Shown here piece after piece: positions 1 through 64,000 of a DNA stretch of 64,000 nucleotides (the stretch's first letter is position 1; the number at the start of each line of letters is the position of its first letter). The stretch is from Micromonospora ferruginea. Its GTDB lineage: Bacteria; Actinomycetota; Actinomycetes; Mycobacteriales; Micromonosporaceae. The stretch spans positions 2,600,001 to 2,664,000 of the forward strand of contig NZ_CP059322.2 of the NCBI RefSeq assembly GCF_013694245.2, in the 5' to 3' direction. The position numbers and the translations under genes are program-made. The notes beneath the pieces were generated by a model. That model searched no databases, was not told the DNA's origin, and worked only from the letters and a program-made list of their open reading frames with translations.

Positions 1-206
1 TGCGCGACCTGCTCCGCCTCCTGCTCCCGGAACGGGACGGTGGCGCCGCGGCCGGCGATGTCGAAGGGGGACAGCCCGGCGGCGTGCGCCGGGGTGGCGG
101 TGGAGGTCAACGCCACGACGGTCAGTGTCGAGGCGGCGAGCGCGGCGGCGGCCAGGGCCGCCAGTCCGGTACGGCGGTGGCGGTGCGGGGTGCGGTGCTC
201 GGCCAT
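1..206 (-). CDS. Secreted beta-helix glycanase, N-terminal fragment (gene runs off the left edge)
   Basis: Only the first 68 codons are inside the window. They start at ATG and encode an Arg/His-rich n-region, a long Ala/Leu hydrophobic core and an ATPAHAA signal-peptidase-like end, so the product is exported. The mature part begins GLSPFDIAGRGATVPFREQE. The GRGA...EQEAE stretch resembles the mature start of the GH87-like protein at 6737-8764 (GRGARVDYLEQEAE), so this is probably a second enzyme of that type. It lies downstream of the GH13/ABC operon in the same direction, with a hairpin between them, which suits a co-regulated alpha-glucan enzyme. The catalytic part cannot be seen. Confidence 0.7.
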   Translation of the reverse strand, partial: MAEHRTPHRHRRTGLAALAAAALAASTLTVVALTSTATPAHAAGLSPFDIAGRGATVPFREQEAEQVA

Positions 207-330
207 GCGGGGTGTGCTCCCTTTCGTCGGTGGCCAGGTCCCCCGTTCGTGGCGGTGCTCCTGTCTCCTTTCCTCCCCAGGTGTTCCGGCGGCGGCCGGG
301 ACGGGCCGCCGGTCGTTGGTGCGGCGCGGT

Positions 331-362
331 GACGCCGGCGGCGGGACGGAGCCGCCGGCGTC
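331..362 (-). terminator. Hairpin terminator after the alpha-glucosidase gene
   Basis: Perfect 12-bp arms GACGCCGGCGGC and GCCGCCGGCGTC surround an 8-nt loop, just past the stop of the GH13 gene. There is no T-run, as is common for high-GC actinobacterial terminators. It separates the operon from the next secreted enzyme. Confidence 0.6.
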
Positions 363-370
363 GCCGCGGT

Positions 371-2008
371 TCAGCGCGATCCGGTACGCAGCCAGACCGC
401 GGTGTCCGGAGGCAACCGGTCGTCGTCGAGTGGCCCGCTGGCCAGCAGCAGGCTCTCGTGCGCGGGCAGCGGCACCGCCTCGTCGCCGAGGTTGACCAGG
501 CAGGTGAACCCGGGTTCGCGGGCGAACGCGAGCACCCGGCCGGGGGCGGGCAGCCAGGTCAGCGCGCCGTCACCGAGCGCCGGCTCGGTCCGGCGGCACG
601 CCAGCGCGGCCCGGTACAGCTCCAGCATCGAGTGCGGGTCGCCGGTCTGGACGCGAACCGTGCGGTCCTTCCAGTCCGCCGGCTGCGGCAGCCACGGCGC
701 GGCGGATGCGCCCTCGGGACTGAACCCGAACGGCGGGTCGTCGCCCTGCCAGGGCAGCGGCACCCGGCAGCCGTCGCGGCCCGGGTCGACCCGCCCGGAG
801 CGTTCCCACATCGGGTCCTGGCGCAGCGCGTACGGGATGTCCTCGACCTCCCACAGCCCCAGTTCCTCGCCCTGGTAGACGTAGGCGGCGCCGGGCAGCG
901 CCAGGCAGAGCAGCGCGGCGGCCCGGGCCCGGCGGGTGCCCAACTCCAGGTCGGTGGGGGTGCCCTCACGCTTGGCCGCGAAGCTGAACCGGGTGTCGGC
1001 CCGGCCGTAGCGGGTGACGTGCCGGGTGACGTCGTGGTTGGACAGCACCCAGGTGGCCGGCGCGCCGACCGGGGCGTGCGCGGCGAGCGTGCCGTCGATG
1101 CTCTCCCGCAGCGCCGTGGCGTCCCAGGCGCAGCCGAGGAAGTCGAAGTTGAACGCGGTGTGCAGCTCGTCCGGCCGCAGGTAGTTCGCGAAGCGCTGCC
1201 GGTCCGGTAGCCACACCTCGCCGACCAGCGCCCGCTCCCCCGGGTAGCTGTCGGCGATCCGCCGCCAGGCGCGGTAGACGTCGTGCACGCCGTCCTGGTC
1301 GCGGAACGGGTGCGGGCGGTCCGGGTGGACCTCGGGCAGCGTGCCGTCCTTGACCAGCAGGCCGGCCGAGTCGATGCGGATGCCGTCCACGCCCCGGTCG
1401 AACCAGAACCGCAGGACGTCCTCGAACTCCGCGCGCACCCGGGGGTGGTCCCAGTTGAAGTCGGGCTGCTGCGGGGCGAACAGGTGCAGGTACCAGTCGC
1501 CGGGGGTGCCGTCCGGGTCGGTGGTGCGGGTCCAGGTGGGGCCGCCGAACTCGCCGGTCCAGTCGGTGGGCGGGAGGTCGCCGCCCGGGCCACGCCCGGC
1601 GCGGAACCAGAACAGCTCCCGCTCCGGCGCGTCCGGGCCGCCGGCCAGCGCCGCCCGGAACCACGGGTGCGCGTCCGAGCAGTGGTTGGGCACCACGTCG
1701 ACGATGGTCCGGATGCCGGACGCGTGCGCCTCGGTGATCAGCGCCTCGACCTCGCCGAGCGTGCCGAAGACCGGGTCGATGTCGCGGTAGTCGGACACGT
1801 CGTAGCCGGCGTCGGCCATCGGCGACGGGTACCAGGGGCTGAACCAGATCGCGTCGACGCCGAGCGCGGCGAGGTGGTCGAGGCGGGACCGGATGCCGGC
1901 GACGTCGCCGATCCCGTCGCCGTTGCCGTCGGCGAAGCTGCGCGGGTAGACCTGGTAGATCACCGCTGAGCGCCACCACGGGCTGCTGTCGACGATGGAC
2001 ACGGGCAC
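371..2008 (-). CDS. GH13 alpha-glucosidase (oligo-1,6-/alpha-glucosidase type)
   Basis: A 545-residue protein without a signal peptide, so probably an intracellular exo-acting enzyme that cuts imported alpha-gluco-oligosaccharides to glucose. The GH13 (beta/alpha)8 signature is complete: YQVYPRSFADGNGDGIGD near the N-terminus, DVVPNH near 104-109, the nucleophile Asp213 in GIRIDSA, acid/base Glu264 in LVGEVW, and Asp326 in LSNHDVTRH. The length is typical of the family. It is last in the operon, 46 bp after the second permease gene, the usual place for the hydrolase of a CUT1 importer. Two GTG starts lie 6 bp apart (2008 and 2002); the second has better spacing from a weak AGG. Exact linkage preference (alpha-1,4, 1,6 or 1,3) cannot be read from the sequence; the GH87-like neighbour hints at alpha-1,3. 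Confidence 0.92.
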   Translation of the reverse strand: MPVSIVDSSPWWRSAVIYQVYPRSFADGNGDGIGDVAGIRSRLDHLAALGVDAIWFSPWYPSPMADAGYDVSDYRDIDPVFGTLGEVEALITEAHASGIRTIVDVVPNHCSDAHPWFRAALAGGPDAPERELFWFRAGRGPGGDLPPTDWTGEFGGPTWTRTTDPDGTPGDWYLHLFAPQQPDFNWDHPRVRAEFEDVLRFWFDRGVDGIRIDSAGLLVKDGTLPEVHPDRPHPFRDQDGVHDVYRAWRRIADSYPGERALVGEVWLPDRQRFANYLRPDELHTAFNFDFLGCAWDATALRESIDGTLAAHAPVGAPATWVLSNHDVTRHVTRYGRADTRFSFAAKREGTPTDLELGTRRARAAALLCLALPGAAYVYQGEELGLWEVEDIPYALRQDPMWERSGRVDPGRDGCRVPLPWQGDDPPFGFSPEGASAAPWLPQPADWKDRTVRVQTGDPHSMLELYRAALACRRTEPALGDGALTWLPAPGRVLAFAREPGFTCLVNLGDEAVPLPAHESLLLASGPLDDDRLPPDTAVWLRTGSR

Positions 2009-2054
2009 CTGCTTTCTGCGGGTCGGTTCTGATGCGGCGGGCGGCGGCAGCCGG

Positions 2055-2942
2055 TCAGCCCTTGAGGCCGCCGGTGGTCAGGCCGGACATGATGTTCCGT
2101 TGGAAGATCAGGAACAGCACGACGGTGGGGACCGCGGCGATGACCGAGGCGGCGATCACCACGTTCATCGGGGTGCCGCCGGCGAAGGTGTAGATGCCGA
2201 CGCTGACCGTGCGCGTCTCCGGTGACGGCATGACCAGCTTCGGCCAGAGGAAGTCCTTCCAGACCGCGGTCACCGCGAAGATCGCCACCACGCCGAGGAT
2301 CGGGCGGGACATCGGCAGGACGATCGACCAGAGGGTGCGCAGCGGCGAGGCGCCGTCCATCACCGCGGCCGACATCAGGTCCTCGGGGATCGAGTCGAAG
2401 AAGCGCTTGAGCAGGAAGATGTTGAACGCGTTGGCGACCAGCGGCAGCCAGATCGCGAACGGCGAGTCGAGCAGGTTGACGTGCACGATCGGCAGGTCGA
2501 GCACGGTCACGTACTGCGGGACGATCAGCACCATCGCCGGGATCATCAGCGTCGCCAGCATCATGCCGAGGATCAGCCCGCCGAGCACCGGGCGCAGCTT
2601 CGACAACGCGTACGCGGCGGCGGTGTCGAACACCAACTGGAACAGCACCGCGCCCATCGCGTAGTAGAACGTGTTGAACAGCAGCTTCGCCAGGGCGAGG
2701 TTGTTCCAGGCGTCGACGTAGTTCTGCGGCTGCGGATCACGCGGGAACAGCGACGGCGGTGTCTGCGCGATCTCCTGGCCGCTCTTGAGCGCGCCGGTGA
2801 CCATCCAGTAGAGCGGGCCGAGGAAGACCAGCGTGAACGCCGCCACCACGACGGCGAGCACGGCCCAGTAGAGGACCCGGCCACGTCCGCGCCGCAGTTG
2901 GGCCGGAGAGATGAGGGTACGGGTGGTGGAGTCGACGGCCAT
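2055..2942 (-). CDS. ABC sugar transporter permease, MalG type
   Basis: A 295-residue inner-membrane permease of the CUT1 carbohydrate importer family. It has about six hydrophobic segments, and the EAA-like loop is seen as AAVMDGASPLRTLWSIVLPMSRP, the contact site for the ATPase. The C-terminus ends GLTTGGLKG, a usual ending for MalG-like proteins. Its ATG begins 3 bp after the stop of the first permease, so translation is probably coupled. No ATPase gene is present in the locus. As in many actinobacteria, a shared MsiK-type ATPase encoded elsewhere probably powers it. Confidence 0.93.
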   Translation of the reverse strand: MAVDSTTRTLISPAQLRRGRGRVLYWAVLAVVVAAFTLVFLGPLYWMVTGALKSGQEIAQTPPSLFPRDPQPQNYVDAWNNLALAKLLFNTFYYAMGAVLFQLVFDTAAAYALSKLRPVLGGLILGMMLATLMIPAMVLIVPQYVTVLDLPIVHVNLLDSPFAIWLPLVANAFNIFLLKRFFDSIPEDLMSAAVMDGASPLRTLWSIVLPMSRPILGVVAIFAVTAVWKDFLWPKLVMPSPETRTVSVGIYTFAGGTPMNVVIAASVIAAVPTVVLFLIFQRNIMSGLTTGGLKG

Positions 2943-2945
2943 GTC

Positions 2946-3905
2946 CTAGTCCTGCCTCGCGGTCAGTCGCACGTAGACGGCGGAGAACCCGGCCAGCACC
3001 ACCAGCATGATCACGCCGAGCGCGGCGGCGCCGTTGAGGTCGTTCTGGAAGAACCCGTGCTGGTAGATCAGATACGCCACCGAGGTCGCCGAGTCCTGCG
3101 TGCCGGCGCCGTTGGCGAGGATCAGCGGCTCGGTGAACACCTGCATGGTGGCCACGATCTGGAGCATCGCCAGCAGCGCCAGGATCAGCCGGGTCTGCGG
3201 GATCGTCACGTGCACGATCCGCCGCCACACGCCCGCGCCGTCGATCTCGGCGGCCTCGTACAGCTCGCCGGGGATGTTCTGCAGGGCGGCCAGGTAGATC
3301 AGCACGGCGCCGCCCATGTTCATCCAGGTCGACGCCAGCACCATGGCCGGCATCGTCATGGTCGGCGACTGCATCCACTCCGACGTGGGCAGACCCAGCG
3401 CGGTGAGCACCGCGTTGAACAGTCCCGCCTCACTCGGGTCGTACGCGTAGAACTTGAACAGGAACAGCGCGGACGCCGGCGGCAGCATCACCGGCAGGTA
3501 GACCAGCACCCGCAGGTAGCCCTTGGCGTGGCGCAGCTCGTTGAGCAGGATCGCCACGAAGAACGGCACGGCGTAGCCGAGCACGAGCGCCAGCCCGGTG
3601 AAGACGAACGTGTTCTTCCAGGCCGTCCAGAAGCTCGGGTCGGCGACGATCCGGGCGTAGTTGTCCCAGCCGACCCAGGTGGTCTCGCCGCGCCGGGTGC
3701 GCTGGAAGCTCATCACCACGCCGCGGACCATCGGATACCAGGAGAAGACGGCGAAGCACGCGACCGCGCCGATGAGGAACGTGTGCCCGGTGAGGTTGTC
3801 CCGTACCTTCCGGCCGAGCCCGGCCCGACGCGCGGCGATCTGCCGCGGCGGCGGTGCGGGACGGCCGGGCCGGCGGGTGGCACCCGGGGCGGTGGTGAGC
3901 GCCAA
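2946..3905 (-). CDS. ABC sugar transporter permease, MalF type
   Basis: The first permease of the importer, about 319 residues, with a basic Pro/Arg-rich cytoplasmic head (about 1-45) and six predicted membrane segments. The EAA loop reads YEAAEIDGAGVWRRIVHVTIPQTR. A longer reading frame runs to 3953, but the only good ribosome site is GCAGGAG five bases before a TTG at 3905-3903, so a TTG start (ALTTAPGATRR...) is preferred. It sits between the binding-protein gene (57 bp gap) and MalG (3 bp gap). The likely substrate is an alpha-gluco-oligosaccharide, inferred from the neighbours. Confidence 0.9.
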   Translation of the reverse strand: MALTTAPGATRRPGRPAPPPRQIAARRAGLGRKVRDNLTGHTFLIGAVACFAVFSWYPMVRGVVMSFQRTRRGETTWVGWDNYARIVADPSFWTAWKNTFVFTGLALVLGYAVPFFVAILLNELRHAKGYLRVLVYLPVMLPPASALFLFKFYAYDPSEAGLFNAVLTALGLPTSEWMQSPTMTMPAMVLASTWMNMGGAVLIYLAALQNIPGELYEAAEIDGAGVWRRIVHVTIPQTRLILALLAMLQIVATMQVFTEPLILANGAGTQDSATSVAYLIYQHGFFQNDLNGAAALGVIMLVVLAGFSAVYVRLTARQD

Positions 3906-3962
3906 GGCGACTCCTGCGGTAGGGGGTGGGGGCCGGTCGGGGCCGGCCCCCACCCGGTCGGG

Positions 3963-5339
3963 TCAGCTTCCGGCGGCCAGGAGCTGGTTGACCTTGTCCT
4001 CGGCGGTCTTGAGCAGGGCGTCGACGTTCGCGTTCGGGTTCGTCAACACCCCGGACATCGCGGCGTCGAGCACCGCGTAGATGGCCTGGGCGTTGCGCGG
4101 CTCACCCTTGATCGGCACCGGGTTGGCCTCGAAGGCCGTGAAGTTGGTGGTGTCCACGTTGGCGTTGGCCTTGCGCAGGTCCAGCTCCTGCTTCTGCGCG
4201 TCGCTGCCGTTGGTGAACAGCAGCGGCTGGGGCAGGCCCACCGGGTAGTTCTGCGGCTTGGCCCGGACGTAGTCGAACTGGCCCTTGCCGGGGGTGAGCT
4301 TCTGGTAGGCGATCCACTTGAGACCGGCCTTGACCTGCTCGGGCGACAGACCCTTCTTGAAGAAGTAGCCCTCGCCGCCGCCGAGCGTCGCCTTGGCCGG
4401 CCCGTCCTGGCCGGGCAGCGGGCCCATCGCCCAGTCCTGGTACTTGCCCTGGAACTGGCTGACGATCGCCTGGGTGGCGTCGGGCGCGCCGATGAACATG
4501 CCGACCTTGCCGGCGCCGGCGTTGGTCAGCAGGTCACCCCACTGCAGGAGCTGGCGGCTGCCCATGCTGTTGTCGCCGTAGCGCATGTCCTTGAGGTTCT
4601 GCAGGACCTGCTTGCCCATCGGGTTGTTGAAGTCGGCCTTCTTGCCGTCGGCGCTGAGCACCTGGCCGCCCTGCGAGTAGAGCAGTGAGGTGAAGTGCCA
4701 GCCGCCGGTGTTGCCGGCGCTGTACTCGGAGTAGCCGGCGACGCCGCCGCCGAGCGCGGAGATCTTCTTCGCCGCGGTCCGCACCTCGGCCCACGTCTTC
4801 GGCGGGTTGGCCGCGTCGAGCCCGGCGCGCTGGAACAGCGCCTTGTTGTAGATCAGGCCCATCGAGTAGTTCTTCACCGGTACGCCGTAGAGCTTGCCGC
4901 CGTCGGTGAAGACCTCCTTGAGCGCCGGGTCGACGCTGTCCCAGGTGGGGACGCTGTCCTTGCCGACGTGGTCGGTGATGTCCATCGCCTGACCGGAGTC
5001 CAGCACCTGCTGGAGGTCGGTCATGTAGCCGTAGAAGACGTCGGTGACGGTGCCGCCGGCGAGGCGGGCGGTGAAGTCCGGCGGGTTGTTGCACTGCTCG
5101 CCGACGCTGACGCTCTTGACCACGATGTTCGGGTTCTGCCGCTGGAACTCGGCGACGTCGTCGTTCCAGTTCTTCAGCAGTTCCTTCTGCGCGCCGACCG
5201 GCTGGCAGTCGACCGTGATGGTGACCTTGCCGCCTGCGTCGGCGGAGTCGTCGCTCTTGGTGGAACACGCCGCGAGGCTGAGCCCGAGGCCGGCCGCGAG
5301 CGCCGCGGCCGCGACCTTCCGATACTGCGGTACGGACAT
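3963..5339 (-). CDS. Sugar-binding lipoprotein of the alpha-glucoside ABC importer
   Basis: A 458-residue extracytoplasmic solute-binding protein of the CUT1 (MalE/AglE-like) family. The signal peptide ends in a lipobox LSLAAC with Cys25 as the lipidation site, and the mature start STKSDDSADAGG is a flexible tether. The body has the usual fold signature (FQRQNPNIVVK, AMDITDHV, YSMGLIYNKALFQRAGL). The start is set by GAAGGG about 8 bases upstream of ATG 5339; a longer frame upstream lacks support. It is the first gene of the importer operon, and the promoter and a TTGCAA half-operator lie just upstream. Substrate is inferred as malto-, isomalto- or nigero-oligosaccharide. Confidence 0.93.
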   Translation of the reverse strand: MSVPQYRKVAAAALAAGLGLSLAACSTKSDDSADAGGKVTITVDCQPVGAQKELLKNWNDDVAEFQRQNPNIVVKSVSVGEQCNNPPDFTARLAGGTVTDVFYGYMTDLQQVLDSGQAMDITDHVGKDSVPTWDSVDPALKEVFTDGGKLYGVPVKNYSMGLIYNKALFQRAGLDAANPPKTWAEVRTAAKKISALGGGVAGYSEYSAGNTGGWHFTSLLYSQGGQVLSADGKKADFNNPMGKQVLQNLKDMRYGDNSMGSRQLLQWGDLLTNAGAGKVGMFIGAPDATQAIVSQFQGKYQDWAMGPLPGQDGPAKATLGGGEGYFFKKGLSPEQVKAGLKWIAYQKLTPGKGQFDYVRAKPQNYPVGLPQPLLFTNGSDAQKQELDLRKANANVDTTNFTAFEANPVPIKGEPRNAQAIYAVLDAAMSGVLTNPNANVDALLKTAEDKVNQLLAAGS

Positions 5340-5411
5340 CTGTCCATCCCTTCGGGAACGGGTATATCGATGGATTTCACTGAGGTGCGGGAACCGCTGG
5401 TGGGTGGAGTC

Positions 5412-5440
5412 AATGTAGCGACGCCGACTCTTCACAGCAA
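5412..5440 (-). promoter_or_regulatory. Predicted promoter of the sugar importer operon
   Basis: On the minus strand a -35-like TTGCTG (5435-5440) and a -10-like TACATT (5412-5417) are separated by 17 bp, about 75 bp before the binding-protein start. The -35 lies inside CCTTGCTG, which resembles half of the CTTGCAAG core upstream of lacI. A further TTGCAA occurs at 5472-5477. This is pattern recognition only. Confidence 0.45.
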
Positions 5441-5514
5441 GGTTTCGACCTGATGACGAAAGAACACGACTTTGCAACGGCTGATCGCGACGGTCGCCAC
5501 CGAGCGCACGAAAA

Positions 5515-5544
5515 GGCCGTCGACCGCGGGAGCGGTCGACGGCC
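5515..5544 (-). terminator. Rho-independent terminator of the LacI regulator gene
   Basis: Perfect 13-bp arms GGCCGTCGACCGC and GCGGTCGACGGCC with a 4-nt loop, followed on the minus strand by TTTT. It begins 15 bp past the lacI-type gene stop and isolates that gene from the importer operon downstream. Confidence 0.85.
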
Positions 5545-5559
5545 GGGTGGCGCGCGGGA

Positions 5560-6561
5560 TCAGGTACGGGGTGCGGGGGCGGTGGAGCCGCGTACCACCA
5601 GCTCGGGTTCGAAGAGCAGCTCGTCGTGCAGTACGCCGGCCCCCTCGATCTGGGTGACCAGCAGGTCGACCGCGGCCTGGCCCATCGTCTCGATCGGCTG
5701 CCGTACCGTGGTCAGCGGCGGGTCGGTGCAGGTCATGAACGCCGAGTCGTCGAAGCCCACCACCGACACGTCGGCCGGGACCGCGCGACCGAGCCGCCGG
5801 GCGGCCCGGATGGTGCCCAGCGCCAGCACGTCGCTGGCGCAGACGATGCCGGTCACGCCGCGTTCGAGCAGCTTCGTCGCGGCCACCCGGGCGCCCTCCA
5901 TGGAGAAGCTGGAGCGCTCGACGTAGCCGCGGTCCTCGCCCCAGTCGGCGGCCCGGACCATGGCGTCCAGCTTGCGTCGCGACGGCACGTGGTCCTCCGG
6001 GCCGAGCACCATGCCGATCGTCTCGTGCCCGAGCGAGCGCAGGTGCCCGTACGCCTGCTCGACCGCGACCGCGTCGTCGGTGGACACCCGCGGGAAGCCC
6101 AGCTCCTCGACGCCGGCGTTGACCAGCACGACGGGCAGGCCCCGGTCGGTCAGCCGCCGGTAGTGCTCGTGCGACGCGTCGGCCAGCGCGTACGAGCCGC
6201 CGGCGAAGATGACGCCGCTGACCTGGTGGTCGAGCAGCATCTCCACGTAACCGGACTCGGGCACGCCGCCGATGGTGCGGGCGCAGAGCGCCGGGGTGAA
6301 GCCCCGTTGGGCGAGGGAGCCGGTGACCACCTCGGCCAGCGCCGGGAAGATCGGGTTCTGCAGCTCCGGCAACACCAGGCCGACCAGCCGGGCCCGCTCC
6401 CCGCGCAGCTTCGTCGGGCGCTCGTAGCCGAGCACGTCGAGCGCCGTCAGCACCGCCGTGCGGGTCGCCTCGGACACCCCGCCCCGGCCGTTGAGCACTC
6501 GGCTCACGGTCGCCTCGCTGACGCCCGCCTTGCGGGCCACCTCGGTCAAGCGCTTCGTCAC
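5560..6561 (-). CDS. LacI-family transcriptional regulator (alpha-glucoside/maltose type)
   Basis: A 333-residue repressor. The N-terminal helix-turn-helix TEVARKAGVSEATVSRVLNG (about 6-25) and the hinge-helix region are followed by a periplasmic-binding-protein-like effector domain (GLVLPELQNPIFPALAEVV..., VVGFDDSAFMTCTDPPLTTVRQP). It starts at GTG 6561 and is divergent from the GH87-like gene. The intergenic gap holds a perfect TTCTTGCAAGAA palindrome, which matches the CTTGCAAG core known for actinobacterial maltose regulators of this family, so it probably controls itself, the divergent glucanase and perhaps the importer. The inducer is presumably an oligosaccharide from the imported substrate (inference). 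Confidence 0.93.
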   Translation of the reverse strand: MTKRLTEVARKAGVSEATVSRVLNGRGGVSEATRTAVLTALDVLGYERPTKLRGERARLVGLVLPELQNPIFPALAEVVTGSLAQRGFTPALCARTIGGVPESGYVEMLLDHQVSGVIFAGGSYALADASHEHYRRLTDRGLPVVLVNAGVEELGFPRVSTDDAVAVEQAYGHLRSLGHETIGMVLGPEDHVPSRRKLDAMVRAADWGEDRGYVERSSFSMEGARVAATKLLERGVTGIVCASDVLALGTIRAARRLGRAVPADVSVVGFDDSAFMTCTDPPLTTVRQPIETMGQAAVDLLVTQIEGAGVLHDELLFEPELVVRGSTAPAPRT

Positions 6562-6581
6562 GGCGGCAATCGTACGTCAGA

Positions 6582-6593
6582 TTCTTGCAAGAA
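6582..6593. promoter_or_regulatory. LacI-type operator TTCTTGCAAGAA between the regulator and the glucanase
   Basis: A perfect 12-bp palindrome centred between 6587 and 6588, 20 bp before the regulator start. For lacI it would fall between a possible -35 (TTCATT) and -10 (TACGAT), so binding would block the regulator's own promoter. The central CG dinucleotide and TTGCAA core are classical LacI-family features. Confidence 0.75.
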
Positions 6594-6736
6594 ATGAACA
6601 GCGGCTCGGTCCGGTTTCGGTCATGCCGACGCGTCTGCTGCTCGAAAGATCTGGGCATATTGATGCTTGAATGACGACAGAGTTCAGGAATAACATGGCC
6701 GCCACCGTCCACTCCCCCGAGAAAGTGGGTGCTCCG

Positions 6737-8764
6737 ATGCAGCGGAGCGTTCCCGGCCCGGCGGGCCGTCCGTCCGTACCGAAACTCCTCGCCGCCGTGG
6801 CCACGGCCGCCGCCCTGGTCGTCCCGCCCGGCGCCGCCGCGGCATCGCCCGCGCCGGGCGGCCCCGCCGTCGTGACGACCCGGGCCGCGCTCGACCCGGC
6901 GCTGGTCGCCGGGCGTGGCGCCCGGGTCGACTACCTGGAGCAGGAGGCCGAGCACGCCCGGACCACCGGCACCGTCATCGGCCCCGACCGCTCGGCCTAC
7001 ACCCTGGCCGGCGAGGCGTCCGGGCGGCGCGCCGTGCGCCTGCTCCCCGGGCAGCACGTCGAGTTCACGCTGCCCCGCGCCACCAACGCGCTCACCGTGC
7101 GCTACAGCATCCCGGACGCGCCGGGCGGCGGCGGCATCACCGCGCCGCTGCGGGTGGCCGTCGGCCGCGCGCCCGCGCGCACCATGACGCTCACCTCGCA
7201 GTACGCCTGGCTCTACAACCAGTACCCGTTCACCAACGACCCCGACGCCGACCTGCTGCACCCGGACTGGTGGATCACCGAGTGCTCCTGCGTGCCGGCG
7301 GCCACCACGCCCGCACCGGTCATCGGCAAGCCGTTCCGGCCGCACCACTTCTACGACGAACAGCGGATGCTGCTCGGCCGGACCCACCGGGCCGGCGAGG
7401 TGGTCCGGCTGACCGCGCCCACCGGCACGGCCGCCGCCTGGACCGTGATCGACCTGCTGGACACGCACCTGGTCGCACCGCCCCGGACGATCCCCCGCGC
7501 GGTGAACGTGCTCGCCTTCGGCGCCGACCCGACCGGCCGGCGGGAGTCCGCCGACGCGTTCGACCGGGCCGTGGCCCACGCCCGGCGGGCGCACCGCCCG
7601 CTCTACCTGCCGCCGGGCACCTACCAGGTCAACCGGCACATCGTCGTGGACGACGTGACCATCGCCGGCGCCGGTAGCTGGTACACCGTGGTGAAGGGAC
7701 GCGAGGTGGCCCTGGACCCGCCCGCGCCCGACGGCTCCCGGCACACCGGCGTCGGCTTCTACGGCCGTGACGCCGCCGACGGCGGCAGCCGCGACGTGCA
7801 CCTCTCCGGCTTCGCGATCGAGGGTGACGTCCGCGAACGGATCGACACCGACCAGGTCAACGGCGTCGGCGGCGCGCTCAGCCACAGCACGATCGACGGC
7901 CTCTACCTGCACCACACGAAGGTCGGCATGTGGTTCGACGGCCCGATGACCGGGTTGCGCGTCACCGACACGGTGATCGCCGACCAGATCGCCGACGGGC
8001 TCAACTTCCACACCGGCGTCACGCACTCCTCGGTCACCGACACGGTGGTGCGCAACAGCGGCGACGACGCGCTGGCCATGTGGTCGGAGGGCACCGCGAA
8101 CGCGTCCAACACGTTCGCGTACAACACCGTGCAGTCACCGGTGCTGGCCAACGGCATCGCGCTCTACGGCGGCGCCGGGCTGACCGTCGCACACAACCTG
8201 ATCGCCGATCCGGTCCGCGAGGGCAGCGCCATCCACCTGGGCGCCCGCTTCGGCGCGGAGCCGTTCGCCGGCCGGATCCGGGTCACCGGCAACACCACGG
8301 TCCGGGCCGGCACGTACGACCTGAACTGGAACATCGGCCTCGGCGCGATCTGGTTCTACGCCCTGGACCGCAGCATCGACGCCGACATCCAGGTGGTCGG
8401 TGACGCCTACCTGGACAGCACCTACAACGCGATCATGCTGGTCAGTGACTGGCCGGTGAAGGACAGCGTCCGCATCGACGGTGTCGCCTTCCGCGACGTC
8501 CGGGTGGACGGGACCGGCACGTCGGTGGTCAGCGCCCGGACCGCCGGCGGGGCGAGCTTCGCCGACGTCGACGCGCGCAACGTGGGCGCGGTCGGGGTCA
8601 ACAACTGCGGTTCGTTCCACTTCACCCCGGCCGGGTCGGAGTTCCGGCTGACCGACCTCGGCGGCAACGACGGCGGCTGGCTGGCCCCGTGGCTGTTGCC
8701 CAACACCATCACCTGCGACGACCGTCCGCCGGTGGTGCCGCCACCCCCGCCGTCCACCTGGTGA
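6737..8764 (+). CDS. Secreted GH87-like alpha-1,3-glucanase (mycodextranase family)
   Basis: A 675-residue exported protein with a Tat/Sec-like signal (basic start, LLAAVATAAALVVPPGAAAA). After an N-terminal beta-rich module (about 45-240) comes a right-handed beta-helix opening with NVLAFGADPTGRRESADAF and running to about 640. Candidate catalytic acids are Asp420 (IADGLNFH) and the pair Asp443/Asp444 (NSGDDALAMWS). This arrangement of one Asp followed 23 residues later by an Asp pair fits GH87 as I know the family. The product would cut alpha-1,3-glucan or nigeran outside the cell and feed the importer encoded next door. ATG 6737 is chosen because the signal peptide starts there; an in-frame ATG at 6671 has a weak ribosome site. 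GH28 or other pectate-lyase-like families are alternatives. Confidence 0.8.
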   Translation: MQRSVPGPAGRPSVPKLLAAVATAAALVVPPGAAAASPAPGGPAVVTTRAALDPALVAGRGARVDYLEQEAEHARTTGTVIGPDRSAYTLAGEASGRRAVRLLPGQHVEFTLPRATNALTVRYSIPDAPGGGGITAPLRVAVGRAPARTMTLTSQYAWLYNQYPFTNDPDADLLHPDWWITECSCVPAATTPAPVIGKPFRPHHFYDEQRMLLGRTHRAGEVVRLTAPTGTAAAWTVIDLLDTHLVAPPRTIPRAVNVLAFGADPTGRRESADAFDRAVAHARRAHRPLYLPPGTYQVNRHIVVDDVTIAGAGSWYTVVKGREVALDPPAPDGSRHTGVGFYGRDAADGGSRDVHLSGFAIEGDVRERIDTDQVNGVGGALSHSTIDGLYLHHTKVGMWFDGPMTGLRVTDTVIADQIADGLNFHTGVTHSSVTDTVVRNSGDDALAMWSEGTANASNTFAYNTVQSPVLANGIALYGGAGLTVAHNLIADPVREGSAIHLGARFGAEPFAGRIRVTGNTTVRAGTYDLNWNIGLGAIWFYALDRSIDADIQVVGDAYLDSTYNAIMLVSDWPVKDSVRIDGVAFRDVRVDGTGTSVVSARTAGGASFADVDARNVGAVGVNNCGSFHFTPAGSEFRLTDLGGNDGGWLAPWLLPNTITCDDRPPVVPPPPPSTW

Positions 8765-8774
8765 CCGCATGACG

Positions 8775-8805
8775 CGACCGCCACCGGCGGAGCCGGTGGC
8801 GGTCG
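8775..8805 (+). terminator. Hairpin terminator of the glucanase gene
   Basis: Perfect 14-bp arms CGACCGCCACCGGC and GCCGGTGGCGGTCG with a GGA loop, 10 bp after the stop codon. It has no T-run but is followed by a second hairpin element. Confidence 0.7.
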
Positions 8806-8822
8806 CGGTGCGAGCAGGGGTG

Positions 8823-8876
8823 TTAGAAAGGGGCCCCGCCTATACCGGAGGCGTTAAGCGGGGGCCCTTCCTTACT
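8823..8876. repeat. GGGGGCCCTT-armed intergenic hairpin, copy 1
   Basis: The imperfect inverted repeat has left arm TTAGAAAGGGGCCCCGC and right arm GCGGGGGCCCTTCCTTA around a loop of about 18 nt. It lies between the convergent glucanase and sigma-factor genes. Related elements with the same arm motif occur at 17665-17714 and 60702-60752, so this is a repeat family that may also act as a bidirectional terminator. Confidence 0.75.
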
Positions 8877-8878
8877 TC

Positions 8879-9688
8879 TCAGGCCTCGGTGAGCTGGCCG
8901 CGGAGCTTGGTGAGCGCGCGGGCGAGCAGCCGCGACACGTGCATCTGGGAGACGCCGACCCGGGTGGCGATCTCGCTCTGGGTCAGGTTGCCGTAGAAGC
9001 GGAGCGTGAGGATCTTCTGCTCCCGCTCGTCGAGCGTGGCCAGCGCCGGGCCCAGCGAGGCGCGCAGGTCGGCCAGCTCGTACTCGTTGTCCTCGGTGCC
9101 GAGCGTGTCGCCCAGCTCGGTGGCGCTGTCGCCGTCGCCGATCGGGGTGGAGAGCGAGACCGCGTTGTAGGCGCGGGCACCCTCCAGGCCCTCCAGCACC
9201 TCTTCCTCGGTGACGTCGAGGTGGGCGGCGATGTCGGCGACGGTGGGCGCCCGGTTGAGCGTCTGGGTCAGCGAACTGTTCGCCTCGGAGATGCGCAGCC
9301 GCAGCTCCTGGAGGCGACGCGGCACCCGGATGTTCCAGGTGCGGTCGCGGAAGTGGCGCTTGATCTCGCCGAGGATGGTCGGGATGGCGAAGCCGGCGAA
9401 GTCGACGCCGCGCGAGGCGTCGAACCGGTCCACCGCCTTGATGAGGCCCAGCGCCGCGGTCTGCGCGAGGTCGCCGGCCGGCTCGCCGCGACCGCTGTAG
9501 CGGGCGGCCAGGTGGTTGGCCAGCGGCAGCCACGCCTCGATGACCTGGTTACGCAGGGCGGCCCGCCGCGGGTGGTCCGCCGGCAGTTCGGCGAGCGCCG
9601 CGATCAGCTCGCCGGCACGGTTCTCCGCACCGGTCTGCGGCGCGCGGTGCACCTCGGTGACGGACGGTGCCATGGTCATCGTGGTCAT
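8879..9688 (-). CDS. RNA polymerase sigma factor, SigB/SigF/SigG family
   Basis: A 269-residue group-3 sigma factor. Region 2 is complete (LANHLAARYSGRGEPAGDLAQTAALGLIKAVDRFD, then ILGEIKRHFRDRTWNIRVPRR, the -10 recognition and melting segment). Region 3 follows (TVADIAAHLDVTEEEVLEGL), and region 4 ends with the helix-turn-helix SEIATRVGVSQMHVSRLLARAL that reads the -35. ATG 9688 follows AGGAAGGGC closely; the frame extends upstream without a ribosome site. Such factors drive general-stress or developmental regulons and are normally held by an RsbW-type anti-sigma factor. None is adjacent, but STAS-domain genes lie about 3 kb away. Confidence 0.93.
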   Translation of the reverse strand: MTTMTMAPSVTEVHRAPQTGAENRAGELIAALAELPADHPRRAALRNQVIEAWLPLANHLAARYSGRGEPAGDLAQTAALGLIKAVDRFDASRGVDFAGFAIPTILGEIKRHFRDRTWNIRVPRRLQELRLRISEANSSLTQTLNRAPTVADIAAHLDVTEEEVLEGLEGARAYNAVSLSTPIGDGDSATELGDTLGTEDNEYELADLRASLGPALATLDEREQKILTLRFYGNLTQSEIATRVGVSQMHVSRLLARALTKLRGQLTEA

Positions 9689-9744
9689 GCTGCCCTTCCT
9701 GTCCTCGGAGAACGGGGTGGACTCCCACACCGGTCGTGCCAGCC

Positions 9745-9774
9745 ACACTAGACCAAAGTTCACCGTCAAATCAA
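9745..9774 (-). promoter_or_regulatory. Predicted promoter of the sigma factor gene
   Basis: On the minus strand TTGATT (9769-9774) and TAGTGT (9745-9750) are separated by 18 bp, about 57 bp before the start codon. It looks like a housekeeping-sigma promoter. The surrounding stretch is noticeably A/T-richer than its flanks. Confidence 0.4.
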
Positions 9775-9840
9775 CCGAACGGCCGATGGATGTTTAACCT
9801 CTTATCCGGACATAGCACCGGGACAGACCGGAGATGGCGG

Positions 9841-10404
9841 TCAGCGGGGCATCAACGGCCGATAGTCGGCGGCGGTGAGCGGCAGCGCCGAGACGCTGCC
9901 GTCCGCGCGCGGCACCTCCAACGGCTGCCCGTCGCGCCGGAACGCCACGCTGTCCACGTCCGGCCGCTGGGTGAGGCTGCACACGATCTGGCCGAAGGCG
10001 AGCACCTCGTCGTTACGGCCGGCCTCCTGCCCGGCCTGCCGCACGTCGACGGTGGCGACGCCGCCGGTCAGCGTCGCCCCGGCCACCACCACGGTGCCCG
10101 GCAGCGCGGTGGCCAGCCCGCTGCGCCGCTCCGCGCTGTCCGGCCCGGCCAGCAGGTGCTGCAGGTGGGCGTCCACCCCCGGCAGGCCGTCGACCCGGCG
10201 GTTGACCACCGCCAGCCCCTCGTCCCGGACGAAGCAGAACGGCTCACCCACCCGCCCGTCCGGGTCGGCGGTCGAGGTGCCCGCCGGCGTCGGGAACCGG
10301 CCGGGCGGCTCCCGCACCAACCGTGGCTCGTCGTCGACCGGGACGCCGCACCCGGCCAGCAGGACGGCCGCGAGCAACGCCGGGAGCAGCCGCCGCGCCG
10401 TCAC
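9841..10404 (-). CDS. GerMN-domain lipoprotein of a two-component operon
   Basis: A 187-residue putative lipoprotein: lipobox LLAGC with Cys19, then a sporulation-GerM-like (GerMN) domain recognisable from HLQHLLAGPDSAERRSGLATALP...ATVDV and the Cys in FGQIVCSL. GTG 10404 overlaps the kinase stop by 4 bp (GTGA), so translation is coupled and the three genes form one operon. The order regulator, kinase, lipoprotein recalls mtrA-mtrB-lpqB, where the lipoprotein modulates the kinase outside the membrane. This protein is much shorter than LpqB, because the beta-propeller part is missing. Its role as a sensor accessory is an inference. Confidence 0.85.
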   Translation of the reverse strand: MTARRLLPALLAAVLLAGCGVPVDDEPRLVREPPGRFPTPAGTSTADPDGRVGEPFCFVRDEGLAVVNRRVDGLPGVDAHLQHLLAGPDSAERRSGLATALPGTVVVAGATLTGGVATVDVRQAGQEAGRNDEVLAFGQIVCSLTQRPDVDSVAFRRDGQPLEVPRADGSVSALPLTAADYRPLMPR

Positions 10405-11750
10405 CGCAGCGCCCCCGGCAGTTCGACCCGGAAGCGCGCGCCCGGGTTGCGGTCCCGCACGGCGGCCGTGCCGCCGTGCGCCGCCGCGTGCTGGGCCACC
10501 AGGGCGAGCCCCAGGCCGGTGCCGTCGGTGCCGGCCCGGGCGTGCGCCGCCCGGCCCCGGACGAACCGATCGAAGATCGCCTCCCGGTCCGCCGCCGGCA
10601 CGCCCGGCCCCTCGTCGTCGACCGCCAGCACACCCGCACCGTCCACCACGTCGAGGCGGACGGCGACCGGGCCGCCGCCGTAGCGCTCCGCGTTCTCCAG
10701 CAGGTTCAGCAGGATCTGGGCCAACCGACGCCGGTCGACCCACCACTCGTGCGGGACCCCGTCGCCGACCCGCACCAGGCTCTCCGGCAGTGACCGCTCC
10801 CGGCAGGCGGCCCGCGCCAGCTCGGCCACGTCCACCGTCTCGCGGTGCGCGGGCTGCTCGGTGCGGGCGAGCTGGATCAGGTCGTCGACCAGGCGCTGGA
10901 AGCGGGCCACCTCGTCGGCGACCAGGCCCGCCGCGGTGGCGGTGCGCTCGTCCTGGTGCTCCTTGCGGCGGTTCAGCACGCTGGCGGCCGCCGCAAGCGT
11001 CTGCAGCGGGGAGCGCAGCTCGTGGCTGACGTCGGCGGCGAAGCGGCGGTCCCGGTCGATCCGCTGCACCAGCTTGTCCACCATCTCGTTGAACGAGGTG
11101 GACAGCCGGGTCAGGTCGGGGTCGGTGGTCGGGTCGAGCCGGGTCGCGAAGTCGCCGGCCGCGATCCGCTCGGCGGCGTCGGCCACCGCGGTGAGCGGCC
11201 GGAGGCTGTTACGGGTGGCGTACCAGCCCAGCGCCGCGCCGGCGCCGGCCACCATGATCGCGACCGCGGTGAGCGCCAGCCCGACCACCTGGAACGTGTC
11301 CTCCACCTCGCGCAGCGAGGTCAGCTCGTAGTAGCCCAGCTCACCCGGGAGCGGCACGCCGACCAGCAGCGTCGGCTGCCCGTCGAGGCGGATCCGCTGC
11401 ACGGCGGGCTGCCCCTCGGCCACCACCCGCTGCAGCTCCACCGGCACCGAGCTGGCGCCCACGTCGGCGGTGCGGGCGTACCAGCCGGTGCGCAGGTGCA
11501 GCAGCGGACGCCGGGCGCTGCCGGTGTCCAGCGAGCGCAGCACGGCCACCACGTCCGGGGTGCCGGTGTCCAGGCCGGAACGGACCACGGCGGCGTCGTA
11601 GTAGGCGGCCCGGACCGCGGCGCGCTCACGCTCGTCGAGCAGCGAGCGGCGGGTCAGGTCGTACGAGAAGAGGGCCATCAGCGCGGCCAGCAGGAGCGCC
11701 CCGACGGCGAACGCGGCGGTGACCCTGGCCCGTAGTCCCGGTCGGCTCAT
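10401..11750 (-). CDS. Membrane sensor histidine kinase
   Basis: A 449-residue HisKA/HATPase_c kinase. Two membrane helices (about 9-27 and about 155-180) bracket an extracytoplasmic sensor domain of roughly 125 residues. A HAMP domain follows (NSLRPLTAVADAAERIAAGDF), then the H-box DVSHELRSPLQ with the phospho-accepting His, and N, G1 and G2 boxes (LLENAERYGG, DEGPGVP, GTGLGLALV). ATG 11750 overlaps the regulator stop (ATGA). A longer frame upstream has no ribosome site. The sensed signal is unknown; the co-encoded GerMN lipoprotein suggests an envelope cue. Confidence 0.93.
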   Translation of the reverse strand: MSRPGLRARVTAAFAVGALLLAALMALFSYDLTRRSLLDERERAAVRAAYYDAAVVRSGLDTGTPDVVAVLRSLDTGSARRPLLHLRTGWYARTADVGASSVPVELQRVVAEGQPAVQRIRLDGQPTLLVGVPLPGELGYYELTSLREVEDTFQVVGLALTAVAIMVAGAGAALGWYATRNSLRPLTAVADAAERIAAGDFATRLDPTTDPDLTRLSTSFNEMVDKLVQRIDRDRRFAADVSHELRSPLQTLAAAASVLNRRKEHQDERTATAAGLVADEVARFQRLVDDLIQLARTEQPAHRETVDVAELARAACRERSLPESLVRVGDGVPHEWWVDRRRLAQILLNLLENAERYGGGPVAVRLDVVDGAGVLAVDDEGPGVPAADREAIFDRFVRGRAAHARAGTDGTGLGLALVAQHAAAHGGTAAVRDRNPGARFRVELPGALR

Positions 11751-12421
11751 CGTTGCAGCTTGTAACCGAGGCCACGCAGGGTGACCAGGTGACGGGGGTT
11801 GGCCGGGTCCGACTCGATCTTCTGACGCAGCCGCCCCACGTGCACGTCGACCAGCCGCTCGTCGCCGGTCTCGTAGCCCCACACCCGGCTCAGCAACTGC
11901 TGGCGGGACAGCACCCGGCCGGCGTGCTCGGCCAGCTCGCAGAGCAGGCGGAACTCGGTGCGGGTCACCGGCACCGGTTCGCCCGAGCGGCGGACCTCGC
12001 CGGCCTCGGCGCTGATCTCCAGGTCGCCGAAGAACTGGGCGGGCGCGGGGCCGGCTACGGTGCGGACCCGTCGGCGCAGGGCCCGCAGCCGGGCGGACAG
12101 CTCCTTGATCGCGACCGGCTTGACCACGTAGTCGTCGGCGCCGGCCTCCAGCGCGGCGACGATGTCGTGGGTGTCGTCGCGGGCGCTGATCACCACGACC
12201 GGGACGTCGTCGTCGCGGCGGAGCTGGCGGATGCAGTCGAAACCGTTCATCCCGGGCAGCATCAGGTCGACCAGCACGTAGTCGGCCGGGTTCTCCCGCT
12301 GCCGGCGCAGCCCCTCCTCCGCGGTCGCCGCCCCGTCGGCGTCGTAGCCCTCCTCCTCCAGGGCGAGCTGTAGCGCGAGCCGGATGCGGTCGTCGTCCTC
12401 GATCACCAGTACGGCCGTCAT
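11747..12421 (-). CDS. OmpR-family response regulator
   Basis: A 224-residue regulator with a receiver domain (acidic pocket EDDDR, phospho-acceptor Asp in YVLVDLMLPG, conserved Lys in YVVKPV) and a C-terminal winged helix (TRTEFRLLCELAEHAGRVLSRQQLLSRVWG...VDVHVGRLRQKIE). It is first in the operon, overlapping the kinase by 4 bp. It starts at ATG 12421; an upstream in-frame ATG lacks a ribosome site. It resembles MtrA/CseB-like regulators in general build, but the short accessory lipoprotein prevents a firm name. Confidence 0.93.
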   Translation of the reverse strand: MTAVLVIEDDDRIRLALQLALEEEGYDADGAATAEEGLRRQRENPADYVLVDLMLPGMNGFDCIRQLRRDDDVPVVVISARDDTHDIVAALEAGADDYVVKPVAIKELSARLRALRRRVRTVAGPAPAQFFGDLEISAEAGEVRRSGEPVPVTRTEFRLLCELAEHAGRVLSRQQLLSRVWGYETGDERLVDVHVGRLRQKIESDPANPRHLVTLRGLGYKLQR

Positions 12422-12570
12422 ATGGGCATCATGACCGGCCCAGCACGGGTCGCCCAATCGCGTCGGCCGCTCACGGTTTTTGTCATCGAACCGTCATCCA
12501 ACCGTCCGGGGACCTCCACGGTCGCCGCCGAGAGTGGGAAGCGCCCTGGCCCTCTCACGGAAGCGACCCG

Positions 12571-12942
12571 ATGACCAGCACCCTGCCGTCCTCCCCGCCG
12601 GACCCCACCGTGCCGCACGTGCGGGTGGAGATCACCGACGAGCTGGACCTCGCCGGGTTGCCCGAGGTCGCGCACGTTCTCGACCAGATCCTCGCGCTGG
12701 GGCCCCGGGAGGTGACGATCGACCTCGCCGAGTGTCGCCACGTGGACGCCGCCGCCATCGCCCTGCTGCTGGACGTGCACCGTCGGCTGAGCCGGCGTGA
12801 CGGGGCTCTCGTGCTCAGCAACCCCCATCCCCGGATCCGGCGCATCCTGGCCACCGCCGGGGTCGGCGCGACCGTACCCATCGTCGACTCGCCCCGCCCG
12901 GCCGCGCGCGGCCGGGCCCGGGTCACGTCCGACCGGCGCTGA
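12571..12942 (+). CDS. STAS-domain anti-sigma factor antagonist
   Basis: A 123-residue single-domain STAS protein (ITDELDLAGLPEVAHVLDQILALGPREVTIDLAECRHVDAAAIALLLDVHRRL). In RsbV-like antagonists a Ser or Thr follows the D of the central motif and is phosphorylated; here the motif is CRHVDAAAIALL, so the usual acceptor Ser is an Ala. It may therefore be a non-phosphorylatable or structurally regulated STAS. It is the first gene of a four-gene operon and divergent from the response-regulator operon. Confidence 0.85.
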   Translation: MTSTLPSSPPDPTVPHVRVEITDELDLAGLPEVAHVLDQILALGPREVTIDLAECRHVDAAAIALLLDVHRRLSRRDGALVLSNPHPRIRRILATAGVGATVPIVDSPRPAARGRARVTSDRR

Positions 12943-12951
12943 GGAGGCGTG

Positions 12952-13266
12952 GTGACCATCGGCACGCTCGTCGGGGCGCTCGTCGTCGGGCTCGCGGTCG
13001 GCGGGGTGGGCCGCCTGGTGATCCCGGGGCGCACGGCCGCGCCGGTCTGGCTGACCCTCGCGCTCGGGGTGGCCGCCGCCCTGCTCGGCGCGATCGTGAC
13101 CGGGCTGGTCGACCACCGGCCGGCGCGCTCACCGCTGCTGCCGCTGCTGGTGCAGTCGGGCTTCGCCGCGGTGGCGGTCATCCTGGCGGTGCTCGCCGCC
13201 GGGCGGTCGACGGCGGGACCTCGGACGCCCCGCGACCGGGGCGCCCGGCGGAAGGAGGAGGTGTGA
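12952..13266 (+). CDS. Small membrane protein, GlsB/YeaQ/YmgE-like
   Basis: About 104 residues with three hydrophobic segments (IGTLVGALVVGLAVGGVGRLV, WLTLALGVAAALLGAIVTGLV, LLPLLVQSGFAAVAVILAVLAAG) and a basic tail. The glycine-zipper-like spacing and the GxxGRLVxPG motif suit the transglycosylase-associated (GlsB/YeaQ) family, often seen in stress operons. Two adjacent GTG codons could start it; 12952 is better placed after GAGGAGG than 12949. Its stop overlaps the next start (GTGTGA). Function is unknown. Confidence 0.8.
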   Translation: MTIGTLVGALVVGLAVGGVGRLVIPGRTAAPVWLTLALGVAAALLGAIVTGLVDHRPARSPLLPLLVQSGFAAVAVILAVLAAGRSTAGPRTPRDRGARRKEEV

Positions 13267-13799
13267 CGGTCGTACCGGCGGAACACCTGATGATGCTCAT
13301 CTGCGACGGCTGCGGCGATACCGTCACCGGCCCCGGCACCACGCTGCCGGACGCCGAGGTGGTGTGGACACTGGTGTTCGAGCACGACTGGGTCGGCTCG
13401 CCGTTCGCCTCCGGGCCGCACCACTGCCCCCGGTGCAGCGTCCGCGCGGCGGTCGCCGACGACGGCCTGGGCATGGACGACCTGGAGCAGGTCGGGGGCC
13501 CGCGGGCCGCGCCCGAGGAGGCCTCCGCCGAGGGGGTACGACGGGCGCTGGCCGACCGGTTTGTCCGGGGTGACCGGGTGCTGGTCGACCTCGCCGACCT
13601 GGAGGTGATCGACTCCGCCGGCCTCGGCCTGCTGGTCCGCGCGCACCAGGAGGCACGGCGCGACGGCCGGCAGCTCTGCCTGGTGGCGCCGTCGCGGTTC
13701 GTGCTCACGGTGCTGCACACCATGCGGCTCGACGGCGTCTTCGGCGTCGTCGACGACCGCGCCCCGACGTCGGGCGCCGCGCCCGGCGGGCGGTCATGA
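13263..13799 (+). CDS. Zinc-ribbon-like plus STAS domain fusion protein
   Basis: A 178-residue protein with two parts. Residues about 1-65 carry a four-cysteine pattern (LICDGCGDTV ... HHCPRCSV), like a treble-clef or zinc ribbon. Residues about 85-170 form a STAS domain (GDRVLVDLADLEVIDSAGLGLLVRAHQEARRDG) that keeps the serine of the IDSAG motif, the phospho-acceptor of RsbV-type antagonists. Start GTG 13263 overlaps the upstream stop by 4 bp. The metal-binding head is unusual for an anti-sigma antagonist and might sense redox or zinc. The pairing with a Ser-less STAS in the same operon is notable. Confidence 0.82.
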   Translation: MTVVPAEHLMMLICDGCGDTVTGPGTTLPDAEVVWTLVFEHDWVGSPFASGPHHCPRCSVRAAVADDGLGMDDLEQVGGPRAAPEEASAEGVRRALADRFVRGDRVLVDLADLEVIDSAGLGLLVRAHQEARRDGRQLCLVAPSRFVLTVLHTMRLDGVFGVVDDRAPTSGAAPGGRS

Positions 13800-14110
13800 T
13801 CGAAGAAGAAGGAGCCTCCGCAGTGATGATGCCCTGGCCGTACCCCGAGTTCCCGTTCACCGGCGGGCCGGAGCCCGACGACCCGGACGTGCGGCTCTCG
13901 TCACTGGTCGCCCAGCGGCTGAGCGCCGACTGGACCACCCGGCGGCAGCAGATCACGGTGACCGTGCAGAACCGGGTGGTGATCCTGGCCGGGCTGGTCG
14001 CCGACCCGGAGACCCGGCGGGTCGCCGCCGAGCTGGCCTGGGACGTGCCGGGCGTGTTCGACGTGTGCAACGCGCTGCGGCTCTACGGCGGTCGCCGCTC
14101 CCGGCGCTGA
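13796..14110 (+). CDS. BON-domain protein
   Basis: A 104-residue protein with one BON domain (VRLSSLVAQRLSADWTTRRQQITVTVQNRVVILAGLVADPETRRVAAELAWDVPGVFDVCNALRL). BON domains are found in OsmY-like stress proteins and are thought to bind lipid or peptidoglycan surfaces. ATG 13796 overlaps the upstream stop (ATGA). An internal GTG at 13823 has a better-spaced GGAG and could be the true start, removing nine residues. No signal peptide is visible, so it is probably cytoplasmic. It is the last gene of the STAS operon. Confidence 0.85.
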   Translation: MIEEEGASAVMMPWPYPEFPFTGGPEPDDPDVRLSSLVAQRLSADWTTRRQQITVTVQNRVVILAGLVADPETRRVAAELAWDVPGVFDVCNALRLYGGRRSRR

Positions 14111-14159
14111 CCTCGCCGACGGCGGTTGCACGCATCGGCGTCCACCTCTACCCTCTGCG

Positions 14160-14173
14160 TGGGAGCGCTCCCC
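14160..14173. promoter_or_regulatory. CebR-type operator upstream of the cellulase
   Basis: TGGGAGCGCTCCCC matches 13 of 14 positions of TGGGAGCGCTCCCA, the cello-oligosaccharide-responsive CebR box of streptomycetes. It lies about 80 bp before the CBM2-GH5 start, so cellulase expression is probably cellobiose/cellotriose induced. No cebR gene is in the window. Confidence 0.8.
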
Positions 14174-14252
14174 AGGGCGCCACGTCGGGCTTTCCGGGCA
14201 GGTTCACGACGGGCACCGTCCGAACACCCCCCACCAGATGGGACCTTCCCGC

Positions 14253-15700
14253 ATGTTCTCGATCCCCCGTCCGTCCCGGCGGCACCTGCTCGTCGGCGGC
14301 GCGGTCGGCGCTCTCGCCCTGGCGGCGACCGCCGTCCTGCCGGCCACGAACGCGATGGCGGCGACCGGCTGCGCCGTCACCTACACCACCAACTCCTGGC
14401 AGGGCGGCTTCACCGCCAACCTGACGATCAAGAACCTCGGCGATCCGATGAGCAACTGGACGCTGGGCTTCACCTTCCCCGACGGCGGCCAGCGCGTGGT
14501 GCAGGGCTGGTCGGCCACCTGGCAGCAGAGCGGATCCGCGGTGACCGGCCGCAGCCTGGACTACAACGGGTCGCTCGGCACCGGCGCCAGCACCACCGTC
14601 GGCTTTAACGGGTCGTGGACCGGGTCGAACCCGAACCCCACCTCGTTCACGCTCAACGGCACGGTCTGCACCGGCGGCACCGGCACCCCGCCGCCGAGCA
14701 CGCCCCCGCCGACCACTCCCCGCCCACCACCCCACCCCCGACGACCCCGCCGCCGACCGGCACCACGCCGGTGGCGATCAACGGGCAGCTACGGGTCTGC
14801 GGGGTCAACCTCTGCAACCAGTACGGCCGCCCGATCCAGCTCCGCGGCATGAGCACCCACGGGTTGCAGTGGTTCGCCAACTGCTACACCGACACCTCGC
14901 TCACCGCGCTGGCCGACGACTGGCGGGCCGACCTGCTGCGCATCTCGATGTACGTGCAGGAGAAGGGCTACGAGACCAACCCGACGGCCTTCACCAACCA
15001 GGTGAACACGCTCGTCGACAAGGCCGAGGCCCGGGGCATGTACGCGCTGATCGACTTCCACACGCTGACCCCCGGCGACCCGATGTACAACCTGGAGCGG
15101 GCCAAGACGTTCTTCGCCAACGTGGCGTCGCGCAACGCCGCCAAGAAGAACGTCATCTACGAGATCACCAACGAGCCCAACGGGGTGAGCTGGTCGACCA
15201 TCCGCTCCTACGCCGAGCAGGTCATCCCGGTGATCCGGGCGGCCGACCCGGACGCGGTGGTCATCGTCGGCACCCGGGGCTGGTCGTCGCTGGGCGTCTC
15301 CGAGGGCGGCAACTCCGACGAGATCGTCAACAACCCGGTCCGGGCGGACAACATCATGTACACGTTCCACTTCTACGCCGCGTCGCACAAGGACAACTAC
15401 CGCAACGAGGTGCAGCGGGCCGCCTCCCGGCTGCCGCTGTTCGTCACCGAGTTCGGCACGGTGACCTACACCGGTGACGGCGCGGTCGACGTGGCCAGCA
15501 GCAACGCCTGGCTCGACCTGCTCGACCGGCTGAAGATCAGCTACGCCAACTGGACGTTCTCCGACGCCGCCGAGGGCAGCGCGGCGCTGCGTCCGGGCAC
15601 CTGCGCGGCGGGCACCTTCACCGGCCCGTCGGTGCTCACCGAGTCCGGCGCGTACATGCGGGACCGGATCCGCACCCCCGACACCTTCCCCACCTCCTGA
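14253..15700 (+). pseudogene. CBM2-GH5 endoglucanase with a frameshift in the linker
   Basis: Two reading frames together encode one secreted cellulase. Frame one (14253 onward) has a twin-arginine-like signal (SRRHLLVGGAVGALALAATAVLPATNAMAA) and a CBM2 cellulose-binding module (TGCAVTYTTNSWQGGFTANLTIKNLG...CTGG). Frame two carries the Pro/Thr linker end and a GH5 catalytic domain: GINGQLRVCGVNLCNQ-like start, acid/base Glu in EITNEPNG, nucleophile Glu in LFVTEFGT. The frames meet at the CCCC run 14718-14721; adding one C restores an unbroken PTTPPPTTPPPT linker. As written, translation stops after a basic out-of-frame tail at 14852 and no catalytic domain is made. It may be a real one-base deletion, a phase-variable tract or a sequencing error. 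Confidence 0.85.
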
Positions 15701-15702
15701 CC

Positions 15703-15751
15703 GGGCGGCCGGCGGCGACCCTCCCCCCTTCGGGTCGCCGCCGGCCCGCCC
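15703..15751. terminator. Bidirectional hairpin between cellulase and diiron oxygenase genes
   Basis: A long GC hairpin: GGCGGCGACCC at the inner left arm pairs with GGGTCGCCGCC, extended outward by GGGC/GCCC, around a loop of TCCCCCCTTC. It fills the gap between convergent genes. Confidence 0.75.
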
Positions 15752-15755
15752 CCGC

Positions 15756-16658
15756 TCAGGGCGCGATCAGGCCGGAGCGTCGCCACAGCGCGCGGCCCGG
15801 GCCGGCGATCAGCCCGAGGCCGTCCAGGTGTTCGGCGATCCGCTGGGCGGACCAGCGCAGGGTGGCCCGCCAGTGCGGGTTGCTCCGGGCCGCGGCCAGG
15901 CCGACCGCCGGGTCGACGCCGACCGCCGCGTACGCCCGGGGGTTGACCAGCCGCCGGCTGATCGAGTGCGCGGCCCGGCCGATCACCAGGCGCGCGTAGG
16001 CGAGCGCGACCGGCCCGGCGGCCTCGACCTGGCGGGCCAGCTCGTCGCGGGCGAAGCGGACGTGTCGGGCCTCCTCCACCACGTGGATCCGGGACACCAT
16101 GCGGATCAGCGGCTGCACCGACTCGTCGGCCATCGCCTCGCGCTGGAACGAGTCGAGGATCTCCTCGGCGATGAGGATGGACGCGTACATCTGCGGGCCG
16201 GTGGCGGTGGCCTTGAGCCAGCGCCCGAGCAGGTGGTCGACCGGGTCGGCGCGGTAGACCGGGCAGCCCATCGCCTCGATCAGCCGACCGAACATGATGG
16301 AGTGCCGGCACTCGTCGGCGACCTCGGTGAGCGCGTACTGGGCGTGCCGGCTGGTCGGGTCCGCGTCGTAGTAGTGCCGGATCAGCATCTGCATGAGGAT
16401 CGTCTCGAACCACAGCCCGGCGCTGGCCGCGCCGGCCACCTCGTGCTTGGTCAGCTCGATCCGCTGGTCCTCGGTCATCTCCGCCCAGAGCGAGGTGCCG
16501 TAGAGGCTGCTGCGTCGGGCCGGCATCCAGTAGGCGCCCGGCACCGGGGGCGCCGACCAGTCGAGGTCCACAAGCGGTTCGTAGCTGGTCCGCACCGAGG
16601 CGGCGAGGAGGCGGTCGGCGACCGCCTCGCGGGGGAACCCGGCCGGCGTCCGCTCCAT
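15756..16658 (-). CDS. AurF-like diiron oxygenase
   Basis: A 300-residue helical protein of the p-aminobenzoate N-oxygenase (AurF) / ferritin-like diiron family. Expected iron ligands are visible as spaced Glu/His motifs: KHEVAGAASAGLWFETIL, TEVADECRHSIMFGR, AEEILDSFQ and VVEEARHVRFARDE. Family members hydroxylate or N-oxygenate small or lipid-like substrates; the substrate here cannot be told. GGAGGGGTC precedes ATG 16658. It is divergent from a TetR regulator across a 47-bp gap containing a GTAAC repeat operator, so repression by that regulator is likely. Confidence 0.85.
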   Translation of the reverse strand: MERTPAGFPREAVADRLLAASVRTSYEPLVDLDWSAPPVPGAYWMPARRSSLYGTSLWAEMTEDQRIELTKHEVAGAASAGLWFETILMQMLIRHYYDADPTSRHAQYALTEVADECRHSIMFGRLIEAMGCPVYRADPVDHLLGRWLKATATGPQMYASILIAEEILDSFQREAMADESVQPLIRMVSRIHVVEEARHVRFARDELARQVEAAGPVALAYARLVIGRAAHSISRRLVNPRAYAAVGVDPAVGLAAARSNPHWRATLRWSAQRIAEHLDGLGLIAGPGRALWRRSGLIAP

Positions 16659-16674
16659 GACCCCTCCAGTTGAC

Positions 16675-16695
16675 GTAACTTCCGGTAACTGTTAC
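16675..16695. promoter_or_regulatory. TetR operator: GTAAC repeats with a GTAACTGTTAC palindrome
   Basis: GTAAC occurs at 16675-16679 and 16685-16689, and GTTAC at 16691-16695; the last two form the perfect 11-bp palindrome GTAACTGTTAC. The cluster sits between the divergent TetR and diiron-oxygenase starts, 10 bp from the TetR ATG, which fits dual control of both genes. Confidence 0.7.
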
Positions 16696-16705
16696 GAGTG
16701 GTAGC

Positions 16706-17413
16706 ATGCGACGCACCTCCACCGATGTCAATGCCTCCGACGGCACGCCGGACCCACCGCGCACCGGCCGGCGCGACCGCTGGGCCGGCCACCGCGAGCA
16801 GCGCCGGCAGGAGCTGATCGGCGCCGCCGTGCAGGCGCTGCTGCGACACGGCCCGGCCGTCGACATGGACCAGGTCGCGGCCACGGCCGGGGTGAGCAAG
16901 CCGGTGCTCTACCGCTACTTCGCCGACAAGGCGCAGCTCTGGCTGGCGGTCAGCGAGGTGGTCGCGGCCCGCGTGGTGGACGCCATCGCGCCCGCCGTGG
17001 CGCAGGTCCGCGAGGAACGGGCACTGGTCGAGGCGACCATCGACGCGTACCTGAGCGTGATCGAGTCCGAGCCGTCGCTCTACCGCTTCCTCGTGCACGA
17101 GGCCGGCCACCCCGGCATCCAGCAGGTGGTCACCGGCACCAGCCGGCAGGTCGCCACCGGGCTGGCCCGGGTGATCGGCGACCGGCTGCGGGCGCTCGGC
17201 CTCGACGCCGGCCCGGCCGAGCCGTGGGCGTACGGGCTGGTGGGTTTCGTGCAGGCGGTCGGCGACTGGTGGACCACGCACGGGCAGCCGATCCGCCGGG
17301 AGGCGCTCACCGACTACCTGACCACGCTGCTGTGGAGCGGCATCGAGGGGGTCCGGCGCGGCGCCGACCTGCCGCCGGAGCTGACCCGGGCGCACGAACG
17401 GATCGAGCCGTGA
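16706..17413 (+). CDS. TetR/AcrR-family repressor
   Basis: A 235-residue regulator. The N-terminal helix-turn-helix lies at about 55-75 (MDQVAATAGVSKPVLYRYFADKAQLW), after an unusually long charged head of about 30 residues. The C-terminal helical domain would bind an unknown ligand, perhaps an acyl or aromatic compound given the diiron oxygenase next door. ATG 16706 has only a weak GAGTGG upstream, so the mRNA may have a very short leader. The 3' end overlaps the DUF4873 gene by 4 bp, so both are one transcript. Confidence 0.9.
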   Translation: MRRTSTDVNASDGTPDPPRTGRRDRWAGHREQRRQELIGAAVQALLRHGPAVDMDQVAATAGVSKPVLYRYFADKAQLWLAVSEVVAARVVDAIAPAVAQVREERALVEATIDAYLSVIESEPSLYRFLVHEAGHPGIQQVVTGTSRQVATGLARVIGDRLRALGLDAGPAEPWAYGLVGFVQAVGDWWTTHGQPIRREALTDYLTTLLWSGIEGVRRGADLPPELTRAHERIEP

Positions 17414-17667
17414 GCTGGCAGGGCCCGGCCGAGGTGGCCGGCACGCCGGTGCGGCTGCACGCCGCCGGCCGGTGGGAGCCGGTCGACGGCCGCTACCACT
17501 GGGCCGGGCGGATCGAGCCGGAGCCCCGGGTGGCGCGGCTGCTGCGTGCCGGCCGGCGCGACGTCGAGATCCGGGTCGGCGAGCGGGTCGCCCGCGCCCG
17601 GCTCACCGAGGTCGACCCGTGGGGCGGCGTACGGATCACCGGCGTCGGCCCCCCGCCCTGGGTGTAA
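17410..17667 (+). CDS. DUF4873-like small protein
   Basis: An 85-residue protein that starts at GTG 17410 within the TetR stop (GTGA). The pattern WQGPAEVAG...VRLHAAGRWEPVDGRYHWAGRIEP resembles DUF4873, a small beta-rich domain found alone or attached to flavin monooxygenases in actinobacteria. Its role is unknown. Coupling to the TetR gene and nearness to the diiron oxygenase suggest a part in the same oxidative step. The stop codon is already inside the hairpin repeat that follows. Confidence 0.75.
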   Translation: MSWQGPAEVAGTPVRLHAAGRWEPVDGRYHWAGRIEPEPRVARLLRAGRRDVEIRVGERVARARLTEVDPWGGVRITGVGPPPWV

Positions 17668-17714
17668 GGCGGGGGCCCTTTTTAACAGACGTCTGTTAAA
17701 AGGCCCCCGCCTTA
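17665..17714. repeat. GGGGGCCCTT-armed intergenic hairpin, copy 2
   Basis: A nearly perfect 50-nt palindrome with outer arms TAAGGCGGGGGCC and GGCCCCCGCCTTA and an inner TTAACAGAC/GTCTGTTAA core. It has essentially no loop and could form a cruciform or terminator. It shares the outer arm with copies at 8823-8876 and 60702-60752. The upstream gene's TAA is its first triplet. Confidence 0.85.
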
Positions 17715-17724
17715 CTCTTGGATC

Positions 17725-18357
17725 ATGACCGCCACTGTGCTGCTCGTGTTCGGGCGGGGGGTGGTGGGTGACGACGGGGGCTACCGGCTCACCGCCGAGA
17801 GCGTCGCCCGCACCCACGCCGCCGTCGCGTACGTCCACGCGCACGAGGCCGGGTTCCGGGCCGCGACCGACGCGCGCGTGGTGTTCACCGGCGGCTGGCC
17901 GCACGGGCCGGCCGGCGCGCCGGACCCGCCCGCGGAATACCGCGAGGGCGAACTGATGCGCGCCCTCGCCCGCGAGGCCGGCCTCGACGCGTACGCCCGG
18001 CTGGACGCCGAGACCCGCTCCCGCACCACGTTGCAGAACCTCGCGCTCACCGTCCAGGACGGACTGCTCGGCGCGGCCCGGTTCACCCCCGCACACCCGC
18101 TCGGCCTGGTCTCCCATCCGTGGCACCTGCCCCGGATCCGGCTGCTCGCCGGCCGCGTCCTCGGGCTACGCGGCGCGGCCCTGCTGGACGTGCCGGTGAC
18201 CGGCCCGGACCCGGTGCCGGCCCGGCGGGAGCGGGCGGCGCGGGTCGCCTGCCGGCTCGGCTATCTCGGTCTGCGTACCCCGGAGGCGCTGTTGCGGCGC
18301 GAGCGCGGGCTGACCCGCGCCGCGCACCGGGTGGAACGGCTCCTCGGCGGTCGTTGA
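17725..18357 (+). CDS. YdcF/SanA-like DUF218 protein
   Basis: A 210-residue protein of the DUF218 (ElyC/SanA/YdcF) Rossmann-like family: VLLVFGRGVVGDDGGYRLTAESVART near the N-terminus, RVVFTGGWP, an acidic EYREGELMRALAREAGL segment, SRTTLQNL and LGLVSHPWHLPRIRLLAG. Relatives are linked to envelope or peptidoglycan precursor homeostasis, but the reaction is uncertain. It has no clear membrane anchor, unlike ElyC. It begins 10 bp after a hairpin that probably insulates it. Confidence 0.8.
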   Translation: MTATVLLVFGRGVVGDDGGYRLTAESVARTHAAVAYVHAHEAGFRAATDARVVFTGGWPHGPAGAPDPPAEYREGELMRALAREAGLDAYARLDAETRSRTTLQNLALTVQDGLLGAARFTPAHPLGLVSHPWHLPRIRLLAGRVLGLRGAALLDVPVTGPDPVPARRERAARVACRLGYLGLRTPEALLRRERGLTRAAHRVERLLGGR

Positions 18358-18451
18358 CCACGGTGGATTCGCGGACCGGCGCCGGGGGTACGACGGTGCG
18401 CGATCGACCCGGCGGACCGTGCCGGCGGGCGAGCGAACTCCGGGAGGTTCC

Positions 18452-19261
18452 GTGATCGTGCTGGTGCCGGTGTACCGGCCGGGTGACAAGCTGCCGCCGC
18501 TCGTCACCGACCTCGTCGCCGCGCTGCCCGGCGCGTCCGTGCTGGTCGTGGACGACGGCAGCGGCCCGTCCGCCGCCGCGGTGCTGGACGCGGCCCGCGC
18601 CCGGGGCGCCACCGTGCTGCGCCGGCGGATCAACCGGGGCAAGGGCGTGGTGCTGCGCACCGGTTTCCGGTACGCGACGACGCATCGCCCCGGCGACGGC
18701 GTGGTGTGTGTGGACGCCGACGGCCAGCACGAGGTGTCCGACGTGGTCCGGGTGGCCGAGCGGATGCGCGACAGCGGCGCGCAGGCGCTGGGCGTGCGCC
18801 GCTTCGACGGGGAGGTGCCGGCGCGCAGCCGGTTCGGCAACGCGGCGACCCGGGCGGCGTTCCGGCTGGCCACCGGCCGCGACGTGCGCGACACCCAGAC
18901 CGGCCTGCGCGCCTACCCGGCCGGGCTGCTGCGCTGGCTCGCCACCATCCCCGGCGACCGGTTCGAGTACGAGATGAACGTGCTGCTGGAGTCGGCCCGG
19001 GCCGGGTTGCCGATCGAGCAGGTCGACATCGCCACCCGCTACCACGCCGGTAACGCGGGGTCGCACTTTTCGGCGCTGGCCGACTCGGTGCGGATCTACC
19101 GGCCGCTGGTCGGCTACGCCGCCGCCCGGGTGCTCACCCCCGGGCGGCGGCGGGCCGGGTCAGGGATAGCTGACCACGTTGACCGGAACGGTGGCGGTGC
19201 CCTGCGCGGTGGCGCCGGTGTCGTTGATGACGTGGGTGATCGACCCGTTGCCGCCCAGTGA
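18452..19261 (+). CDS. GT2-family glycosyltransferase
   Basis: A GT-A fold transferase of family 2: IVLVPVYRPGDKLPPLV, VVDDGSGPSAA, the RGKG-like RINRGKGVVLRTGFRYA, the DXD-type CVDADGQHEVSD, and the acceptor-site DTQTGLRAYPAGLLRW. It probably moves a sugar from a nucleotide or polyprenyl-phosphate donor at the membrane's inner face. GTG 18452 follows GGGAGG. The conserved part ends near 19140. The last about 35 residues (SGIADHVDRNGG...) come from reading into the antisense of the convergent gene, a 102-bp overlap. That tail looks like read-through of a lost stop and not like family sequence. Confidence 0.87.
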   Translation: MIVLVPVYRPGDKLPPLVTDLVAALPGASVLVVDDGSGPSAAAVLDAARARGATVLRRRINRGKGVVLRTGFRYATTHRPGDGVVCVDADGQHEVSDVVRVAERMRDSGAQALGVRRFDGEVPARSRFGNAATRAAFRLATGRDVRDTQTGLRAYPAGLLRWLATIPGDRFEYEMNVLLESARAGLPIEQVDIATRYHAGNAGSHFSALADSVRIYRPLVGYAAARVLTPGRRRAGSGIADHVDRNGGGALRGGAGVVDDVGDRPVAAQ

Positions 19262-21727
19262 GACGGTGAGCAGGTCGTGGAACCGCACGCCGGACCGCGT
19301 CGGCGCCTCGAAGGCGTGGTAGGCGGCGATGGTCGGGTCCACGTTGAAGTAGCAGTAGCTGCCCATCCCCCAGCCCTCGAACGAGGTGACGCTGTCGGCG
19401 ACCTTGAACGCCGCGTACCCGACCCGTGAGCCGTTCGTCCAGGCGGCCGCGTTGGGCGGGTCGTACGGCAGTTCGTTCTGGAAGAAGATGGTCCGCCCGT
19501 TCTCGCCGTTCCAGATCACCTCGTGTTTCTGGTAGTGCTCGACGAAGAGCCCGAGCGCGGTGACGTTGTCGCCGTTGACGATCAGGCCGGTTTCGGCGGT
19601 GTTCACGGTCCAGCCGATGCCGGTGCCGTGGTCGCCGCGCCAGGCCCAGATGTGGTCGATCAGCGCGTCGTCGGAGTTGACCACCAGGCTGGTGGTGGCC
19701 TTGCCGGCGTGCGCGCCGCCGATGCGGAAGAACACGTCCTGGATCGAGGTGGGGTCGGCGGTGTGGCGCGCCGCCGAGCCGGCCGGACCGACCTGGAGCA
19801 GCACCGGCGAGTTCACCGCGCCGGCGTCGAACAGCAGGCCGGCCAGGCGTACGCCGTCGACGTCGGCGACCGTCATCGGCACCACGCCGTTCTGCGGCAC
19901 CAGCGTCGGGTAGCCGATGCCGAGCACCACCGTGCCGGCCCGGTTGACCGCGATGGTCTGGTCGACGGTGTAGACGCCGGGGGTGAACAGCAGGTTCAGC
20001 CCCTGGGCCAGGGCGGCGTTGATGGTGGCGGCCGAGTCGCCGGGCTTGGCGACGTAGAACTGGCTCAGCGGGATCGAGGTGCCCGCGGTGGCGCCGCCCA
20101 GCCAGGACGCCCCGCTGGCGTTGGTCCGGGTGGACGGGACGAACACCTGGTAGGCGCCGGCTCCGTCGAGGTACAGGTAGGGCACGTCCCGGCTGACCGG
20201 GGTCTGCGCCAGCGTGGTGTACGGCGGGTTCGGGAAGCTGGTGGCGGGCGCGCCGACCACACCGGAGTTGGTCATGTTCCAGACCGCGTTGAGGTAGCCG
20301 CCGACGTTGCTGTCCCGGGTGTACCACTGCTGCTGCGAGTACGGCTGGACGACGCCGGTCACCCGGCTGTCGGCGATGTAGCCGCCGCTGGCCCAGCCGT
20401 AGCCGTTCGGCGCCAGGTTGAGGTCGCCCTGGATGTCCATCCGGCGGAACGGCGCGGCCTGCGAGACCGCCCAGCGGGTGAACCCGGCGGACGGGTAGAC
20501 CCGCATGTTCGACGCGGAGCGCCAGAAGTTCTGGGTGGCGTTGCCGTTGAACCAGCCGGCGTCCACCGTGACGTCGCCGTGGATCCGCACGTCGCCGGGG
20601 TTCCGGCCGAGCCCCATGATCGAGGTGTAGAAGCCGATCTGCGCGTTGATGCCGGAGTAGTCGCCCGGCTTGAACATCAGCGCGTACCGCTGGGTGCCGA
20701 ACTGGTTGGACTCCTGGGTGCGGAAGACGGTGTCGAGCTGGCCCTGGATGGTGGCGGCGGACATCGACGGGTCGAAGGTGAGCACGTTGGGCCCGAGCGA
20801 TCCACCGCCCGGGATCGTGCCGCCGCCGGTGGTGTTCACCGCGACCTCCCAGAGCGAGTAGCCGTAGCCGGTGGCCCGCGCGGTGCCGTACACCCGCAGG
20901 TAGCGACCGGACCCGCTGACGGTCACCGTGTCGGTGCCGCCGTCGCCGGTGGTGGTGGCGTACCCGGTGGTCCAGGTGGCGCCGTCGGTGGAGGTCTGGA
21001 TCTGGTACGCCCGCGCGTAGGCGGCCTCCCAGCTCAGCACCACCCGGCAGACGGTGCGGACGCTGCCCAGGTCGATCCGGAGCCACTGCGGGTCGGCGGC
21101 GGCGCTGGCCCATCGGGTGCCCGGGTCGCCGTCGACCGCGGCGGAGGCGGGGGTGCCGGCGTTCTCGGTGGACGAGGCGGTGGCCGGCCGGCCCTGCGCC
21201 GCGTTGGTCGCGGTGTCGCAGCCGCTGCCGCCGCCGGTCGTGCCGTAGACCTGGAACTCCCAGAGCGAGTAGCCGTAGGCGGTGGCCCGGGCGGTGCCGT
21301 TCACCCGGACGTAGCGGCCGGTGCCGCTGACCGTCAGGTCGTCGGTGCCGCCGTCGCCGCTGGTGGTGCTGAACACGGTGGTCCAGGTGGCGCCGTCGGT
21401 CGAGGTCTGCACCTGGTACGCCCGCGCGTACGCGCCCTCCCAGGCGAGGCTGACCCGGGAGACGGTGGCGGTGGCGCCGAGGTCGACCTGGATCCACTGG
21501 GGATCGGCGAACGCGCTCGACCAACGGGTGCCGGCGTTGCCGTCGGTGGCGTTGGACGCCGGGGTGCCGGCGTTCTCGGTGGAGGAGGCGGTGGTGGGGC
21601 GGCCCTGGGACAGCAGCGGGTCGGCGGCCCGGGCGGGTCCGGGCGGCGCGACCAACGCCACGGCGGCGAGCAGGGCGGTCAGCGCGGCGAGCAGCGGTCG
21701 GCGTCGTCGGGACGGGAGAGGTGACAT
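19160..21727 (-). CDS. Secreted two-discoidin (CBM32-like) beta-helix glycosidase-like protein
   Basis: An 855-residue exported protein. After the signal (RRRRPLLAALTALLAAVALVAPPGPARA) come two near-identical F5/8-type C modules of about 130 residues (each with ASSTENAGTPAS, TRWxSAxADPQWxxxDLG, YARAYQxQTSTDGATWTT, ARATxYGYSLWE), joined by Gly/Thr-rich linkers. The C-terminal 540 residues are a two-part right-handed beta-helix (RYALMFKPGDYSG...; NLLFTPGVYTVDQTIAVNRAGTVVLGIGYPTLVP), as in GH55-type beta-1,3-glucanases. The precise family and substrate are not recognised. ATG 21727 has GGAG at good spacing; the upstream ATG does not. The discoidin modules would anchor it to a polysaccharide. Confidence 0.75.
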   Translation of the reverse strand: MSPLPSRRRRPLLAALTALLAAVALVAPPGPARAADPLLSQGRPTTASSTENAGTPASNATDGNAGTRWSSAFADPQWIQVDLGATATVSRVSLAWEGAYARAYQVQTSTDGATWTTVFSTTSGDGGTDDLTVSGTGRYVRVNGTARATAYGYSLWEFQVYGTTGGGSGCDTATNAAQGRPATASSTENAGTPASAAVDGDPGTRWASAAADPQWLRIDLGSVRTVCRVVLSWEAAYARAYQIQTSTDGATWTTGYATTTGDGGTDTVTVSGSGRYLRVYGTARATGYGYSLWEVAVNTTGGGTIPGGGSLGPNVLTFDPSMSAATIQGQLDTVFRTQESNQFGTQRYALMFKPGDYSGINAQIGFYTSIMGLGRNPGDVRIHGDVTVDAGWFNGNATQNFWRSASNMRVYPSAGFTRWAVSQAAPFRRMDIQGDLNLAPNGYGWASGGYIADSRVTGVVQPYSQQQWYTRDSNVGGYLNAVWNMTNSGVVGAPATSFPNPPYTTLAQTPVSRDVPYLYLDGAGAYQVFVPSTRTNASGASWLGGATAGTSIPLSQFYVAKPGDSAATINAALAQGLNLLFTPGVYTVDQTIAVNRAGTVVLGIGYPTLVPQNGVVPMTVADVDGVRLAGLLFDAGAVNSPVLLQVGPAGSAARHTADPTSIQDVFFRIGGAHAGKATTSLVVNSDDALIDHIWAWRGDHGTGIGWTVNTAETGLIVNGDNVTALGLFVEHYQKHEVIWNGENGRTIFFQNELPYDPPNAAAWTNGSRVGYAAFKVADSVTSFEGWGMGSYCYFNVDPTIAAYHAFEAPTRSGVRFHDLLTVSLGGNGSITHVINDTGATAQGTATVPVNVVSYP

Positions 21728-21892
21728 GGGCATCTCCGGGACGGGTGGAGTGCGGGTCGGGGGTGTGAAGCGTCTGGACCATCCCCGTACGCAGTGGCGC
21801 ATGTCAATTCCCGGAAGCCCGTGGAGGGGCTTTTTTCGCGCCTTGTGAAAAGTCCGGAACTAAGCAACCCCCGGGCGCTGCGCCCTCCGCGG

Positions 21893-22966
21893 TCAGTCCG
21901 GCAGCACCGCCGCCGCCACCCGGCGTATCCGGTCCGGGTGGGTGAGCACGTCGACGTTGTCCACGTACTGGTCCACCGCGCCGACCGCCGCCCGGTCACG
22001 CAGCTCCGGGTCGCTGATCGCCGCGCGCAGCGCCGCCACGAACCGCCCGGCGTCGAGCACCAGGAACGGCCGGTGGTGGAACGGTCGCGCCGTCGGATCC
22101 ACCGGCGCGGCCAGCCCGGCGTCGTTCGTCCAGCCGGCGACCGTCTCCAACGCCCGCACCAGGCCGGCCTGCCGGGCCGCCCAGTCACCGCCGCCGAGCG
22201 CCACGGCCAGCGCGTCCACCACCGGCCCGGCCGCCGGCAGGCCGGCGAAGACCGAACCCAACCACTTCGGGTACGGCGGCCAGCGGCGGTGCAGCAGCAG
22301 GCCGAGGCGCATCAGGTCACCGGCCAGCCCGGCGGTGACCACCCGGCTGCCCACCTCGTCGCCGACCTCGGCGCAGCGACCGGCCAGGTGCTCGGCCTGC
22401 GACACCCGCTGCCAGCACGCCGCCAGCACGTGCCGCCACACGTCGTCCGGGTACCACGCCAGCCGGGCCCGCACGTCGGCGAGCGCGCCGTCCAGCCCGT
22501 CGTGGAACACCGCCCCGCCGGTCAACTCCGCCAGCCGCTGCGTCGGGGTGGCCAGCCAGTCCGCCGTCGACAGGCCGGCGCGCGGGTCGACGCCCAGCCG
22601 GTCCCGCAGCCACGACCCCAGCTCGTCGACGCGTACCCCGTGCCGGTCACCGTCCGCCGCGACCACGCCGAAGCGGACCGCCGGGCCACCGGCGAACCGG
22701 GCCGGCCAGCCGAGGAACTCCGCCGGCAGCTCCGCGTCGAGCACGGCCCGCACCACCGGGGCCCCCGCCGCGTCCGCCACGAAGACCTGGGTACGCGGCC
22801 CCCAGTCGTGGTCGGTGGAACGCGGCGTGTCCAGACCGAACAGCTCGGAGCCACCGTCGAGCAGCCCGGCGGAGTACGCCACGCCGGGCAGCCGGCGGGC
22901 CAACAGCGGGGCCACCACCTCGTCGTGGAACCGGCGGGCCAGCACCAGGCCGGGTACGAACGTCAC
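21893..22966 (-). CDS. DUF4037 protein (nucleotidyltransferase-like)
   Basis: A 357-residue cytoplasmic protein. FVPGLVLARRFHDEVVAPLL, GSELFGLDTPRSTDHDWGPR and RRWPPYPKWLGSVFAGL match DUF4037 proteins as I know them. The TDHDWGPR motif with spaced acids recalls the active site of minimal nucleotidyltransferases, so an aminoglycoside- or tRNA-like nucleotidyl transfer is possible but unproven. GTG 22966 starts at the first conserved residue. It is divergent from the exonuclease gene across 62 bp. Confidence 0.75.
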   Translation of the reverse strand: MTFVPGLVLARRFHDEVVAPLLARRLPGVAYSAGLLDGGSELFGLDTPRSTDHDWGPRTQVFVADAAGAPVVRAVLDAELPAEFLGWPARFAGGPAVRFGVVAADGDRHGVRVDELGSWLRDRLGVDPRAGLSTADWLATPTQRLAELTGGAVFHDGLDGALADVRARLAWYPDDVWRHVLAACWQRVSQAEHLAGRCAEVGDEVGSRVVTAGLAGDLMRLGLLLHRRWPPYPKWLGSVFAGLPAAGPVVDALAVALGGGDWAARQAGLVRALETVAGWTNDAGLAAPVDPTARPFHHRPFLVLDAGRFVAALRAAISDPELRDRAAVGAVDQYVDNVDVLTHPDRIRRVAAAVLPD

Positions 22967-23028
22967 CCCGCCAGTGTGCCCACCCGCCGTCCCCCATCTC
23001 GTCCCAGGGGTGTGCCAGGCTGGTCCGC

Positions 23029-23952
23029 GTGGCACACCGACCCCCGATCCTGCTGATCGACTCCCCCAGCCTCTACTTCCGCGCCTACTTCGGCATCCCG
23101 GAGTCGGCCGCCAAGACCGACGACGGTCAGCCGGTCAACGCGGTGCGCGGCTTCCTCGACATGCTCGCCCAGTTGGTGCGCACCCGGCGGCCGGACCGGA
23201 TGATCTGCGCGATGGACCACGACTGGCGGCCGGCCTGGCGGGTGGAGCTGCTGCCGTCGTACAAGGCGCACCGGGTCGCGCCGGAGGGCGGCGAGGTCGT
23301 GCCGGACACGCTGTCCCCGCAGGTGCCGATAATCCTGGAGGTCCTCGACGCGCTCGGCATCCCGGCGGTCGGCGCCACCGGCTACGAGGCCGATGACGTG
23401 CTGGGCACGCTCTCGGTCACCCAGCCCGGCCCGGTCGAGGTGGTCTCCGGCGACCGCGACCTGTTCCAGCTCGTCGACGACGCCCACCCGACCCGCCTGC
23501 TCTACGTCGGCCGGGGCGTGGCCAAGCTGGACGACTGCGACGACGCCGCGGTCCGCGCCCGCTACGGCGTGCCCGCCGACCGGTACGCCGACTTCGCCGC
23601 GCTGCGCGGCGACCCGAGCGACGGCCTGCCCGGGGTGCCCGGGGTGGGCGAGAAGACCGCCGCCCGGCTGATCGACCGCTACGGCGGGCTCGACGGCATC
23701 CTGGCCGCGCTGGACGACCCCGGCTCGGGCTTCGCGCCGGGGCTGCGTGGCAAGCTCGACGGCGCGCGCGACTACCTGGCGGTGGCGCCGAAGGTGGTCC
23801 GGGTCGCCACCGACGTGCCGCTGCCCGACCTGGACGCGACGCTGCCGACGGCCCCCGCCGACCCGGACCGCCTGCTGGAGCTGGCCCAGCGCTGGAACCT
23901 GGCCGGCTCCTGCCGCCGCCTGGTGGACGCCCTGGCCACGCCGCACCCCTGA
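23029..23952 (+). CDS. 5'-3' exonuclease (FEN/PolA exonuclease-domain type)
   Basis: A 307-residue stand-alone exonuclease like the N-terminal domain of DNA polymerase I. Metal ligands are visible in ILLIDSPSLYFRAYFG, MICAMDHDWRPAWR, GYEADDVLGTL and VVSGDRDLFQLV. The helix-hairpin-helix GLPGVPGVGEKTAARLIDRYGGLDGIL binds duplex DNA. It likely removes flaps or RNA primers in repair and replication. GTG 23029. It is monocistronic as far as can be seen. Confidence 0.93.
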   Translation: MAHRPPILLIDSPSLYFRAYFGIPESAAKTDDGQPVNAVRGFLDMLAQLVRTRRPDRMICAMDHDWRPAWRVELLPSYKAHRVAPEGGEVVPDTLSPQVPIILEVLDALGIPAVGATGYEADDVLGTLSVTQPGPVEVVSGDRDLFQLVDDAHPTRLLYVGRGVAKLDDCDDAAVRARYGVPADRYADFAALRGDPSDGLPGVPGVGEKTAARLIDRYGGLDGILAALDDPGSGFAPGLRGKLDGARDYLAVAPKVVRVATDVPLPDLDATLPTAPADPDRLLELAQRWNLAGSCRRLVDALATPHP

Positions 23953-24292
23953 CCTCTCAGCGCGACCGGCGGTAGGCGTCACGTGCGGCGTCGACCGGGG
24001 CGTCTGCCAGGCACGGAGAAAAGTCCACGATCTTGGCGTCGCGGTCGGTGCCACGACCATTTTGTGACGCAGATCACTCGCCTCGCCCATGCTCAGCCTT
24101 CGCGAGCCGGGGTGCCCTGCCTCCCCAGTGGCCACTCACCCACCCTGAGACTCCCGGGGGCCGCCCGGGCGAGCACACACGTACTCTCCCCAAGCACACG
24201 GCCTCGCCGGAGGCAGCGGCGGCCTGTGGCCATGATCCACGGTGGATCCGAGGGGATCGCCGGAGGCCTGGGCCGTGGCTACGGTGGCTCGC
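23953..24292. other. Intergenic region before the acetyltransferase gene
   Basis: 340 bp with no convincing gene on either strand. It contains AAGTCCACGATCTTGG (24014-24037 area), which resembles the arm of the 76-nt hairpin family and may be a decayed copy. It also has a CRP-like palindrome at 24063-24078. Composition is less GC-rich around 24055-24080. Confidence 0.5.
24063..24078. promoter_or_regulatory. CRP/FNR-type site TGTGACGCAGATCACT
   Basis: It matches TGTGA-N6-TCACA at 9 of 10 fixed positions, the consensus for CRP-type regulators in actinobacteria. It lies 111 bp past the exonuclease stop and 215 bp before the acetyltransferase start, a long distance for the latter. Confidence 0.55.
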
Positions 24293-24835
24293 ATGCCAAC
24301 TCTGATATCGCCCACCACCAGGCTGTATGTCGCCTTCCAGGACTGCCGCGAAGACTGGGGACCCGGTCTGCACGAGGACGGCTTCGGCATCGACCCCGAA
24401 GACGACCTGGACTCGCCCGACGGCTTCGCGGACTGGGTGCGGCGACGTGTCCGGCTCGACCACGGGGCCGGGGCGCCATGCCCCGACGAGCGGCACGCCT
24501 CCTGCCGCTGGATCGTCGAGGACGGGCAGGTGCTCGGGGGTATCGCGATGCGGCACTGGCAGGACGACGACCTGGGCCAGATCGGCTACGGCGTACGCCC
24601 CTCCGCGCGCCGCCGCGGCCTGGCGAGCTGGGCCCTGGGCGAGATGCTCCGCGAGGCCCGCACCGTGCTGGGTCTGCACCGGGTGCTCATTCCCTGCCTG
24701 GAGGACAACCTCGCCTCGGCGCGCACCATCGAGAGCCAGGGCGGCGTGTTCCAGGGAATCCTCGACACCGGGCAGGTCCGGGTCCGCCGCTACTGGATCA
24801 CGCTCAGCCGCCGACCTGCCCACCAACCGGAATGA
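24293..24835 (+). CDS. GNAT-family N-acetyltransferase
   Basis: A 180-residue acyl-CoA-dependent transferase. The CoA-binding motif A is GYGVRPSARRRGLASWALGEML (pyrophosphate loop R-R-R-G-L-A) and motif B follows in LHRVLIPCLEDNLASARTIESQGG. A substrate-side N-terminal half (RLYVAFQDCREDWGPGLHEDGFGI...) is typical of small-molecule or aminoglycoside-type acetyltransferases. The acceptor is unknown. ATG 24293 is chosen because the fold begins there; the frame extends upstream to 24242 without conserved sequence. Confidence 0.87.
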   Translation: MPTLISPTTRLYVAFQDCREDWGPGLHEDGFGIDPEDDLDSPDGFADWVRRRVRLDHGAGAPCPDERHASCRWIVEDGQVLGGIAMRHWQDDDLGQIGYGVRPSARRRGLASWALGEMLREARTVLGLHRVLIPCLEDNLASARTIESQGGVFQGILDTGQVRVRRYWITLSRRPAHQPE

Positions 24836-24908
24836 ACGACCACGGCAAGATCCGCCGCCGCACCCGTCCCGCCCCTCCCGCCCCGACGCGGCTCCTCACG
24901 TCCCGGTT

Positions 24909-24984
24909 CGCCGATCTTGGACTTGTGGTCGTCGACAAAACGCGCATGACGGACATCCGAGGCGCCACAAGTCCAAGATCGGCG
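24909..24984. repeat. 76-nt hairpin element with 20-bp arms, copy 1
   Basis: Perfect arms CGCCGATCTTGGACTTGTGG (24909-24928) and their complement (24965-24984) enclose a 36-nt loop that begins TCGT and ends CGAGGCG. A second copy with the same arm and loop lengths is at 36299-36374. It lies between the convergent acetyltransferase and MHYT genes and could act as a bidirectional terminator, a REP/MITE-like mobile hairpin or a small structured RNA. Confidence 0.85.
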
Positions 24985-25021
24985 AGTGGAAGCGGGGGCG
25001 GAGGCGCTGGAGCGGGGCGGG

Positions 25022-25957
25022 TCAGCGCCGGGGGTCGGTGCTGCGGCGGGACGGGAACTGGGCGCCGGGCTGCGCCAGCGTCGAACGGGCGCGCAGGCCC
25101 ACCGGGTCCGGCGCGGACTGCTCCGGCGCGGAGCGGGCCCGCAGGCCCACCGGGTCCGGCGCCGGCCCGGCCTCGGCCGGCGGGGTCGCGCCGTCGAGCC
25201 GGGCGGACACGTACGCGGCCCCGGCCCGGTCGTCGTCGGAGGGCGCGGCGAGCAGCGCGTAGACCAGCCCGACCACGCCGAAGACCACGGCCAGCACGAT
25301 CGGCACCAGCAGTCCGCTGACCTCGGTGCCGCTGGTTCCGCCGCGGGTCTCGTGCAGGTGCACCGACAGCGCGCTCATGCCGGTGAAGTGCATGCCGTTC
25401 ACGGCGACGCCCATGACCAGCGCGGAGGCGATGATGGCCAGCCCGCGCCGGACGGTCATCGCCAGCCAGAGCGCCACCGTGGCGGCCACCAGCGCGATGA
25501 CGACGGAGAGCGCGACCCGCAGCGGGTCGTAGCCGAGCGAGCCGTCCAGCCGCATCGCCGCCATGCCGGTGTAGTGCATGGCGGCCACCCCGGCGCCGGT
25601 GAAGAAGCCGCCGGCGAGCAGCCGGGTCGCGCCGAGCCGGCCGGTGCCCACGATGGCCAGGCCGATGCCGACGGCACCGACCGCGATCGCGGTGCTGGCC
25701 GCGGTCAGCGGCACGTCGTAGCGGATGCGGGTGCCGCTGACGGCGAAGCCGAGCATGGCCATGAAGTGCATCGCCCAGATGGCGGTGCCGCCCAGCGCCC
25801 AGGCCGCGAGCAGACCCCACCAGGCGCGCTGGCCGGCCCCGGTGGCGGTCCGGATCCGGCCGGCGCAGACCAGGCCGAGCGCCGAGCCCAGCACGGACAG
25901 CGCGTAGCTGAGCGCGGGTGTGATCCACCCGTACTCAAAGTGATTGATCTCGCCCAC
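25022..25957 (-). CDS. MHYT-domain integral membrane sensor
   Basis: A 311-residue protein with seven hydrophobic helices and three MHYT-type motifs: WAMHFMAML, AAMHYTGMAAM and GMHFTGMSAL. The conserved Met/His are thought to bind copper or sense O2, CO or NO. Unlike many MHYT proteins it has no GGDEF, EAL or kinase output domain. The tail (about 240-311) is Pro/Ala-rich and has a duplicated APDPVGLRARS segment. GGGGGAAGG five bases before GTG 25957 sets the start. It probably works as a sensor that signals to a separate partner. Confidence 0.9.
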   Translation of the reverse strand: MGEINHFEYGWITPALSYALSVLGSALGLVCAGRIRTATGAGQRAWWGLLAAWALGGTAIWAMHFMAMLGFAVSGTRIRYDVPLTAASTAIAVGAVGIGLAIVGTGRLGATRLLAGGFFTGAGVAAMHYTGMAAMRLDGSLGYDPLRVALSVVIALVAATVALWLAMTVRRGLAIIASALVMGVAVNGMHFTGMSALSVHLHETRGGTSGTEVSGLLVPIVLAVVFGVVGLVYALLAAPSDDDRAGAAYVSARLDGATPPAEAGPAPDPVGLRARSAPEQSAPDPVGLRARSTLAQPGAQFPSRRSTDPRR

Positions 25958-26121
25958 GGTGACCTTCCCCCGATCCGCTACCGGCGCGTGAACGCCGCGC
26001 CTGGGCAATGATCCGGCAGGGCCTGACCAGGCACGACACCGCCCCCCGGGGGTTTCGGGGGGTGGTGTCGTGATGACGCAGCGATGCGTCGATTTCCGGC
26101 CGAGGTGACCGAAAGTGATCG

Positions 26122-28902
26122 TCAGGCCGAGGCGTGGTAGGCCAGCACGCCCCGGTTCACGGCCGAGATCGCCTGCCGCGCGGTGGCCCGCAGCTCGGTC
26201 GAGGCGCCCCCGGAGTCGGCGATCTGGCCGAGCAGGTCGACCACCTGCCGCGCCCACCGGACGAAGTCGCCGGCCGGCATCTCGCCGTCGATCTGGTGCC
26301 CACTGGCGAGCACCTTGGCCAGCGCCTCGCCGCGCGCCCAGCGGTAGATCGGCCAGGCGAAGCCGAGATCCGGCTCGCGGGTCACCGTCAGGCCGCGCGC
26401 CGCCTCGTCCGCCTCGATGTCGCCCCACAGCTTGAGTGTCTCGTCGACCGCGTCGCCGACCGCGCCGCGCGGCAGCGACGCCCGCTCGTCGAGGTCGCGC
26501 CGCGCCTCGAAGACCACCACCGACACGGCGGCGGCCAGTTCGGCCGGGGAGAGCCCGTCCCACACCCGGCGGCGCAGGCACTCGGCGACCAGCAGGTCCG
26601 CCTCGGTCCAGATCCGGGCCAGCATCCGGCCCGCGTCGGTGACCTCACCGTCGGGCGCGAGGTAGCCGCGCGCGGTCAGCAGCGCGACGATCCGGTCGAA
26701 GGTACGCGCCAGCGAACCGGTCCGCCCACTGACCCGCTGGCGCAGCTCCTCGGTGTCGCGTTCCAGCCGGCGGCTCCGCTCCGCCCAGCGGGCGTGCTCC
26801 TCCCGATCCGGGCAGGCGTGGCAGGGGTGCGCGCGCAACTCGACCCGGAGCTGGCTGAGCCGGTGGTCCTCCCCCACCGCCTGGCGGGAACGCCCGCCCC
26901 GCCGGCCGCCGTGCCGGTCCAGCCCGGTGCCGCTGACCGCGGCGGCCAGGTCGCGCCGGGCCGCCGGCGACCGGTGGTTGAAGTGCTTCGGCACCCGGAT
27001 GCGGGTGAGCACCTCGGCCGGGCTGGTGAAGTCGCCCGGGGTGACCCGGCCGGCCCACCGGTCCTGGGTGAGCACCAGCGGGCGGGGCTCGCCGAAGCCG
27101 CCGGTGGCCGGGTCGAGCACCACGGCCAGGCCGGCCCGCCGCCCCGACGGCACCCGGATCACGTCACCGACCCGCAGCCGCTCCAGCGACTCCACCGCCG
27201 CCGCCTTGCGCTGGGTCTGCCCCTGCCGGGCGATGGCCCGCTCCCGGTCGGCGATCGCCACCCGCAGCGCGAAGTACTCGTCGAAGTCGCCCTGGTGGCA
27301 GGCGGCCTCCGCGCCGTACGCCTCGATCGTCTCGGTGTTGCGCTGCACCTGCCGGGCCAGGCCGACCACCGACCGGTCGGCCTGGAACTGCGCGAAGGAG
27401 GACTCCAGCAGCGCCCGGGCCGGCTCCGCGCCGACGCTGCCGACGAGGTTGACCGCCATGTTGTAGGACGGCCGGAAGCTGGAGCGCAGCGGATAGGTGC
27501 GGGTGGAGGCGAGGCCGGCGACGTGCCGGGGGTCGGTCTCCGGTGACCAGACCACCACCGCGTGGCCCTCGACGTCGATGCCCCGCCGGCCGGCTCGGCC
27601 GGTGAGCTGGGTGTATTCGCCCGGGGTGAGGTCGACGTGGGCCTCGCCGTTGAATTTGACCAGCCGCTCCAGCACCACGCAGCGGGCCGGCATGTTGATG
27701 CCCAGGGCCAGCGTCTCGGTGGCGAACACCGCCTTGACCAGGCCCCGGACGAACAGCTCCTCGACGACCTCCTTGAACGCCGGGAGCATGCCGGCGTGGT
27801 GCGCGGCCAGCCCGCGCTCCAGCCCGTCGAGCCACTCCCAGTAGCCCAGCACGGTCAGGTCCTCGCCGGGGATCGCGGTGATCCTCGACTCGACCACCGC
27901 CCGGATCTCGGCGCGCTCCTCGGGTGAGGTCAGGCGCAGCCCGGCGGCGAGGCACTGCTGGACGGCGGCCTGGCAGCCGGCCCGGCTGAAGATGAACAGG
28001 ATCGCCGGGAGCAGCCCCTCCCGGTCGAGCCGGTCGACGATGTCCGGGCGCATCGGGCCCCGCCAGCGGGGGCCGCGACGCCCGCCGCCGGGGCCGGCGC
28101 TGCGCCCCTCGCCCAACTCCAGCCGGCGCACCGTGTCCCGGGTGTAGCGCAGCAGCTCGGGGTGCACGTCGTGCTTGCGGGCCGCGTCGGCGTCGTGGAA
28201 CAGGTCGAACATCCGCTTGCCGACCAGCATGTGCTGCCAGAGCGGCACCGGCCGGTGCTCGGAGACCACCACCGTGGTCTCGCCGCGCACGGTGACCAGC
28301 CAGTCGGCGAACTCCTCGGCGTTGGAGACGGTGGCCGACAGCGAGACCAGGGTGACCGACTCCGGCAGGTGGATGATCACCTCTTCCCAGACCCCGCCGC
28401 GGAACCGGTCGGCCAGGTAGTGGACCTCGTCCATCACCACGTAGGCCAGGCCCTCCAGGGTGGCCGAGCCGGCGTAGAGCATGTTGCGCAGCACCTCGGT
28501 GGTCATCACCACCACGGGCGCGTCGCCGTTGATGGCGTTGTCGCCGGTGAGCAGGCCGACCTGCTCCGCGCCGTGGCGGTCGACCAGGTCGTGGTACTTC
28601 TGGTTGGACAGCGCCTTGATCGGCGTGGTGTAGAAGCACTTGCGCCGCACGGCCGGCCCGTCGCCGCCGGGCGCCTCGCGCAGCGCCAGGTGCACCGCGA
28701 ACTCGCCCACCACGGTCTTGCCGGCGCCGGTGGGCGCGCAGACCAGCACCCCGCTGCCCCGTTCCAGGGCCTCGCACGCCTCGCGCTGGAAGTCGTCGAG
28801 GTCGAACCCGAGATCGCGGGAGAATTCGTCCAGGGCCGGGAAGGCGGAGGCCTGCGCGGCCCGGCGGCGCGCCGCGGCGTACCGCTCGGCGGGGCTCGAC
28901 AT
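26122..28902 (-). CDS. helY: DEAD/DEAH-box RNA helicase, HelY/Mtr4-Ski2 type
   Basis: A 926-residue superfamily-2 helicase. Motif I CAPTGAGKT is at 55-63, motif II DEVHYLADRFRG near 155, motif III SLSATVSN, and motif VI QLTGRAGRRGID. After the RecA pair comes an insert with GRRAGLAVVLDPATG (SH3-like) and a C-terminal DSHCT-type helical region (WTEADLLVAECLRRRVWDGLSPAELAAAVS). Members unwind structured RNA in turnover; HelY is common near tat and paf genes in actinobacteria, as here. ATG 28902 begins at the conserved SSPAERYAAARRRA; an upstream extension to 29097 is antisense to the HAD gene. The ribosome site is weak. Confidence 0.93.
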   Translation of the reverse strand: MSSPAERYAAARRRAAQASAFPALDEFSRDLGFDLDDFQREACEALERGSGVLVCAPTGAGKTVVGEFAVHLALREAPGGDGPAVRRKCFYTTPIKALSNQKYHDLVDRHGAEQVGLLTGDNAINGDAPVVVMTTEVLRNMLYAGSATLEGLAYVVMDEVHYLADRFRGGVWEEVIIHLPESVTLVSLSATVSNAEEFADWLVTVRGETTVVVSEHRPVPLWQHMLVGKRMFDLFHDADAARKHDVHPELLRYTRDTVRRLELGEGRSAGPGGGRRGPRWRGPMRPDIVDRLDREGLLPAILFIFSRAGCQAAVQQCLAAGLRLTSPEERAEIRAVVESRITAIPGEDLTVLGYWEWLDGLERGLAAHHAGMLPAFKEVVEELFVRGLVKAVFATETLALGINMPARCVVLERLVKFNGEAHVDLTPGEYTQLTGRAGRRGIDVEGHAVVVWSPETDPRHVAGLASTRTYPLRSSFRPSYNMAVNLVGSVGAEPARALLESSFAQFQADRSVVGLARQVQRNTETIEAYGAEAACHQGDFDEYFALRVAIADRERAIARQGQTQRKAAAVESLERLRVGDVIRVPSGRRAGLAVVLDPATGGFGEPRPLVLTQDRWAGRVTPGDFTSPAEVLTRIRVPKHFNHRSPAARRDLAAAVSGTGLDRHGGRRGGRSRQAVGEDHRLSQLRVELRAHPCHACPDREEHARWAERSRRLERDTEELRQRVSGRTGSLARTFDRIVALLTARGYLAPDGEVTDAGRMLARIWTEADLLVAECLRRRVWDGLSPAELAAAVSVVVFEARRDLDERASLPRGAVGDAVDETLKLWGDIEADEAARGLTVTREPDLGFAWPIYRWARGEALAKVLASGHQIDGEMPAGDFVRWARQVVDLLGQIADSGGASTELRATARQAISAVNRGVLAYHASA

Positions 28903-28987
28903 GCATCCAAGATTAATCGGTACCGCCGACGACCACCGGTCAAGGCCATCCGGCAGGGCGGTCGGAGCGGTCGGTAGGGTGCACGAC

Positions 28988-29752
28988 GTGCCGGACCGTA
29001 CCGAACTGCCCCACGCCTCGAGCGGCGCCGACGACGCCGTCCGCCCGAGCCCGTCCCGCCGGCCCGTGGAGGCGGTGCTCTTCGACTTCCACGGCACCCT
29101 CGCTCAGGTGGAGGAGCCGCTGGCCTGGGTGCTCGCCGCCGCGTCCGCCTGCGGGGTGGAGCTGGACCGGATCCGGGCCACCTCGCTCGCCGACCGCCTG
29201 CTCACCGCCGGCCGGGCGGGTGGGCCGCTGCCGGCGCGGGTCCCGCCCCGGCTGGCCGAGCTGTGGGCCGACCGCGACCTCTACCCGCACGCCCACCGGG
29301 GCGCCTACACCGGGCTGGCCGAGACCGTCGACACCGGCATCGACGGGTTCGCCGACGCGCTCTACGAGCGGGTGCTGGTGCCCGAGGGCTGGTTGCCCTA
29401 CCCGGACACCGCCCCGGTGCTCGGCGCGCTGCGCGCCGGCGGGGTGAAGGTGGCGGTGGTCAGCAACATCGGCTTCGACCTGCGCCCGCTCTTCGCCGCC
29501 TGGGGTCTCGACGCGCTGGTCGACGCGTACGCGCTGTCGTACGAGGTGGGGCGGTGCAAGCCGGACCCGGGCATCTTCCTGCGGGCCTGCGGGATGCTCG
29601 GCGTCGACCCGGAGCACACGCTGATGGTGGGCGACACCCCGGCCGACGCCGGCGCGGTGGCGGCCGGCTGCGGGGTGCTGGTGCTGCCCGCCGCCGACGC
29701 CGGCCGGCCGAACGGGCTGGGCGCGGTGCTCGACCTGGCCGGCGTCGGCTGA
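28988..29752 (+). CDS. HAD-superfamily hydrolase with a DxH variant motif
   Basis: A 254-residue phosphatase-like protein. Motif I reads VLFDFHGTL: the nucleophile Asp is present, but the usual second acid (DxD) is His, which lowers confidence that it is a standard phosphatase. Motif II is VVSNIGFD, motif III the Lys in GRCKPDPGIF, motif IV MVGDTPADAGAV. The cap is helical (about 45-125). GTG 28988 is preferred over GTG 28979 because the AGGG is better spaced. It is divergent from the helicase gene, 85 bp apart, and followed 27 bp later by the EamA transporter. Confidence 0.87.
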   Translation: MPDRTELPHASSGADDAVRPSPSRRPVEAVLFDFHGTLAQVEEPLAWVLAAASACGVELDRIRATSLADRLLTAGRAGGPLPARVPPRLAELWADRDLYPHAHRGAYTGLAETVDTGIDGFADALYERVLVPEGWLPYPDTAPVLGALRAGGVKVAVVSNIGFDLRPLFAAWGLDALVDAYALSYEVGRCKPDPGIFLRACGMLGVDPEHTLMVGDTPADAGAVAAGCGVLVLPAADAGRPNGLGAVLDLAGVG

Positions 29753-29779
29753 GCGGGCGCCCCGGCTAGGGTCAGGGGC

Positions 29780-30700
29780 GTGACCGTCGACCGCCCCTTT
29801 CCGCCGCGCGCGCCGGGCCGGCTCGGCGGGGTCGCGCTGGTGCTCGGCGGGGCGCTGTCGGTGCAGTTCGGTTCCGCGCTGGCCGCGCTGCTGTTCCCGC
29901 GGACCGGGGTGGCCGGGGCGGTCACGCTGCGGCTGACCCTCGGCGCGCTGCTGATGCTCGTGGTGTGCCGACCCCGGCTGCGCGGGCACGGGCGGGCCGA
30001 CTGGACGGCCGTGGTCGCCTTCGGGCTGGCCCTGGCCGGCATGAACTCGATCTTCTACCAGGCGATCGAGCGGATCCCGCTCGGCCCGGCCGTCACGCTG
30101 GAGGTGCTCGGCCCGCTGGCGCTGTCGGTGGTCGGCGCGCGCCGGGTGGCGGCCTGGTGCTGGGCCGGGCTGGCGCTGGCCGGGGTGGCCCTGCTCGGGC
30201 AGGGCGGGTTCGACCGGCTCGATCCGCTCGGCGCCGTGCTGGCGCTGGTCGCGGGCGCCATGTGGGCGGCGTACATCGTCTGCTCGGCGCGGGTCGGCGC
30301 GCGGTTCCCCCGGGCCGACGGGCTGGCCCTGGCCCTCGCGGTGGCCGCGCTGGTCACCCTGCCGATCGGGCTGGCCGACGCCGGCGGCCGGCTGGCCGAC
30401 CCGGCGGTGCTGGGGCTCGGGGCCGCGCTGGCGCTGCTCGCCTCGGTGCTGCCCTACAGCCTGGAGCTGGCCGCCCTGCGACGGCTGCCCACCGCGACGT
30501 TCGCGGTGCTGATGAGCCTCGGGCCGGCGATCGCCGCGCTGGCCGGCTGGCTGGTGCTCGGCCAGGCGCTGCACCCGGTCGAGGTGCTCGCCGTCGCGCT
30601 GGTGGTGGCCGCGAGCGCGGGCGCGGTCCGCGCCGCCGCGCCGCCGCCGGCCCCGTCGCCGGTCAGCGAAGCAGCCGCAGCGCCGCCGGCACGGCGGTGA
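29780..30700 (+). CDS. EamA/RhtA-family drug/metabolite transporter
   Basis: A 306-residue inner-membrane exporter with ten predicted helices in two five-helix EamA repeats. The first ends GMNSIFYQAIERIPLGPAVTLEVLGPLA and the second LPYSLELAALRRLPTATFAVLMSLGPAIAALAGWLVLGQAL, both signatures of RhtA-like amino-acid or metabolite efflux. Substrate is unknown. The last 38 bp overlap the convergent diacylglycerol-kinase-like gene. It is probably co-transcribed with the HAD gene. Confidence 0.9.
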   Translation: MTVDRPFPPRAPGRLGGVALVLGGALSVQFGSALAALLFPRTGVAGAVTLRLTLGALLMLVVCRPRLRGHGRADWTAVVAFGLALAGMNSIFYQAIERIPLGPAVTLEVLGPLALSVVGARRVAAWCWAGLALAGVALLGQGGFDRLDPLGAVLALVAGAMWAAYIVCSARVGARFPRADGLALALAVAALVTLPIGLADAGGRLADPAVLGLGAALALLASVLPYSLELAALRRLPTATFAVLMSLGPAIAALAGWLVLGQALHPVEVLAVALVVAASAGAVRAAAPPPAPSPVSEAAAAPPARR

Positions 30701-31580
30701 CGGTCACCGGCAGGTCGTACGCGCGCTCGCCGTCGGCGTAGGTGGTGATGCCCTCGGCGGCCAGCTCGACGGTCCGGGCCCGGTAGGCGCGCACCAGCGG
30801 GTGCGTCACGTGGGTGCCCCGGTAGATGCGCGGCTTGACCCGCATCAGCGTGCGCCGGTCGAAGCGACCGCCCACCACCACGTCCAGGAGCCCGTCGGTC
30901 GGGTCGGCGTCCGGGCAGATCCGCATGCCGCCGCCGTAGCTGGCCGCGTTGCCGACCGCGACCAGCACCGCGTCCACCTCCTGCGGCACCCCGTCGAGGG
31001 TGAGCCGGTAGCGGCGCGGCCGCAGCCGGGCCAGCTCCACCAGGATCGCCAGGTCGTACCGGCGCGGGCCGCGCGGCCAGCGCATCCGGTTGGCCCGCTC
31101 GTTGACGATCGCGTCGAACCCGGCGGCGAGCACCGCGCCGTACCAGCGGTCGGTGCCGTCCGGGCCGGACATCCGGGCCAGGTCGACCGGGCGGCTGCGC
31201 CCGGCGGCCAGCGCCTCGGCGATCACGTCGACGGCCGCGCGGGGGTCGGCCGGGAAGCCGGTCTCCACCGCGAAGTCGTTGCCGGTGCCCGCCGGCACCG
31301 GACCGAACGGCACGGCGGTGCCGGCCACCGCCTGCATCGCGCGGTGCACGGTGCCGTCGCCGCCGACCGCGACCAGCGCCCCGGCGCCGCCGGCCACCGC
31401 GGCGTGGCACGCCGCCTCCGCCTCCAGCGGGGTACGCGCGCGCAGCAGCTCGACCGGACGGCCGGCGCGACCGAGACGGCTCAGGATCTCCGGCAGCAGG
31501 CCGCGGTGGCATCCCCGGCCGGCGGTCGGGTTCGCGAGCACGGCGACGGGGCCGGGCGGGGCATGATCGTGCGCGGTCAC
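30663..31580 (-). CDS. Diacylglycerol kinase / lipid kinase family protein
   Basis: A 305-residue cytoplasmic DAGK_cat family kinase. It shows the NPTAGRG nucleotide motif, the GGDGTVHRAMQAV catalytic loop, PAGTGNDFA, and the downstream VAVGNAASYGGGMRICPDADPTDGLLDVVV of the C-terminal sandwich. It would phosphorylate diacylglycerol or a similar lipid. GTG 31580 is used; an earlier GTG at 31589 is possible, and neither has a strong ribosome site. Its neighbours (helicase, tat, paf genes) match the usual actinobacterial order tat, DAG kinase, helY, here spread out by other genes. Confidence 0.92.
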   Translation of the reverse strand: MTAHDHAPPGPVAVLANPTAGRGCHRGLLPEILSRLGRAGRPVELLRARTPLEAEAACHAAVAGGAGALVAVGGDGTVHRAMQAVAGTAVPFGPVPAGTGNDFAVETGFPADPRAAVDVIAEALAAGRSRPVDLARMSGPDGTDRWYGAVLAAGFDAIVNERANRMRWPRGPRRYDLAILVELARLRPRRYRLTLDGVPQEVDAVLVAVGNAASYGGGMRICPDADPTDGLLDVVVGGRFDRRTLMRVKPRIYRGTHVTHPLVRAYRARTVELAAEGITTYADGERAYDLPVTVTAVPAALRLLR

Positions 31581-31634
31581 GGCGAGCACCGTACGGCACG
31601 GGCGGCGCGGCCCACCAGGGGAGACGCCCACACG

Positions 31635-31670
31635 CCGACGGCGCCCGGCCGGGGAGCCGGGCGCCGTCGG
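31635..31670 (-). terminator. Terminator of the fasciclin gene
   Basis: Perfect 15-bp arms CCGACGGCGCCCGGC and GCCGGGCGCCGTCGG with a 6-nt loop, 10 bp after the fasciclin stop on the minus strand. No T-run follows. Confidence 0.8.
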
Positions 31671-31680
31671 AGGAAGCGGG

Positions 31681-32331
31681 TCAGGGCAGGTCGATCGGGC
31701 GCAGCACCCGGTCCACCGCGTGCGCGATCTGCTTGTTGCCCTTGTTGATGTCGAAGCGGACCACCCGCGCGTCGCGGTCGTTGGTGTCCGCGTCGACCAG
31801 GCGCACCTGCCGGCCGTACCAGCAGTGCTTCACGTCCACCTCGACGGTGGCGCCGAGCGCGGTGGACAGCTCCGCGCCGTCGGCCTTCAGGGCCGCCTTG
31901 CGGTCGATCGTCGCGCCGGGCACCACGTGGTAGAGCAGCACGTCCTCGACGGTGTCCACGCCGAGACCGGCGACCGCGTCGAACGCCGCTTTCTCGCCCG
32001 GAAGCTGCCGCGCGTGGGTGATGTCGCGGACCAGCTCGCGGAACGCGTAGTCGTTCGGCACGAACGCGGTCAGCGCGACCGTGCCGTCGGTGAGCACCTT
32101 CACCGGCGAGTCCGGCTTGGCCTGGAGCACCGTCAGGACCGCCTTGGTGAGCACGTCGAAGTCCCGCGCGTTGCGGTCGAAGCCACTCTTGTCGGCGGTG
32201 AGCACGGCGGCCAGCGACCGGGTGCCGGGCTGCTTCGCGCCGGCCTGGGCCGGAACGGCGACCGCGGTGGTGGCGACCGCGGCGGCGGTGGCGCCCACGG
32301 CCAGCCGGGCGGCGAGACGAGCGATGTTCAT
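31681..32331 (-). CDS. Secreted fasciclin (FAS1) domain protein
   Basis: A 216-residue exported protein: signal RLAARLAVGATAAAVATTAVAVPAQAGA and one FAS1 domain (FDVLTKAVLTVLQA..., TLTAFVPNDYAF-like TVALTAFVPNDYAFRELV, VEDVLLYHVVPGATIDRKAAL, GNKQIAHAVDRVLRPIDLP). FAS1 domains mediate cell-surface adhesion. A single Cys (KHCWYG) is unusual. ATG 32331 lies at the signal start; the frame extends upstream but without ribosome support. It is single and followed by a strong terminator. Confidence 0.92.
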   Translation of the reverse strand: MNIARLAARLAVGATAAAVATTAVAVPAQAGAKQPGTRSLAAVLTADKSGFDRNARDFDVLTKAVLTVLQAKPDSPVKVLTDGTVALTAFVPNDYAFRELVRDITHARQLPGEKAAFDAVAGLGVDTVEDVLLYHVVPGATIDRKAALKADGAELSTALGATVEVDVKHCWYGRQVRLVDADTNDRDARVVRFDINKGNKQIAHAVDRVLRPIDLP

Positions 32332-32418
32332 CGGGGAGCCTTTCGTCGAGCGAACGGGTCCGTGACTGTCGTCACGACCCATGCTTCGCCCGGACCGTCC
32401 CCGGTGGATGCACCGGAT

Positions 32419-33462
32419 TCAGAAGGTGACGCGGACCTTCAGCGCGCTGCGGTCGTCCATCGCCCGGTAGCCGTCCGGCACGCCGTCCAGCGGCACCGAC
32501 CGGTCGAACACCGGCGACGGGTCGATGGTGCCGGCCAGCACGTCGGCCAGCAGCTCCGGCAGGTACGCGCGGGCCGGCGCGACGCCGCCGGCGAGCGTCA
32601 CGTTGCGGTTGAACATCTGCCCGACGTCGACACCGGCGCTGCCGCCGTGCGGCACCCCGACGTAGCCGACCGCGCCGCCGTCGCGGGCGATCGAGATCGC
32701 GGTACGCATCGACTCCTGCGTGCCGACCGCCTCCAGCACGGCGTGCGCGCCGTGGCCGCCGGTCAGCTCGCGGACCGCCTCGACCGCCTCCTCGCCGCGC
32801 TGCGCCACCACGTCGGTGGCCCCGAACCGCCGGGCGATGTCGGTGCGGGCGGTGTGCCGGCCCAGCGCCACGATCCGCTCCGCGCCCAGCCGGCGGGCGG
32901 CCAGCACGCCGCACAGCCCGACCGCGCCGTCGCCGACCACGGCCACCGTCGCGCCGGGCCGCACCCGGGCGGCCAGCGCCGCGTGGTGCCCGGTGGCCAT
33001 CACGTCCGACAGCGCCAGCAGCGCGGTCAGCAGCCGGTCGTCCCCGGCGGCCTCGGCGGGCAGCCGCACCAGCGTGCCGTCGGCGTACGGCACGCGTACC
33101 GCCTCGCCCTGCCCGCCGTCGGAGCCCGGCGTGCCCCAGAAGCCGCCGTTCGGGCAGGAGGTGTGCAGGCCCTCGCGGCAGAACTCGCACGTGCCGTCGG
33201 ACCAGACGAACGGCGCGACCACCAGGTCACCGACGCGCACCGCGGTCACCTCGGCGCCGACCTCCTCGACCACGCCGAGGAACTCGTGCCCGATGCGCTG
33301 CCCGGGCCGGCGCTGCGCCACCCCCCGGTAGGCCCACAGGTCGCTGCCGCAGATGCAGGCCAGCACCGTCCGCACCACGGCGTCGCCGGGCTCGCGGACG
33401 GCGGCGTCGGGCACCTCCTCGACGCGGACGTCGTTCGGGCCGTGGATGACGGTGGCGCGCAT
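32419..33462 (-). CDS. Zinc-dependent alcohol dehydrogenase (MDR family)
   Basis: A 347-residue medium-chain dehydrogenase. Catalytic zinc ligands are Cys in CICGSDLW, His-Glu in GHEFLGVV and the later acidic residue. Only two of the four structural-zinc cysteines are in the usual tight array (CEFCREGLHTSC), so the structural site is complete or nearly so. The Rossmann motif is VAVVGDGAVGLCGVLAARRLGAERI. It oxidises an alcohol or reduces an aldehyde with NAD(P). AGGAGCACCG precedes ATG 33462. It stands alone between oppositely regulated neighbours, with no pathway context. Confidence 0.92.
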   Translation of the reverse strand: MRATVIHGPNDVRVEEVPDAAVREPGDAVVRTVLACICGSDLWAYRGVAQRRPGQRIGHEFLGVVEEVGAEVTAVRVGDLVVAPFVWSDGTCEFCREGLHTSCPNGGFWGTPGSDGGQGEAVRVPYADGTLVRLPAEAAGDDRLLTALLALSDVMATGHHAALAARVRPGATVAVVGDGAVGLCGVLAARRLGAERIVALGRHTARTDIARRFGATDVVAQRGEEAVEAVRELTGGHGAHAVLEAVGTQESMRTAISIARDGGAVGYVGVPHGGSAGVDVGQMFNRNVTLAGGVAPARAYLPELLADVLAGTIDPSPVFDRSVPLDGVPDGYRAMDDRSALKVRVTF

Positions 33463-33568
33463 CGGTGCTCCTGGAGTGGCGGCTGGCGGGATGCTCGGCG
33501 CGAACACTAGCCCTCGCGCCGGGCCCCACCCGGCCGAACGCCCGCCGCGGGTGGTGCGGCTCACCCGC

Positions 33569-34267
33569 TCAGCGGACCACCAGGCGCTTGCTCACCGGGG
33601 CGACCCCGTCACCCTTCACCTTGAGCGTCCAGGTGCCGGCGGCGCCCAGCGTCACCACCGTCTCGGCGGTGCCGTTCGGCTCGGCCTTCAACTCGGCCAT
33701 CCGCTTGCCGTCGGGGTTGAGCACGTACAGCGTCCGGGCCCCGGCGGTCTTGTTCGTCACCTTCAGCGAGAGCTTCTCGCCGGGCTCGGCGATCAGCCCG
33801 TCGGCGCCGGTGAGCGTGTCACCGGTCAGCTCGACGGCGACCGCCCGGTCGTACGCGGTCTCCGCCGCGGCGCTGGCCACGTTGCCGTCGTCGGAGACGG
33901 TGATCCGGGTCCGCACCCCGTCGCCCTGCCGACCGGGCTTGCAGGCCACCTCGTACGAGCCGGTGGCCAGCGTGGCGCGCAGGTCGCCGGTGCGTCCCGC
34001 CGGCACGTCGGCCACCTCGGCGACGACCTTGGTGAAGCCGTCGCCCTCCCGGCCGTAGACGTAGACACCGGTGGCCTGCTGCCCCCGGTTGGTCACGGCG
34101 AAGGTGACCGTGCCCGGGGTGAACAGCGTGGTGGTGACCTCGCAGCTCGTGTCGGTGGCGGTCACCGGAACCTGCTCACCCTTCGGCGCGGGCTCGTCGT
34201 CACCGCAAGCGGTGAGCGCGGTGGCGGCGCAGAGGACGGTCAGGACGGCGGCGGTACGGCTCTTCAT
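33569..34267 (-). CDS. Cupredoxin-like lipoprotein (EfeO N-terminal type)
   Basis: A 232-residue lipoprotein: signal MKSRTAAVLTVLCAATALTAC with Cys21, then two beta-sandwich repeats. The first (TDTSCEVTTTLFTPGTVTFAVTNRGQQATGVYVYG) resembles the EfeO cupredoxin-like domain of iron-uptake systems. The second is like a general copper-binding sandwich, without a clear His/Cys copper centre. No EfeB or EfeU partner is adjacent. GGAGAGCCCCG precedes ATG 34267. Role in metal handling is an inference from fold only. Confidence 0.72.
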   Translation of the reverse strand: MKSRTAAVLTVLCAATALTACGDDEPAPKGEQVPVTATDTSCEVTTTLFTPGTVTFAVTNRGQQATGVYVYGREGDGFTKVVAEVADVPAGRTGDLRATLATGSYEVACKPGRQGDGVRTRITVSDDGNVASAAAETAYDRAVAVELTGDTLTGADGLIAEPGEKLSLKVTNKTAGARTLYVLNPDGKRMAELKAEPNGTAETVVTLGAAGTWTLKVKGDGVAPVSKRLVVR

Positions 34268-34414
34268 CGGGGCTCTCCGGAGCGGAGGTCAGCGCGCTGA
34301 CCGGTACGGGGGTGGGGGACTTCGCGAAGTCAGCAGAGTCTAAGCGGGCGCGGCGTCCCGGCAAGGCCCCAGGGCGGCGCGAATGTCCGGCTCCGGTGCG
34401 ACGATGATGGCGGG

Positions 34415-35392
34415 ATGCGACTGGTCTCCCTCCTCCCCTCCGCCACCGAGATCGTCTACGCCCTGGGGCTCGGCGACGACCTGGTCGGGGTGACGTTCGA
34501 GTGCGAGGTGCCGGCGGCGTACCGGGCCGGCGTCACGGTGGTGGTGGGCGGCCGGGACACCCGCGGCATGAGCCCCGGCGACATCGACGCGTACGTCCGG
34601 GAACGGGTCGCGGCCGGTGCGGACCTCTACACGCTGCACGCCGGCGCGCTGGCCGGGCTGGACCCGGACCTGATCCTCACCCAGGACCTGTGCCGGGTCT
34701 GCGCGCTGCCCTCGGGTCGGGTGGCCGACGCCGTGGACCACCTCGGCGCCCGGGCGGACGTGCTGTCGCTGGACCCGTACACCCTCGACGACGTGCTGGG
34801 CACGATCCGCGCGGTGGGCGCGGCGGCCCGGGTGCCGGAGCGCGCGGAGGCGCTGGTGGACGGCCTGCGGGCCCGGCTGGCGGCGATCGGCGCGGCGGTG
34901 GCCGGCCGGCCCCGGCGGCGGGTCGCCGTCGTCGAGTGGGTGGACCCGCCGTTCGGCGCCGGGCACTGGATCCCGGATCTCGTGGACGTCGCCGGCGGCA
35001 CGCCGGTGGCCACCCACCCCGGGGCCCGGTCCACGCCGACGACCTGGGCGGACCTGCGGGCCGCCGACCCGGAGGTGGTGCTCGTCGCGCCGTGCGGCTT
35101 CCGCCTGGACGGCGCGGCCGAGCAGGCGGACGTGGTGGCCGGGCACTTCCCCGGCGCCGAGGTGTGGGCGCTGGACGCGGACGCGCTGATCGTGCGCGCC
35201 GGCCCACGCCTGGTCGACGGCGCCGAGGCGATCGCCGCCATCCTGCACCCGGACGCCCTCCCACCCGTCTCCCCACCGCCGCCCGCCGAACCGCCTGACC
35301 CCACCCCCGCCCGCCCCACCCTCACCCCCACCGCCGGCCCCGCCCTCGCCCTAGGCGGTGTCTTCAAAGGATCTTGGTGTCGGATGATGTAG
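34415..35392 (+). CDS. BtuF-like cobalamin/siderophore-binding family protein, tail altered by an IS
   Basis: A protein of the periplasmic binding protein type III family (LVSLLPSATEIVYALGLGDDLVGVTFECEVP, DLILTQDLCRVCALP, VAVVEWVDPPFGAGHWIPDLVDVAGG) but without a signal peptide, so cytoplasmic. Such leaderless proteins are common in actinobacteria and their ligand is unclear. The core ends near residue 285, followed by a Pro/Thr tail. The last 13 codons (GGVFKGSWCRMM) come from the IS5 element inserted at 35355. Removing it and one CTAG copy would end the protein soon after as LAPP. The core is intact, so function is probably kept. Confidence 0.83.
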   Translation: MRLVSLLPSATEIVYALGLGDDLVGVTFECEVPAAYRAGVTVVVGGRDTRGMSPGDIDAYVRERVAAGADLYTLHAGALAGLDPDLILTQDLCRVCALPSGRVADAVDHLGARADVLSLDPYTLDDVLGTIRAVGAAARVPERAEALVDGLRARLAAIGAAVAGRPRRRVAVVEWVDPPFGAGHWIPDLVDVAGGTPVATHPGARSTPTTWADLRAADPEVVLVAPCGFRLDGAAEQADVVAGHFPGAEVWALDADALIVRAGPRLVDGAEAIAAILHPDALPPVSPPPPAEPPDPTPARPTLTPTAGPALALGGVFKGSWCRMM

Positions 35393-36263
35393 CGCGTGGG
35401 TCGTCGCTACGAGTTGTCTGACGTCGAGTGGGAAGCGCTGTCGAGGTATCTGCCGTCGGCGGTGACCGGTGGTCGGCCGCGGGCGGATGACCGGCGGGTG
35501 CTCAACGGGATCGTGTGGAAGATCCGGGCTGGAGCAGCGTGGCGGGACGTGCCCGCCCGTTACGGCTCGTGGCAGTCGATCTACACCCGTTTCCGCAGGT
35601 GGGCCCTTGATGGCACGTTCGAGCGGATGCTCGCCGGGGTCCAGGCCGACGCGGACGCGGCTGGTGACATCGACTGGCTGGTGTCGGTCGACTCCACGAT
35701 CGTGCGCGCTCACCAGCACGCAGCCGGCGCTAAAGGGGGCGGCGGGAATCGGACGAACCACAAGATCACGCCCTCGGTCGAAGTCGAGGTGGACTGACCA
35801 CCAAGATTCACCTCGCCTGCGACGGCTGGGGTCGGACCCTGGCGTTCGTGCTCTCCGGTGGCAACGTCAACGACTGCACCCGCTTCACCCACGTCATGGC
35901 CGCCATCCGTGTCCAGCGGGTAGGAACCGGCCGGCCTCGAGTCCGCCCGGACCACGTCATCGCCGACAAGGGCTACAGCTCCAAGGCCATCCGGTCCGAC
36001 CTGCGCCGACGAGGCATCGGGCACACCATTCCCGAGCGCGCTGACCAGCAGGCCAACCGCCGCCGACGAGGCAGTCGGGGCGGCCGGCCACCAATGTTCG
36101 ACAAGCAGCTCTACAAACGGCGCAACGTCGTCGAACGCTGCTTCAACCGGCTCAAGCAGTGCCGCAGCGTCGCCACCCGCTACGACAAGACCGCGACGTC
36201 GTACCAGGCCACCGTCACCATCGCCGCGCTACTGCAATGGTTGTAACTCTTTGAAGACACGGC
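35355..36263. mobile_element. IS5-family insertion sequence (IS427-like), 909 bp
   Basis: Complete element with inverted ends GCGGTGTCTTCAAAG (35355) and GCCGTGTCTTCAAAG (complement, ending 36263), 14 of 15 matching. It is flanked by the direct repeat CTAG (35351-35354 and 36264-36267), the typical IS5-group target duplication. It encodes one transposase in two overlapping frames. The target zone holds several CTAG tetramers in CCCTAGCC repeats. The intact ends and duplication suggest a recent insertion. Confidence 0.92.
35396..36246 (+). CDS. IS5-family transposase made by -1 frameshift (orfA + orfB)
   Basis: orfA (35396-35797, GTG start) begins GRRYELSDVEWEALSRYLPS and carries the first catalytic Asp in VSVDSTIVRAHQHAAGA. 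The rest of the DDE domain lies one base back: the -1 frame reads DEPQDHALGRSRGGLTTKIHLACDG, then the second Asp in HVIADKGY and the Glu in RNVVERCFNRLKQ, ending at 36246. The -1 frame has a TAA just before AAAGGGGGC at 35732-35740, so ribosomes must slip in that run. Unslipped translation stops at 35797 as a truncated 133-residue product. The two-frame organisation is standard for this IS group. Confidence 0.88.
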
Positions 36264-36298
36264 CTAGCCCCGCCCTAGCCCTAGCCCCTCCCTCGCCT

Positions 36299-36374
36299 CG
36301 TCGATCTTGGACTTGTGGTCGTAAATAAAAGCCGCCTAAGCGACATTCGAGGCGCCACAAGTCCAAGATCGACG
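36299..36374. repeat. 76-nt hairpin element with 20-bp arms, copy 2
   Basis: Arms CGTCGATCTTGGACTTGTGG and their exact complement enclose a 36-nt loop starting TCGT and ending CGAGGCG. Compared with copy 1 (24909-24984) the arms differ at one base, C to T, with the matching change G to A on the other arm. It lies 36 bp from the right end of the IS, next to a run of degenerate GGGACCGATACCGG-like repeats reaching 36470. No gene is seen in 36264-36525. Confidence 0.85.
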
Positions 36375-36475
36375 GGACCGATACCGGAACCAAGACCGAG
36401 GGCGGGGCGGAGCGGGACCAATACCGGGGGCGGGACCGAGACAAGGACCGGGGGTGAGGGTGGGGCGGGACGGGG

Positions 36476-36506
36476 AACGCCGCCCTCGCGGGTGCGGGGC
36501 GGCGTT
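36476..36506 (-). terminator. Hairpin after tatC
   Basis: Arms AACGCCGCCC and GGGCGGCGTT, 10 bp, with an 11-nt loop, 20 bp downstream of the tatC stop. No T-run. Confidence 0.55.
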
Positions 36507-36525
36507 CGGGTGGAGCGGGGGCGGG

Positions 36526-37479
36526 TCAGGTCATGTCGTCGTAGCGGCGTTCGATCGGGGCGGGAGCGGTGATCGGCGCCGGGGCCTCGACCGGGGCGGA
36601 CGCCTCGATCCGGGCGCCCGTCGGCACCGGCTCGTTCGACAGGTCCAGCGGTGACACCTCGTCGTCGTCGATGCCCGCGTAGACCTCCCGGCCCTTTCCA
36701 CGCCGCCGGTCGTTGAGGAACGCCACCCCGACCGCACCGAAGTAGAGCGCAGAGAGGCAGATCGCCAGTGCCGTCATGCCGAACGGGTCCGGCGTCGGCG
36801 TGACCACCGCGGAGAACGCGAAGAACACGAAGATCGCCACCCGCCACCAGCTCAACAGCCGCTTCGCGCTGGCCAGGCCGACGAAGTTGAGCATCAGCAC
36901 GATCAGCGGGAACTCGAACGCCACCCCGAACAGCAGGATCAGGTTGGTGACGAAGGAGATGTAGCGGGTCACCTCGAGGTTGGTCGCGATGTCGTCGCCG
37001 GAGACGTTGAGCAGGAACTCCAGGCCCTTGGTGGTGACGAAGAACGCCAGCACCGCGCCGGCGGCGAACAGCGGGGCCGCTAGCGCGGTGAAGATGTATG
37101 CGTAGCGCCGCTCGTGCCGATGCAGACCGGGGGCGATGAACGCCCAGAGCTGGTAGAGCCAGACCGGCGCAGCGATGATCAGGCCGACCCAGAGACCGAT
37201 CTTCAAATTCAGCAGGAAGACGTCAGCGACGCCAAGCTGGACGAACAGGCACTTGCCGGTGTCCGGATCGACCGACTGCGGCAGGTCGCAGTAGGGCTGC
37301 GACAGCAACTTCCGGACCGGCTCGGCCAGCCAGAAGCCGAAGCCGAAGCCGACGACGACCGCCAGCGATGCCCGGAACAGGCGGTTACGCAGCTCGCGGA
37401 TGTGCTCGATGAGCGTCATCGAACCGTCGGACGCGCGCGCGAACGAACTCGGCCCGCGCTTCTTCAACCCGAAGGCCAC
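36526..37479 (-). CDS. tatC: Sec-independent (Tat) translocase subunit TatC
   Basis: A 317-residue membrane protein with six helices. MTLIEHIRELRNRLFRASLAVV at about 21-42 is the TatC N-terminal signature that recognises twin-arginine signals. The periplasmic loop includes LSQPYCDLP, and LLFGVAFEFPLIVLMLNF and AFSAVVTPTPDPFGM are conserved. The C-terminal 50 residues (Asp/Glu/Pro/Ala-rich) are an extension common in actinobacteria. The tatA gene is 21 bp upstream in the same direction, so they form an operon. It exports folded proteins such as the Tat-like enzymes in this window. Confidence 0.96.
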   Translation of the reverse strand: MAFGLKKRGPSSFARASDGSMTLIEHIRELRNRLFRASLAVVVGFGFGFWLAEPVRKLLSQPYCDLPQSVDPDTGKCLFVQLGVADVFLLNLKIGLWVGLIIAAPVWLYQLWAFIAPGLHRHERRYAYIFTALAAPLFAAGAVLAFFVTTKGLEFLLNVSGDDIATNLEVTRYISFVTNLILLFGVAFEFPLIVLMLNFVGLASAKRLLSWWRVAIFVFFAFSAVVTPTPDPFGMTALAICLSALYFGAVGVAFLNDRRRGKGREVYAGIDDDEVSPLDLSNEPVPTGARIEASAPVEAPAPITAPAPIERRYDDMT

Positions 37480-37500
37480 GGTGGTGGGGGCCCTTTCGGA

Positions 37501-37845
37501 TCAGTTCTCGCGGACGCGGTGCACCGGGTCGACCGGCGGGGCGACCGGCTGCTGCGGCTGCGGGGCGTACTGCTGCTGCTGCGGCTGCGCGAACTGCTGC
37601 TGGCCCTGCGCGTACTGCGGGTGGCCCTGGACCGGCTGCTGCGGCGGGAGCGGCTGGTAGCCGGCCTGCGCGTCGGCCTTCTCGGCCAGGTCACGGTCGT
37701 CGTCGTGCAGGCTCTTGGTCTCGGCCTTGATGATCCGCAGCGAGCGGCCCAGCGAGCGGGCCGCGTCGGGGAGCCGCTTCGCGCCGAAGAGCAGGATCAG
37801 CACGACCACGAGTACGGCGATGTGCCACGGCTTGAGGGCACCCAT
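37501..37845 (-). CDS. tatA: Sec-independent (Tat) translocase subunit TatA
   Basis: A 114-residue protein: one N-terminal helix HIAVLVVVLILLFGAKRLPD, an amphipathic helix (AARSLGRSLRIIKAE) and a long Gln/Pro-rich tail (QQQFAQPQQQQYAPQPQQP) that is disordered. The FGAKRLPDAAR hinge is a hallmark of TatA. GGAG nine bases before ATG 37845 sets the start. Oligomers form the translocation path with TatC, encoded next. Confidence 0.95.
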   Translation of the reverse strand: MGALKPWHIAVLVVVLILLFGAKRLPDAARSLGRSLRIIKAETKSLHDDDRDLAEKADAQAGYQPLPPQQPVQGHPQYAQGQQQFAQPQQQQYAPQPQQPVAPPVDPVHRVREN

Positions 37846-38029
37846 GGGAAGCTCCAGTCGCTCTGTGTCGGTGTGTGGTGGGTCGCCGCCCATCGTACGT
37901 GCGTCGAAGCGGCTTGCCACCCCCGCCGGGTCTGCTGGTGCCGGCCCGGTCGGTGAAGTCTCGACCAACCCGAAGTGTCCCGTCAACCACCCGTCACGCA
38001 GCATTCGGGCGGGAAACGACCCACATCGA

Positions 38030-38278
38030 TCACTCCCCGCGCTTGGCCTTGATCAACGTGACCCGCTGCTGCGCGACGGCCGCCCGCTCCTGGAGCGTCT
38101 CGGCCCGCGCCTGCAACTCCTCGGCGGCCGCGCGCAGCGACTCCGCCTCGACCGCCCGGCGCTGCAACGCCACCGCCGAGCGGCGCAGCCGGGGCAGCCG
38201 CGCCACCACCGGACGGACCGCCAGGGCCAGCACGACCAGCGCGAACAGCACGACCCCGAGCACGATCCAGATCACCAC
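38030..38278 (-). CDS. Small membrane protein with a coiled-coil tail
   Basis: An 82-residue protein: one hydrophobic helix (VIWIVLGVVLFALVVLALAV) then an Ala/Glu/Arg-rich coiled coil (LRRSAVALQRRAVEAESLRAAAEELQARAETLQERAAVAQQRV). GTG 38278 is followed at once by another GTG. It lies 10 bp after pafC and 185 bp before tatA, so it may be co-transcribed with the paf genes. Similar small proteins occur here in related genomes; the function is not known. Confidence 0.75.
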   Translation of the reverse strand: MVIWIVLGVVLFALVVLALAVRPVVARLPRLRRSAVALQRRAVEAESLRAAAEELQARAETLQERAAVAQQRVTLIKAKRGE

Positions 38279-38288
38279 GGCGGTCAGC

Positions 38289-39296
38289 CTAGCCGGTGAC
38301 GCCGGTCGCCGCCGGATCGGCGGTGCCGGTCGGGACCGCGTACGCGTCGAGCGCGGCGACCGCCTGGGCGCGGACCTGCTCGGCCAGCTCGGCCGGCGCC
38401 ACCACGGTCACCTCCGGGCCCAGCCCCAGCACGAACCGGCGGGCCCAGCCCAGATCGGTGACCCGCAGCGACACCAGCCACTGCTCACCGTCGGCCTCGA
38501 CCCGCTCGCACGGGTAGTATTCGGTGATCCACCGCTCGCCCCGGCCGACCCGCAGCGTGATCAACGGCAGGTCGGCCGAGGGCCGGAACACCCCGTCGCT
38601 CAGGTCGTGCGGGCGGGCCTGCGGCGGCACCACGGCCCGCTCCGGCAGTTCGGTGACCGCGTCGATCCGGTCGGCGCGGAACAGCCGTACCGCCTCGGCC
38701 CGGCGGCACCACGCCTCCACGTACGCCCGGCCACCGACCATCAGCATGCGCAGCGGGTCGATGGTGCGTTCGGTGGTCTCGTCGCGGGCCGGCGTGTAGT
38801 AGGTGATCCGCAGCGCCCGGCCCCGCTCGACCGCAGCGCGCAGCTCGCGCGCCCGGGCGGTGTCGCCCGGCAGCCGCACCTCGACCGGCGCGCCGGCCAG
38901 GTCACCCGCCGCGCTCTCGATCTTGGCGAGGGCCCGCTCCACCGCCTCCCGGTTGGCCACCCCGGGCGTCTCGACGAGCATCCGCAACGCCACCACCAGG
39001 GCCAGCGCCTCGTCCGGGGTGAGCCGCAGCGGCCGGTCGATGCCGGCGTCGTAGGTGATGGTCACCCGGTCACCGTCGAACGCCATGTCGATCAGGTCGC
39101 CGGGGCCGTAACCGGGCAACCCGCACACCCACAGCAGCTCCAGGTCCTCCCGCAACTGCTTCTCGGTCACCCCGAGGTCGTGCGCCGCCTCGGCGATCTC
39201 GATGCCCGGGCGGGCCAGCAGGTAGGGCACCAGGTTGAGCAGCCGGGCCAACCGGTCGGCCGAGGCGCGACCGCCGCGGGTCGCCGGCCGGGTCAC
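38289..39296 (-). CDS. pafC: WYL-domain regulator PafC
   Basis: A 335-residue transcription regulator. An N-terminal winged helix (DRLARLLNLVPYLLARPGIEIAEAAHDLGVTEKQLREDLELLWVCGLPG) is followed by a WYL domain (RALRITYYTPARDETTERTIDPLRMLMVGGRAYVEAWCRRAEAVRLFRADRI) and a C-terminal WCX segment. PafB and PafC form a heterodimer that activates DNA-damage genes in mycobacteria. GTG 39296 overlaps the pafB stop (GTGA). Confidence 0.93.
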   Translation of the reverse strand: MTRPATRGGRASADRLARLLNLVPYLLARPGIEIAEAAHDLGVTEKQLREDLELLWVCGLPGYGPGDLIDMAFDGDRVTITYDAGIDRPLRLTPDEALALVVALRMLVETPGVANREAVERALAKIESAAGDLAGAPVEVRLPGDTARARELRAAVERGRALRITYYTPARDETTERTIDPLRMLMVGGRAYVEAWCRRAEAVRLFRADRIDAVTELPERAVVPPQARPHDLSDGVFRPSADLPLITLRVGRGERWITEYYPCERVEADGEQWLVSLRVTDLGWARRFVLGLGPEVTVVAPAELAEQVRAQAVAALDAYAVPTGTADPAATGVTG

Positions 39297-40291
39297 CGGA
39301 CACCCCCGGTGACCGCCAGCTCGTCGTGCCGGGCGGCGACCTCCTTCAACCGCTGGATGACCGCCTCACGCACCTCCGGCGGCTCCAGCACCCGCACGTC
39401 CGGGCCGTACCCGACGACCTGGCCGGCCAGGAAGTCGGCGTCGGCGTACGGCAGCACCAGCCGGTCGCCGTCCGGGCCGGCGTGGCTCTCCACCGCCCAG
39501 CGCCGCAACCCGGCGGCGCGGCCCGGCGCCACCAGCACCGTCGCCCGGCCGGTGCGCTCCACCGGCCCCGACCAGCGGGCCACGTGGCTGATCAGGTCCA
39601 CCCCGGCGGGCGGCTGGTAGGCGCCCGGCTCACCGGTGGCCCGCACCGTGCCCACCACCCGGGACAGCCGGAAGCAGCGGGTCGCCGCCCGGTCCAGGTC
39701 GTGGCCGACCACGTACCACCGGCCGCGCCAGCAGACCACTCCCCACGGCTGCACCCGGCGGCGCGTCGGCGCGTCCCGGTCCGGCACCCGGTAGTCGAAG
39801 GTGACCTCCCGCCGGTCGCGCGCGGCGGCGGTCAGCGGCGCGAACGCCGGGTCGACCGTCACCATCGGCTCCAGACCCAGGGTGGCCTGCGGATCCACGT
39901 CGATGCCGGCGGCACGCAGCTTCGCCAGCCCGGACGACGCGGCGGCGGCCAGGCCGGCGTGCTGCCACAGCCGGGCCGCGATGCCCACCGCGGCGGCCTC
40001 GTCCGGCTCCAGCGGGATGTCGGGCAGGGCGTATTCCCGGTGGGCGATCCGGTAGCCCGGCTCGGCGTCGAAGACGCTGGCCGTCCCGGTCTCCAGCGGC
40101 ACGCCCAGCTCCCGCAGCTCGGCCTTGTCCCGCTCGAACTTGCGCTGGAACGCCTCGTGGTCCTTGGCGTCGTCCGGATCGTGCTCGTAGCCGGGCACGG
40201 TCGCGGCGATCTGGGCGGCGGTCAGGAAACGCCGCGTGGACAGCAGGCAGATCACCAGGTTGACCAGGCGTTCGGTACGGGTCCGGGACAC
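39293..40291 (-). CDS. pafB: WYL-domain regulator PafB
   Basis: A 332-residue partner of PafC with the same layout: a winged helix at the N-terminus (TERLVNLVICLLSTRRFLTAAQIAATVPGY), then a WYL domain (REVTFDYRVPDRDAPTRRRVQPWGVVCWRGRWYVVGHDLDRAATRCFRLSRV). GTG 40291 is chosen because SRTRTERLVNLVI is the conserved start. The first gene of the paf operon here, it is transcribed away from the cation-efflux gene. Confidence 0.93.
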   Translation of the reverse strand: MSRTRTERLVNLVICLLSTRRFLTAAQIAATVPGYEHDPDDAKDHEAFQRKFERDKAELRELGVPLETGTASVFDAEPGYRIAHREYALPDIPLEPDEAAAVGIAARLWQHAGLAAAASSGLAKLRAAGIDVDPQATLGLEPMVTVDPAFAPLTAAARDRREVTFDYRVPDRDAPTRRRVQPWGVVCWRGRWYVVGHDLDRAATRCFRLSRVVGTVRATGEPGAYQPPAGVDLISHVARWSGPVERTGRATVLVAPGRAAGLRRWAVESHAGPDGDRLVLPYADADFLAGQVVGYGPDVRVLEPPEVREAVIQRLKEVAARHDELAVTGGVR

Positions 40292-40396
40292 GTACCGAAC
40301 GCTAGCAGCCCGCACGTCCGACGCGGGCACCCGCGCGGGCGCGGCGCGGCCCGGGCTCGACGGGCGGCCCGTCCGGACCGGTCATAGGGTGAGCGG

Positions 40397-41386
40397 ATGG
40401 CGGAAGCGGAAGTCAAGACCGAGAGCGTCGGCACCGTCGTGGTCGCCGGCGCGGCGAACCTCGCCATCGCGATCGCCAAGCTGGTCGCCGGCCTGATCTC
40501 CGGCTCCGCGGCGATGCTCTCCGAGGCCGCCCACTCGGTCGCCGACACCACCACCGAGGTGCTGCTCTACCTGGCGCTGCGCCGTGGCGCACGGCCCGCC
40601 GACCCCCGCCACCCCTTCGGGTACGGCAAGGAGAGCTACGTCTGGGCGTTCCTCGCCGCGCTGTTCACGTTCGTGGCCGGCGCCGGCTTCGCCATCACCC
40701 ACGGCGTCACCACCATTCTGGTGCACGAGCACACCGGCAGCTACCTGACCGCGTACGTCGTGCTGGCCGTCTCGTTCGCGATCGAGTCGGTGTCGCTGGC
40801 CCGGGCCGTCCGACAGGTACGCGGCGAGTCGAAGCGCTGGGGCACCACCCCCCGCCGCTACCTGCGGCTCACCGCCGACACCACGGTCAAGGCGGTCTTC
40901 CTGGAGGACAGCGCCGCGCTGATCGGCCTGCTGCTCGCCGCCGCCGGCCTCACCCTGTCGCACCTCACCGGCGACGAGCTCTGGGACGGGATCGCCTCGA
41001 TCCTCATCGGCGTGCTGCTGCTGGTGGTCGCCGCCGTCCTCGCCCGCAGCAACATCTCGCTGCTGGTCGGCCGCGCCGTGTCGGAGCGGGTGCACCGCCG
41101 GATCGAGCAGGAGCTGGCGCAGCTCCCCACCGTCGACCGGGTCGACACGTTGATGACCATGGTCCTCGGCCCGGACGACATCCTCGTCGCCGCCAAGGTC
41201 GACTTCCGCGACGACGCCACCGGCGCCGAGATCGAGGCCGCCGCCGACGAGGCCGAACGGCGGCTCACCGGGGAGTTCCCGGAGATCGCGTACGTCTTCC
41301 TCGACCCGACCCGCTCCCGAGGCGCCGGCCGCCGCGCCCGGACCACCCAGGACGAGCCCGACCGGCCGGTCGACCAGGAGGCCTGA
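40397..41386 (+). CDS. Cation diffusion facilitator (zinc/metal efflux)
   Basis: A 329-residue CDF protein. Six membrane helices contain the metal site residues in SEAAHSVADTTTEV (helix 2) and the second site near RLTADTTVKAVFLEDSAALIG (helix 5), where the usual HxxxD is replaced by D-x-x-x-D-like acids. The cytoplasmic C-terminal domain (ERVHRRIEQELAQLPTVDRVDTLMTMVLGPDDILVAAKVDFRDD) dimerises. It exports Zn, Mn or Fe using protons. GGTGAG precedes ATG 40397. It is unrelated to the paf/pup genes around it, except by location. Confidence 0.92.
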   Translation: MAEAEVKTESVGTVVVAGAANLAIAIAKLVAGLISGSAAMLSEAAHSVADTTTEVLLYLALRRGARPADPRHPFGYGKESYVWAFLAALFTFVAGAGFAITHGVTTILVHEHTGSYLTAYVVLAVSFAIESVSLARAVRQVRGESKRWGTTPRRYLRLTADTTVKAVFLEDSAALIGLLLAAAGLTLSHLTGDELWDGIASILIGVLLLVVAAVLARSNISLLVGRAVSERVHRRIEQELAQLPTVDRVDTLMTMVLGPDDILVAAKVDFRDDATGAEIEAAADEAERRLTGEFPEIAYVFLDPTRSRGAGRRARTTQDEPDRPVDQEA

Positions 41387-41429
41387 CCCGGCCGGCGGCC
41401 ACCCGGTCGCCGGCCGATAGCGTGCCGGC

Positions 41430-42515
41430 ATGGTGCGATGGCGGTCCGGCACGGTCACGACGGTACGGCGGCGGTGGGCCGGCGCGGTCGAACTCGACGT
41501 CACACTGCCCGACGGCGCCCGGATGCGGGCCCTCGCCTACCCGGCGCTGGTCGGCGACCCGGAACCCGGCGACCGGGTGCTGCTCAACGCCGGCGCCCTG
41601 CTGATGGGCCTCGGCACCGGCGGGTACGCGCTCGTCGTCGCGCTGCCCGACCGGCTCCCCGCCGACCCGCCGCAGGCCGGCGACACCCGCGACGCCGGGC
41701 ACCTGGTCAAGGCCCGCTACACCCCGCTGCAACCGATCCTGCTCGGGGTGGACGAGGAAGCCTCCCCGCACCACGCGCGCCTGGCCGACGCCGAGACCAT
41801 CGACGGGATGCCGGTGGTCACCGCCGACCTGCACTCCGCGCTGCCCGCCGTCCTGGCCGGCGTGCACGCCGACGCCCCCGGCGCCCGGGTGGCCTACCTG
41901 CTCACCGACGGCGGCGCGCTGCCCGCCTGGTTCTCCCGCACCCTCGCCGGGCTCGCCGGCCACCTCGCCGGCACGGTCACCGTGGGGCAGGCGTTCGGCG
42001 GCGACCTGGAGGCCACCACCCTGCACAGCGGCCTGCTCGCCGCCCGGCACGTGCTCCACGCCGACCTGGCGATCGTCGCCCAGGGGCCGGGCAACCTCGG
42101 CACCGGCACCCGCTGGGGGTTCTCCGGGGTCGCCGTCGGCGAGGCCGTCAACGCCGTCGCCACGCTCGGCGGACGCCCGGTCGGCTCGCTGCGCGTCTCC
42201 GGCGCCGACCCCCGACCCCGGCACCGCGGCGTCTCCCACCACAGCCTCACCGCGTACGGCCGGGTGGCGCTGGCCCCCGCGGAGCTGGTCGTGCCGGACG
42301 GCCTCGGGGAGGATCTGGCCGCCGCCGTGACGGCGGCGCTGGCGCCCCTGGCCGAGCGGCACCGGATCGTCACCGTACCCACCGACGGCCTCGACGCGGC
42401 GCTACGCGCCAGCCCGGTCGGACTGTCGACGATGGGCCGCGGCCTCGACGCCGACCACGCCTACTTCCTGACCGCCGCCGCCGCCGGCCGGCACGCCGCC
42501 GGCCTGCTCGACTGA
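41430..42515 (+). CDS. DUF3866 family protein
   Basis: A 361-residue soluble protein matching the actinobacterial DUF3866 family, usually found near the paf/proteasome genes: VELDVTLPDGARMRALAYPALVGDPEPGDRVLLNAGALLMGLGTGGYALVVALP, HLVKARYTPLQPILLGVDEEASPHH, and GPGNLGTGTRWGFSGVAVGEAVNAV. No catalytic signature is obvious to me. It follows the CDF gene by 43 bp and may share its transcript. Confidence 0.8.
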   Translation: MVRWRSGTVTTVRRRWAGAVELDVTLPDGARMRALAYPALVGDPEPGDRVLLNAGALLMGLGTGGYALVVALPDRLPADPPQAGDTRDAGHLVKARYTPLQPILLGVDEEASPHHARLADAETIDGMPVVTADLHSALPAVLAGVHADAPGARVAYLLTDGGALPAWFSRTLAGLAGHLAGTVTVGQAFGGDLEATTLHSGLLAARHVLHADLAIVAQGPGNLGTGTRWGFSGVAVGEAVNAVATLGGRPVGSLRVSGADPRPRHRGVSHHSLTAYGRVALAPAELVVPDGLGEDLAAAVTAALAPLAERHRIVTVPTDGLDAALRASPVGLSTMGRGLDADHAYFLTAAAAGRHAAGLLD

Positions 42516-42528
42516 GCCGAACCCAGGC

Positions 42529-42753
42529 TCAGCCGAACCAGAGGATCAAGCCGATCCAGGCGACCACGATCACCACCAGCGCGACCGCCATCACCCAGGT
42601 CGGGATCCGGTGGTCACCGCGGCGGTTGCGCTCGATCTCCGCGCGGATCTTCTCCCGCCGCCGGTCGATCCAGTTGAGCTTCTCGGTGCCGCCGTCCCGC
42701 TCGCGGCCGGAGGTCTGGCCGCGCTCGCGGCCCTGCGGTTCGGAAGTGTCCAT
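42529..42753 (-). CDS. Small single-pass membrane protein
   Basis: A 74-residue protein: a charged N-terminal half (DRRREKIRAEIERNRRGDHRIP) followed by one C-terminal helix (WVMAVALVVIVVAWIGLILWFG), so tail-anchored. It sits 60 bp after pafA in the same direction. Basic arginine-rich helix before a membrane anchor suggests interaction with nucleic acid or anionic lipid, but no family is recognised. Confidence 0.75.
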   Translation of the reverse strand: MDTSEPQGRERGQTSGRERDGGTEKLNWIDRRREKIRAEIERNRRGDHRIPTWVMAVALVVIVVAWIGLILWFG

Positions 42754-42813
42754 GGCGACGCCAGCGTACCGGTGCCCGGGCGGCCGGCGTCGGGCACCGG
42801 CCGCCCACCGGCC

Positions 42814-44172
42814 TCACATGCTCGCGATCAGCCGCTCCACCCGCTCGTCGTACGCCCGGAACGGGTCCTTGCAGAGCACCGTGCGCTGCGCCTGGTCGTT
42901 CAACTTCAGGTGCACCCAGTCGACGGTGAAGTCACGCCGCTTCTCCTGCGCGTGCCGGATGAACTCGCCGCGCAGCCGCGCCCGGGTGGTCTGCGGCGGC
43001 GTCTCCTTCGCCTCGAAGATCTCCGGGTCGTTGGCCACCCGGTCCACCTCGCCCCGACGCTCCAGCAGCCCGTAGAGGCCCCGGCCGCGCCGCAGGTCGT
43101 GGTAGGCCAGATCCATCTGCGCCACCCGCGGATGCGACAACGGCAGGTCGTGCTTGCGCTGGTAACGCTCGATCAACTTCAGCTTGCTCACCCAGTCGAT
43201 CTCCCGCGCCACCGGGTCCAGGTCACCGGTCTCCACCGCCCGCAACACCCGCGCCCACAGGTCCACCACCCGCTTGGCGGTCTGGTCACCGCCCCGGCGC
43301 TCCACGAACTCCGTCGCCTTGGCCAGGTATTCCTGCTGGATCTCCAACGCCGACACCTCCTTGCCGGAGGACAGGCGGACCTTGCGCCGGCCGGTGATGT
43401 CGTGCGACACCTCGCGGATCGCCCGAATCGGGTTCTCCAACGTCAGGTCCCGCATCACCACGCCCGCCTCGATCATCCGCAGCACGATGTCGGCGGTGCC
43501 GACCTTCAGCAGCGTGGTGACCTCGTTCATGTTGGAGTCACCGACGATCACGTGCAGCCGGCGGTAGCGCTCCGCGTCCGCGTGCGGCTCGTCGCGGGTG
43601 TTGATGATCGGCCGGCTGCGGGTGGTCGCCGAGGAGACGCCCTCCCAGATGTGCTCCGCACGCTGCGACAGGCAGTAGACCGCGCCGCGCGGCGTCTGCA
43701 ACACCTTGCCCGCGCCGCAGATCAACTGCCGGGTCACCAGGAACGGGATCAGCACGTCGGCCAGCCGGCCGAACTCGCCGTGCCGCGACACCAGGTAGTT
43801 CTCGTGGCAGCCGTACGAGTTGCCGGCCGAGTCGGTGTTGTTCTTGAACAGGTAGATCTCGCCCGCGATGCCCTCGTCGTGAAGCCGCTTCTCCGCGTCG
43901 ACGAGCAGCCCTTCCAGGATCCGCTCACCGGCCCGGTCGTGGGCCACCAGGTCGGTCACCGAGTCGCACTCCGGTGTCGCGTACTCCGGATGCGAACCGA
44001 CGTCCAGATAGAGGCGGGCGCCGTTGCGGAGGAACACGTTGCTCGACCGGCCCCACGACACCACCCGCCGGAACAGGTACCGCGCGACCTCGTCGGGGGA
44101 CAGACGGCGTTGCCCGCGATAGGTGCAGGTGACGCCGTACTCGGTTTCGAGGCCGAAGATTCGCCGCTCCAT
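42814..44172 (-). CDS. pafA: Pup ligase PafA
   Basis: A 452-residue ligase of the carboxylate-amine/glutamine-synthetase-like fold that joins Pup through its C-terminal Glu to substrate lysines, using ATP. The signature [16 protein letters not shown] (Glu9 and Glu11 bind ATP/Mg), [43 protein letters not shown] and the [23 protein letters not shown] motif are present. It is shorter than Dop (505 residues here), and it lacks the Dop-specific loop. It lies downstream of prcA across a hairpin. Confidence 0.97.
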
Positions 44173-44254
44173 GATGAGACATTAGCCGCCCGGAGCCCCC
44201 GATGGGCAGCGCGCGGCGTCACCGTCCTGCGGCGGCCCCGCCCCGGACAGCAAC

Positions 44255-44287
44255 GGACCCCGCCACATCGCCGACGTGACGGGGTCC
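44255..44287 (-). terminator. Hairpin after prcA
   Basis: Arms GGACCCCG and CGGGGTCC with an inner CAC/GTG pair, immediately downstream of the prcA stop on the minus strand. It could separate the pup-prcA transcript from pafA. Confidence 0.6.
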
Positions 44288-44297
44288 GACACCGGCC

Positions 44298-45131
44298 TCA
44301 CTCGCCGGACGTGTCCTCCTGGTTGCCCTCCAGGTCGGCGGAACCGGCCGACGTGGTCGGCTTCTTCGCCTCCTCGGTCGGCACCGTCGGGGTCTTCGCC
44401 CGCCCCGGCGCCGGCGCGACGTCCGCCTCCGCGTCGCCGTCCAGCAGCGCGGACAACGCCGCGCCGGTGATCCGCCGGAACGTACGGCCCACCCGGGCCC
44501 GGTCCAGCACCGCCACCTCGAGCTGGTTCGCGGCGATCGTGCGGGCCGCCCCGCCGTCACCGCCGACGCTGCTCAGCGCCTTCATCGCGGCGCGCACCGC
44601 CTCGGACAGCGACATCTCCGGCCGGTGCTCGTTCTTCAGCACCCCGGCGATCGCCTCGGACTGCCCACCCATCGCCATCCGGCCCGGCTCGTCGTTGACC
44701 GAGCCGTCGTAGGTCACCCGGTAGAGCGAGTCGTCCTCCGCCGACGCGCCCACCTCGGCCACGCAGATCTCCACCTCGAACGGCTTCGACTGCTCGGTGA
44801 AGATGGCGCCCAGCGTCTGCGCGTACGCGTTCGCCAGCGCCAGGCCGTTCACGTCCCGCCGGTCGTAGCTCAGGCCGTTCAGGTCGGCCATCCGCACGCC
44901 CGCGCGGCGCAGGTTCTCGAACTCGTTGTAGCGCCCGACCGCGGCGAAGCCGATCCGGTCGTAGATCTCGCTGACCTTGTGCAACGTGCTGGACAGGTTC
45001 TCGGCGACGAAGAGCACGCCGCCGGCATAGCTCAGGACCACCGCGCTGCGGCCCCGGGCGATGCCCTTGCGGGCCAGCTCGGAGCGGTCGCGCATGATCT
45101 GCTCGGGCGAGGCGTAGAACTGCATGGCCAC
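44298..45131 (-). CDS. prcA: 20S proteasome alpha subunit PrcA
   Basis: A 277-residue alpha-type subunit: [80 protein letters not shown]. It has no catalytic Thr; the alpha rings gate the chamber. The C-terminus is a long Pro/Thr/Glu tail ([22 protein letters not shown]) longer than in mycobacteria. GTG 45131 is preferred because AAGGAG lies 10 bases before it, while ATG 45125 would be 16 bases away. It follows prcB by 63 bp. Confidence 0.95.
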
Positions 45132-45194
45132 GGCGGTGGTTCTCCTTCGTGCCTGTGGTGCGGGACTGCTGACTCGGTGGGGGTGGGAGCGGCG

Positions 45195-46034
45195 TCAGCC
45201 GCCCGGGTTCTCCATCCGGCCGGACACCACACCCTCCGCGATCGCCGCCGTCTCGGCGTCGGTGAGCCGGTGGGTGCCGTCGGCCGTCGCGGTCATCACG
45301 ACCGGGTAGATCCGCCGGGTCAGGTCGGGACCGCCGGTGGCGGTGTCGTCGTCCGCCGCGTCGTAGAGCGCCTCGACGGCCAACCGCGTCGCGTCGTCGA
45401 TCGACAGGCCGGCCCGGAAACGCTTCTTCAGCGCCGACTTGGCGAACAGCGAACCGGAGCCGATCGCGTCGTAGCCGGTCTCCTCGTAGGGGCCGCCGGT
45501 GACGTCGAAGCTGAAGATCCGGCCGGCCCGCGCCGGGTCGCTCGCGGCCAGGTCGAAGCCGGCGAACAGCGGCACCACCGCCAGGCCCTGCATGGCCGCG
45601 CCCAGGTTGCCCCGGATCATCGAGGCCAGCCGGTTGGCCTTGCCGTCGAGCGAGAGCATCGCGCCCTCGATCTTCTCGTAGTGCTCCAGCTCCACCTGGA
45701 ACAGTCGCATCAGCTCGATGCCGATGCCCGCCGTGCCCGCGATGCCGACCAGCGAGTACGCGTCGGCCGGGTGCACCTTCTCGATGTCGCGCTGGGCGAT
45801 CAGGTTGCCCATGGTGGCTCGCCGGTCGCCGGCCATGACCACGCCGCCGGCGGCGGAGATGGCCACGATCGTGGTCGCGTGCGGCGCCAGGTCGGCGGCC
45901 ATGCCGGGCGGCAGCGGCCGACGGCCGGGCAGCATCTCGGGGGCCGCCTTGCTCAGGAACGTGGTGAAGGAGGACGTCCCCGCGTTGGTGAACACATCTG
46001 GAAGACGCCCGGATGGATCAAAACCCGCTGCCAC
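45195..46034 (-). CDS. prcB: 20S proteasome beta subunit PrcB
   Basis: A 279-residue beta-type subunit, made as a precursor. Residues 1-53 form the propeptide ([36 protein letters not shown]...) and cleavage before Thr54 in PHATTIVAI exposes the catalytic N-terminal threonine. The later [20 protein letters not shown] and [20 protein letters not shown] are conserved, with Lys/Asp partners. GTG 46034 follows GAGAGG by six bases. The first 82 bp overlap the HNH gene in another frame, unusual in such loci and implying coupled translation. Confidence 0.96.
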
Positions 46035-46630
46035 GTGGTTCCTCTCAGGTATGTGATCGCCCCGGCCAGGTTGTCGAGGTCGTCCTTGAACTGGCCGAGA
46101 CCGCCGTTGCAGTTGAAGCAGAGTATCCCGCGCACCCATCCGGTGCGATGATCGTGGTCCAGATGTTCCGGATCGGGACGCCGACAGATCGCGCACCGAC
46201 CGCCCTGCTCGGCCAGGAGCTCCTGGAACTCCTTCTCACCGATGCCGTAGCGGCGACGTAGGTGGTACTCCCGGCTGCCGCCGTAGGGCCGCTGCTTGGT
46301 CTCGTTGCCACGGGCGATGTGGCAAGGCTTGCAATAGCTGTGCCGGCCGCTCGCGTTCGTCGTGCGGGGAAAGTCGTCGACCGGCTTGATCTGCTCACAG
46401 TCCGGACACCATTTGAGGCCGTCCCCGACCGGCTCGGCGGCCTTGCGCTGCGGCGCGATCCCGCGCTTCCGTCGACTTGCCTCGGAACGCGCGACGGCAC
46501 AGGTCTTGCAGTAGAACGCCAGCCCGTCGGGCCGCCGTCGGTTACGGTGAAACGCCGACGGCGGCAAGGATCGGCCGCACTGAGGACAGAGCTTGTCCGA
46601 AGCCCCCGGCAAATCGGACATAAGCCTCAT
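45953..46630 (-). CDS. HNH (recombination endonuclease VII-type) nuclease in the pup operon
   Basis: A 225-residue protein between pup and prcB. It has several zinc-binding CxxC pairs (LCPQCG, YCKTCA, WCPDCE, YCKPCH, RCAICR) and the endonuclease VII-type HNH core [24 protein letters not shown], whose His-Asp-His and Asn residues would bind metal and DNA. ATG 46630 overlaps the pup stop (ATGA) with a GGGGG upstream, so translation is coupled to pup. Its 3' end overlaps prcB by 82 bp. An HNH gene here recurs in other actinobacteria to my knowledge, but its role in the Pup pathway is unknown. Confidence 0.88.
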
Positions 46631-46833
46631 TGACCCCCTTTCTGCACATATCCTCTCACGAATTCCTCGGCGTTCTCCTCCAGGACGGAGTCGATCTCGT
46701 CGAGCAGGTCGTCGACGTCCTCGGTGATCTCGGCGTGCCGCTCGGCAACCTCGGGGTTGGCCTGAGCGGTGACCTCCTCGACCTCCTCGTGGGACTTGCC
46801 GGACTGGGTCTGCCCACCCTCTTGTGCCGCCAT
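46627..46833 (-). CDS. pup: Prokaryotic ubiquitin-like protein Pup
   Basis: A 68-residue, largely disordered acidic tag ending GYVQKGGQ. The terminal Gln must be deamidated to Glu by Dop before PafA can attach it. The helical proteasome-binding stretch is VDDLLDEIDSVLEENAEEFVRGY. GGAGG seven bases before ATG 46833 is strong. Its stop overlaps the HNH gene by 4 bp. Confidence 0.97.
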   Translation of the reverse strand: MAAQEGGQTQSGKSHEEVEEVTAQANPEVAERHAEITEDVDDLLDEIDSVLEENAEEFVRGYVQKGGQ

Positions 46834-46887
46834 GGTGGTGCCTCCTCCACGATCGCCTGCGATCAACTTACCTCGCGCGGACGACGA

Positions 46888-46928
46888 AAGGCCCGTCGCG
46901 CGCGGGGTTCCGGCACTCGACGGGCCTT
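46888..46928 (-). terminator. Terminator of dop
   Basis: Perfect 11-bp arms AAGGCCCGTCG and CGACGGGCCTT with a 19-nt loop, 13 bp past the dop stop on the minus strand. It isolates the dop transcript from pup. Confidence 0.75.
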
Positions 46929-46940
46929 CCGGCATCCTGG

Positions 46941-48458
46941 TCAGCCGCCGGTGAGCATCTCCAGCAGATCCTTGGCGCTCTCGCACCGGTCGAAGAGCTG
47001 GCCGACGTGCGCCCGGGTGCCCCGCTCGGGCTCCATCATCGGCACCCGGACGAGCGACTCGCGGCCCACGTCGAAGATGACCGAGTCCCAGCTCGCGGCG
47101 ACCACCTCGGAGGCGTACCGGTCCAGGCAGCGGCCGCGGAAGTAGGCCCGGGTGTCCTCCGGCGGCTCGGTCATCGCGGTGCGGGTCTGCTCGTCGGTGA
47201 GCAGCGTCTTCATCGAGCCGCGCTGGACCAGCCGGTGGTAGAGGCCCTTCTCCGTCCGCACGTCGGAATACTGCAGGTCGACCAGTTGCAGCTTGTGCGA
47301 GCCCCAGCCGAGCTTCTCCCGCTCCCGGTAGCCCTCCAGCAGGCGCAGCTTGGCCACCCAGTCCAGCTCGTCGGCGCACTCGAAGGCGTCGCGGCCGAGC
47401 CGGTCCAGCACGCTCTCCCAGCGGTCCAGGACGTCGGCGGTCTGCGCGTCCACGTCGGCGCCGTAGCGGTCGTCCACGAAGGAACGGACCCGGTCGAGGT
47501 AGGCCCACTGCACGTCCAGCGCGGTGAGCCGGCGACCGTCGCGCATCCGCATGAGGTGCTTCAGCGACGGGTCGTGGCTGACCGCGCGCAGCTCGGCGAC
47601 CGGGTCGGCGATGCCCAGGTCCGCGCCGAGCGCCTTCTCCTCGATCATGGTGAGGATCAGCGCGGTGGTGCCGACCTTGAGGAAGGTGGAGATCTCGGAG
47701 AGGTTGGCGTCGCCGATGATGACGTGCAGCCGGCGGTATTTGTCGGCGTCGGCGTGCGGCTCGTCGCGGGTGTTGATGATGGGCCGCTTGAGCGTGGTCT
47801 CCAGCCCGACCTCGACCTCGAAGAAGTCGGCGCGCTGGGAGATCTGGAAGCCGCTCTGGCCGCCGTCCTGGCCGATGCCGACGCGGCCGGCGCCGCAGAC
47901 GATCTGCCGGGTGACGAAGAACGGCGTCAGGTACGCCACGATGTCGGCGAACGGCGTCTGCCGGCGCATCAGGTAGTTCTCGTGGGAGCCGTAGCTGGCG
48001 CCCTTGTTGTCGGTGTTGTTCTTGTAGAGGTGGATGGGGTGGGTGCCCGGGATGGTGGCCGCCCGCCGGGCCGCCTCGGCCATCACCCGCTCCCCCGCCT
48101 TGTCCCAGCGCACCACGTCCAGCGGCGTGGTCACCTCGGGCGTGGAGTATTCGGGGTGGGCGTGGTCGACGTAGAGCCGGGCGCCGTTGGTGAGTATCAC
48201 GTTGGCGAGCCCGAGGTCCTCGTCGGCGAGCGCCTCGGCCGGGTCGTACGCCGCCCCGGAGTAGGTGAATCCGCGGGCGTCGCGCAGTGGCGACTCCTCC
48301 TCGTAGTCCCAGCGTGCCCGCCCGCCCCGGTTGAGTTCGGGTCGTGCTCCGTAGGCGTTGACCACCTGCGACGAGGTGACCATCGGGTTGGCTCCGGCCT
48401 GGCCGGGCACGGAGATGCCGTACTCGACCTCGGTGCCCATGATCCGTCTGACGCTCAT
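46941..48458 (-). CDS. dop: Pup deamidase / depupylase Dop
   Basis: A 505-residue paralogue of PafA that deamidates the Pup C-terminal Gln and also removes Pup from substrates. The start [15 protein letters not shown] (Glu10, Glu12 for Mg-ATP) and [40 protein letters not shown] and [23 protein letters not shown] are conserved. The Dop-specific insertion after the first strand ([40 protein letters not shown]) is present, distinguishing it from PafA. ATG 48458 follows GCAGG; an extension to 48497 lacks support. Confidence 0.96.
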
Positions 48459-48593
48459 CGACCTGCCCGCTCCGCTCGCCGTCGGGTTCCCCGTCACGTC
48501 GAGCGTAGTCGGCGCGTGGACGGTAGGTGGTGTGCCGGGCCCGGGGCGGGCGGCCGGAGCGGGGTTCCGCCCCGGCCGGCCCGGTGCCTCGGG

Positions 48594-49364
48594 TCAGAAG
48601 AAGCGGTACATCTCGGCCGCCGCCGGCTCGGTCTCCGAGGCCTTCGGGGCGGTGACGGTGACCGGCTCGCCGAAGCTGTGCATCTTCATCTCGTTGTCGA
48701 CCTTCCCGGCGGCCGTGTCGAACGTGTACGTGAGCAGGGTGAGCCGGCCCGCGTCGTCGAGCGTGGCCTCGAACGGCACCGACTTGGTCTTGAGCACCTT
48801 GAACGCGTTCCGCAGCGTCCCCCGCTCGCTCTCGCTGGAGGCGGCCGCGACGGCCTTGTCGGGGTCGGCGACGCCGGTGTAGCGGCCGTCGCCGGCCGGC
48901 TCGGCGGAGACCACCCCGCCGAGGATGCCGGCCTGCGCGCGGATGTCGAGGCCCTGGGCCAGTTGGCCGTCGGGGCGCAGCCGCTTGCGGTCCAGCTTGA
49001 GCCAGCGCTTGCTCTCGGACTTGTCCTGCTGGACGTAGACGGCGTCGGCGGTGACGACCATGCTGACCGGCTCGGGGGTGGCCATGTCCAGCGTCATGCC
49101 GCCGGTGGCGGGGTCGAGGGCGGAGCGCATGGTGACGGTCTGGTTGCCCGCCTTGATGACGACGTCCATCCGGACGGACTTCTCCAGGCTGCGCTGGAAG
49201 CCCTGCCGGATCTCGGCGGGCGCCTCGGCGGCGGTGGGCGTGGAGGCGGACGCCGAGGCCGACGGCGCGGCGCCCGGGTCGGATGCGGGGTCGGTGGAGG
49301 TGCCGCAGGCGGCGAGCAGGACCGTCAGGGAGACGGCCAGGGCCGGGACAAGTGATCTACGCAC
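48594..49364 (-). CDS. LppX/LprAFG-type lipoprotein
   Basis: A 256-residue lipoprotein: lipobox LLAAC with Cys20 followed by a Ser/Ala/Pro spacer, then a curved beta-sheet LppX_LprAFG domain (AEIRQGFQRSLEKSVRMDVVIKAGNQTVTMRSALDPATGGMTLDMATPEPVSMVVTADAVYVQQDKSESKRWLKLDRKRL). These bind hydrophobic ligands such as glycolipids in mycobacteria. GTG 49364. It lies between dop and the ARC gene in the same direction. Confidence 0.9.
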   Translation of the reverse strand: MRRSLVPALAVSLTVLLAACGTSTDPASDPGAAPSASASASTPTAAEAPAEIRQGFQRSLEKSVRMDVVIKAGNQTVTMRSALDPATGGMTLDMATPEPVSMVVTADAVYVQQDKSESKRWLKLDRKRLRPDGQLAQGLDIRAQAGILGGVVSAEPAGDGRYTGVADPDKAVAAASSESERGTLRNAFKVLKTKSVPFEATLDDAGRLTLLTYTFDTAAGKVDNEMKMHSFGEPVTVTAPKASETEPAAAEMYRFF

Positions 49365-49458
49365 GGGTGCAGACCCTAGCGGGCGGCGTCCGTTCGTGTG
49401 GCCCCGGAAGAGACCGACCGGGACGGCGCCTGCGCGGCGCCGCCCCGGTGGATCGATC

Positions 49459-51240
49459 TCAGAGGTACTGGCCGGTGTTGCTGGCGGTCTCGATGGACCG
49501 GCCGGCCTCGGCGCCCTTGCCGCCGGAGACGAGCGTGCGGATGTAGACGATCCGTTCGCCCTTCTTGCCGGAGATGCGCGCCCAGTCGTCGGGGTTGGTG
49601 GTGTTGGGCAGGTCTTCGTTCTCGCGGAACTCGTCGACGCACGCGTCGAGCAGGTGCTGCAGGCGCAGCCCCTTGCGCCCGGAGGTGAGGAACTCCTTGA
49701 TGGCCATCTTCTTGCCCCGGTCGACGATGTTCTGGATCATCGCGCCGGAGTTGAAGTCCTTGAAGTAGAGGACTTCCTTGTCGCCGTTGGCGTAGGTGAC
49801 CTCGAGGAAGCGGTTCTCCTCGGTCTCCGAGTACATCCGGAGGACCACGGCGTCGATCATGGCGGCCACGGTGGCCCGCGGGTCGCTGCCGTGTTCGGCC
49901 AGGTCGTCGGCGTGCAGGGGCAGGTCGGCGAGGACGTACTTGGAGAAGATGTCCTTGGCCGCCTCGGCGTCCGGCCGCTCGATCTTGATCTTCACGTCGA
50001 GCCGGCCCGGGCGCAGGATCGCCGGGTCGATCATGTCTTCCCGGTTGGAGGCGCCGATGACGATGACGTTCTCCAGGCCCTCCACGCCGTCGATCTCGCT
50101 GAGCAACTGCGGGACGATGGTGTTCTCCACGTCGGAGGAGACGCCGGAGCCGCGGGTGCGGAAGATCGAGTCCATCTCGTCGAAGAACACGATCACCGGG
50201 GTGCCCTCGCCGGCCTTCTCCCGGGCGCGCTGGAAGATCAGCCGGATGTGCCGCTCGGTCTCGCCGACGTACTTGTTGAGCAGCTCGGGACCCTTGATGT
50301 TGAGGAAGAAGCTGGTGTGCCGCTCCTTCCCCTCGCGCTCGGCGATCTTCTTGGCCAGGGAGTTGGCCACCGCCTTGGCGATGAGCGTCTTGCCGCAGCC
50401 GGGCGGGCCGTAGAGCAGGATGCCCTTCGGCGGCCGGAGCTGGTGCTCGCGGAACAGGTCGGCGTGCAGGAACGGCAGCTCCACCGCGTCGCGGATCTGT
50501 TCGATCTGCGACTGGAGGCCACCGATGTCCTCGTAGCCGACGTCGGGCACCTCCTCGAGGACCAGCTCCTCGACCTCGCTCTTCGGGATCCGCTCGTACG
50601 CGTACGCCGAGCGGGGCTCGATCATGAGCGAGTCGCCGGCCCGGATCGCGCTGCCGATCAGGGTCTCGGCGAGGTGCACGATCCGCTCCTCGTCGGAGTG
50701 GGACACCACCAGCGCCCGGTCACCCGGAGCGCCGTCGGGACCCGCCAGGATCTCCTTGAGCATCACCACCTCGCCGACCCGTTCGAAACCGAACGCGTCG
50801 ACGATGTTGAGCGCGTCGTTGAGCAGGACCTCCTGGCCACGGCTCAGCTCGTCGACCTCCAGCGAGGGCGAGACGGCGACGCGGAGCTTGCGCCCGCCGG
50901 TGAACACGTCCACCGTGCCGTCGTCGTGCCTCGCCAGGAAGACGCCGTAACCGCTCGGCGGCTGGGCGAGTCGGTCGATCTCCTCCTTGAGCGTCACGAT
51001 CTGCGCGCGAGCCTCCTTGAGGGTGCTCACGAGCCGCTCGTTGTTCTCGTTCAGCCGTGCCAACTGCGCCTGGGTGGCGGCCAGCCGCTCTTCGAGCTGC
51101 CGGACGTGTCGGGGGCTTTCGGTCAACTTGCGTCGCACCAGAGCGAGTTCCTCTTGCAGGAACGCGACCTGCGTGGAGAGATCGTGGGCTTCCTTCTCCC
51201 ACCGTGCGGCGCGCGAGTCCGCGTCGTCGCTGCGTGCCAC
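49459..51240 (-). CDS. arc: Proteasome-activating AAA ATPase ARC (Mpa)
   Basis: A 593-residue AAA ATPase. Residues 10-90 form a coiled coil (Leu/Glu/Gln-rich) that captures Pup; two OB domains follow ([52 protein letters not shown]). The AAA module has Walker A GPPGCGKT at 278-285, Walker [13 protein letters not shown] and the arginine-finger region. The C-terminal GQYL carries the Tyr-X ending that opens the 20S gate. GGAGG six bases before GTG 51240 sets the start, although the frame runs on to 51750. It is separate from pup and 95 bp before the lipoprotein. Confidence 0.96.
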
Positions 51241-51417
51241 GTCCCACCTCCCCGGGGGGCTTGAACGTTCTGAGCTAACACTAGCCGCTATGAGCCCGAT
51301 TCGGTCCTCCGCAACGCGCTCGTCACCGAAGCTTGATCGCCAAGGGCTGGTCGACGGGCGGGTACGGGCGTTCGGGTACCGTCGGAGTCCGGGACGGGAG
51401 AACATGGGGGGTGCTTC

Positions 51418-51711
51418 GTGACCGACGTCGCGACCGACCAGTTGCAGGTCTGGGTGGATCAGGATCTCTGCACGGGTGACGGGCTCTGCGTGCAGTACGC
51501 GCCGGAGGTCTTCGAGTTCGACGTCGACGGCCTGGCGTACGTCAAGGGCGCCGACGGTGAGCTGCGGCTGGCGCCGGGCGCCCGGGTGGACGTGCCGGAG
51601 CACCTGCGCCTCGAGGTGATCGACTCGGCGAAGGAGTGCCCGGGCGAGTGCATCCACGTGGTGCGGGGCAGCGACGGCGTCGAGGTGGCCGGCCCGGAGG
51701 CCGAGGACTGA
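51418..51711 (+). CDS. Small ferredoxin
   Basis: A 97-residue acidic iron-sulfur protein: [32 protein letters not shown], then [12 protein letters not shown]. The Cys spacing (CX5C, then CPGEC) supports a single [3Fe-4S] or [4Fe-4S] cluster as in P450-type actinobacterial ferredoxins. No P450 is adjacent. GTG 51418 has a G-run upstream. It is divergent from the ARC gene, 178 bp apart. Confidence 0.87.
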
Positions 51712-51757
51712 GACCGATGCGGCGGGCCGGGGACACCGTCCCCGGCTCACCGTCGTC

Positions 51758-52330
51758 TCAGAGCATGGGACGGCCGACGACCGAGGCGACCAGCCGGGCG
51801 AATTCCTCCAGCCGGGTGATCTGCCCGGCGCCGCCGTCGTCGAGCGTCTTGCCGAAGCGCAGCGCGTCGTGCCGGGGGGTGCCCACCGCCTCGTCGCTCG
51901 GCGGCGCCTCGTCCAGCGAGCTGAGCAGCAGGTAGACGTCGATGCTGTCGACCCGGACCGTGCCGTCGTCGGCGCGGGTGAGCCGGCGCCGGCAGCCGAC
52001 CTCGGTGACGGTGGAGACCGGCACCACGCGCAGCGACGAGGTCATCGCGCCCGGTGGCCCCTCCCCCGGCGGGACGTCCTCGCCGTGCCAGAGCACCAGC
52101 CGGCTGCCGTCGCAGACGACGACCTCCTGCCACACCCCGTTGACCTCGTTGACGAAGCGTTCCAGGGTGAAGCCGAGCACCGAGGCGCCCCGCAGCACCC
52201 CGCCGAGCGCCTCCAGGGCGATGTCGGGGTCACGCAGGTAGGCCCGGGCGGCCGACTCCAGGTCGGCGTAGGGCGACCAGTCGGGGAAGACGGCGGGCAT
52301 CTCGCCGTTGCCGTAGCCGGGACTGCTCAC
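51758..52330 (-). CDS. Conserved hypothetical protein next to trmI
   Basis: A 190-residue soluble protein: [75 protein letters not shown]. No domain is recognised. GGGAGG before GTG 52330 gives a clear start. It is 153 bp after trmI on the same strand and I believe a similar gene often neighbours trmI in actinobacteria. It has no signal peptide or membrane segment. Confidence 0.75.
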
Positions 52331-52482
52331 GCCACCTCCCGTCGGCCCGCGCCGCCGTCGCCGGGGCGGACGCCCCGACCGCCCCGCGCCCCGATCCGCT
52401 CCCTCATGCTTACCGTCTCCGGTGTCGTCGTCCCCACGGGCACACATGATTCCCCCGCCCGCGGTGGTTCGCGCGGCGGGGG

Positions 52483-54576
<2,094 letters not shown>

Positions 54577-54647
54577 CTACGCGCGGCGGATCATGACCCG
54601 GTGCGGCGACGGCGGCCGTGTCACACCGGTGGCCTAACCTTCCGGAC

Positions 54648-55565
54648 ATGACGGCGGAATCGGTGATCGACTCGCAGGGCGAGCAGACGGTGGCGCGGGC
54701 GCCGGTCACGGTGCGGGCGTCGCTGTCGCCGTCGCGCGCGGCCGACTTCAAGACCTGCCCGTTGCTCTACCGTTTCCGCAGCATCGACCGGCTGCCCGAG
54801 CGCCCCACGGTCGAGCAGGCCCGGGGCACGCTGGTGCACGCCGTGCTGGAGCGGCTGTTCGACCTGCCGGCCCCGGCGCGCACCCCGGAGTCGGCCGGTG
54901 ACCTGGTGGCCCCGCAGTGGGACCGGCTGGTCACCGAGGAGCCGGAGCTGGCGACGTTGTTCGCCGACGGCGACGCGGTCGGCCTGGAGGGTTTCCTCCG
55001 GTCGGCGGCGGGCCTGCTGGAGGGCTACTTCGCGGTGGAGGACCCGCGCCGGCTGGAGCCGGCCGAGCGCGAGGCGTTGATCTCCGCGGTGGTCGACGAC
55101 GAGCTGCTCATCCGGGGCTACCTCGACCGCCTCGACGTGGCGCCGGACGGCGCGCTGCGGGTGGTCGACTACAAGACCGGCGGCGCGCCGCGCGAGGCGT
55201 TCGAGGCGCGGGCGTTGTTCCAGCTCAAGTTCTACGCGCTGGTGCTGTGGCGCACCCGGGGCGTGGTGCCGCGGGTGCTGCGCCTGCTCTACCTCAAGGA
55301 CGCCGAGGTCTGCGACTACGCCCCCGACGCCGAGGAGCTGGTCCGCTTCGAGCGCACGGTGGTGGCGTTGTGGCGGGCGATCGAGCAGGCCACCGCGCGG
55401 CAGGATTTCCGGCCCCGGCCGAGCCGGCTCTGCGACTGGTGCAGCCACCAGTCGCGGTGCCCGAGCTTCGGCGGCACCCCGCCGCCGTTCCCGGTGGCCG
55501 CCGCCGCGCCGGACCCGCTGGTGGACGCCCGCTCCCGGCCGGCCACCCCGGGGGCCGACGAGTGA
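54648..55565 (+). CDS. RecB-family PD-(D/E)XK exonuclease
   Basis: A 305-residue nuclease with a RecB-like core: ARGTLVHAVLERLFDLP, GYLDRLDVAPDGALRVVDYKTGGAPREAFEARALFQLKFYALVLWRTRG (metal-binding Asp and Lys in VVDYKTG). Cysteines in FKTCPLLYRF and LCDWCSHQSRCPSF suggest an AddB-type [4Fe-4S] cluster holding the core. It may act in DNA repair with a helicase partner elsewhere. ATG 54648 is preferred over an earlier in-frame codon because the conserved part begins soon after. Confidence 0.9.
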   Translation: MTAESVIDSQGEQTVARAPVTVRASLSPSRAADFKTCPLLYRFRSIDRLPERPTVEQARGTLVHAVLERLFDLPAPARTPESAGDLVAPQWDRLVTEEPELATLFADGDAVGLEGFLRSAAGLLEGYFAVEDPRRLEPAEREALISAVVDDELLIRGYLDRLDVAPDGALRVVDYKTGGAPREAFEARALFQLKFYALVLWRTRGVVPRVLRLLYLKDAEVCDYAPDAEELVRFERTVVALWRAIEQATARQDFRPRPSRLCDWCSHQSRCPSFGGTPPPFPVAAAAPDPLVDARSRPATPGADE

Positions 55566-55643
55566 GGCTCCTCCTCGGGGAGGAGACCGGGTTCGGCTGC
55601 GGCGACGACGAGGCGGGTCGCCCGGCGGCCTAGCGTCGCAGGC

Positions 55644-56441
55644 ATGACCGACCGGCTACCGGCCCGGCGGATGCGCGACACGCTGCTCACCGCGGCGCTG
55701 GCGTTCGCGCTGGGCCGCGCGACGCAGGCCCGGCGGGCCGCCCGGGCGCGCACCCGGGCCGCCGCCGGGCCGGGGGTGCTCGCCGAGGAGCGGCGCCGCA
55801 TCGCCGGTGAGCTGCACGACCTGGTGGCGCACCAGGTCGCCGCGATGGAGGTGCTGGCCGCGGGCGCCCGCCGGGCCCTGCGCCGCGATCCGGGCGCGGC
55901 CGACGGGGCGCTGGCCGCGGTCGAGGACACCGGCCGGGCGGCCCTGCGGGAGCTGCACCGCCTGTTGCGCGTGCTGCGCGCCGACGCCGGGTCGGCGGCC
56001 GAGCTGGCGCCGCAGCCCGGCCTGGCCGGCATCGCCGCGCTGGCCGGCGCGGCCCGCGACGCCGGGCTGCCGGTCACGGTGCGCACCGAGGGCCCGCTCG
56101 GGCGGGTGCCGGACGGGGTGGCGCTGGCCGCGTACCGGGTGGTGCAGGAGGCGCTGCGCAACGTGCTCCGGCACGCCGGCCCGGCCACCGCGCTGGTCCG
56201 GCTCGCCGCCGGCGGCGGCTCGCTGACCGTGGAGGTCACCGACACCGGGCGCGGCCCGGGTCCACCCGACAGGATCGGGCACGGCCTGGTCGGCATGCGG
56301 GAGCGGGTCGCCCTCTACGGTGGGATCCTGCGGACCGGCCCCGCGCCGGGTGGCGGTTTCCGGGTGTACGCCCGGATCCCGCTGGACCCGGCCGGCGCGG
56401 TCCCGGCCCGACCGTCCGGCCCGACGAGGGGACACCCATGA
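55644..56441 (+). CDS. HisKA_3 sensor kinase, short and possibly soluble
   Basis: A 265-residue kinase. The DHp H-box is RRRIAGELHDLVAHQVAAMEVLAAGARRAL with the phosphorylated His, and the HATPase shows AYRVVQEALRNVLRHAGP, VTDTGRGPG and GHGLVGMRERVALYGG. Before the H-box there are only about 55 residues, including a short hydrophobic DTLLTAALAFALG. The usual 4-5 membrane helices of this family are missing. It may be truncated or recruited by the ABC permease encoded downstream. The end overlaps the response regulator by 4 bp (ATGA). Confidence 0.87.
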   Translation: MTDRLPARRMRDTLLTAALAFALGRATQARRAARARTRAAAGPGVLAEERRRIAGELHDLVAHQVAAMEVLAAGARRALRRDPGAADGALAAVEDTGRAALRELHRLLRVLRADAGSAAELAPQPGLAGIAALAGAARDAGLPVTVRTEGPLGRVPDGVALAAYRVVQEALRNVLRHAGPATALVRLAAGGGSLTVEVTDTGRGPGPPDRIGHGLVGMRERVALYGGILRTGPAPGGGFRVYARIPLDPAGAVPARPSGPTRGHP

Positions 56442-57121
56442 CGAACGCCGCCGCACCCCGACCGGTGCGGGTGCTGCTCGCCGACGACCAGCCGCTGCTG
56501 CGCACCGGGTTCCGGATGGTGCTCGGCGTCGAGGACGACCTGGACATCGTGGGCGAGGCCGGCGACGGCGTGGAGGCGGTGGAGCTGTCCCGGCGGCTGC
56601 TGCCGGACGTGGTGCTGATGGACATCCGGATGCCCCGGATGGACGGGGTGGCCGCCACCCGGGCGATCGTGGACGCCCGGCTGCCGGTGCGGGTGCTGGT
56701 GCTGACCACGTTCGAGCTGGACGAGTACGTGGTCGGGGCGTTGCGGGCCGGCGCGAGCGGGTTCCTGGCCAAGGACGTGCCGGCGGAGGACCTGGTCACC
56801 GCGATCCGCACGGTGGCCGCCGGGGAGGCGGTGGTGGCGCCGCGGATCCTGCGCCGGCTGCTGGACCGCTTCGCCGACGTGCTGCCCGACCCGGCGGCCG
56901 CCGCGCCGCCGGTGCTGGACCCGCTGACCGACCGGGAGCGGGAGGTGCTGGTGCAGGTGGCGCGCGGGCTGTCCAACGCGGAGATCGCCCGCGAGCTGTC
57001 GGTCAGCGAGACCACGGTGAAGACCCACGTCGGGCACATGTTGACCAAGCTGCGGCTGCGCGACCGGGTGCAGGCGGTCGTGCTGGCGTACGAGACGGGG
57101 CTGGTCCGGCCCGGCAAATAG
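56438..57121 (+). CDS. NarL/LuxR-family response regulator
   Basis: A 227-residue regulator. Receiver: VLLADDQPLLRTGFRMVL, phospho-Asp in LPDVVLMDIRMPRMDG and Lys in ASGFLAKDVPAEDL. The C-terminal LuxR helix-turn-helix is LTDREREVLVQVARGLSNAEIARELSVSETTVKTHVGHML. It probably binds the TCAGGG/CCCTGA palindrome at 57210-57229 upstream of the ABC exporter genes (inference). Coupled to the kinase. Confidence 0.93.
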   Translation: MTNAAAPRPVRVLLADDQPLLRTGFRMVLGVEDDLDIVGEAGDGVEAVELSRRLLPDVVLMDIRMPRMDGVAATRAIVDARLPVRVLVLTTFELDEYVVGALRAGASGFLAKDVPAEDLVTAIRTVAAGEAVVAPRILRRLLDRFADVLPDPAAAAPPVLDPLTDREREVLVQVARGLSNAEIARELSVSETTVKTHVGHMLTKLRLRDRVQAVVLAYETGLVRPGK

Positions 57122-57209
57122 GTGGCGGCGCTCACGTACCGTGACCAACGGCGGTGGTGCGGGGTTGACCATGACGCGACGTGAGGTCCTACCGTCGGCG
57201 CTGCCGGCC

Positions 57210-57229
57210 GGTCAGGGATCACCCTGACC
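57210..57229. promoter_or_regulatory. Palindrome GGTCAGGG-N4-CCCTGACC before the ABC exporter operon
   Basis: Perfect 8-bp arms with ATCA between them, 151 bp before the ATPase start, followed at once by a G-run/C-run hairpin (57230-57252). Dyad size and place fit a response-regulator operator for the gene pair next to it. It lies in the 258-bp gap, where I see no gene. Confidence 0.6.
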
Positions 57230-57379
57230 CGGGGTGGGGGGCCACCCCCACCAGAAGTTCGGCACGGATTCCGCCCGGGGTCGGACGGATTCGCGACCGG
57301 CGGCACCGAGGATGGGAACCGCCGCACCGACCAGCGGGGGCGGTGCGGATCTCCGAGGCAGACGGAAGAGGTAGATGAC

Positions 57380-58147
57380 GTGACCGCGACGGTAGGCCGG
57401 CAGGCGCAGGCCGCGGCCCGGGCGAACGACGTGTGGAAGGTGTACGGCAGCGGCGAGGCGCAGGTGATCGCGCTGCGGGGGGTGAGCGCCGAGTTCGAAC
57501 GCGGCCGGTTCACCGCGATCATGGGACCGTCCGGCTCGGGCAAGTCGACGCTGATGCACTGCCTCGCCGGCCTGGACTCGGTGACCAAGGGCACCGTGGC
57601 GATCGGCGAGACCACGGTGACCGGGCTGAACGACTCCGGCCTGACGAAGCTGCGCCGGGACAAGGTGGGCTTCATCTTCCAGCAGTTCAACCTGCTGCCC
57701 ACGCTGACCGCGCAGGAGAACATCCTGCTGCCGCTGTCGATCGCCGGGCGTAAGCCCGACCCGGCCTGGTACGACACGGTGATCGACACGGTCGGGCTGC
57801 GGGACCGGCTCGGGCACCGCCCGGCCCAGCTCTCCGGCGGCCAGCAGCAGCGGGTGGCGTGCGCGCGGGCGCTGGTCGCCCGGCCCGAGGTGATCTTCGC
57901 CGACGAGCCGACCGGCAACCTGGACTCCCGCTCCGGCGCGGAGGTGCTCGCCTTCCTGCGCGACTCGGTGCGCGAGCACGGCCAGACCATCGTCATGGTC
58001 ACCCACGATCCGACCGCCGCCGCGTACGCCGACCGGGTGGTCTTCCTCGCCGACGGGCAGATCGTCTCGGAGCTGATCGAGCCGACCGCCGAGACGGTGC
58101 TGGACACCATGAAGAAGCTGGACGCCCCGGTCGAGGTGGGCAACTGA
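57380..58147 (+). CDS. ABC transporter ATPase, MacB/LolD type
   Basis: A 255-residue ATPase: Walker A GPSGSGKST, signature LSGGQQQRVACARALV, Walker B VIFADEPTGNLDS and the Q-loop FIFQQFNLLPTLTAQENILLPL. The EPTGNLDSRSG motif marks MacB/LolD-type ATPases, which pair with FtsX-like permeases. GTG 57380 follows AGAGG. It is coupled with the permease gene (TGATG overlap). With the two-component genes upstream, it probably forms an antibiotic- or envelope-stress-responsive export module. Confidence 0.93.
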   Translation: MTATVGRQAQAAARANDVWKVYGSGEAQVIALRGVSAEFERGRFTAIMGPSGSGKSTLMHCLAGLDSVTKGTVAIGETTVTGLNDSGLTKLRRDKVGFIFQQFNLLPTLTAQENILLPLSIAGRKPDPAWYDTVIDTVGLRDRLGHRPAQLSGGQQQRVACARALVARPEVIFADEPTGNLDSRSGAEVLAFLRDSVREHGQTIVMVTHDPTAAAYADRVVFLADGQIVSELIEPTAETVLDTMKKLDAPVEVGN

Positions 58148-60696
58148 TGCTGCGGGCAACACTGAAGAGCCTGCTGGCGCGCAAGCTGCGCCTGCTGCTG
58201 TCCGGCCTGGCGGTGGTGCTCGGCGTCATGTTCGTCTCCGGCGCGTTCGTGCTGACCGACACGCTCGGGCGTTCCTTCGACGCGGTCTTCGCCGACGCCT
58301 ACGCCGACATCGACGTGAACGTGGCGGCGAAGCCGAAGGTCGAGGTTTCCGAGGCCGAGGGCGAGCAGGTGGCCGCCCCGGTGCCGGCGTCGCTCGTGGA
58401 CCGGGTGAAGGCGGTGCCCGGCGCGGCGGACGTGCGCGGCGTGGTCGCCACCGACGGCGCCCGGCTGATCGGCAGCAACGGCAAGGTGGTCACCTCGTTC
58501 GGGCCGCCGCAGCTCGGCGAGAACTGGCTCGGCGAGGGTGACCTGGTGAAGCTGCGCGAGGGGCGCGGCCCGCAGGCCGACGACGAGATCGTGGTCAACG
58601 CCGCGTTGGCGAAGGCGGCGAACGTGAAGGTGGGCGACCGGGTCGGCGTGCTGACGCTGTCGCCGAAGAAGGAGTTCACGCTGGTCGGCGTGTTCGGCTA
58701 CAGCGGTGGCCGGGACTCCGTCGGCGGGGCGAACGAGGTCGCCTTCACCACGCCGGTCGCGCAGCGGCTGATGCTCGGCAAGCCGGACGTGTTCTCCAAC
58801 ATCAGCGCGCGCGCCGCCGCCGGCACCACGCCGGAGGCGCTGCGCGACGAGGTGTCGCGCGCGCTCGGCGGCGGCTACGACGTGAAGACCGGCAAGCAGC
58901 TCGCCGACAGCGCCTCGGCCGGGCTGAAGGAGGGGCTGTCCTTCTTCAACAAGATCCTGCTCGGCTTCGCCGCAGTGGCGTTGCTGGTGGGCACGTTCCT
59001 GATCCTCAACACCTTCTCCATCATCGTGGCCCAGCGCACCCGTGAGCTGGCCCTGATGCGGGCCATCGGCGCCAGCGGCCGGCAGGTCATCGGCTCGGTG
59101 GTGCTGGAGGCGGTGGCGGTCGGCCTGATCGCCTCGGTGCTCGGGCTGGCCGCCGGCATCGGGGTGGGCGCGCTGCTGGCGTACCTGTTCGGGAAGCTGG
59201 CCGGCGGTCTGAGCCTGGCCGGGCTCGGCGTGCCGGCGGCGGCGGTGATCGGCGCGTTCGGCGTCGGTCTGGTCATCACCGTGGTCGCGGCGCTGTTGCC
59301 GGCGCTGCGGGCCGCGCGGATCCCGCCGATCGCGGCGATGCAGGACGTGGCCACGCCGGACCGGCCGCTGACCAAGGTGACGATCGGCGGCGCGGTGGTC
59401 ACCGGGATCGGCGCGGTGCTGCTGTTCCTCGGCCTCAGTGGCAACGCCGGCGGCAACACGCTCGCGACGATCCTCGGCGGCGTGCTGTTCGCGTTCATCG
59501 GGGTGGCGCTGCTGACGCCGGTGATCAGCCGGCCGGTGGTGTCGCTGCTCGGCACGATCTTCTCCTGGTCGGTGCCGGGGAAGCTGGGCCGGCTCAACTC
59601 GGGCCGCAACCCGCGCCGCACCGCGATCACCGCGGCCGCGCTGATGGTCGGCATCGCGCTGGTCACCGGCGTGACGGTGATCCTGGACTCGGCGAAGGGC
59701 AGCATCAGCGCGCTCGCCGAGGACACCATCAAGGCCGAGCTGGTGATCTCCGGCGCCTCGTCCGGGCCGCGCCCGGCGAGCTTCGACGCGGCGGTGCTGG
59801 AGAAGACCGCGGCGATCCCCGGGGTGCGGCTGGTCGACGGCGAGTACGGCGACATGGCCACGGTCGGCGGCGAGCGGACCTGGGTGGCGGCGTCCAGCAA
59901 CGTGGCCGCGCTGGAGCAGATCTTCGGGGCGAAGGCCACCGCCGGTGACATCGGCCGGCTGGCCCCGGACCAGATGCTGCTCAGCTCGGACACCGCGAAG
60001 GCGCGCAACCTGTCGGTCGGCTCGACTGTGCCGGTGCAGTTGTCGCGCGGCGACGCCCGCACCTACACGGTCAGCGGCATCTACGAGAGTTCTCAGCTCA
60101 CCAACCCGGTGGTGCTGCCGCCGCAGGCGGCGGCCGACTTCGCCATCCCGCAGCCGATCCAGGGCTTCGTGCAGCTCGACCCGGGCACCTCGGTCGGCGC
60201 GGTGCAGCCGCAGGTCGAGCGGTTGCTGGCGGACAGTCCCGAGGTGTCGGTGGCGGACCGGGCGGCGTTCATCAAGCAGCAGACCAGCCAGCTCGACACC
60301 CCGCTGCGGATGATCCAGATCCTGTTGGCGCTGGCCATCGTGATCGCGGTGCTGGGCATCATCAACACGCTCGCGCTGTCGGTGCTGGAGCGGACCCGCG
60401 AGCTGGGTCTGCTGCGGGCGATCGGCCTGCGCCGGGCGCAGACGATGCGGATGATCACCGTCGAGGCGGTGGTGATCTCGATCTTCGGCGCGCTGCTCGG
60501 CGTGGTGGTCGGCACCGGCCTCGGCGCGGCCGTGGTGCGGGCGCTCAAGGACGAGGGGATCACCGACCTGGTCCTGCCCTGGGGGCAGATGGTGACGTTC
60601 CTGGTGCTGGCGGCGATCATCGGCGTGGTGGCGGCGGTGCTGCCGGCCATCCGCGCCGCCCGGATCAACGTCCTCGGCGCCATCGCCCACGACTGA
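58147..60696 (+). CDS. FtsX/MacB-type ABC permease, duplicated form
   Basis: An 849-residue permease. It starts MLRATLKSLLARKLRLLLSGLAVVLGVMFVSGAFVLTDTLG with one membrane helix, then an extracytoplasmic domain (about 45-265), a three-helix FtsX core (VALLVGTFLILNTFSIIVAQRTRELALMRAIGASGRQ...), a second extracytoplasmic domain and a second core (LAIVIAVLGIINTLALSVLERTRELGLLRAIGLRRAQ). Such double-FtsX permeases export lipids or peptides or act mechanically on lipoproteins. ATG 58147 overlaps the ATPase stop. It ends 6 bp before a hairpin repeat. Confidence 0.93.
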   Translation: MLRATLKSLLARKLRLLLSGLAVVLGVMFVSGAFVLTDTLGRSFDAVFADAYADIDVNVAAKPKVEVSEAEGEQVAAPVPASLVDRVKAVPGAADVRGVVATDGARLIGSNGKVVTSFGPPQLGENWLGEGDLVKLREGRGPQADDEIVVNAALAKAANVKVGDRVGVLTLSPKKEFTLVGVFGYSGGRDSVGGANEVAFTTPVAQRLMLGKPDVFSNISARAAAGTTPEALRDEVSRALGGGYDVKTGKQLADSASAGLKEGLSFFNKILLGFAAVALLVGTFLILNTFSIIVAQRTRELALMRAIGASGRQVIGSVVLEAVAVGLIASVLGLAAGIGVGALLAYLFGKLAGGLSLAGLGVPAAAVIGAFGVGLVITVVAALLPALRAARIPPIAAMQDVATPDRPLTKVTIGGAVVTGIGAVLLFLGLSGNAGGNTLATILGGVLFAFIGVALLTPVISRPVVSLLGTIFSWSVPGKLGRLNSGRNPRRTAITAAALMVGIALVTGVTVILDSAKGSISALAEDTIKAELVISGASSGPRPASFDAAVLEKTAAIPGVRLVDGEYGDMATVGGERTWVAASSNVAALEQIFGAKATAGDIGRLAPDQMLLSSDTAKARNLSVGSTVPVQLSRGDARTYTVSGIYESSQLTNPVVLPPQAAADFAIPQPIQGFVQLDPGTSVGAVQPQVERLLADSPEVSVADRAAFIKQQTSQLDTPLRMIQILLALAIVIAVLGIINTLALSVLERTRELGLLRAIGLRRAQTMRMITVEAVVISIFGALLGVVVGTGLGAAVVRALKDEGITDLVLPWGQMVTFLVLAAIIGVVAAVLPAIRAARINVLGAIAHD

Positions 60697-60701
60697 GGTG
60701 C

Positions 60702-60752
60702 AAGGCGGGGGCCCTTCTTATCGCCTGGGCGATAGGAGGGGCCCCTTCCTAA
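60702..60752. repeat. GGGGGCCCTT-armed intergenic hairpin, copy 3
   Basis: Inverted repeat with inner arms ATCGCC/GGCGAT and outer GGGGGCCCTT against GGGGCCCCTTCC with two wobble pairs. It sits between the ABC permease and the convergent HAD gene, whose stop lies inside it. Same outer arm as copies at 8823 and 17665. Confidence 0.78.
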
Positions 60753-61411
60753 CGGTTGAGCAGGGCGGCGAGCAGCTCCAGGTCCGCCGCGGTCAGGCTC
60801 TCCACCTGGTGTACGCCGTCGGTCGGCGGCAGCGGCACCTCGGCCGGTACGGCCAGCACCGCCGCCCCGGCGGCCAGCGCGCTCGCCACCCCGGTCGGCG
60901 AGTCCTCGATCGCCACGCACCGCTCGACCGGCACGCCGAGCAGCTTCGCGGCGGTCAGGTAGGGCTCCGGGTGCGGCTTGGCCTCGCCCACCTCGTCGCC
61001 ACAGACCACCGCGTCGAAGCTGTCGCGCCCCAGCGTGTCCAGGGCGACCTCGACCAGCGGCCGGCCGCTGGAGGTGACCAGCGCGGTGGGGATGCCGGCG
61101 GCCCGCACGGCGCGCAGCAACGCCAACGCGCCCGGACGCCACCGCAGCCCGGTGCGGAACAGGTCGAGGATCCGCGCGCTGATCCAGTCGGCGCTGGCCT
61201 GCGGGTCCCGCTGCGGCTGGCCCAGGTCGTCGTGCACGATGCGCATGGCGTCGGCCATCCCGGTGCCGACGATCTCCCGGCGGGCCGTGTCGGACAGGGT
61301 GCCGCCGTAGACGGCGGCGAGTTCCTGCAACGCGACGTCCCACAGTTTCTCGCTGTCGACCAGGGTGCCGTCCATGTCGAAGAGCACGGCGGCGGGGTGT
61401 GGGCTGCTCAG
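60749..61411 (-). CDS. HAD-superfamily phosphatase (beta-phosphoglucomutase/phosphatase-like)
   Basis: A 220-residue HAD hydrolase with full motifs: VLFDMDGTLVDSEKLW, TALVTSSGRPLVE, Lys in GEAKPHPEPYLTAAKLL and AIEDSPTGVASALAAGA. The small cap (about 20-85) suits sugar-phosphate phosphatases or beta-phosphoglucomutase-like enzymes. The strongest ribosome site, AAGGAGG, lies six bases before a CTG at 61411, giving LSSPHPAAVLFDMDGT. The next possible start, GTG 61387, has no such site and would begin inside strand one. A CTG start is therefore likely, though rare. Confidence 0.87.
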   Translation of the reverse strand: MSSPHPAAVLFDMDGTLVDSEKLWDVALQELAAVYGGTLSDTARREIVGTGMADAMRIVHDDLGQPQRDPQASADWISARILDLFRTGLRWRPGALALLRAVRAAGIPTALVTSSGRPLVEVALDTLGRDSFDAVVCGDEVGEAKPHPEPYLTAAKLLGVPVERCVAIEDSPTGVASALAAGAAVLAVPAEVPLPPTDGVHQVESLTAADLELLAALLNR

Positions 61412-61502
61412 CGGGGGCCTCCTTCGATGGGCGTACCCCGCCGATCCTGCCAGCCGACCCCGGCCCGGCCGGCGGCGTACCCGATCGGGGTGACCTGCGG
61501 CA

Positions 61503-62252
61503 TCACCGGAGGCCGCAGGCGTCCAGCGACTGCTCGTAGCCGGCGAAGAACTTCTCCGAGCGCTGTTCGGCGGTGCCGTGCGCGCCCTCGGCGAACCAGG
61601 GCTGGTCCGGGTCGTCGCCGACCGCCAGCAGCCCCTCCCGGAACTCGTCCAGGTCGCCGTCCTCCAGCTTGAGCGTGCCGGAGCGGACGCTGTCGCCGAG
61701 GTACGCCCCGGCCATGCAGTCGGCCTGCAACTCCTGCTGGATGGTGAAGTTGTAGCGGATGCCGAGCCGGGTCTGCACGCCGTGGGCGTACTCATGACCT
61801 AGCAAATAGAACAGGAACGCGTCGCCGATCTGCCGGAACGCCGACACCGACCAGTTGACGTCGTAGGCGATGAAGTCGCCGGCGGAGCAGTAGACCGCGT
61901 TGTTGCGCGGCAGCCCCTGCCCGCCGCAGGACACCTCGCCGGCCCGGGTGTAGGGCACCACCCGGCGGATCGGCCGGAACTGGTCGCCGGAGGCGCGGAA
62001 CTGCGCCGTCCAGTACTGCTCGGCGCCGGCGACCGCGTCCTGGAAGTCCTGCTTGAACTCGGCGACGCTCGTCGTCCCGTCCGCCCGGGTGGTCTCCGCG
62101 CCCGGTGACGCCGGTCGGCCGCTCTGCCGTGGCGCGGGCTGCTGCGGCTCGCCCTGGTCGAGCCCGCCGCCCATGCACCCGGCCGCCACCACCGCGGCCA
62201 CCAGCAGCCCGGCGAGCGGCCCGAGCCGCCGTCGTCCCGCACTCTCCCCCAC
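61503..62252 (-). CDS. Neutral zinc metallopeptidase lipoprotein
   Basis: A 249-residue lipoprotein of the YpfJ-type zinc peptidase family. Lipobox-like LVAAVVAAGC with Cys26 follows a short basic start. The motif LLGHEYAHGVQTRLG gives the HExxH zinc site and QQELQADCMAGAYLG the downstream Glu. CGGQGLPRNNAVYCSAGDFIAYDV is typical. GTG 62252 is five bases after GGAGG and gives an ideal lipoprotein signal; an alternative ATG at 62339 overlaps the upstream gene's stop but would add 29 odd residues. Substrates are unknown. Confidence 0.88.
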   Translation of the reverse strand: MGESAGRRRLGPLAGLLVAAVVAAGCMGGGLDQGEPQQPAPRQSGRPASPGAETTRADGTTSVAEFKQDFQDAVAGAEQYWTAQFRASGDQFRPIRRVVPYTRAGEVSCGGQGLPRNNAVYCSAGDFIAYDVNWSVSAFRQIGDAFLFYLLGHEYAHGVQTRLGIRYNFTIQQELQADCMAGAYLGDSVRSGTLKLEDGDLDEFREGLLAVGDDPDQPWFAEGAHGTAEQRSEKFFAGYEQSLDACGLR

Positions 62253-62338
62253 GACCACCTCCGGTTGTCCGACCCCGTGTCCCGCCGCAGTACCCCGGTT
62301 CCCACCGGCTCTCACGCGCCGGCGGCGGCAATCGTTCA

Positions 62339-62836
62339 TCAGGTGTCCACGGCGGTGAACAGCAGCAGCGCCCGAGCGGGGTCGAGGAACACCTCGGTGG
62401 TCCCCGCGTCGTGGTCGGCGCTGCGCTCCCAGCGCACACCGTCCGGCACGTACCCGGCCAGCGCCGGCCAGAGGGCGGGCGCCGCGCCGGTCACCGGCGC
62501 CCAGGTGTACGCGGCGGCCAGCGCCCGCGCGTCGGCCGGCGCGAGCCGCACCACGCCCTGGTAGCGCCGGTCGGTCGGGCCGGGGGCGCGGGAACAGGCG
62601 AAGCTCGGGTAGTCGACCTGCCAGTGGATCTCGGGGTAGGCGCCGATCCCCGGCACGTCCTGCTCGGTCCACCGCCGGTCGGTGCGGACCTCGGCCTCCT
62701 CGGCGGCGACCCGCGCCGCGCAGTCGGTGTCCTCGCCGTCGCCGGCGCTCAGCAGCCAGAGCACACCGCCGCACGCGGCGAGCAGGGCGACGGCGAGGCC
62801 GGCGGCGAGCACGAGGAACCAGGATCGACGGGTCAC
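62339..62836 (-). CDS. Membrane-anchored protein of unknown function
   Basis: A 165-residue protein with an N-terminal hydrophobic anchor (SWFLVLAAGLAVALLAACGGVLWLLSAG) and an exposed domain (DCAARVAAEEAEVRTDRRWTEQDVPGIGAYPEIHWQVDYPSFACSRAPGPTDRRYQGVVRLAPADARALAAAYTW). Two cysteines (CAARV and FACSRA) may form a disulfide outside. GTG 62836. It is just upstream of the zinc peptidase gene and its stop overlaps an ATG there, so they may be one transcript. No family recognised. Confidence 0.7.
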   Translation of the reverse strand: MTRRSWFLVLAAGLAVALLAACGGVLWLLSAGDGEDTDCAARVAAEEAEVRTDRRWTEQDVPGIGAYPEIHWQVDYPSFACSRAPGPTDRRYQGVVRLAPADARALAAAYTWAPVTGAAPALWPALAGYVPDGVRWERSADHDAGTTEVFLDPARALLLFTAVDT

Positions 62837-62892
62837 GGCGGCAGGGTAGCCGCCGCCGGCCACCCTGGACCCACCCCGGTACAGTCCCCGCC

Positions 62893-63309
62893 GTGACTCC
62901 CGACGTGACCCTCGCCAGTGTCGTCTACTGGCGACGCAGCCTCTGGAACGGCATGCGCTGCGTACCGGTGCTGATGACCCTGGACCAGGGCTGGCTGCGG
63001 GCCCGCGACCGCGACGGCGCCGAGGTGTTCGCCGTGCCCGCCGGTCAGGTCCGGGGCCGGTTGACCCGGCTGAGCACGCTGCTGCTGACCGTGGGCGGCC
63101 GGCGGTACGCCATCGTGGGACGCGGTTCCGACGTCTCGCCGTCGCCCAGCGCCGACCAGCGGCGCGAGCTCGACGAGTTCTGGGCCCACCGGGCCCCGCC
63201 GAGCGGCGACGGGGCGGGCTTCCTCGACCTGGTGTTCAACGGGGGCGCCTCGTTCCACACCCGCTCCTGGCGGGACGCGCTGGCCCGCGCGGGCGCGGCG
63301 GTGCGCTGA
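62893..63309 (+). CDS. Hypothetical protein
   Basis: A 138-residue soluble, arginine-rich protein: DVTLASVVYWRRSLWNGMRCVPVLMTLDQGWLRARDRDGAEVFAVPAGQVRGRLTRLSTLLLTVGGRRYAIVGRGSDVSP. The beta-strand-like spacing of the first 75 residues suggests a small PH-like or barrel fold, but I do not recognise it. GTG 62893 is 56 bp from the divergent gene. It has codon use like its neighbours. Confidence 0.7.
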   Translation: MTPDVTLASVVYWRRSLWNGMRCVPVLMTLDQGWLRARDRDGAEVFAVPAGQVRGRLTRLSTLLLTVGGRRYAIVGRGSDVSPSPSADQRRELDEFWAHRAPPSGDGAGFLDLVFNGGASFHTRSWRDALARAGAAVR

Positions 63310-63330
63310 CCCGCACGGTCAGCTCGGGCG

Positions 63331-63510
63331 TCAGTCCAGCCCGCGCATGATGTGGGGCTCGCCGTCGTCGTCGCCGAAGCAGCGGTGCAGCACCTGGGCG
63401 CGGGCCCACAGGTCCAGGCTGCTGGGTGGGCCGACCGCCGCCGGCCGGGGCGGCACGGTCAGCACGTGCGCCTGCTCCGGCGGCACCTTCGTCGTCACCT
63501 GGTCGGCCAT
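63331..63510 (-). CDS. Small 59-residue protein
   Basis: A short frame encoding MADQVTTKVPPEQAHVLTVP, then PRPAAVGPPSSLDLWARAQV and LHRCFGDDDGEPHIMRGLD. GAGAGGGGCGGAA before ATG 63510 is a good ribosome site and the codon use is coding-like, so it is probably real. An in-frame ATG 21 bp earlier is an alternative. The Pro-rich start and one Cys near the end do not identify a family. A RiPP-like precursor is conceivable but nothing nearby supports it. Confidence 0.55.
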   Translation of the reverse strand: MADQVTTKVPPEQAHVLTVPPRPAAVGPPSSLDLWARAQVLHRCFGDDDGEPHIMRGLD

Positions 63511-63882
63511 TTCCGCCCCTCTCGTCGCACTCATGCTCGCCCGGCGGCGTCTCCGCCGCGTCAACCGGACGGCGCGGGTGGGGACGCGGCGCGCGGCGGG
63601 CCGGCGTCGGCCGTACTCCGGTGACGGTAGCCCGCCGGACCGGCCGGCACACCCCTTATTCCCGACGCCGACGCAGGTAGTGGGGATGATGGTCGGCGAA
63701 GGTTCACGGCAGTCGGGCTGGACCGCCACTTCCATGCCTGTCTACACAAAGGGGTTCAAGCGTCAATCCCGTCCGGATGGAGTCCCATGTCCCGCACCCT
63801 GCGCGCCTCGCCCAGCGGCCGCTGGCACTCCCATCTATCCGGGGTTGCATCCGGTACCCCGGTACGGGCTTACCGTCGACGG
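63511..63882. other. Intergenic region before the right-edge gene
   Basis: 372 bp with no well-supported gene; open frames across it lack a ribosome site and coding-like codon bias. Part of it (63700-63790) is A/T-richer than the surroundings and may hold the promoter of the gene at 63883. Confidence 0.5.
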
Positions 63883-64000
63883 GTGACCGAACGCGACTGG
63901 GCGCCCGACGCCTGCACCCTGCCGACCGCCGACCGCCCGCTGCGGCTGGCCGAGTTCGACGGGCTGTTCCACGACGCCGTCCGGCGGATCGACCGAGTGT
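63883..64000 (+). CDS. Conserved actinobacterial protein, 5' fragment (runs off the right edge)
   Basis: The first 39 residues read VTERDWAPDACTLPTADRPL followed by RLAEFDGLFHDAVRRIDRV. The ACTLPTADRPLRLAEFD pattern resembles a small actinobacterial protein that I have seen without assigned function. It starts at GTG 63883. Only the N-terminus is present, so no domain can be assigned. Confidence 0.7.
   Translation, partial: MTERDWAPDACTLPTADRPLRLAEFDGLFHDAVRRIDRV

Follow-up and report, generated by a model that had tools for sequence, protein, structure and literature searches.

Why should a gene for a predicted DNA-cutting enzyme lie between pup and prcB, among the genes of the Pup-proteasome system? 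We addressed this question in Micromonospora ferruginea, on a window of 64,000 nucleotides (contig NZ_CP059322.2, positions 2,600,001 to 2,664,000). The genome is a single 6.7-Mb contig, and its sole match to the Endonuclease VII family PF02945 is the open reading frame (ORF) at pup-prcB. On the minus strand of the window, mpa/ARC, a lipoprotein gene, dop, pup, the nuclease gene, prcB, prcA and pafA follow one another, with pafB and pafC further on (Table 1). The lipoprotein gene (48594-49364, between mpa and dop) falls just short of the SCO4651 lipoprotein family model, at 63.1 bits for a cut-off of 65. The reading that we prefer, and to which we give somewhat less than an even chance, is that an old chromosomal enzyme of the Endonuclease VII (DHHRN) type is lodged in the pup-prcB gap and would serve in DNA conflict, not in protein tagging.

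Table 1. Features of the pup-prcB locus and its surroundings, in window positions.
Feature	Position	Strand	Remarks
Endonuclease VII (DHHRN/HNH) gene	45953..46630	-	225 aa from ATG 46630; PF02945 E 1.7e-23
pup	46627..46833	-	PF05639 E 3.6e-29; ends GGQ; stop TGA 46629-46627
prcB	45195..46034	-	TIGR03690 E 2e-108
prcA	44298..45131	-	TIGR03691 E 1.7e-106
pafA	42814..44172	-	TIGR03686 E 3.9e-230
dop	46941..48497	-	TIGR03688 E 2.3e-225
pafB	39293-40330		assigned by WYL/WCX domains and position
pafC	38289-39296		own HTH_PafC model
Nuclease/prcB overlap, 82 nt	45953..46034	-	prcB start GTG 46034
Terminator-like hairpin stretch between dop and pup	46878..46945	-	-45.5 kcal/mol, z -6.7
Exchangeable N-terminal half (type I here), pup stop to nuclease-domain start	46286..46626	-	
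Zinc module 1, Cys15, 18, 41, 44	46499..46588	-	cysteines in 66-69/70 aligned rows
Zinc module 2, Cys75, 78, 100, 103	46322..46408	-	69-70/70 rows; resembles part of Hpy99I
Nuclease domain, aa 116-196	46043..46285	-	PF02945; pN/pS about 0.13-0.31
Stretch with D158, H159, H161, R167, N175 (catalytic)	46106..46159	-	70/70 rows

A preliminary description of this DNA had proposed that the nuclease is translationally wired between its two neighbours, in a unit isolated by the dop terminator and close to the genes of the DNA damage regulator PafBC. The layout itself is as described: the nuclease ATG sits on the pup stop (ATGA), the 3' end of the gene runs 82 nt into prcB, whose GTG start has AGAGGA just upstream, and pafB and pafC are indeed encoded nearby. 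The terminator is supported by a strong hairpin, since none of 200 shuffles folded as low; the consensus promoter/terminator scanner listed no terminator at dop-pup because it accepts loops of 3-8 only. We infer that a single message carries pup, the nuclease and prcB. The wiring through ATGA, however, is not general. The start offset is -4 in only 9 of 32 intact copies of the family and in 13 of 62 named Micromonosporaceae copies, and a conserved coupling of this kind was rejected. Met4 (ATG 46621, 5 nt past the pup stop) is nearly invariant in an alignment of 70 rows and may be the true start. The 82-nt overlap with prcB is kept in 30/32 and 60/62 of the same two sets, and measures 49 nt in 28 of the 29 Streptomyces loci having a catalytic ORF; its length is set by where a stop falls within prcB.

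Several other searches on this DNA gave little. An RNA element at the prcB start was rejected, the fold being no better than that of shuffles (z -0.22), and Rfam gave no match over 42000-52000. Repeats in the nuclease gene amounted to no more than two families, both short and of two copies, plus two inverted pairs that were weak. No methylase was found among the annotated ORFs between 38289 and 51711.

The protein has its nuclease domain at the C-terminal end. The Endonuclease_7 match spans aa 123-196 of 225 and reaches 82.7 bits for a curated cut-off of 23.6, and the phage family phrog_2633 (endonuclease VII) is matched at E 1.7e-44. Sequence matches were also obtained with T4 Endonuclease VII (E 3.9e-7) and with the restriction enzyme Hpy99I (E 1.2e-6), the PDB match covering only query residues 133-186. 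The core CxxC - DHxH - R - CxxCN, including four zinc cysteines, and with it all of the catalytic D, H, H, R and N, was present in 70/70 aligned rows; this conservation follows in part from the selection of rows on DHxH and CxxCN, so that R167 is its only free test. An AlphaFold2 model was built from the 70 aligned relatives (mean pLDDT 82), and its pTM of 0.53 makes the relative placement of the domains uncertain. With VIA-align, zinc module 2 (model residues 65-109) matched Hpy99I (PDB 3fc3) at Z 5.3 over 45 residues and 2.3 A, and the nuclease core matched T4 Endonuclease VII at Z 5.6 over 55 residues, values below 8 being modest. The best Foldseek match in the PDB was again Hpy99I, at E 2.1e-4 but with a TM of 0.17-0.20. 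Few rows of the VIA list cover the N half, for which a family absent from it is still possible.

Most copies have two zinc modules by motif, and some have one or three. In M. sonchi (L272) and M. endophytica (L275), the two modules have merged in frame to leave a single one, which would fit unequal exchange between repeats. Five loci of the f19 family group (L150, L151, L152, L154 and L155) carry two Endonuclease VII domains in one ORF by pup.

How does this architecture compare with known enzymes? In passages of Fang et al. 2018 (PMC6083498), C-terminal Endonuclease VII motifs define a clade of homing and restriction enzymes, while the resolvase clade has an N-terminal motif and whole-length similarity to T4 Endonuclease VII. 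The latter (PDB 1e7d, 1e7l), a Holliday-junction resolvase, resembles our protein in its nuclease core, by sequence and by fold, and this is what would favour a housekeeping junction resolvase acting in recombination or repair. However, the T4 motif is N-terminal, whereas ours lies behind the zinc modules and aligns with T4-type structures over 133-186 only, outside what characterizes the resolvase clade in those passages. The gene is moreover frequently lost, and an enzyme reading DNA structure would give no reason for the swapped N halves described below. We regard a resolvase as very improbable. Hpy99I, a type II enzyme, is similar in nuclease sequence and zinc module 2, but its relatives adjoin a methylase (PMC6083498, in the part concerned), and none was found near the pup-prcB nuclease over 38289-51711. 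From the same passages, there is also a likeness with F-CphI and the DHHRN homing family, which share the C-terminal motif, two zinc-binding CxxC pairs and the free-standing gene. F-CphI is an intron-tied cyanophage gene, whereas the present one is chromosomal, sits in a proteasome operon and has an exchanged N half, homing being only putative.

We then asked how widespread the arrangement is. Pup was found in 149 of 150 genomes of the family, and 55 of these, from 16 of 43 genera, had a co-directional Endonuclease VII match no more than 3 kb downstream of pup. In the genus of M. ferruginea all 16 genomes had such a match, damaged copies included. Across the class sample, in which 241 genomes matched, 46 of 147 Pup places had an adjacent match among the matches listed, and an open catalytic ORF at pup-prcB occurred in nine family groups (f1, f10, f12, f15, f19, f20, f23, f39 and f41). 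A scan of named genomes by sequence alone, which kept 80 relatives out of 567, placed 80/80 between pup and prcB. In the group f20/g66, taken as Streptomyces by inference (from the prcB sequence and relatives, among others), 104 of 121 genomes had a nuclease-domain match, and the best 30 of these 104 all sat between pup and prcB. Position is thus conserved, and the arrangement is old. Outside chromosomes, the same domain was found in phage endonuclease VII genes (phrog_2633 and others), but all 1812 matching records out of 50697 were below 60% identity, the listed rows at about 32-34%. Ten viral contigs matched at 29-48% identity over partial stretches, and the matches in 19 of 72556 plasmids all stopped short of 80% coverage.

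Some loci have unusual spacings. In Micromonospora arida (L251) and M. orduensis (L274), about 1650 nt separate the dop end from the pup stop, for a usual distance of about 320, and the insert holds an open frame of 433-442 aa, whose start we take to be partly like that of a membrane acyltransferase. In Geodermatophilus amargosae (L288), about 990 nt lie between the nuclease stop and prcB and about 1270 nt between the dop end and the pup stop, hence extra DNA on both sides.

A fixed place in the operon across many families is what one would expect if the nuclease worked with the Pup-proteasome, for instance as a toxin-like nuclease restrained by pupylation or as an effector of the PafBC damage response. 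The prcB overlap, the hairpin isolating pup and what follows, and the proximity of pafB and pafC go in the same direction. We therefore examined 125 pup-prcB loci of the family: all 55 with an Endonuclease VII match and 70 of the 94 others, both pup and prcB being required. This count omits L106, where the pup reading ran into prcB; the other 23 of the 149 Pup genomes have no PF02945 match near pup. The nuclease was intact in 32 loci, short in 6, present as a remnant in 41 and undetectable in 46. Hence 93 of 125 loci have no intact nuclease, 47 of them retaining short copies or remnants. Controls of the remnant search were clean (0/194 on reversed gaps and 0/194 on downstream DNA). An enriched class sample of 69 loci gave 33 intact, 1 short, 14 remnants and 21 with nothing. 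On reading, L137, scored as short, turned out to be open over its full length; L160 is likewise full-length, but its first zinc pair is damaged.

On the prcB tree, the intact state changed at least 18 times, against 27-31 times in shuffles (three only), so that presence is clustered, yet the gene was lost or regained many times. The nuclease is dispensable to the pup-prcB locus and is not kept wherever the Pup-proteasome system is kept. In the f21 family group of the class sample, none of 20 genomes had a pup-adjacent match among the matches listed. Together with the scarcity of ATGA coupling, this makes a partner of the Pup-proteasome improbable. The preliminary description had suggested a nuclease linking pupylation to DNA damage or phage defence, and had named frequent loss of the nuclease from otherwise intact loci as the observation that would speak against it. 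Such loss is what we found. The nuclease with an intact core, widespread at pup-prcB in actinobacteria, stands; its functional tie to pupylation or to the PafBC response is left unsupported.

The N-terminal half gave a different picture. Among 64 named full-length loci (those of the 80 with an ORF of at least 195 aa and a gap below 700), two N types were distinguished by motif, and by hand for L280, L281 and L283: type I in 26 loci and type II in 38. Of 16 pairs chosen by hand, 11 were discordant in type. In all 11, DNA identity was 88-95% in pup, fell to 36-62% over the initial 270 nt of the nuclease gene, then rose to 83-100% in the last two nuclease bins and stood at 90-100% in the part of prcB past the overlap. 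Winogradskya humida and W. consettensis, for example, differ in N type while their aligned dop, prcB and prcA proteins are identical. On the host tree, no link of N type with phylogeny was detectable: 19 changes were counted where shuffling gave 20.4 on average (as low in 62 of 200 cases), and 12 for 13.2 within Micromonospora/Verrucosispora alone (54/200 as low). Both types coexist in the genus of M. ferruginea, where 61 genomes comprised 18 strong type I and 18 strong type II N halves.

Trees of the two halves, built on 60 loci with L280-L283 left out, disagree. In the N-half tree type I is monophyletic (support 100), and monophyly of Micromonospora is rejected (p 2.5e-5). The C-half tree has 2 genus changes for 3 genera, which is the minimum; here monophyly is not rejected for Micromonospora (p 0.48) but is rejected for type I (p 2e-59). 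Some link to type remains in the C half, with 14 changes for a shuffled mean of 19.8 and minimum of 16. Within Micromonospora, the Spearman correlation with the host was weak for the C half (0.38) and 0.13 for the N half. Within Micromonospora, Actinoplanes and Catellatospora, the type I sequences form a clade per genus, so that the types predate these three genera.

A parallel situation was found in Streptomyces, where the N halves of 36 loci were divided into three clusters (a split into two only isolated L176, which was excluded). The clusters changed 15 times on the flank tree, for a shuffled mean of 16.1 and minimum of 10, and monophyly was rejected by the flanks for all three clusters (p 7.6e-10, 0.0019 and 1.3e-4). 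The C half rejected it for two clusters (p 7e-62 and 2e-58), cluster 'a' being the exception (p 0.19), and gave 10 type changes for 16.1 shuffled, minimum 12. In one pair, L294/L310, the entire nuclease gene has been replaced between near-identical prcB genes. As for donors, a search for silent N cassettes in the 61 genomes of the genus of M. ferruginea gave no extra matches beyond weak ones (E at best 6e-6) and ones that extended the match at the known place, and the type II N half had no phage match at E 0.001. These comparisons show that N halves are swapped through recombination among deep classes of alleles that predate the genera.

Is this exchange more than drift at a recombining locus? 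The gene could be an old passenger of no present function, whose N types are shuffled by neutral recombination between species; decay is widespread, and recombination is common at pup-prcB. We measured substitution rates in 1830 pairs of 61 loci (the 64 minus rows without the domain motif). In the C part, median pS was 0.12-0.18 where that of the prcB end was 0.1-0.2, and 0.60 where it was 0.45-0.7, with a pN/pS of about 0.13 to 0.31. Purifying selection thus acts on the nuclease part, which diverges at about the pace of the locus. In the N half, median pS was 0.42-0.69 even within a type, and pN was 0.08-0.32 within types and 0.43-0.45 between them; the N half has thus been drawn from much older alleles, its regime of selection being uncertain with pN/pS climbing with distance and N halves so divergent. 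The pN/pS of the nuclease part, the presence in 70/70 rows of R167, on which rows were not selected, and two deep N types common to three genera argue against a mere passenger, which we find hard to credit, although N-type exchange could be partly neutral. The comparisons rather show a catalytic domain inherited with the locus under purifying selection, in a gene that often decays.

The more serious alternative is a free-standing DHHRN homing endonuclease, such as F-CphI, which would cut empty or other-type alleles at pup-prcB, be copied in and then decay. The C-terminal motif with D, H, H, R and N, placed in the homing/restriction clade by the passages of PMC6083498 cited above, agrees with it, and so do the single fixed site (80/80 named relatives, 30/30 Streptomyces loci), the intact, decayed and empty loci found side by side with at least 18 changes of state, and the lack of an adjacent methylase among the ORFs searched. 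However, the nuclease half groups by genus, with a silent divergence near that of prcB in close pairs. In the top 22 pairs ranked by N-half similarity relative to host distance (21 rows listed), flanking DNA was similar to about the same degree and gave no clear sign that the gene had lately moved between distant hosts. Long-lived balanced types are also unlike the usual course of fixation and decay. Homing is thus possible, if on the unlikely side. In the trees the nuclease half does not appear to pass from genus to genus, which is why conflict or defence is our preferred reading.

A recognition module in conflict with changing targets would be expected to undergo domain-precise exchange, to persist as long-lived types and to be lost often, hence our restriction-like reading. 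The N half, with its one to three zinc modules, would read a target, whether DNA sequence, modification or structure, and the C half would cut DNA. Under changing selection by phages and mobile or incoming DNA, several recognition types would persist side by side. Type I restriction specificity subunits exchange recognition halves between otherwise alike alleles in this manner. They are different proteins, whereas here putative recognition and cutting reside in one polypeptide with no methylase known. With no methylase found (38289-51711), self-protection is unexplained under the restriction-like reading, and the own genome would have to be spared by another route: absence of the target, a need for modified or branched DNA, or control at the protein level. 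The operon site may provide steady co-expression and hold the nuclease at a locus that is never lost. PADLOC returned only a weak generic REase_II match (32 bits, E 2.8e-8). Phage defence, which the preliminary description had raised, or another DNA conflict is a fair guess; the gene looks more like a conflict or defence enzyme housed in the operon than like a working part of it.

A bolder version can be put forward, which we hold to be distinctly unlikely as a whole. Here pup-prcB would be a standing site of allelic exchange for a one-protein, methylase-free restriction or self/non-self nuclease, with at least two balanced zinc-module recognition types older than Micromonospora, Actinoplanes and Catellatospora, a parallel set in Streptomyces, and a level or self-protection set by the proteasome genes.

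The family itself already has a name, 'endonuclease VII domain-containing protein' being the annotation given to relatives on plasmids. Our literature searches, in which the S. coelicolor proteasome literature was only partly covered, returned no paper placing an Endonuclease VII nuclease at pup-prcB. The word 'nuclease' had no match in the searched main text of PMC2588565, PMC8223512, PMC6466877, PMC9775585 and PMC6017811; PMC6585502 was consulted for its passages on SCO164x and the proteasome; and 'endonuclease VII' and 'pupylation' occur together in one paper, PMC11323726, listed as a mycobacterial Nei2 study. As far as these searches go, allele exchange at the pup-prcB nuclease would be new.

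A caution follows for operons of this kind, that function should not be read from position alone. The sister-species pairs of different type, with near-identical nuclease halves and flanks, are natural chimaeras in which recognition by the N half is directly testable, and the decayed or empty loci of relatives are natural deletion controls. If our reading is true, an enzyme that goes unmentioned in the searched passages on pupylation, the proteasome and Streptomyces would turn out to be a polymorphic DNA-conflict enzyme, long carried by a much-studied actinobacterial operon.
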